Virus record (IMG/VR): IMGVR_UViG_3300023174_002962
Coordinates: 1 to 20,252 of that record
DNA: 20,252 nucleotides
Strand: one strand, 5' to 3'
Source: a virus
Part shown: in pieces, positions 1-20,252 of the stretch
Position numbering within the stretch: the first letter of the stretch is position 1
Layout: each line of letters opens with the position of its first letter
Program-made: the position numbers and the translations under genes
The notes under the pieces: model-generated
Seen by the model: the letters and a program-made list of their open reading frames with translations, nothing else
What the model was told of the DNA's origin: nothing
Database searches by the model: none

Positions 1-731
1 GTAGGGGCGATGTATTCGCCGGTGTTGATCCAGTGGTGATGGATATCCAAAACAAGAGCCACATGATCAGCCACGGCAAGAGTAACGTCAAGTCCATTTG
101 TAAGTTCGTCATTTTCTATAGTTATGAGGTTGCGAGCCTCTGGAGATAATCTGCTCAAAGTTCGCAGAAACTTCGCAGGGCCACCCTTGCCCGAGAGATG
201 CACGTTGATTTTGAATCCTGAATCGTGCCAGTCAGCGCCGTAACCCATCCACCGCGCCATATCGGCGTGGTACTCAAATTCAAGGATCGACCGCTCGACA
301 ATTTCATCCGATTCGCTTGCCAGCACACAAAATTGCCCTGGATGAAAAGATAGCCGTACACCCAGACGCCGAGCAGCGTCACCAACTGGAGCAAATATAC
401 GTTCGCAGTGATCTTGAATTTCACGTCGTTGCCACCAATCTATCCAGGAGGGTTCTGTGTAACCCTGCAACATTTCTGATCCCAGGCGCACCATTCTGCG
501 CTCGGGTTCCATTGCACCCACACGCTCAACCATTTTCAAAGCAGCGGCAGCGTTATGATTCATGATATCCCACTGACGCTGATCAGCTTCGGCAGCATGC
601 TCGCGAAGCCAGCGCATGGTAGTTGATCTTCCGTTTATATCACGGTCCACAGCATTGACTTTCATGCCCCCGCATTCCGCAGGGTCATTGAGCCATTTGC
701 AACAAAATCCAAAGCGTGAGTGTGTAGTCAT
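1..731 (-). CDS. uvdE: UV-damage endonuclease (UvdE/UVDE family), 3' end outside window
   Basis: This is a TIM-barrel endonuclease family that nicks DNA next to UV photoproducts and starts an alternative excision repair route. I translated it by hand: 243 codons are open from the ATG at 731 to the window edge. Family motifs are visible: a first strand with FGFCCKW near residue 8, SFHPGQF with H130, INVHLSGKGG with H178, TIENDE with E206, and VLDIHHH with D229 and H231. These match the metal ligands of the Thermus enzyme as I know the family. The first strand lies almost at the start codon, which supports this start. No Shine-Dalgarno sequence precedes the ATG; instead a TATAAT hexamer ends 6 bp before it, suggesting a leaderless mRNA. 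It follows the amidinotransferase gene by 31 bp. In a phage it would repair sunlight-damaged genomes. The C-terminal part is not visible. Confidence 0.88.
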   Translation of the reverse strand, partial: MTTHSRFGFCCKWLNDPAECGGMKVNAVDRDINGRSTTMRWLREHAAEADQRQWDIMNHNAAAALKMVERVGAMEPERRMVRLGSEMLQGYTEPSWIDWWQRREIQDHCERIFAPVGDAARRLGVRLSFHPGQFCVLASESDEIVERSILEFEYHADMARWMGYGADWHDSGFKINVHLSGKGGPAKFLRTLSRLSPEARNLITIENDELTNGLDVTLAVADHVALVLDIHHHWINTGEYIAP

Positions 732-737
732 ACATGT

Positions 738-766
738 ATTATACGACTATATTATTAAAAGGTCAA
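738..766 (-). promoter_or_regulatory. sigma-70 promoter for uvdE (TTGACC-17-TATAAT)
   Basis: On the minus strand TTGACC (761-766) and TATAAT (738-743) are separated by exactly 17 bp. The -35 box contains the TGA stop codon (763-765) of the upstream amidinotransferase gene. The -10 box ends 6 bp before the uvdE ATG, so the expected transcription start is at or beside the A of the ATG. One of six -35 bases differs from consensus. Confidence 0.75.
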
Positions 767-1680
767 CGAGATTGACGATTTAGGTCCAATGTTACACAAT
801 GAAATCCGCCGCCCAATGTTCGGCTGTGGCGCAGTTCCAACGGTATCACTTCAAATCGGTAACTCTTTAGTGTTTTGATCAATTCGGTTTGGTGTCGGTC
901 CACAATCACAGTGTTTGGATCCACTGTGAGCATGTTCATTGCTATCCATTTTGAAGCATAAGGATATTGGTAAAAGTCCTGCGGAACCACTTCGTTTACC
1001 CAAATTTTCTGCCAGCCATCAAACACTCGTGGCACGGTATCAAACCCAACTCTGCTACCGTTTAACATGACTACACCTTCACGCAAGGCCACAATGGTCG
1101 AGTCAATGTGTACGCCAGCATAAAAATTACACAGTTCTATTTCAACATCTGGGAATTGGTCACACAGCCAATTGTAAGCGGCACGGTTGCCTGATGCTGA
1201 TTCCAAGAACAACATTTTGTCGTTGAGTCTTAACACATTAGCGGCGTCCAATGTCATGCCTTCGTGACGAGGCATGAATAGATAGTTTTCAGCTTCGTCC
1301 ACAACATCATGATAACATTGCAATTCCATGTCTCTACAAGGATACATCATGGCAGGATTCACTATGGTTGACCCATACACCAGCAACCTATCACGTGGGC
1401 AATAATTGTACATGCCATCGTGGGCTTGAAAATTAAGTGGATCTGGACGTATGACTTCTACACCCAGGCTTGTTAGTGTGTTTGCCAACGCATCCAAGTC
1501 TTCATTGGCTTCGTCAATTATGCGTTGTGGCACAGGTCCACGTGGAACGGGTGTTTCTTTCCAAGTGGTCTTTTCTGACTCTTGAGAAAACACTGGATCA
1601 TTGACTGGCCAGTTAGCGTTGGTGGCGCTTCCCACAATTATTCTCTTGAGTGGGCTCCACTCGTTAACTGAACTAATCAT
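763..1680 (-). CDS. Amidinotransferase (glycine/inosamine amidinotransferase-like), 305 aa
   Basis: Members of this family transfer the amidino group of arginine to an amine acceptor such as glycine or an aminocyclitol phosphate. The catalytic triad of the arginine:glycine amidinotransferase fold can be read: Asp145 in LDAANVLR, His191 in GVHIDST and the nucleophile Cys295 in GGGFHCVTLD near the C-terminus. A CPRD segment at 94-97 replaces the usual PRD strand. The frame is open further upstream, but I chose the ATG at 1680 because it overlaps the stop of the preceding oxygenase gene as ATGA, and because the protein from there starts like the family (SVNEWSPLKRIIVG). The acceptor substrate cannot be told from sequence. 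The gene sits third in a dehydrogenase-oxygenase-amidinotransferase run, so a joint pathway on a sugar or amine is plausible but unproven. Confidence 0.85.
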   Translation of the reverse strand: MISSVNEWSPLKRIIVGSATNANWPVNDPVFSQESEKTTWKETPVPRGPVPQRIIDEANEDLDALANTLTSLGVEVIRPDPLNFQAHDGMYNYCPRDRLLVYGSTIVNPAMMYPCRDMELQCYHDVVDEAENYLFMPRHEGMTLDAANVLRLNDKMLFLESASGNRAAYNWLCDQFPDVEIELCNFYAGVHIDSTIVALREGVVMLNGSRVGFDTVPRVFDGWQKIWVNEVVPQDFYQYPYASKWIAMNMLTVDPNTVIVDRHQTELIKTLKSYRFEVIPLELRHSRTLGGGFHCVTLDLNRQSR

Positions 1681-2180
1681 ACGTGTCCTGTAATTTGTAG
1701 TGTGTATCTTGGTTGTGATCCGCAGTTGGCGGCCATGTGTGGCGTGTCGTACTGCCACTCTACTGTGTCTCCTGCTCGCCAGTTTACCATTGGTTGATCT
1801 TCGTATTCGCCGTAGTGCCCAGGTTTCCAGTCTTCAAGGAATACTACTGCTCGTCTAATATTTTGTTCCTGGCCTTGCAGTTTAAACAGTTCAATATATT
1901 TGACATAGAGATCTTGATGAGTAGGAAGGATTGTGCCCGAATTCATTCTGTAGTAGCTGGTGCCTACGTCTTTCCAACCCATTTCTTCATAAATTTTTAC
2001 AAATTGTTTATTCCAACTGGGTTGTACTGATCGCATGTCGCACATGTCGCCAGTGAATTTGTTGGCAAATCCTTGGCCTTGCCAGAGTTCTAGATTTTTT
2101 GGATCATTGAATGTTTCATTGATATACAATAGCTGTTTAAACTCATCATCCCAAAATTTTGGAATGTGATATTTAAGCAT
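1677..2180 (-). CDS. 2-oxoglutarate/Fe(II)-dependent oxygenase-like protein, 167 aa
   Basis: The double-stranded beta-helix signature of Fe(II)/2-oxoglutarate hydroxylases is visible: HQD at 88-90 gives the HxD pair, His148 in TPHMAANCG gives the distal iron ligand, and Arg158 in PRYTLQITG fits the 2-oxoglutarate contact. The spacing and the short length resemble aspartyl/asparaginyl beta-hydroxylase-like and other small phage oxygenases. The frame can be extended to a TTG at 2210, but I prefer the ATG at 2180, which overlaps the stop of the upstream dehydrogenase by 8 nt and begins with MLKYHIPKFW, a typical oxygenase start. No good Shine-Dalgarno is seen, so translation is probably coupled to the upstream gene. 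The substrate is unknown; the position between a sugar-nucleotide dehydrogenase and an amidinotransferase suggests small-molecule modification. The family call is fairly secure, the reaction is not. Confidence 0.72.
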   Translation of the reverse strand: MLKYHIPKFWDDEFKQLLYINETFNDPKNLELWQGQGFANKFTGDMCDMRSVQPSWNKQFVKIYEEMGWKDVGTSYYRMNSGTILPTHQDLYVKYIELFKLQGQEQNIRRAVVFLEDWKPGHYGEYEDQPMVNWRAGDTVEWQYDTPHMAANCGSQPRYTLQITGHV

Positions 2181-3414
2181 GTCTAGTGTTACCGTAATGC
2201 ACCACTTCAACGTCGTCAGTGGATTCTAACTTGCGCCATGGATCAACAATTATACTACCAGGCAAAATGTCACAGTAGGGTTTGGTGTCAGCTTGATCGC
2301 CTGTGTACTCATATGTGATTTTGCGATTGTGTGCCCACAAAAAGATTGCAGATTCATCAATAGTCTCAACAACTTTATCTTGATTGTCAGCCAAGGGATC
2401 AACATAAACAACTGATCGGCCTTCCATTTCAACATAATGCCCAACCAAGGTTGAGTATGAACCAATGCAGTATTCTACGTCGGGCTTGTAGGCCTTGCCG
2501 TGAATCACAATGGGCATGTTGTCATTCATTACACTCAAGTCAACTAGGAACAGTGCAAGGTTCTTGGCTTGAATTTCCCTAGCATGCATCACTGTATCAA
2601 ACAAGTCATACCCAATGTTGTATTCCTTGGCCAACCAACGCAGAGCAATGTTATCACGTGGATGACAAGCACCTGCATCACCCATACCTGCTGTCATGTA
2701 CTTGGGTCCCATGATACGCATGGTTGAACGTGCAAGAGCGTTTGTAACAACGTCAACATTGATGTTGCCAATTCGCATGGCAAAGTCTTGTACCATGTTC
2801 ACCAGTCCAACTTTGGCTGAAATAAATGTGTTGTAGAAGATCTTGATGGCTTCGCATTCGTCCCAGGTGCCAATTTCATAACGTGGATCATTTTGCATCA
2901 CTGTGTCATACAGGTCACGAAGTTCTCCAGCTAGAGCGTTGGGGTTACCATCTTCAGTACCAATCATGATCATTTCAGGATTGACCATGTCCCATTTAAC
3001 TGAGCCCATGGCAATAAGGTAAGGGTTGTACAAGAACTGGTGCTTGGCATCCAACAACGGAACAAAGTGCTTGCGAGTGGTGCCTGGCAATACTGTACTG
3101 ATCAATACAACCTTCTTTGAGCTGGTTGCGTATTTGTTAACGTTCTTGATGGCGTCAATCACAGCCGCATGCCCAAAGTCTCGGGGTTCCATGTGCGAGC
3201 TTGGCACTGATCCATCATACCCTTCGGCATGCGGTGTTGGCACAGCAATAAAAATCCATTCGCTTTCGTTGACCAGTTCGTCAATATCGCAGACTTTTAC
3301 ACTGTCACTAGTACGTGGGTAAATATCGTAGCCTCTGACTTCATGTTTCTCTGCCATGACTTCAGCGCAGTCCAGTCCCAACTTACCAATTCCAATAAAA
3401 CCAATTTTTTTCAT
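2173..3414 (-). CDS. UDP-glucose/GDP-mannose dehydrogenase family protein, 413 aa
   Basis: This family makes uronic acids by NAD-dependent four-electron oxidation of a UDP- or GDP-sugar. The N-terminal Rossmann motif GIGKLG (8-13), the strand IAVPTP (56-61), STVLPGTT (106-113), the Lys/Asn pair in AIKIFYNT (K191, N195) and the catalytic Cys250 in GACHPRD are all present; the usual GGxCxPKD appears here as AGACHPRD. A C-terminal substrate domain with HGKAYKPD follows. Length fits the family. The frame is open upstream to 3474, but the ATG at 3414 has AAAGGA seven bases before it and starts with the canonical MKKIGFIGIG. A TTGCAA-18-TATAAT promoter lies just upstream. It heads a three-gene run with 8- and 4-nt overlaps. 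Which sugar it oxidises cannot be told; the product could feed capsule-like, glycan or nucleotide-sugar chemistry. Confidence 0.88.
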   Translation of the reverse strand: MKKIGFIGIGKLGLDCAEVMAEKHEVRGYDIYPRTSDSVKVCDIDELVNESEWIFIAVPTPHAEGYDGSVPSSHMEPRDFGHAAVIDAIKNVNKYATSSKKVVLISTVLPGTTRKHFVPLLDAKHQFLYNPYLIAMGSVKWDMVNPEMIMIGTEDGNPNALAGELRDLYDTVMQNDPRYEIGTWDECEAIKIFYNTFISAKVGLVNMVQDFAMRIGNINVDVVTNALARSTMRIMGPKYMTAGMGDAGACHPRDNIALRWLAKEYNIGYDLFDTVMHAREIQAKNLALFLVDLSVMNDNMPIVIHGKAYKPDVEYCIGSYSTLVGHYVEMEGRSVVYVDPLADNQDKVVETIDESAIFLWAHNRKITYEYTGDQADTKPYCDILPGSIIVDPWRKLESTDDVEVVHYGNTRHA

Positions 3415-4753
3415 GAGTGTTCCTTTAGATAGATTATACAATTTTTTGCAGAGTCTTTGCAACCGAGATATCATAATTTATCGCTGGACGCCACATGGCT
3501 CAAGAAATTTAGGCGATCTAAGCCCGTTAACTCACGCTGAAGTTTTTAGCAAACCAAACATTCTGGTGACTACTCCTCCAATGATTTGTCATGATCAAGA
3601 GCCTTTAAATTTTGATTACTGGACTCAAAATGATTTTGTAACCTATTCTATGGACAAATTTCTTGAGTCAGAATCAGTTGCTAGGCAGTTTGCCCATTGG
3701 CATTTGCGGTCTGCATTACAATTCAGGCACAAAGCACATGTGTTTAAAAATACGTTGTTGTGTCATTCAGAACTCAACAGCAAAGAACTAGACAAATACA
3801 CACAAAATAACTTCACTGGAGTTTACTACTGGGCCCATGCATTGATTGCTAGAGATTGGTTTAGATTTGCTCAACTGGATCAAGATCTAAAACAAAAAAA
3901 TGTTCAATCTGATTTTTTAATTTATAACAGAGCCTGGAGTGGTACTAGAGAGTATCGTTTGAAGTTTGCAGAACTTTTGGTAAAAAGCAATTTACATCAT
4001 CACTGTCAGATGGGATTTAATGACGCTGATGGCATTCACTACAGCGACCACAAGTTTAACAATCCTGCCATGCAAGTTTGTGGCACGGATCTTGACAAAT
4101 ACTTCAACAAAAATAATTCCTTGCCAACCGCCAGTGCAGACTATTGCACTCGGGACTATCAACAAACAGCAATTGAAGTTGTGTTAGAAACACTGTTTGA
4201 TGACAGTCGGTTACATCTCACTGAAAAGTCCCTGCGCCCAATTGCTTGTGGACAACCTTTTATATTGGCAGCAACTGCTGGTAGTCTTGCATATCTTCGA
4301 AGCTACGGGTTTAAGACATTTAGCTCAGTGTTTGACGAATCGTATGATACCATCAGTGATCCAGTAGAACGCCTTGGTGCCATAATCAATCTCATGAACA
4401 ATATCAAGAACAGCCCAAACCGTTTGGAAATGTATCAACAGTTACAAGCTATTGCTGACTTCAACCAACAACGATTTTTTAGTGCTGAGTTCCATCAACA
4501 AGTTGTAGAGGAATTTAAACAAAACTTTGCTAACGGATTTGACAAAGTTTTAAAAAGTTGCACACCAAAATACATGGAACAATATCTTGATGCCATAAGA
4601 TCCTGCCAGGACTATGATCTTGTTGCTCCTAAAGAGCATGTTGCAAATCTCAATGCTTTAGAAAAATACGTTTATGATTTTATAGATCAGACAACGAGCG
4701 AGCTAGACAACCATTCCAATCTTCCGGCGGCGGAGTCTGTTCGTAGTCAGTGA
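3413..4753 (+). CDS. Uncharacterised phage protein with glycosyltransferase-like C-terminal motif, 446 aa
   Basis: I do not recognise a named family with certainty. A soluble protein without signal peptide or membrane segment. Its N-terminal part carries IIYRWTPHGSRN (20-31) and CHDQEPLNF (59-67). The best landmark is LHLTEKSLRPIACGQPFI (268-284 region, E271 and K272) followed by LRSYGFKTF and DESYD; a Thr-Glu-Lys stretch before a Gly-x-Pro-Phe-Ile strand occurs in nucleotide-sugar glycosyltransferases, so such a role is an inference. Codon by codon it is continuous and AT-rich. The ATG at 3413 has no Shine-Dalgarno and lies in a CATG shared with the divergent dehydrogenase start; the conserved-looking IIYRW stretch at residue 20 argues against a much later start. 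Its last 74 bp overlap the 3' end of a minus-strand gene. It is one of only two plus-strand genes. Confidence 0.65.
   Translation: MSVPLDRLYNFLQSLCNRDIIIYRWTPHGSRNLGDLSPLTHAEVFSKPNILVTTPPMICHDQEPLNFDYWTQNDFVTYSMDKFLESESVARQFAHWHLRSALQFRHKAHVFKNTLLCHSELNSKELDKYTQNNFTGVYYWAHALIARDWFRFAQLDQDLKQKNVQSDFLIYNRAWSGTREYRLKFAELLVKSNLHHHCQMGFNDADGIHYSDHKFNNPAMQVCGTDLDKYFNKNNSLPTASADYCTRDYQQTAIEVVLETLFDDSRLHLTEKSLRPIACGQPFILAATAGSLAYLRSYGFKTFSSVFDESYDTISDPVERLGAIINLMNNIKNSPNRLEMYQQLQAIADFNQQRFFSAEFHQQVVEEFKQNFANGFDKVLKSCTPKYMEQYLDAIRSCQDYDLVAPKEHVANLNALEKYVYDFIDQTTSELDNHSNLPAAESVRSQ
3433..3462 (-). promoter_or_regulatory. sigma-70-like promoter for the dehydrogenase operon (TTGCAA-18-TATAAT)
   Basis: On the minus strand TTGCAA (3457-3462) is followed after 18 bp by a perfect TATAAT (3433-3438). 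The expected start near 3426 leaves a short leader that includes the AAAGGA ribosome site of the dehydrogenase gene. The promoter lies inside the first codons of the divergent plus-strand gene if that gene starts at 3413. Confidence 0.58.
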
Positions 4754-5039
4754 CTCTGGCCTGCAGATTGTCGTAGAAACTGTCTAACTCTCCATTCCAG
4801 CGCCCGCGCAGGCCTTTGATTGCACTGTTACAATATTCCCAATTGCGGCCGCGATAGGCCTGCATCAAGTCACTGTGTACTTTTTTGTAGGCGTCCAGTG
4901 TTGGAAAATCCCCCAAAGGAATGTTTTCTACTACACACCAAGCAGTTTCTTGCTTGTTGCCATCTTCAAATGTGTCTAGTTCTAGTATGGTAAACTTTTC
5001 GGGAATTAGATGAAGTGAGTCTCCAAATATAATGTGCAT
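4680..5039 (-). CDS. Uncharacterised protein, 119 aa
   Basis: I do not recognise this protein. It is soluble and acidic-to-neutral, with a beta-rich first half (MHIIFGDSLHLIPEK, then LELDTF) and a helical second half containing NWEYCNSAIKGLRGRW and a C-terminal PPPEDWNG segment. The start at 5039 is supported by AAGGA seven bases before the ATG. Its 3' end overlaps the 3' end of the convergent plus-strand gene by 74 bp, which is unusual for the phage and leaves no room for a terminator. Its start is 24 bp from the start of the divergent phosphoesterase gene. The good ribosome site and the non-random protein make it a likely real gene; function cannot be assigned. Confidence 0.68.
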   Translation of the reverse strand: MHIIFGDSLHLIPEKFTILELDTFEDGNKQETAWCVVENIPLGDFPTLDAYKKVHSDLMQAYRGRNWEYCNSAIKGLRGRWNGELDSFYDNLQARVTDYEQTPPPEDWNGCLARSLSDL

Positions 5040-5063
5040 GTTAAATCCTTTTAAATATGTATC

Positions 5064-5852
5064 ATGAAAGTTGCTTTTGACCTAATTTCTGATCTCCACA
5101 TTGACACCTGGAACGAACCCTTTGACTGGACTGATCGAGCCACCAGTCCATACGCTATTGTTGCCGGCGACATTGCCGAAGATAGAAAATTATTATCTGA
5201 TGCGTTGACCAATCTAAGTCGCTGTTATCAAGCTGTGTTTTTTATAGACGGCAATGACGAACATGCTAGATATTATCACAGTCTTAGCGACAGCTACAAA
5301 GACCTAACCAAACGCATTGCTAAAATATCTAATGTGGTTTATCTCCAGGACAATGTGGTAGTAGTTGACGGTGTTGGCATTTTGGGCACCAATGGATGGT
5401 GGGGATTTGATTTTGAACTCAGTATTGATCCTACTCAAAGTTCTTTGTGGTGGCAAGAAAAAGAAAATCTCACCAGTGACATTGCAAAAAAGATATCCAG
5501 GATGGCCACCAATGATGCGGCGTACATGATAAACTCTGTGAAACGCCTGCAATCACACAAGGATGTCAAACACATACTCATGGTCACACATACTGTGCCT
5601 TGTCAACAGTTGATTGAGCATGACATAGACCTCGAAGGCAGCATGCGGTTCAACATGATGGGCAACAGAGACATGATGCAGGCTTTGGCCGCAGACGACG
5701 GGAAAAAGATTCATACCTGGTGTTTTGGACACTATCATGGATCAGTAGACCAAATACGCCACGACGTGAGATTTGTGAACAACTGTCGTGGGCGCAGTGG
5801 TTCACCATGGTCACATCATGTGTACCATCCTCGTAGAATTGAAATTCAGTGA
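5064..5852 (+). CDS. Calcineurin-like metallophosphoesterase, 262 aa
   Basis: All five metal-binding blocks of the calcineurin-like phosphoesterase superfamily are in order: DLH with D10 and H12, GD at 35-36, GNDEH at 63-67, THT with H176, and GHYH at 222-225. The rest of the protein fits a two-metal single-domain enzyme. Substrate could be a phosphomonoester, a cyclic nucleotide or a nucleic acid end; sequence alone does not decide this. It is one of two plus-strand genes. There is no clear ribosome site before the ATG at 5064, but a TATAAT on the plus strand at 5028-5033, with only a weak -35, could start a short transcript. The stop codon overlaps the end of the convergent clpS gene by 7 bp. 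Confidence 0.88.
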   Translation: MKVAFDLISDLHIDTWNEPFDWTDRATSPYAIVAGDIAEDRKLLSDALTNLSRCYQAVFFIDGNDEHARYYHSLSDSYKDLTKRIAKISNVVYLQDNVVVVDGVGILGTNGWWGFDFELSIDPTQSSLWWQEKENLTSDIAKKISRMATNDAAYMINSVKRLQSHKDVKHILMVTHTVPCQQLIEHDIDLEGSMRFNMMGNRDMMQALAADDGKKIHTWCFGHYHGSVDQIRHDVRFVNNCRGRSGSPWSHHVYHPRRIEIQ

Positions 5853-6157
5853 ACTTCTTCTGGTTCTAATTTGATTTGTAATGGGTAGCTTTGTGAGCGA
5901 GCTTGCAAGGTAACTTCGATGCCTTTTTGTTCGGCAATCTCATAAGGTAGCACAGCAACCACAGCACTTCCAGCTTCGTGAATGTCAACTGTGATCTGTT
6001 CAGCAGATTCTGCGGTATAATCAAAATACTCAACCAAACTACTGACCACAAATTCCATAGTGGTTTGATTGTCATTGATGTAGATCACGCGAAACAACGA
6101 CGGTGGTCGCACTGCTTCTTGTGTGCGGGTTCGTGATTTCGTTTCAGTTTGAGCCAT
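5846..6157 (-). CDS. clpS: ClpS-like adaptor protein for Clp protease, 103 aa
   Basis: ClpS delivers proteins with destabilising N-terminal residues (N-degrons) to ClpAP-type proteases. The core from residue 18 on follows bacterial ClpS: PPSLFRVIYINDN, TTMEFVVSSL, and DIHEAG, with the substrate-pocket residues N28, D29, T32, M34 and H60 matching N34, D35, T38, M40 and H66 of the E. coli protein. One pocket-edge residue differs: E. coli D36 is N30 here. The N-terminal tail (1-17) is polar and extended, as in bacterial ClpS, where it acts in substrate handover. The ATG at 6157 has AAGGA upstream. It is the last gene of a series containing hsp20, bS21 and clpX. No clpA or clpP is in the window, so it presumably works with host ClpA/ClpP, or has shifted to another partner. 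Confidence 0.88.
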   Translation of the reverse strand: MAQTETKSRTRTQEAVRPPSLFRVIYINDNQTTMEFVVSSLVEYFDYTAESAEQITVDIHEAGSAVVAVLPYEIAEQKGIEVTLQARSQSYPLQIKLEPEEVH

Positions 6158-6173
6158 TTTTTATCCTTGTTAG

Positions 6174-6198
6174 CAGTGGCAGCACCGTGCTGCCACTG
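6174..6198 (-). promoter_or_regulatory. Perfect hairpin in the clpS leader
   Basis: A 25-nt inverted repeat reads the same on both arms (CAGTGGCAGCA paired with TGCTGCCACTG, 11 bp, loop of three). It sits between the hsp20 stop and the clpS ribosome site. No run of T follows on either strand, so it is a poor intrinsic terminator. With the predicted start near 6202 it would lie at the very 5' end of a clpS mRNA, where such hairpins protect RNA; it could also be an RNase processing site. Confidence 0.7.
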
Positions 6199-6208
6199 TA
6201 TTTACACA

Positions 6209-6237
6209 ATTATATTAGTTTGTGTAGGTGATCGCAA
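6209..6237 (-). promoter_or_regulatory. Possible sigma-70 promoter for clpS (TTGCGA-17-TATAAT)
   Basis: TTGCGA (6232-6237) and TATAAT (6209-6214) are spaced by 17 bp on the minus strand, at the 3' end of hsp20. The -35 box matches consensus at four of six positions. It would start transcription just before the clpS leader hairpin. Confidence 0.45.
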
Positions 6238-6673
6238 TAGTCTTTGGCTTGGCATCTTCGGGCACTTCACGTTTCAAGTGAACGCTTAGAATACCAAGTT
6301 CAAGATGTGCATTACTGATCTCTACGTGATCAGCCAACTGAAATTCCCTGCGGAAACTTCTTTCGCTGATACCTTTGTGCAAATATTTTGCTGTAACATC
6401 CTCATTCTCCACAGTCTCACGACTGTGTTTACCTTCAATAATCAAGAACTTTTTGTCCTTGGTTACTGTGAGGTTATCATGTCCAAAGCCAGCCACAGCC
6501 ATGCTGATCATGTACTCATCTTCATTGATTTGTACAATGTCATAAGGTGGATAGTTGGTAGAGGATTGCTGAGCACTCACACGCATGAGTTCATCAAACA
6601 TGTTATCAAAACCGATACCAAATTTGGTGAGTGTGGGAATGTCGAAACTACGAAGGGTGAGAGTTTTTGTCAT
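6215..6673 (-). CDS. hsp20: Small heat-shock protein, Hsp20/alpha-crystallin family, 152 aa
   Basis: Small heat-shock proteins hold unfolded proteins in oligomers until other chaperones act. The alpha-crystallin domain spans about residues 42-150: YDIVQINEDEYMISMAVAGF, KYLHKGISERSFRREFQL and the conserved A-x-L-x-x-G-I-L strand (AHLELGILSVHL) followed by a C-terminal Ile-x-Ile (IAI), which docks dimers. Length is normal for a bacterial-type Hsp20. The ATG at 6673 has AAGGAG seven bases upstream. T4-like phages of aquatic bacteria often carry hsp20. The leader holds two hairpins, one covering the ribosome site, with a pattern like ROSE RNA thermometers. It lies between the 75-aa gene and clpS, in a group of protein-handling genes. 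Confidence 0.93.
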   Translation of the reverse strand: MTKTLTLRSFDIPTLTKFGIGFDNMFDELMRVSAQQSSTNYPPYDIVQINEDEYMISMAVAGFGHDNLTVTKDKKFLIIEGKHSRETVENEDVTAKYLHKGISERSFRREFQLADHVEISNAHLELGILSVHLKREVPEDAKPKTIAITYTN

Positions 6674-6734
6674 TTGTTTTCTCCTTTATATAAGCAAGAT
6701 GACTTGTAATGTAGCCCCACTATGGGCACTACAA
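6674..6734 (-). promoter_or_regulatory. hsp20 leader with possible ROSE-like RNA thermometer
   Basis: Two hairpins fill the 61 nt before the hsp20 ATG. The upstream one (6704-6734) closes with TTGTA/TACAA and has an inner GCCC/GGGC stem. The downstream one (6681-6698 on the minus strand reads CTTGCTTATATAAAGGAG) puts TTGCT opposite the ribosome site AAGGAG. TTGCT opposite the Shine-Dalgarno, with an opposed G-G, is the hallmark of ROSE thermometers, which precede many bacterial small heat-shock genes. A TATAAT at 6743-6748 could start the RNA near 6736, but no good -35 precedes it. The thermometer is an inference from short motifs. Confidence 0.45.
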
Positions 6735-6760
6735 CATTATTTATTATACACGAAGAAAAA

Positions 6761-6988
6761 TTATATTTTATTATTTAGGTCAGTTACCAAGCGGTAAGTT
6801 GTCCATTCTGGATGTTCTGGGTGTGGCACCCAGGTCATTGCAAATAGTGTGTAAGATTCGTCTGAATCAAATGTAACCCGCAAGGTGTATTTGAATACTT
6901 TAGTGCGGTATTTGATATTGTATTTTACTGCCCATGCATTCAGTTTGTTTCGAACTAAGTCTGAGGACAACTGGAACTCAATGTACAT
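6761..6988 (-). CDS. Uncharacterised small protein, 75 aa
   Basis: I do not recognise a functional family. The protein is a small alpha/beta polypeptide, beginning MYIEFQLSSDLVRNKL and ending LVTDLNNKI, with tryptophans at 19, 53 and 62 and a proline-rich turn (VPHPEHPEW). Its ATG shares one base with the stop codon of the bS21 gene (TGATG), so translation should be re-initiated by ribosomes that just finished bS21. The tight coupling suggests that the two products are wanted together. An 87-bp gap to hsp20 follows. Confidence 0.72.
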   Translation of the reverse strand: MYIEFQLSSDLVRNKLNAWAVKYNIKYRTKVFKYTLRVTFDSDESYTLFAMTWVPHPEHPEWTTYRLVTDLNNKI

Positions 6989-7212
6989 CAGTACAGTTTT
7001 TTAGGTAGTGCTTGCTCGGCTATTTGTTTGCGCCAGCGATTTTTAGCGGCACTGCGTTTGAGTTTGCGAGCAGTAGTGGGCTTGATGTAATGCTCTTTTT
7101 CACGTAGATCATTGAGTATGTTCGACGCTTGAATTTTTTTCTTGAGTTTTCTCAGCGCACGTTCAACATTGTTGTCCTGAACCAACACTGATCTACCATG
7201 TAATTTACCCAT
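6988..7212 (-). CDS. rpsU: Ribosomal protein bS21, 74 aa
   Basis: bS21 sits in the 30S subunit near the anti-Shine-Dalgarno end of 16S rRNA and takes part in initiation. The N-terminal VLVQDNNVERALRKLKKKI, the KEHYIKP segment and the basic tail (TTARKLKRSAAKNRWRK) follow the bacterial protein, and the length (74 aa against about 71 in E. coli) agrees. bS21 is the ribosomal protein most often found in phage genomes, where it is thought to replace the host copy and favour phage mRNAs. The ATG overlaps the clpX stop by 8 nt; a GAGGAG within the clpX end and an AAAG stretch lie upstream. It is followed directly by a 75-aa gene through TGATG. Confidence 0.92.
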   Translation of the reverse strand: MGKLHGRSVLVQDNNVERALRKLKKKIQASNILNDLREKEHYIKPTTARKLKRSAAKNRWRKQIAEQALPKKLY

Positions 7213-8410
7213 TGACTTTCTTTAACTCCTCGGGAGTATTTACCATGTTTTCGTCAATTTCTACATGTGTTATGTTTTGTTTGCTGTACTCGCCTAGCTT
7301 GTACATGTGTGGCAGTAGCACACGTTCCAGTTCACTGTGTAATCCACGAGCACCAGTTTTGTTCTTGATGGTATTGTCAGCGATTTGAACCAGTGCCTCT
7401 GGGGTAAAATCCAACACAATCTTGTCTTGGTCAAACAGCCATTTGTACTGTTCTATATAACTGTGTTTGATATCAATCAATATCCTAATGAGATCATCTC
7501 TAGTTAAATCTTGCAATGCTACCCAGGTTGGGAAACGACCAACAAATTCTGGAATCATACCAAAGCGAATCAAATCGTCGGGTGTGACTTGGTCTAGGTG
7601 CATTGTAGTATCCGAGTTTACTTTGGCACCAAACCCTATGCTAGTTCCACGCACTCGACTTTTTACAATGTTATCCAGGCCCACAAATGCACCGCCGGCA
7701 ATAAACAAGATGTTAGTGGTGTCAATTTCAACTGTTTCACCTGATGGATGTTTGCGCCCACCTTGTGGCACAATACGACATTTGGTTCCTTCTACTAATT
7801 TAAGTAGAGCCTGTTGCACCCCTTCACCCGACACATCTCTTGTGATAGATGCCGATTCTGAACGACGGGAAATTTTATCAACTTCATCTAGAAACACAAT
7901 GCCACGTTGGCATCGATCAACGTCATTACCAGCAGCCGCAAACAATCTAGAAATTAAACTTTCTACGTCATCGCCAACATAGCCTGCTTCAGTAAGACTG
8001 GTGGCGTCAGCAATCACAAACGGCACATCAAGATATCGTGCTACCGATCGTGCCAATAGAGTTTTTCCTGAACCTGTGGGCCCAAGCATGAGAATGTTGA
8101 CTTTTTCAATTTCGGTATTTTTGTCACGATTGTTAATGCGTTTGTAATGATTGGCAATTGCTACGCTTAACACAATCTTGGCTTGATCTTGACCAATTAC
8201 ATATTGATCAAGATGTGCTTTGATCTCGATTGGATTTAACGTAGGGGATGTTTTTGTTTCTTTAACTATCAGTTCTTCTTTGAGAAGAGTTTCACATAAA
8301 TCCACACATTCATTGCAAATTGCAACACCTTCGCCCACAATTAGTTTGGCCACTGCGTCTTTGTGTTTGTTACAAAAACTGCAGGTGTCGATGGTTTCAG
8401 TCTGTTTCAT
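7205..8410 (-). CDS. clpX: ClpX-like AAA+ unfoldase subunit, 401 aa
   Basis: ClpX unfolds tagged proteins and feeds them to ClpP. The protein has the whole bacterial layout: an N-terminal four-cysteine zinc domain (C10, C13, C32, C35), Walker A GPTGSGKT at 110-117, the GYVG pore loop at 143-146, Walker B with IVFLDE at 171-176, the RKH loop at 219-221, arginine finger R292 in EFVGRFP, and sensor 2 GARGL at 353-357. The IGF loop that docks on ClpP is intact at 258-260, so it could work with the host ClpP. At 401 residues it is about 20 shorter than the E. coli protein, mostly in the linkers. The ATG overlaps the stop of the upstream membrane protein gene as ATGA. ClpX in a phage genome could redirect host proteolysis or remodel phage complexes. 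Confidence 0.94.
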   Translation of the reverse strand: MKQTETIDTCSFCNKHKDAVAKLIVGEGVAICNECVDLCETLLKEELIVKETKTSPTLNPIEIKAHLDQYVIGQDQAKIVLSVAIANHYKRINNRDKNTEIEKVNILMLGPTGSGKTLLARSVARYLDVPFVIADATSLTEAGYVGDDVESLISRLFAAAGNDVDRCQRGIVFLDEVDKISRRSESASITRDVSGEGVQQALLKLVEGTKCRIVPQGGRKHPSGETVEIDTTNILFIAGGAFVGLDNIVKSRVRGTSIGFGAKVNSDTTMHLDQVTPDDLIRFGMIPEFVGRFPTWVALQDLTRDDLIRILIDIKHSYIEQYKWLFDQDKIVLDFTPEALVQIADNTIKNKTGARGLHSELERVLLPHMYKLGEYSKQNITHVEIDENMVNTPEELKKVNG

Positions 8411-9909
8411 AAGTTATTGGTTTGTTTAAGACGTTCTGCAACTTGTTCACGTTCAATGTCACTCAACAAGTCCGGATCATATTCACCGGTTGCAATTTTG
8501 TCAATGAGGTGATCAATGTATGCTGTATCGTAAGTATAGTTATCTGTAGAATTTTTGTCAATAATAATCCACTCGTTACCATTGAATTTGTAAACCTTAC
8601 TGGGCAATTGATCTACTCTAACAAAAGTATCGCCTTTTGAAGGACTGTCAGGGAATCGTATTCCAAAGCTGGAGTTTGATTCTCTAGGTTGATCATTGTC
8701 AGACACCAACTTCATCCAAGGCAACTCGTCAATTTCTCCACGATACAATTTACGTCTTTCTTCCTTGAGTGTTCGATCAGGGTTTGCAGTTTTCCAGGCT
8801 TTGACTGCCGCCTTAACGTTTGCAGGCTCTTCTTCTTGATCAAAACTAGGCATATCTACAAACACTGGCGAGCTTGGTGTTTCAGGTTGTGTAAAACTAA
8901 TTGTGGTGCCAGAAGTAGAGTCAAACACATCACACTCTTTGTTTGGACAAAAAAGACCTATTCCAGGAGCATCTAGTAGTTCTGTGCCACACTTGTAGCA
9001 ATTGATTGGATCGGGTTTGTCAAACATCCAACCTGGCGGATGCGGATCCTTGGGCGGTTCTGCACTGGCTTGAATCTGTTCTATTTGGTCTTCAGTGAGT
9101 GGCCCATCATCAGGTTCATACTTGGGCTCGTCATGCACAAAGCCACCTGTGCCTTGTCGTGCCCATTCAAACTGTTTGTTGGCGGCTAGAATAAGTGTGA
9201 GAGCAAGTGGATCAAACACCAACACAATCATTATGATCATCCAACGCACTGCACGTTCTAACAGATTGGAATCAGGATTGTCTCCGTAAAGCAAGGCCGC
9301 AATGTATTTGATTGGTCCTACTTCTGCTTCAACCTTGCGTACCTCTGCGGCAATCGGCGCACGTTCTTCGCTAATGGCGGCAACAGTTTTCTGTTCGGCC
9401 GTGATCTCGGATTGAAGTCTTGCTCGTTCTTTCTGCTGTGAGCGACGGATTTGCACCGCCTTATCCGCACCTTTTTCATCACTGCTTCGGCCCATAACTT
9501 GGTCCACAGCTTCATCCATTTGTTTAAGCGCCTTCCGGTTCGCATCTATATTATCCTTGGCTGTTTTAATCTTTTCATCGTAGATGGCAATTTTACTTTG
9601 CACATCACCCGACACCAGACTTTGATCCGAGTGTGCCTTTGACAAGTAGCCAAAGATTCCCATGCTGGTCAGTATCATTAGGAATGCTATGGCTGGTATC
9701 AAATACAGTTTGAACACAATACCAGCCCGCCGCCAGTTGTTGTGCAACCATACAGTGGCAACAATTTTGCCCAGCTCTAGCGAACCACCCATGATGATCA
9801 CGGGTATTGTGGCCGCTGAGAATATAGCAGTAAGGCCTGCCACTGAATAGTAGGCAGCTACGGCGCTTAAGAGTAATGCGGTGGCGAGAATTCCAAGTCC
9901 AAATATCAT
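8407..9909 (-). CDS. Membrane protein with coiled coil and zinc ribbon, 500 aa
   Basis: I do not recognise a named function. The order of parts is clear: three hydrophobic segments (about 4-24, 27-46 and 64-88), a long charged helical stretch likely to form a coiled coil (about 100-195), a fourth membrane segment (about 221-243), an acidic proline-rich linker, a zinc-ribbon-like CxxC...CxxxxC (C304, C307, C321, C326), a short WKTANPD segment and a C-terminal acidic tail. The GGSLELGK stretch at 41-48 sits between hydrophobic segments. With both a membrane anchor and a cytoplasmic zinc domain it could link phage functions to the host inner membrane, which is an inference. The ATG at 9909 follows the 106-aa gene after 5 bp. 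Its stop overlaps the clpX start by 4 nt, so the two products are translationally coupled. Confidence 0.83.
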   Translation of the reverse strand: MIFGLGILATALLLSAVAAYYSVAGLTAIFSAATIPVIIMGGSLELGKIVATVWLHNNWRRAGIVFKLYLIPAIAFLMILTSMGIFGYLSKAHSDQSLVSGDVQSKIAIYDEKIKTAKDNIDANRKALKQMDEAVDQVMGRSSDEKGADKAVQIRRSQQKERARLQSEITAEQKTVAAISEERAPIAAEVRKVEAEVGPIKYIAALLYGDNPDSNLLERAVRWMIIMIVLVFDPLALTLILAANKQFEWARQGTGGFVHDEPKYEPDDGPLTEDQIEQIQASAEPPKDPHPPGWMFDKPDPINCYKCGTELLDAPGIGLFCPNKECDVFDSTSGTTISFTQPETPSSPVFVDMPSFDQEEEPANVKAAVKAWKTANPDRTLKEERRKLYRGEIDELPWMKLVSDNDQPRESNSSFGIRFPDSPSKGDTFVRVDQLPSKVYKFNGNEWIIIDKNSTDNYTYDTAYIDHLIDKIATGEYDPDLLSDIEREQVAERLKQTNNL

Positions 9910-9914
9910 AAAAA

Positions 9915-10235
9915 TTATTTACCGGGTGGCGGCACAGAGATCACCGCATGCTTTACTGCCACCCAAGTAGCAAAGGACTGGTCCGGCACTTCGAACCATA
10001 CAGGCACTGGGTCCTGCTTGGTGCTCCATATTGCTTTGTTTTCCAGTCTGCGTTTAACTCTGTTTTGAGTGCGCCAGTTTGATCCAAACATGGCCCGAGC
10101 TTCTTTCATAACTGCATACCATTCTTTAGTAGTATGCAATCGAAACCAAATACGGTGCATGACCAAAGGCGTTATTTTAAGCGAGTCAAGTGACTTAGGG
10201 ATACTCAACGCAGAGCCCTCAATTTTGACAGTCAT
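9915..10235 (-). CDS. Uncharacterised basic protein, 106 aa
   Basis: I do not recognise this protein. It is rich in basic and aromatic residues, has a WRTQNRVKRRLENKAIW helix in the middle and ends in a proline-rich PPPGK tail. No membrane segment or signal peptide is seen. An AAAGG stretch lies about 8 nt before the ATG at 10235, which supports the start. It is the first gene downstream of a strong predicted promoter and a structured leader of about 180 nt, and is followed after 5 bp by the large membrane protein gene. The position makes it a candidate target of any regulation by that leader. Confidence 0.7.
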   Translation of the reverse strand: MTVKIEGSALSIPKSLDSLKITPLVMHRIWFRLHTTKEWYAVMKEARAMFGSNWRTQNRVKRRLENKAIWSTKQDPVPVWFEVPDQSFATWVAVKHAVISVPPPGK

Positions 10236-10419
10236 TTCTAACCTTTCTAGATTTTATCCTCTCGGCATACTCCCAGGGTACCAGCCCAGGTTTTGATCCT
10301 AAGATCGAGGTCTTTGTCGCAACCTACAGGATTTATGTTCACATGCCACGGTGCGCCGCGGGCCCGGGCGATCGATCACCCCACAGCGCCATTGAACTAC
10401 CCCATCTCTTTGATCATGC
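10236..10419 (-). ncRNA. Structured RNA or long 5' leader, GC-rich, no ORF
   Basis: From the predicted start near 10419 to the next ATG there are about 180 nt without a plausible gene. Three helices can be drawn on the minus strand. Arm GTTCAATG (10390-10397) pairs with CATGTGAAC (10337-10345) with one bulged G and encloses a GC-rich part holding GGGTGA/TCGCCC (10366-10381, tetraloop TCGA, one G-U pair on the minus strand only). A second hairpin (10296-10332) pairs ATCCT with AGGAT and AGGT with ACCT. The segment is much richer in G and C than its surroundings. It could be a riboswitch-like leader, an independent small RNA, or a fragment of a mobile RNA element. It fits no RNA class that I recognise. 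Confidence 0.5.
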
Positions 10420-10425
10420 ACAGTA

Positions 10426-10454
10426 ATTATAACTGTACATGTTGAGATTGTCAA
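10426..10454 (-). promoter_or_regulatory. Perfect sigma-70 promoter (TTGACA-17-TATAAT)
   Basis: TTGACA (10449-10454) and TATAAT (10426-10431) are separated by 17 bp on the minus strand, with no mismatch to consensus. The -35 box contains the TGA stop (10451-10453) of the upstream 153-aa gene. It should start the structured leader and the run of genes from 10235 downwards. Confidence 0.85.
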
Positions 10455-10912
10455 GTGTTTTGTTTTTGTTTGACAAGATTGCATACCAGTTGAAACTGTT
10501 CGTATGCATCACGCACAGCAGGGTGACTCATCAATTTGTTGGCTTCTGCAATCATAGCGTTGACACCTGCTTCGGCATGATCTCGAGTACAGCCTATGCT
10601 CAACGTAGCTAGGCCATCACCAAACTCTTTTGCCAGTTTGTTCCAAGCCTTTATTTGCCCCGGAGTGAGAGGAGTGCGCTGTGGCCGCATCTCGCTGGCT
10701 TTGCGCATGGCTTCGCAGATGGCGTCTTCGGCCACACGCCCAGCCGCAATCATCGCGGCATGATTAGGTTCCACGTTAAACCTACGGGATTGACCCCCGG
10801 GGTATACGAGGACAAGGTGACTACCTTTAGGGAAACTATCCAAAAGGTCATTATCATACTCAGCCACAGGCACATACCGACGTCCAATTTTTTCATAATA
10901 AATTTTTTTCAT
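10451..10912 (-). CDS. Uncharacterised protein, 153 aa
   Basis: I do not recognise a function. The protein begins MKKIYYEKIGRRYVPVAEYD, a two-stranded N-terminal start, and then is mainly helical (residues 50-150) with a hydrophobic helix pattern (HAAMIAAGRVAEDAICEAM) and a helical end (DAYEQFQLVCNLVKQ). No membrane segment is evident. The ATG overlaps the stop of the 76-aa gene as ATGA. It closes the run of genes that begins at 13798, and its stop codon is embedded in the next promoter's -35 box. Confidence 0.72.
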   Translation of the reverse strand: MKKIYYEKIGRRYVPVAEYDNDLLDSFPKGSHLVLVYPGGQSRRFNVEPNHAAMIAAGRVAEDAICEAMRKASEMRPQRTPLTPGQIKAWNKLAKEFGDGLATLSIGCTRDHAEAGVNAMIAEANKLMSHPAVRDAYEQFQLVCNLVKQKQNT

Positions 10913-11139
10913 CCGCCAAAATACTTTATAACTGTGTTCAATGCTTCAACCATGCGAGTGTTGATTTCCACATCCTCGGGGTGCATCCACCTACCGCCTG
11001 GATTGGTATCTGTGCGCGGATCCTTTTTCCACTCACTCAGCTCTTTCTTGAGATAGCTTCTTTGCTCTTTAAGATTGAGCACAGTGATTCGGTCAGCGGC
11101 TTCGCCGTCCAGGGTAATAGGTCCAACTCTTTTGTTCAT
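10909..11139 (-). CDS. Uncharacterised small protein, 76 aa
   Basis: I do not recognise a function. It is a charged, helical protein with an LNLKEQRSYLKKELSEWKKD coiled-coil-like helix (about 21-41), a conserved-looking RWMHPEDVEIN turn and a C-terminal helix ending YFGG. The ATG shares one base with the stop of the upstream 141-aa gene (TAATG), and its own stop overlaps the next gene by 4 nt. The coupling on both sides makes it a real gene of the ligase transcript. Confidence 0.72.
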   Translation of the reverse strand: MNKRVGPITLDGEAADRITVLNLKEQRSYLKKELSEWKKDPRTDTNPGGRWMHPEDVEINTRMVEALNTVIKYFGG

Positions 11140-11564
11140 TATCGATACTCCCGATCTAGTTTAACACTAGTTAATCCAGCAACCATTTGGAATTTGTCCC
11201 AGGCGTCTTTCACTGCCGGGCGAGATTCAAGTTCACTGTCCGGCAATACTGTTTCTAACCAGTATTCTGATCGGCGGCTTGGATGTGTGCCAAACTTGCG
11301 TGGCTGGTGTAGTCGACCAGTTTCCCAAAGTTCAATGCTGACACTACGAAACTTGTTTTCATCTTCTTTACTGTTGAAATCATAGGCACTCCATTCTGCC
11401 CGACTTCCGCCACCGAAGCAGTATCCATCCCAGATGCCTGCCCACTGCTCGTCATCTCTGGGATCAAAGTCTGTGCGAGTGATCAGCACCAACACATCGT
11501 TCATGTCCACACGACCTTCCACGATGTCTCGAACGCAACGGCTATAGCTTAGACCAATTTTCAT
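11139..11564 (-). CDS. Uncharacterised protein, 141 aa
   Basis: I do not recognise a biochemical function, although short soluble proteins beginning MKIGLSYSRCVRDIVEG are, from memory, common in aquatic T4-like phages. It has a tryptophan-rich centre (QWAGIWDGYCFGGGSRAEW, about 40-58), then a strand-helix segment (RSVSIELWETGRLHQPRKFG), and a charged C-terminus. No membrane segment is present. Its ATG overlaps the ligase stop codon by 4 nt, and its stop shares one base with the next start, so it is translated as part of the ligase gene set. Confidence 0.75.
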   Translation of the reverse strand: MKIGLSYSRCVRDIVEGRVDMNDVLVLITRTDFDPRDDEQWAGIWDGYCFGGGSRAEWSAYDFNSKEDENKFRSVSIELWETGRLHQPRKFGTHPSRRSEYWLETVLPDSELESRPAVKDAWDKFQMVAGLTSVKLDREYR

Positions 11565-12934
11565 ACTTTTTCTCCTGCTTCAAAGTCACGGAATCTCAAG
11601 AACCGGGGGAATCGGAGACTGTATGTTCCGTCTTGGTTTTGGGTGACTGCGTCTGCTTGGACTTCAACCAAGTGACCAAGTAACTGATCCCTATTGGCCC
11701 AATACTCATCGCGAAGAGTATCACTAAAGCCACTACCAACATTAACACAAATTCTACGGTCATTGTCATCTCCTTCACAGATTATAGCACCCAACCGGTT
11801 TTCGTTCCTACCAGTTCCTTCTTCAAAACCCACAATGTTCAAATCAACGCTAATGGTGGGTTTCCATTTCATCCACGAATCCGAACGCTTGCACTGATAA
11901 GGTGCGTCCAAACTCTTGATCATGATGCCTTCAAAGCCACCTTCCACAGCGGCCTCGGCATAACGTTGCATAATGTCATGCCCTTCGGCTGTATCCAGGT
12001 CCACATCCAAGCCAGGCATGATGCGCAGGCATGTGGTTTCTTCCAGGCCAGCACGAGCCGCCTCCAACCATTCAATGCGTTTGTACTGTTGCAGATTGCA
12101 ATGCCCTTCTTGAAAGGCGTCCAGCGGGATAATATCAAAAATGTGATACACCATGCCTGTGGTTTCGGCGTTTGATTTGCGATGTGCTTGACGCATGAGT
12201 TGCTGGAAACTTTCGCCCACAATCTCACCATCCAACACATAATGCCCACCTGTACCACGCCCATATTGGAAGTGCTTGCGAGCATCTTCAATAGCGTCAG
12301 CAACCTGCGGAAAGTTCTCAAACTCTTTGCCATTGCGACTGTATAGTGTGACTGTTGCGCCACTCACAACTGCCAGCACACGCACCCCGTCCAACTTGCA
12401 CTCCAGGCGTTTGATGCCTTTCATTTTCTTGGGATGATCTGTTGAGTCCTGTGCCAGCTGGCACGAGAAAATTGGTATCTTGTATTCGGTCTTGCCCACA
12501 ACTTTGTTGATGGTCTTTTCTGAAATACCGCATCGCAAGTCTTTAATCAACACACGGCGAGCTAGGCCATTCCATTCTTCCGAGTCAAACTGCTGACTCA
12601 TTTGTTCAACTGCTTCTCTAGCACGATTGCCTGTAATGTATCTAGTGCGTAGGCTTTCAAGCATGGCCCAGAACTGTGTCCAAGGATTGGCACGACCAGT
12701 CAGCCCCACAGTCTCAGGCACCTGGCGGATGCCAAACACATAGAACGGATTGTAGGCTTGGTAGCAGTTAAACAAGAAACACTGTGCATCGGCACTGCCA
12801 AGCCGAGCAGCCATGAGAGCCTTTTCAATCACTTTTTCTTTGTGAATGCGACTGTCAGAGCTTTCTAGGTCTCGGATCCATCCTGCGGCCATTATGGCAT
12901 CAAACCTTGAGTAGCTGTAATCGGTTTCATTCAT
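11561..12934 (-). CDS. 30: ATP-dependent DNA ligase (T4 gp30-like), 457 aa
   Basis: The enzyme seals nicks in duplex DNA, joining Okazaki fragments and repair patches. Nucleotidyltransferase motifs are in order: motif I KLDG at 180-183 with the AMP-accepting Lys180, motif III VLDGEIVG at 233-240, IIIa YHIFDIIP, motif IV EGIMIK at 335-340, and motif V WMKWKP at 354-359. An OB-fold segment and a basic RFPRFLRFRD motif VI-like end follow. An N-terminal helical domain of about 165 residues, as in T4 ligase, precedes the core. Length is close to the 487 residues of T4 gp30. No strong ribosome site is seen before the ATG at 12934, which follows the 137-aa gene by 12 bp. It is the central gene of the 13798-10451 run. 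The symbol follows T4 usage. Confidence 0.95.
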   Translation of the reverse strand: MNETDYSYSRFDAIMAAGWIRDLESSDSRIHKEKVIEKALMAARLGSADAQCFLFNCYQAYNPFYVFGIRQVPETVGLTGRANPWTQFWAMLESLRTRYITGNRAREAVEQMSQQFDSEEWNGLARRVLIKDLRCGISEKTINKVVGKTEYKIPIFSCQLAQDSTDHPKKMKGIKRLECKLDGVRVLAVVSGATVTLYSRNGKEFENFPQVADAIEDARKHFQYGRGTGGHYVLDGEIVGESFQQLMRQAHRKSNAETTGMVYHIFDIIPLDAFQEGHCNLQQYKRIEWLEAARAGLEETTCLRIMPGLDVDLDTAEGHDIMQRYAEAAVEGGFEGIMIKSLDAPYQCKRSDSWMKWKPTISVDLNIVGFEEGTGRNENRLGAIICEGDDNDRRICVNVGSGFSDTLRDEYWANRDQLLGHLVEVQADAVTQNQDGTYSLRFPRFLRFRDFEAGEKV

Positions 12935-12946
12935 ATACTTAATGTC

Positions 12947-13360
12947 TTACCATGATGAGTTATAAAACACTTTCAAGCCCATGAACATCTCTGTTCTAGC
13001 GGCTTTGATAAAGGCCAGGTCACTGTCATAGTAGTGCTGGTCTGAATTGTCGCCAAAGAAGAAACCACGGGTGGAAGGCAGTTGCCGATGCGTGACTGCT
13101 CGCTCAAGTTCATCCAAGTCCTCAGCAGTAAGTTCCATTTCAACGCCGTTGAAACTGTCGTAGTCTAACTTTTTTTGTTCTGCCAGCCGTTCCATCCAGC
13201 CGTGCAGGTTAGGATGCTTACGCCAGTAGGCAATCTCACGCGGCTTGTTTACCTTTGTGTTCACATAATCCTTGGCGGCATCATTCCACTCAGCACCTTC
13301 GTAGTAGTCGCGTTGCTGGCCTTTGCGGGTGGCCACATAAGCATACATATCAAGACCCAT
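12947..13360 (-). CDS. Conserved phage protein of unknown function (MGLDMY start), 137 aa
   Basis: The protein starts MGLDMYAYVATRKG and has an IAYWRKHPNLHGWME segment (about 43-57). Proteins with these two landmarks are, from memory, found in many phages and some bacteria without known function. It is soluble, with a helical acidic middle (TAEDLDELERA) and a GFFFGDNSDQHYYDSDL stretch. AAGGAG lies seven bases before the ATG at 13360, inside the end of the small 55-aa gene that overlaps it by 11 nt. It is followed by the ligase gene after 12 bp. Confidence 0.8.
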   Translation of the reverse strand: MGLDMYAYVATRKGQQRDYYEGAEWNDAAKDYVNTKVNKPREIAYWRKHPNLHGWMERLAEQKKLDYDSFNGVEMELTAEDLDELERAVTHRQLPSTRGFFFGDNSDQHYYDSDLAFIKAARTEMFMGLKVFYNSSW

Positions 13361-13517
13361 TTGTTACTCCTTGTTGATGACGGTATTCGCGTTTGAGCCA
13401 AAATTTGTATTTGGCAAAATATTCTGACATTGGATAAGTTGGCATGCGGCCAGTCCATTCTTCTATTTCAAGGCAGTGAGCATACCACTGCTGTTGCAAC
13501 CACAGTCTGAATGTCAT
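13350..13517 (-). CDS. Small hidden gene, 55 aa, uncharacterised
   Basis: A short ORF begins MTFRLWLQQQWYAH and ends EYRHQQGVTNGS. I found it by reading the 150-bp gap between the 94-aa and 137-aa genes. Its ATG overlaps the stop of the 94-aa gene as ATGA, and its stop lies 11 nt inside the next gene, exactly the coupling used by its neighbours. The peptide is rich in Trp, Tyr and Arg, with two helical halves (LWLQQQWYAHCLEIEEW; YFAKYKFWLKREYR). Aromatic, basic micro-proteins like this are typical of T4-like phages. Function unknown. Confidence 0.68.
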   Translation of the reverse strand: MTFRLWLQQQWYAHCLEIEEWTGRMPTYPMSEYFAKYKFWLKREYRHQQGVTNGS

Positions 13518-13798
13518 GCTGCCTCCAACATGTTAGCAGGCACTTTCCACAAGCCTTGGGGCGTGGCTACTGTAACATACTTGATAGCAATCTTGCTCAC
13601 GGTGCCCGACATGGTCATGCCACGTTTGGTGCTGTGAAACTTCACTGTATCACCTTTGGCAAATTGGCGGATATTGTGTTTGCGCAGGCTGGCCTTGGCA
13701 AATTGCACTGCACTGAGAATGCTGTCAAGTTCAGTGTTTGAAAACTCACCAAACATGATTGCAGAGTTAACTTGCTGGATCTTGGACATCTGGGTCAT
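13514..13798 (-). CDS. Uncharacterised protein with small beta-barrel-like C-terminus, 94 aa
   Basis: I do not recognise a named family. The first half is helical (IMFGEFSNTELDSILSAVQFAKASL, residues 14-38). The second half is beta-rich: FAKGDTVKFHSTKRGMTMSG, TVSKIAIKYVTVATPQG, and WKVPANML. The GD-x-V-x-F start of the second half resembles KOW- or SH3-like barrels that bind nucleic acid or protein, which is an inference. AAAGGAG lies about 7 bases before the ATG at 13798. It is the first gene after the two tandem promoters and is coupled to the 55-aa gene by ATGA. Confidence 0.78.
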   Translation of the reverse strand: MTQMSKIQQVNSAIMFGEFSNTELDSILSAVQFAKASLRKHNIRQFAKGDTVKFHSTKRGMTMSGTVSKIAIKYVTVATPQGLWKVPANMLEAA

Positions 13799-13825
13799 TC
13801 GGGGCTCCTTTGTTGCTTACTATGC

Positions 13826-13972
13826 CTAAATTATAGCAAAAACGGCTTTTCTGGTCAACCAAAATAATAACCCTACAATTACTAGGAGTTCTACCACCGT
13901 AAAATTAGTACGATAGTAGTACTGTAATACTTTCTGTTTAAGTACTACCAATTGGGGTTTTAGTGGTTTCAT
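13826..13972 (-). CDS. Possible membrane micro-protein, 48 aa
   Basis: An ORF lies between the two tandem promoters. It has a basic N-terminus (MKPLKPQLVVLKQK), three tyrosines, then a hydrophobic segment of about 16 residues starting FTVVELLVIVGLLFW, and a short end. FTxxELLVIV resembles the N-terminal helix of type IV prepilins, but the Gly before Phe is Asn here, so processing is doubtful. The ATG lies 6 bp after a perfect -10 box, implying a leaderless message; there is no Shine-Dalgarno. The second promoter overlaps its 3' end. It may be non-coding spacer, so I give it low to moderate confidence. Confidence 0.35.
   Translation of the reverse strand: MKPLKPQLVVLKQKVLQYYYRTNFTVVELLVIVGLLFWLTRKAVFAII
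13830..13858 (-). promoter_or_regulatory. sigma-70 promoter B (TTGACC-17-TATAAT)
   Basis: TTGACC (13853-13858) and TATAAT (13830-13835) have a 17-bp spacer on the minus strand. The expected start near 13823 gives a leader of about 25 nt with a good ribosome site for the 94-aa gene. It is the proximal one of a tandem pair and likely drives the 13798-10451 run with the ligase. Confidence 0.8.
13916..13948. repeat. Inverted repeat GTAGTACT / AGTACTAC between tandem promoters
   Basis: Eight-base arms at 13916-13923 and 13941-13948 are perfect inverted copies with 17 bp between them. Further GTAC/TACTA words sit nearby. The arms lie about 30-55 bp downstream of promoter A and upstream of promoter B, where a dimeric regulator could bind; an RNA hairpin with a long loop is the alternative. 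Confidence 0.45.
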
Positions 13973-13978
13973 GCCCTG

Positions 13979-14007
13979 ATTATAACATTTTGGGCATTAT
14001 TTGTCAA
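13979..14007 (-). promoter_or_regulatory. Perfect sigma-70 promoter A (TTGACA-17-TATAAT)
   Basis: TTGACA (14002-14007) and TATAAT (13979-13984) match consensus fully, with 17 bp between them on the minus strand. The -35 box starts 8 bp after the stop of the 705-aa gene. The -10 box ends 6 bp before the ATG of the 48-aa ORF, so that transcript would begin at or beside its start codon. Confidence 0.85.
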
Positions 14008-14015
14008 TGTATACT

Positions 14016-16133
14016 TTAGTTTGCAATTTCTACACCACATGCTGGCGGTACAGGCGGTGCTGGATCTGGTTTGATGTCTGGGCCACTGAGCCTGTTTTCG
14101 GCCAGTTTCATTTGGTTTTCGCCTTCACGCAAACTGCCCACCATGGCTTGACCAGCCAATGTTGTAGTGTCAGCTATGTTTTGTAAGAAATCATATGGGC
14201 CACAAGTCTGGCATTCTCTGCCGTACTGTGCCAGCATTTGAGAAAACGCTATAATTGAGTTTTGTTCTCCAGGCAACAAAGCAAAATAGTCAACACCTGC
14301 TTTGACCTGATAGGTTTTTTCTTTGTTAAGGTAGGTAGCAATAGCAACCCATGCAGTGTTCAATGTGCTGACCGTGGCAGTGTATGTGGGATTGGCATAC
14401 AATGTTGCTATGGCCGAGTTGGCGTTGGTAATTTGTGTTAGCACCGCGGCATCAGTGCCTGCAACCAAAATATTGCTATATGCAGTGTTCAATGTGGCCA
14501 ATGCCCCAGCAGTTTGCAGTGTTTGAACTGCTGCCGAAGCTATGTCAAATTGTGCTGCCAAGTTGTTATAATCAATGGCTGTGCCCAACACATCACACAT
14601 GGTAATATTACTATCAGTGCCAGAACCAGTAGCCACAGAATTGTTGATGTAATTGGTGGTTGCGGCAGCTACAGGACTGGTCAATGCTTCAATTTGGTCC
14701 AGGCCAGTCATGGTGTTTAGTCCACCAAGTGTGATTGGTTCCCAGTAAGTTGTGTTATTGATATTGGTACCAGCCGGAACATCATCTATAGCTTGATAAA
14801 ACACAGTGTCAGGACTTAGCACTGCCAGTGGAGGCTGCAATGTGCTGTTGGGATTGACTGGCGCAGCCGCCACAATATCGTTGGCCAAGTAGTCACTGTT
14901 CACGTCCCAGGGATTGCGATCAAAGCCTTGTATAGTTTGTGCCAATTCTGGCCAAGTGGCAAATGGGATATTTGTAATCTGTTGCACAGCCGCTTGTGTG
15001 GACTTGTTGGACACAGCTTGGTCTGGAGGAATAATTTTTGCCAACTCGTCACAACCAGACGGTGTAGGCAAAAATGCACCCACGGTTTCAGCTAGGTTCA
15101 TGTTGACTGCACCATTGGTCTGATAGATTGGCACAGGACCTGCCGGCGATGGTGTTAGTAAATTGGTATAACTGTTGGGAAACATCACGGCTGGATTCAA
15201 CAAATCTGCCATGGTTGCAACATTGGGGGTGGTCACTTCCAGTATGTCTAATACATCTTGTAAGGCAGCGTCTGTGATATTGACCAATGCTGGGTATGCT
15301 TTTTTCTGTAGTTTATCAAATTCGTTTGGTGTAAGACCACTGGGATTGAACAATGCCACTTTGTTGATGTTCACTAGATCTGATATGTTTTGCAATGTCA
15401 GTCCTTGATCCTGCAATGCATCACGAACAGCGGGCAATGTGCCATTGATGGTGTTGCTTACCTTTGACAACTGTGCCAGCAATGCAGCCGGTGTCCCGTA
15501 TTCATTTAGTGTTTGTGTATTTGTTAACAATCCTTGATTGGCAATATCAGTAGCCAGTCGACCCAATGCACCAGGACTGTCGTCTACCAGACTTGCAATG
15601 TTATTGCTTACCAAGTTGCTCATGTTGGTAAACGTAGGGCCCAGATACGTTGCGGCGTTGCGTGTGCTGTTGATTAAGGAATTGGTAGTGTTAATGTAAC
15701 CTTGCACTGCCATGAATCCTTGACAGAATCTTCCAAGGTCTCTGGTATCATTGTAGATGCCTAGATATGCATTTCCAGTTTGTTGCACTAGGTCGGCAAA
15801 TCCATATGGATCCAATGTAGAAGCATCGCTTTGAGTAGGCAAGTATTCTTGATTCAAATAAGGAAAATTTGCCAGTGGCAGCGCAGGGATTGCATCGCCT
15901 AGTGCTGGAATTGTACCAGCACCAATACTCAGCAACAAATCCAATGTGCTTTGAGTTTTAAATGTTTGAGCCTGATAATAGTTAACTGCGGCTAGCCAAT
16001 TGGCTATCACTGTTTTGCCATTAAATGTGGCAATTGCTGTGGTCAGTGCCGTTGGTAAACTTTTGACACCTTGATTGTTCATCAACCCAGCAGCGGTGTT
16101 CAGTTCTAATGGAGTTAATACACCGTTGGCCAT
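14016..16133 (-). CDS. Large virion-associated protein (probable tail/baseplate), 705 aa
   Basis: I do not recognise a named family. The protein is rich in Ala, Thr, Asn and Leu, poor in Lys, and has no signal peptide or clear membrane helix, like phage structural proteins. Residues about 409-466 (from DVNSDYLANDIV to FYQAIDDVPAGTN and TTYW) resemble the small carbohydrate-binding modules (CBM5/12-like) often found in tail proteins. The C-terminus is proline-rich (PDPAPPVPPACG). The ATG shares one base with the stop of the PAAR gene (TAATG), so both products are made together, which supports a place at the tail spike or baseplate hub. A role in cell-surface contact is inferred. It is the last gene before the tandem promoters. 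Confidence 0.78.
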   Translation of the reverse strand: MANGVLTPLELNTAAGLMNNQGVKSLPTALTTAIATFNGKTVIANWLAAVNYYQAQTFKTQSTLDLLLSIGAGTIPALGDAIPALPLANFPYLNQEYLPTQSDASTLDPYGFADLVQQTGNAYLGIYNDTRDLGRFCQGFMAVQGYINTTNSLINSTRNAATYLGPTFTNMSNLVSNNIASLVDDSPGALGRLATDIANQGLLTNTQTLNEYGTPAALLAQLSKVSNTINGTLPAVRDALQDQGLTLQNISDLVNINKVALFNPSGLTPNEFDKLQKKAYPALVNITDAALQDVLDILEVTTPNVATMADLLNPAVMFPNSYTNLLTPSPAGPVPIYQTNGAVNMNLAETVGAFLPTPSGCDELAKIIPPDQAVSNKSTQAAVQQITNIPFATWPELAQTIQGFDRNPWDVNSDYLANDIVAAAPVNPNSTLQPPLAVLSPDTVFYQAIDDVPAGTNINNTTYWEPITLGGLNTMTGLDQIEALTSPVAAATTNYINNSVATGSGTDSNITMCDVLGTAIDYNNLAAQFDIASAAVQTLQTAGALATLNTAYSNILVAGTDAAVLTQITNANSAIATLYANPTYTATVSTLNTAWVAIATYLNKEKTYQVKAGVDYFALLPGEQNSIIAFSQMLAQYGRECQTCGPYDFLQNIADTTTLAGQAMVGSLREGENQMKLAENRLSGPDIKPDPAPPVPPACGVEIAN

Positions 16134-16420
16134 TATCCTGCCCTAACATCGCCACTGCCGCCAGATCGTGCATGACCGCAGGTGTCTGCGTCACCAGTTA
16201 GGCTTACTGCTATTCCGCCAGCGCGAACTGTGCCTGATCCACCTGCAGTGGTTGGTCCACAATGTATGCCAGGACATCCTCTTCGTCCACAACACGGGTG
16301 GGCACTGACACCTTGCCCAGTTGTGGCAATTGGTCTTCCGTTTATGCGTACAGAGTCAATGCCCGATGTAATTACACCGCCTGCTCCGTTTGCATCGCCT
16401 ACTCGTTGTATTCCTGGCAT
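16133..16420 (-). CDS. PAAR-domain spike-tip protein, 95 aa
   Basis: PAAR proteins form a metal-bound cone that sharpens the membrane-piercing spike of contractile tails and type VI secretion systems; T4 gp5.4 is the phage example. The sequence is Gly-rich with short repeats (GDANGAGGVITSG, VRINGRPIATTG, VRAGGIAVSLTGDAD), and candidate metal ligands H41, H53 and H83 with several cysteines (C43, C44, C49, C54, C81). The starting MPGIQRVGD is typical. Length is normal for a single PAAR domain without a toxin extension. The start lies 1 bp after the stop of the 97-aa gene, and the stop overlaps the start of the 705-aa virion protein gene. Confidence 0.9.
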   Translation of the reverse strand: MPGIQRVGDANGAGGVITSGIDSVRINGRPIATTGQGVSAHPCCGRRGCPGIHCGPTTAGGSGTVRAGGIAVSLTGDADTCGHARSGGSGDVRAG

Positions 16421-16421
16421 G

Positions 16422-16715
16422 TTATCCTACTAAGATTTTCTTTTCTGGCACCTTGATGCCTGTGGTTGCTTCAATGTACTTCATACGCACATTTTCGTCT
16501 GTTAACGAATGAATAGCAACACAGTTCATATTTAGCCGGGGATTTTTGTCAGGATCTGCGGTAAACATTGACGGCACAAGTCCCATGCCTTGTGGACCCG
16601 GGGCCACGCTTACAGGATCCTGTAAGACAGCGTAGCCCGACTCCATGTCCACAAGTTTGGCAATCATTTCCTCGCCAGAGTTCAGTTTGAATGTGTAAAC
16701 TTTTCCAATTTCCAT
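16422..16715 (-). CDS. Uncharacterised protein, 97 aa, beta-rich
   Basis: I do not recognise a named family. The protein starts MEIGKVYTFKLNSGEEMIAKL, followed by a strand (GYAVLQDPVSVAPG), which reads like a small Sm/SH3-type barrel; this is an inference from the strand pattern. The middle has a Gly/Pro-rich QGMGLVPSMF loop and the end is helical then basic (VPEKKILVG). Its ATG shares one base with the glutaredoxin stop (TAATG) and the PAAR gene follows directly, so it is co-translated between a nucleotide-metabolism gene and virion genes. It could belong to either group. Confidence 0.75.
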   Translation of the reverse strand: MEIGKVYTFKLNSGEEMIAKLVDMESGYAVLQDPVSVAPGPQGMGLVPSMFTADPDKNPRLNMNCVAIHSLTDENVRMKYIEATTGIKVPEKKILVG

Positions 16716-16945
16716 TATTTGCTTTCTGTTAATTTTGTTCTGAGTTCAGTGAACCCGCCCACAAGCTCGTCATCTAAAAAGATCTGTGGTACTGAGCGAG
16801 CATTTGGTACTGCTTCTAATAGTTGTTCCTTGGTCCACCCATGCATGATGTTGCGTTCTTCAAATTCAATGTTGCGTGATTTGAGCAAGGCCTTGGCTTG
16901 GTCGCAGTAGGGGCATTGGTCTTTTGACCATACGATTGCTTTCAT
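16715..16945 (-). CDS. nrdC: Glutaredoxin, 76 aa
   Basis: The protein is a small thioredoxin-fold reductant with the active site CPYC at 11-14, the cis-proline loop SVPQIF (P53) and the GG-x-x-E/D glutathione-binding turn (VGGFTEL, 62-68). It can reduce the C-terminal cysteines of the ribonucleotide reductase large subunit, whose gene is in the same run. The length is short but normal for phage and bacterial glutaredoxins. AAGGAAA precedes the ATG, which overlaps the stop of the 69-aa gene as ATGA. The gene symbol is by analogy with T4 nrdC, which is a thioredoxin/glutaredoxin-like protein. Confidence 0.92.
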   Translation of the reverse strand: MKAIVWSKDQCPYCDQAKALLKSRNIEFEERNIMHGWTKEQLLEAVPNARSVPQIFLDDELVGGFTELRTKLTESK

Positions 16946-17151
16946 TTGAGTTTTCCTTTTAGTCTATAAAGTGTGTGTTCGTGACGATGATTCCAGATAC
17001 TAATCTCTATTGTATCTCCGGGGCCTGTGATAAACCTAGTACCACGAACATGCCGACCCCATATCCATCTACCACTGAGATCACAACGGCGAGGAATCAA
17101 TGCAAATGTTTCTTTCCATTTGGCTCGTTTATAATACCATTCATCTATCAT
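16942..17151 (-). CDS. Uncharacterised small basic protein, 69 aa
   Basis: I do not recognise this protein. It is basic and aromatic (MIDEWYYKRAKWKETF; LSGRWIWGRHVRG), with a beta-rich end (TIEISIWNHRHEHTLYRLKG). No membrane segment is seen. Its ATG overlaps the nrdB stop as ATGA and its stop overlaps the glutaredoxin start as ATGA. The unbroken coupling between nrdB and glutaredoxin suggests that it is a real gene, perhaps linked to ribonucleotide reductase, but nothing in the sequence shows this. Confidence 0.72.
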   Translation of the reverse strand: MIDEWYYKRAKWKETFALIPRRCDLSGRWIWGRHVRGTRFITGPGDTIEISIWNHRHEHTLYRLKGKLK

Positions 17152-18248
17152 AAGTTAGGCAGTTCGTCGTAGTCAATGGCGTCACTCATAACACCAATAA
17201 CATAGTTGGTTGATTCATTTTCCTGCAGGGCAGTTTGTTTCTTGCTGGTGTCCACATGCTTGTTGAACCATGGAATAGGTGTGGAGCGTGGTGCAGTCTC
17301 TTGATACTTGATGCCAATTTCTTTCAGTGCATTGGCTGCTGTGTAGTCCACAAAGTCTTTTAAGATCTGTGCGTTGAGGCCAATCACTGGACCTTTGTTG
17401 AACAGGTAGTCTGCCCATTCTTTTTCTTCACGGATCACATCCAAGTATAACTGATACACTTCTGCTTCGCACTCTACCTTGGCCTGTGCAAAGCGAGGGT
17501 CTTCTTTCACCACTTGATTGATAATCCAAGCAGTCCATTCCTTGTGCAGGATTTCGTCTTGTAGAATCAACTGAATGATGTTGCCGTTGCCAATAAAGAT
17601 TTTGTTCTCAACCATTGCTAAAGAAGTAGCAAATGATACCATAAAGCGGAATGCTTCTAATGCATAACTTGCGTTGAGTGCCATCCAAATGGCTTTGATA
17701 TGTGCATGATCCTTGACAGGAACTTCCAATTCTTTTTCGCAGTTGACCATGTGCAGGTGATCGTAATACTGGCCTACACTTGAAGCCATGCCTACAATTT
17801 CTTGAGTGTCGTGAATGGTATTGAACACATCCTTGGGCACGTTGTAAATGTTGCGAATGATGTGGCTGTAACTGCGTGAGTGAATGTTGGTTTCAAAGAA
17901 TGTCCAATTGTAGACCAAGGCTTCCAGTTCAGGAATTGAAACCACAGGCGTAAAGATTTGGCTTGGGCCACGCCCTTGCAATGAATCTAGTGCAGTTTGA
18001 CGCAAGAGGTTACTAGTGAATATATGCTTAACTGTGTCTGAAGCGTCTTTAAAATCTTGTGCATCTTTGGTCAGAGAAATTTCTTCAGGCACCCAAAAGA
18101 ATCCGCGAGCCTCTTGCTCAAACTTCACTAGTTTGTTATATTTGACTTCTTCAAATCTTTGAACCGTAACAGGCCCAGCAGGATCCAAGAACATTTTGCG
18201 ATGTAGATAGTCTGTTTTGTTTGCGAGATTGTATTGTGCTTGGCTCAT
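17148..18248 (-). CDS. nrdB: Ribonucleotide reductase class Ia, small (radical) subunit, 366 aa
   Basis: This subunit holds the diiron-tyrosyl radical cofactor and activates the large subunit, making deoxyribonucleotides. Iron ligands and the radical site align with E. coli NrdB: D88, E119, H123, E198, E232, H235, and Tyr127 in HSRSY. The radical-transfer Trp52 lies in FFWVPEE. The spacing D88-E119 (31), H123-Y127 (4) and E198-E232-H235 (34, 3) equals that of E. coli, but the first ExxH motif is ETNIH, with four residues from Glu to His instead of three. The C-terminus (DYDELPNL) resembles the tail that binds NrdA. AAGGAAC precedes the ATG at 18248. The gene follows the methyltransferase-like gene directly and is coupled to the 69-aa gene. 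Confidence 0.95.
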   Translation of the reverse strand: MSQAQYNLANKTDYLHRKMFLDPAGPVTVQRFEEVKYNKLVKFEQEARGFFWVPEEISLTKDAQDFKDASDTVKHIFTSNLLRQTALDSLQGRGPSQIFTPVVSIPELEALVYNWTFFETNIHSRSYSHIIRNIYNVPKDVFNTIHDTQEIVGMASSVGQYYDHLHMVNCEKELEVPVKDHAHIKAIWMALNASYALEAFRFMVSFATSLAMVENKIFIGNGNIIQLILQDEILHKEWTAWIINQVVKEDPRFAQAKVECEAEVYQLYLDVIREEKEWADYLFNKGPVIGLNAQILKDFVDYTAANALKEIGIKYQETAPRSTPIPWFNKHVDTSKKQTALQENESTNYVIGVMSDAIDYDELPNL

Positions 18249-18249
18249 A

Positions 18250-19173
18250 TTAAGTTCCTTGTGAGTATGTAATTAGCCCAGTTTTTACACTGTGCTCAAC
18301 AACTAAATTTGTTTGTGGATTTGATAAAATTATAGGGTTTTCTCCTGGCCCCCAATGCCCGGTATCCAAATACAATCGATCATTGTCTTGTGCCATGCCT
18401 AAGCGCGGCACAATCAACACAGTTTTATCACGCCAATCTTTAGTGTCTACATCAAGTGTAAACAATTCTCTATCTTCATCCCAGTGCGTGGCTGAATAAC
18501 TGGCAACAACTGATCCAGCTTGAACTGCTCGCATGTACGGAATCCAGCCCCAATCAGTTTCTTGCTGTCGTTCAAAGGTATTAATTCCCGAGTTCAATGG
18601 CAAACTACCAGTCCCTGCTTTTCCTGCTAATGAATTCACAACTGATACAAATTCAAAATCTATATCAACCCCGGGATTAAAACAACTTTGACTTTGACCA
18701 GGTCTGCAAAGACCACGGGCAAAACTTTCAGGAATTTCAACTGCCCACATTTCTAAAAAATAAGTTCCTGGCAAGAACACTGTTTCGTGACCACGTGGTA
18801 AACTGTTCCACAAGCCTTCCCACCATAGATTACCATTCACAGTTTCTGTAAATGTAACTGATCTAGGGTTGTAGTTGTGATCATACCGTTCGTTGATCAA
18901 CTCAATGCGATCTTGTAACTTCAATTGCTTGATGATTTCGCAACCCAATTGATAGCGATCTAAGTCACTTTCAAATGCTTGAACATGTTCAGCGCCATGC
19001 TTTAGTGCCAGCATGGTCAACAGCCCTGTACCAAACCCAATGTCAGTGCAACGTTGGTTGGCAACATACCGAGAAAGAATTCTGTCGTAGAATTGATTGC
19101 GCATGAAGTCATTGATCATACCAAGGTTCACACCATCATGGTTGAACCAATCAATCCTACTCAAAAAACTCAT
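18250..19173 (-). CDS. SAM-dependent methyltransferase-like protein, 307 aa
   Basis: The N-terminal third has a class I methyltransferase core: DIGFGTGLL at 44-52 is motif I, and an acidic residue follows the next strand (QAFESD, E68). The order GxGTG-helix-strand-E resembles protein arginine methyltransferase-type enzymes. The C-terminal two thirds hold many beta strands with repeated Trp, as in the barrel half of those enzymes, but I see no clear double-E loop, so the substrate is unknown. The frame is open to 19236, but I chose the ATG at 19173, which shares one base with the stop of the 63-aa gene (TAATG) and has an AAGG upstream. It lies between nrdA and nrdB. Confidence 0.72.
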   Translation of the reverse strand: MSFLSRIDWFNHDGVNLGMINDFMRNQFYDRILSRYVANQRCTDIGFGTGLLTMLALKHGAEHVQAFESDLDRYQLGCEIIKQLKLQDRIELINERYDHNYNPRSVTFTETVNGNLWWEGLWNSLPRGHETVFLPGTYFLEMWAVEIPESFARGLCRPGQSQSCFNPGVDIDFEFVSVVNSLAGKAGTGSLPLNSGINTFERQQETDWGWIPYMRAVQAGSVVASYSATHWDEDRELFTLDVDTKDWRDKTVLIVPRLGMAQDNDRLYLDTGHWGPGENPIILSNPQTNLVVEHSVKTGLITYSQGT

Positions 19174-19364
19174 TACCAATGCCTTATTGTATTTGCTATG
19201 ATAAACCCGCAGGTCACAACATGTATTATAACCCAAAAAGTCTTGAAGAACAAGGCCAATCGAGCTTCCTTCAAGGTTAAAATGGGCACATCTGGACGGT
19301 CATGGTCTGTGTGCCCCATTAGGTGGCCTGTGGCTCGTGCCCAGACCTTTTCTAAGCTATTCAT
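19173..19364 (-). CDS. Small membrane protein next to nrdA, 63 aa
   Basis: The N-terminal 35 residues are polar with histidines and charges (ATGHLMGHTDHDRPD), then one hydrophobic helix runs from about 37 to 60 (ALFFKTFWVIIHVVTCGFIIAN). One membrane pass with a short C-terminus is expected. The ATG overlaps the nrdA stop by 4 nt (ATGA) and the stop shares one base with the methyltransferase start, so it is embedded between two coupled genes. The conserved place suggests that it is real. I know of similar small membrane proteins beside nrdA in aquatic T4-like phages only from memory; no function is known. Confidence 0.75.
   Translation of the reverse strand: MNSLEKVWARATGHLMGHTDHDRPDVPILTLKEARLALFFKTFWVIIHVVTCGFIIANTIRHW
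19225..19253 (-). promoter_or_regulatory. Weak candidate promoter inside the 63-aa gene
   Basis: A perfect TATAAT (19225-19230) has TTGTTC (19248-19253) 17 bp upstream on the minus strand. Only three of six -35 bases fit. It could give extra transcription of the methyltransferase and nrdB genes, or be chance. Confidence 0.28.
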
Positions 19365-20252
19365 AATTTACATGCTTCACAATCTTCTTCAAGATCAAAA
19401 TCAATCTCAAGCATGGGCGCAGGCGCATCTTCTTTGATCATTTTACTGCCGGCCTTGTTGATAAGACTGTAGTAGAATGTTTTGATACCCCAATAATGAG
19501 CTTGCATTAGATTGCGAGCAATCAGTGTGGTAGGCACCTTGCGGTCAGGCCAGTGCGCTGGATTGTAGAATGTGTTGGTAGAGATTGACTGATCAATGTA
19601 AGCAGCCAATACTGCTGCTGTTTTCAAATAGCCATCACAGTCTTTTTGTGCCCACATCAGTTGATACCGGTTCTTCAACCGGTGATATTCAGGCACAACT
19701 TGCGTGAGACTGCCGGCTTTGGATTCTTTCACAGTGATCAGGCTCATGGGCATTTCGATGCCATTGGTTGAGTTGATCACTACAGAACTTGATTCAACAG
19801 GTGCCACTGCCATCAGTGTGGCATTGCGTACTCCGTGAGTTTTCATCTGTTCACGCAAGGGTTCCCAGTCTAGTTCTGGTGCAAAATTCGCAAGTTCATT
19901 AACCCCAACAGCTCTTCTTTCCCAGGGAAAGATGCCTTTACCATACCAGGTACGGTGAGAATCTTTACAAGGACCACGTTCCTTGGCCAGCTCAACAGTG
20001 GCTTCGGTCAAGTAGTAGGCTTGGTGTTCCATCCACGTCTTGACTTCAGCCAAGGCGTCTGATTCACCGTATTGGAGGCTGCGCTTGGCGTGCCAGTAGG
20101 CAAGGTTGGTGATTCCAATACCCAGGGGCTGGATCTCGTCATTTGAAAGTTTAGACTGGATGGAGAGAAAGTCTTGATAGTCAAGAATGTTGCACAGGCT
20201 ACGCTGCAATATACGGCAAGCACGGCGCATGTCTTCTGGATTACGGAATGCA
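19361..20252 (-). CDS. nrdA: Ribonucleotide reductase class Ia, large subunit, C-terminal 296 aa (5' part outside window)
   Basis: The frame is open from the window edge (AFRNPEDMRRAC) to the stop at 19361. It matches the C-terminal part of class I NrdA: the VESSSVVINSTNGIE segment corresponds to the substrate/phosphate-site loop PSETSSQISNATNGIE of E. coli. The tyrosine pair in GIKTFYYSLIN corresponds to Y730/Y731 of the radical-transfer path. The C-terminus ends CEACKL, the mobile tail whose two cysteines are re-reduced by glutaredoxin or thioredoxin; here the pair is CxxC. A glutaredoxin gene is in the same run. It is coupled to the 63-aa gene by an ATGA overlap. The N-terminal activity site and the catalytic cysteines are outside the window. 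Confidence 0.95.
   Translation of the reverse strand, partial: AFRNPEDMRRACRILQRSLCNILDYQDFLSIQSKLSNDEIQPLGIGITNLAYWHAKRSLQYGESDALAEVKTWMEHQAYYLTEATVELAKERGPCKDSHRTWYGKGIFPWERRAVGVNELANFAPELDWEPLREQMKTHGVRNATLMAVAPVESSSVVINSTNGIEMPMSLITVKESKAGSLTQVVPEYHRLKNRYQLMWAQKDCDGYLKTAAVLAAYIDQSISTNTFYNPAHWPDRKVPTTLIARNLMQAHYWGIKTFYYSLINKAGSKMIKEDAPAPMLEIDFDLEEDCEACKL

Follow-up and report, generated by a model that had tools for sequence, protein, structure and literature searches.

Why should a bacterial virus carry genes for the unfoldase ClpX, ribosomal protein bS21, a small heat-shock protein and the adaptor ClpS side by side, and with which partners would their products work? The genes lie in a 20,252-nt stretch of viral DNA (hereafter the window) that is part of a jumbo myophage (a giant bacterial virus) related to PA5oct and Paride. 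One long relative, a 364-kb sister (G002), is 79-91% identical to the window over the matched pieces and carries the homologous capsid and portal by which this relationship was judged: its capsid is 65.6% identical to that of PA5oct, with a Gp23 profile match of 326 bits, and its portal is 48.6% identical. The favored reading, held at a probability of about 0.7, is that the window is one end of a self-contained phage heat-shock and Clp-protease module, with which the virus may manage host-cell protein quality without host help. Gene-content counts refer to 23 long related records, and the locus survey to 80 loci found through ClpS and 80 found through ClpX, which share contigs and are not 160 independent cases. 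The features of the window are as follows.

5064..5852, plus strand: metallophosphoesterase-like gene (phrog_1649, 94 bits), convergent with clpS and touching it
5846..6157, minus strand: clpS, N-degron adaptor of 103 aa (PF02617, 81.4 bits against a cut-off of 23)
6174..6198, minus strand: clpS-leader hairpin, following closely on a promoter-like site
6215..6673, minus strand: hsp20, small heat-shock protein of 152 aa (PF00011, 59.5 bits against a cut-off of 20.8; phrog_432, 134 bits)
6671..6735, minus strand: 5' leader of hsp20, ROSE-like (matched at 6672-6735 by model R1 with 69.6 bits)
6761..6988, minus strand: orf75, unannotated reading frame of 75 aa inside the module
6988..7212, minus strand: ribosomal protein bS21 of 74 aa (PF01165, 62.5 bits against a cut-off of 27)
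7205..8410, minus strand: clpX, 401 aa, zinc-binding domain and AAA+ domain with an IGF loop
8407..9909, minus strand: orf500, overlapping clpX; its N-terminus, judged by eye, is of membrane type

Gene content, gene order and motifs were observed directly. An earlier note on this DNA had described a one-strand cluster of clpX, bS21, hsp20 and clpS that unites proteolysis, chaperoning and translation; the four reading frames are indeed all on the minus strand and backed by Pfam, and the clustering is borne out by a gene order conserved across relatives. By coordinates, the start of clpX overlaps the end of orf500, and its end overlaps the start of bS21. ClpX and ClpS lie on the same strand in 78 of the 80 ClpS-found loci and 73 of the 80 ClpX-found loci, and this co-location is not chance. 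Among the nine loci without the pair, six (L030, L056, L084, L087, L088, L104) are on contigs that break off within the module or at its edge, and the contigs of L116 and L139 stop within an inserted dnaK or directly behind groESL. In L137, no gene was recognized in the 864 bases that follow bS21. The metallophosphoesterase-like gene is kept in 80/80 ClpS-found loci and a homologue of orf500, whose Pfam match is weak (DUF4407, E 0.007), in 79/80 ClpX-found loci. The predicted fold of orf75 is beta-alpha-beta-beta-alpha-beta (mean pLDDT 90.8); it has no Pfam match at E <= 1 and no PDB match with E <= 0.001, and its one match at E <= 0.001 in a viral structure library is an uncharacterized protein of an uncultured phage. 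The bS21 gene accompanies ClpX and ClpS in 63/78 and 60/73 loci of the two sets and, because it is absent from some, is not essential to the module. Host prediction through bS21 gave no host, with 16 loci matched at 32-53% identity, most over part of the length. Eight of those 16 loci are alphaproteobacterial by title.

The window ClpX matches the zinc-finger (53.8 bits) and AAA_2 (107 bits) profiles and has the C4 zinc motif, GPTGSGKT, DEVDK, GYVG and IGFG; the zinc, Walker, pore and IGF motifs that the earlier note had read in it are thus all present, and together they identify it as ClpX. Among 99 distinct sequences (the window's included), the zinc motif is found in 98, a loosely defined Walker A in 98 (exactly GPTGSGKT in 79), a Walker B-like motif and GYVG in all 99, RKH in 79 and IGF in 88.

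The earlier note had seen no clpA or clpP. Neither gene is among the window reading frames examined, but relatives carry both farther downstream, and the proposed genome-wide search, run in those relatives, found two clpP genes and a clpA downstream on the same strand in the sister. clpP occurs in 22/23 long relatives, in two copies in 20/23, and clpA in 13/23, among them all 12 records that extend 100 kb or more beyond clpS; the clpP pairs and clpA always lie downstream of clpS and on its strand. Ten of the 23 records have no clpA, and four of them (G005, G009, G013, G018) have downstream room within the range seen elsewhere. For the window species both genes rest on relatives, its own record having neither; judged from the gene order of those relatives, their absence is an artefact of the 20-kb fragment.

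The sister ClpA has an N-domain, two AAA modules and a ClpP-docking loop, and its best PDB match is E. coli ClpA (592 bits; ClpB, 485); the IGF loop is present in 12/12 ClpA sequences. The Ser-His-Asp triad marks the relatives' proteins as ClpP in 20/20 ClpP1 and 18/18 ClpP2. The docking residues Y62 and F82 are kept in 20/20 ClpP1, whereas ClpP2 has M62 in 18/18 and S82 or A82 in 18/18. By these residues the protease looks complete and uneven.

The alignment of the window ClpS with its E. coli counterpart is free of gaps, and the model of the window protein (mean pLDDT 82) matches the E. coli and Caulobacter proteins in Foldseek with E near 1e-9. The earlier note had found the substrate pocket kept except for a change of D36 to N; that change is real and N34, D35, T38, M40, H66, E79 and K84 are retained, but a second change, M62T, had been overlooked. 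In 91 distinct sequences N34 and H66, which we take to be the alpha-amino clamp, are retained without exception, and so are E79 and K84, presumably the ClpA-docking residues. At position 36, 82 sequences have N, 8 have S and 1 has D, and at position 62, 90 have T and 1 has A; E. coli and 7/7 other cellular ClpS compared keep D36 and M62, which are not required by the PF02617 family and bear on specificity. Judged from these residues, the pocket is kept but retuned, with the same change across the lineage. Leu/Phe transferase, peptide deformylase and FtsH were each absent from the 23 long records as far as these cover, which leaves host enzymes or cleavage as the source of any N-degrons. A self-made N-degron route was rejected on the absence of the first two enzymes, and an FtsH like that of PA5oct on its count of 0/23.

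With which partners these proteins act is where the explanations part. The earlier note had phage ClpX using host ClpP and ClpS possibly serving as a new ClpX adaptor, a proposal that fits the synteny of clpS and clpX in the window clade and PA5oct but that is now very improbable. Dependence on host ClpP was rejected because the window's relatives encode their own ClpPs, mostly two, as well as clpA. The ClpS-ClpX pairing was rejected on co-occurrence: in 13 named phages ClpS goes with ClpA, not ClpX, and its ClpA-docking residues are invariant. Six phages chosen for having ClpA (RaK2, CBB, Munch, Vibrio 2.275.O, SCTP-2 and Kaldavass) all have ClpS, and 0/6 match the ClpX zinc finger, a search that would miss a ClpX without the zinc domain; phages G and Lak-B1 have ClpX and no ClpS match. 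All 12 phage records with a ClpS match also match ClpA (two bacterial-looking records of 14 left out, PA5oct counted twice).

It is doubtful, though less remote, that the Clp genes serve virion assembly, with ClpP2 or ClpP1 as head maturation protease and ClpX or ClpA as assembly chaperones. We know of no virion assembly role for an N-degron adaptor, the sister contig has ~133-135 kb between the clpP pair and the major capsid gene, and ClpP1 retains its unfoldase docking residues; yet clpP is annotated in the Paride record as a head maturation protease, and two papers suggest that Clp proteins of phages take part in assembly (PMC6102473, PMC7824862). That phage ClpS mainly reprograms host ClpA instead of phage ClpA, sparing or redirecting host proteolysis, is unlikely but deserves more weight than either. 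ClpS docks ClpA N-domains in general, which counts for it; a phage ClpA N-domain in every one of the 12 long records that reach 100 kb or more past clpS counts against it. Delivery to host ClpAP has been proposed (PMC7824862). Such reprogramming is compatible with a self-contained phage module.

Expression of the module raises a further question. The hsp20 leader, on which the earlier note is silent, consists of a 5' hairpin with a bulged G, followed by UUGCU facing the AAGGAG Shine-Dalgarno sequence. The pattern UUGCU-N2-14-AGGA-N4-10-start is found in 92/97 distinct hsp20 regions, in 1/98 orf500 regions and in none of six other genes. Of the five hsp20 regions without it, that of a near sister (L002) has AAGAAG for AAGGAG, L140 has UUCGU and L056 is cut; the other two are L067 and L148. 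The hairpin is present in 76/80 distinct motif-bearing leaders, against 0.06 of 80 in letter shuffles, and pairs in its arms change together. Full pairing arises by construction, because pairs were counted outward from the bulge until the first mismatch, and the evidence is carried by the letter shuffles and by an arm-dealing control, in which the paired fraction averages 0.71 and never exceeds 0.78. A search forbidding the bulged G found a stem in 65/82 leaders, mostly wrong ones because the bulge was disallowed. From a MAFFT alignment, in which the arms are displaced by short inserts, RNAalifold returned no more than three pairs, and model R1 therefore rests mainly on sequence. The window was in its training alignment (A5), which qualifies its score on the window leader; over 19 pieces of the sister, the hsp20 leader was the only match. 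Outside the training set, four loci have matches that run up to the start of dnaK; leaders of this type thus stand before phage dnaK in relatives, where they also lie upstream of groESL.

Conservation of the leader and the paired changes are direct observations, and from them we infer heat opening: translation of hsp20 is probably controlled by this leader, which resembles the ROSE RNA thermometers, heat sensors of bacteria. That the leader is instead a structured mRNA stabilizer or a protein-binding site is possible, if the weaker case. The computed temperature response is weak: UUGCU pairs with AGGA in 71/82 leaders at 20 C and 67/82 at 37 C, and Shine-Dalgarno opening rises from 0.17 at 5 C to 0.29 at 42 C (40 of 70 leaders sampled). 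An Rfam search of the window returned no family above threshold; its match there was to freshwater-2 RNA (23 bits, cut-off 49.9), with none to ROSE. The clpS gene is also preceded by a hairpin, a stem of 8-14 bp in 83/83 distinct gaps (in shuffles, a mean of 10.45 of 83 reach 7 bp), though UUGCU-AGGA is found in only 4/95 clpS regions. Against these points, UUGCU (or UCGCU) opposite AGGA with an upstream GAUGCC/GGGUC hairpin is the layout of ROSE_3, and it stands on heat-shock genes. Its scores remain below the Rfam cut-off of 43, with sub-threshold ROSE_3 matches in 2/11 sources searched (31.6 bits for L138, a dnaJ-less groESL leader, and 25.4 bits for L136).

A promoter-like TTGCGA-17-TATAAT (10/12 match) lies at 6237-6209 on the minus strand, just ahead of the clpS-leader hairpin; 19 sites of that quality were found against 11.8 expected. 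The sequence TATAAATA stands ahead of hsp20 in 9/84 distinct regions and ahead of orf500 in 3/87 (0.6 and 0.2 in shuffles preserving single letters only), and we take these to be promoter -10 regions. For T4-like late promoter boxes the window has 10 near-matches against 14.7 expected.

For the self-contained phage module, we infer complexes, substrates and timing along the following lines. Two ClpPs would be encoded ~20 kb downstream and ClpA with DnaJ ~80 kb downstream, judging from relatives. ClpS would bind proteins with destabilizing N-terminal residues in its retuned pocket and pass them to phage ClpA through the ClpA N-domain; ClpA and ClpX would dock onto ClpP1 by their IGF loops, and ClpP2, its triad kept and its docking pocket lost, probably forms the ring of a mixed ClpP1P2 particle that does not dock. 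The remaining proteins would be held or refolded by Hsp20 and, in relatives, by DnaK or GroESL. UUGCU would mask the hsp20 Shine-Dalgarno sequence until heat opens it, and bS21 may bias initiation toward phage mRNAs.

Single Clp proteins, Hsp20 and bS21 are already known in phages, as is Atu_ph07 with most of the Clp set. Added here are their union as a single unit conserved across a large lineage of uncultured jumbo phages, a complete-looking, uneven ClpP1/ClpP2 protease, an adaptor pocket changed alike across the lineage, and ROSE-like leaders on phage heat-shock genes. A tentative reading, somewhat short of even odds, is that these phages have their own heat-shock regulon, in which ROSE-type thermometer leaders govern hsp20, the relatives' dnaK and possibly groESL and so feed a complete phage ClpXP/ClpAPS protease with a retuned N-degron specificity. 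If so, the proteostasis of the infected cell would run on phage genes, and this may aid the rare replication in deep-dormant cells by the related Paride, Cassandra, Deifobo and Ettore. Paride is reported to replicate in such cells, and repeated isolation attempts to have yielded only its close relatives (PMC10761892); a word count of that paper lists none beginning with Clp. The module is a candidate for this ability, a link drawn from one lineage. Paride was isolated on P. aeruginosa PAO1.

Among known systems, E. coli ClpS-ClpAP shares the ClpS fold with N34/H66 and E79/K84, the ClpA architecture and docking loop, and the ClpP triad; the phages differ in the D36N and M62T pocket, in a clpS that is not beside clpA, in having two ClpPs, one without a docking pocket, and in lacking a Leu/Phe transferase in the 23 records. 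With ROSE RNA thermometers (Rfam ROSE_3, RF02523) the phage leaders share the GAUGCC/GGGUC 5' hairpin with a bulged G and, ahead of a small heat-shock gene, UUGCU opposite AGGA, replaced by UCGCU in Phosso; they differ in that they score below the Rfam cut-off, occur in phages and also stand ahead of dnaK. Sinorhizobium phage AP-J-162, compared by description only, is reported to have six Clp-like reading frames, with clpX near IF-3, S21, Hsp20 and DnaJ; ClpS and ClpA are unnamed in that text (PMC11242549). Atu_ph07 (Agrobacterium) and Phosso (Sinorhizobium) have clpX, S21, hsp20 and clpS ordered and oriented alike, though more widely spaced, with thymidine kinase between hsp20 and clpS and IF-3 after clpX. 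Both have clpA, with dnaJ beside or near it (in Atu_ph07, gp292 and gp293; PMC6102473); the Phosso ClpP is 48% identical to ClpP2, and the Atu_ph07 ClpS is without N34 and H66. PA5oct and Paride (Arenbergviridae, Wroclawvirus) differ in a single clpP, in module proteins only 30-49% identical, in lacking an annotated dnaK or groESL in the interval from S21 to hsp20 and, in PA5oct, in an annotated FtsH. Both nevertheless have the order clpX, S21, two reading frames, hsp20 and clpS, followed on the same strand by clpP and clpA, together with the same hsp20 leader type, and PA5oct has related capsid, portal and baseplate genes.

On the 20,252-base virus record, clpX, bS21, hsp20 and clpS all lie on the minus strand within the cluster that the earlier note described, and the product of each gene scores above its Pfam cut-off. 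By coordinates, orf500, clpX, bS21 and a 75-residue ORF (orf75) overlap end to start, followed by a gap of 87 bases ahead of hsp20 and a further 57 ahead of clpS; a metallophosphoesterase gene is convergent with clpS. The features referred to here are:

5846-8410, minus strand: clpX, bS21, orf75, hsp20 and clpS
6761-6988, minus strand: orf75, between bS21 and hsp20
8407-9909: orf500, membrane-type, overlapping clpX
763-3474, window left end: amidinotransferase-like and oxygenase-like genes (both by eye) and a UDP-sugar dehydrogenase gene (PF00984, PF03721)

Nearby ribonucleotide reductase, DNA ligase, glutaredoxin and PAAR genes fit a large phage. The orf75 product has a confidently predicted beta-alpha-beta-beta-alpha-beta fold, and the only structure that matches it well is that of an uncharacterised phage protein.

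Relatives in IMG/VR number at least 593 with the ClpS query and 167 with the ClpX query; the best 80 of each were used, and the two sets have contigs in common. ClpX and ClpS are encoded on the same strand in 78 of the 80 ClpS-found loci and 73 of the 80 ClpX-found loci. In eight of the nine misses the contig stops within the module or within inserted dnaK or groESL genes. The ninth, locus L137, continues for 864 bases past bS21 to its contig end (11416-12279), where no hsp20, clpS, dnaK or groESL was recognised. bS21 comes and goes, since it is present in only 63/78 and 60/73 of the loci having both ClpX and ClpS. A homologue of orf500 occurs in 79 of the 80 ClpX-found loci, and its product is a possible membrane-linked partner of ClpX.

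Neither clpA nor clpP is seen among the window ORFs examined, as the earlier note stated, but the relatives have them: among 23 long relative records, not all independent because G002 and G003 share coordinates and G008 resembles G009, clpP is present in 22 (two copies in 20) and a ClpA N-domain in 13. On the relatives' contigs, the distance downstream from clpS is 7.5-27 kb for the clpP genes and 54-100 kb for clpA, all of them on the clpS strand. The sole record that lacks clpP extends 8 kb downstream. The ten that lack clpA extend no more than 84 kb, and clpA is present in all 12 that extend 100 kb or further; four clpA-less records extend 60-84 kb, inside the observed range, and therefore neither support nor exclude its presence. 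The 364-kb sister G002, which is 79-91% identical to the window across matched pieces, has a DnaJ gene adjoining clpA. DnaJ is also near clpA in Sinorhizobium phage Phosso, with a deformylase between, and is beside clpA in Agrobacterium phage Atu_ph07 according to its report (PMC6102473).

The best match of the G002 ClpA is E. coli ClpA (592 bits), and the IGF loop is kept in all 12 ClpA sequences compared (G002 and 11 others; G003 omitted as a duplicate). With G003 and G009 omitted as duplicates, ClpP1 has the catalytic triad and the docking residues Y62 and F82 in 20/20; ClpP2 keeps the triad in 18/18, but has M62, S or A at 82, and no R15 of the axial loop. The Clp protease of the relatives looks complete and uneven. 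ClpP1 and ClpP2 would form a mixed ClpP1P2 particle, with the unfoldases bound on the ClpP1 face.

The earlier note had raised a ClpS-ClpX adaptor pairing from the adjacency of the two genes, the usual partner of ClpS being ClpA. A scan of 13 named phages, among them the metagenome assembly Lak-B1 and the partial Vibrio 2.275.O genome, found ClpP in 13, ClpS in 10, Clp_N in 8, S21 and the ClpX zinc finger in 6 each and Hsp20 in 5, with ClpA of Phosso and SCTP-2 found by tblastn. In the six phages picked for having ClpA, ClpS is always present and the ClpX zinc finger always absent. In phages G and Lak-B1, ClpX occurs but nothing matches ClpS. Each of the 12 phage records with a ClpS match (14 records minus two bacterial-looking ones, which also match ClpA) has a ClpA match; these co-occurrence counts are not independent, the phages being related. 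S21 adjoins clpS in SCTP-2 and Vibrio 2.275.O, both without the ClpX zinc finger. ClpS goes with ClpA, and a pairing with ClpX is not supported.

Among 91 distinct ClpS sequences, N34, D35, T38, H66, E79 and K84 are invariant. At position 36, 82 sequences have N, 8 have S and 1 has D; at position 62, 90 have T and 1 has A; and the gatekeeper position, M40, is variable (M 61, Y 17, V 7, others 6). D36 and M62 are kept in the small set of E. coli and seven cellular ClpS proteins. The ClpS model (mean pLDDT 82) matches the E. coli and Caulobacter structures. N34 and H66 are retained in PA5oct, Paride, Phosso and SCTP-2; in contrast, RaK2, CBB, Munch and Kaldavass have lost N34, Vibrio 2.275.O has lost H66, and Atu_ph07 ClpS (L258, MF403008.1 486271-486573) has lost both and may no longer bind N-degrons. 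From this comparison within the clade and with other phages, ClpS of the window clade appears to keep a usable N-degron clamp, with a residue preference that has probably changed.

The relatives have a common layout upstream of hsp20: a TATAAT-like box, a hairpin, UUGCU and AAGGAG. The motif UUGCU-N2-14-AGGA-N4-10-start occurs in 92 of 97 distinct hsp20 regions and, across eight other genes, in clpS (4/95), in orf500 (1/98) and in none of the other six. The five exceptions are the near sister L002 (Shine-Dalgarno AAGAAG), L140 (UUCGU), one cut contig and two more. A bulged-G hairpin forms in 76 of 80 distinct motif-bearing leaders, against 0.06 in shuffled leaders, and its pairs covary; a second hairpin precedes clpS in 83/83 distinct gaps. 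Computed opening of the Shine-Dalgarno sequence upon heating is slight. Nothing in the window reaches an Rfam threshold (freshwater-2 RNA, 23 bits, cut-off 49.9). Among 11 related sources searched, ROSE_3 (cut-off 43) scores 31.6 bits in L138, upstream of groES, and 25.4 bits in L136.

A leader model trained on 32 leaders matches only the hsp20 leader in G002 (19 pieces, E <= 0.1). It also finds leaders outside its training set, which end at the dnaK start in L018, L029, L043 and L127 and lie 105-140 bases upstream of groES, before a tiny ORF, in L138, L141 and L149, where groES appears by eye to have a promoter-like sequence of its own. These genes are inserted between bS21 or orf75 and hsp20 (Hsp70, 866 bits, L029; Cpn60, 263 bits; Cpn10, 110 bits, L141), with examples at L018 7538-9421 and L141 11610-13531. 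DnaK is encoded at 16 loci from 10 unrelated contig groups and GroEL at 12 loci, likewise from 10 groups, the GroEL of L130 being located away from hsp20.

The gene set is real and reaches well past the window. Compared with the four-gene island of the earlier note, the fuller picture is most likely a self-contained phage Clp system together with heat-shock genes under ROSE-like leaders, thermosensing and proteolysis both being predicted.

Parts of this set have been reported in several papers: ClpX, ClpA, ClpB, ClpP and ClpS in Atu_ph07 (PMC6102473); six Clp ORFs, S21, Hsp20 and DnaJ in AP-J-162 (PMC11242549); and ClpP, ClpS, ClpA, ClpX and Hsp20, listed separately, in a jumbo-phage survey (PMC7824862). 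bS21 is described as common among aquatic phages, one such protein having left E. coli ribosomes with about 5% of their activity in vitro (PMC6375957), and it is linked to late expression in a further lake phage group, whose bS21 gene is located in the capsid region (PMC9723584). Among the matches listed in one search of the open-licence literature, only the Atu_ph07 paper and the jumbo-phage survey concern phage genomes by their titles, and among the matches listed in others no paper on the module as a unit appeared.

The G002 capsid belongs to the T4 Gp23 family. Within the parts of PA5oct compared, collinear blocks of genes match those of G002, including capsid (65.6%), portal (48.6%), tail and replication genes. 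G002 also has a CsgG curli-secretion gene (131494-132318, L179 11494-12318; PF03783, 177 bits) followed by a repeat-rich ORF, with kin of about 47% identity in Methylophilales phage Melnitz and pelagiphage HTVC008M. In a ClpA tree, the only three cellular sequences, too few for dating the gain, form a fully supported group separate from the 14 phage ClpAs. The Pseudomonas jumbo phages PA5oct and Paride have clpX, S21, two ORFs, hsp20 and clpS, then clpP and clpA, on a single strand. Atu_ph07, whose S21 is annotated as hypothetical and was revealed by a family search, and Phosso have the same gene order spread out, that of Atu_ph07 spanning the ends of its circular record.
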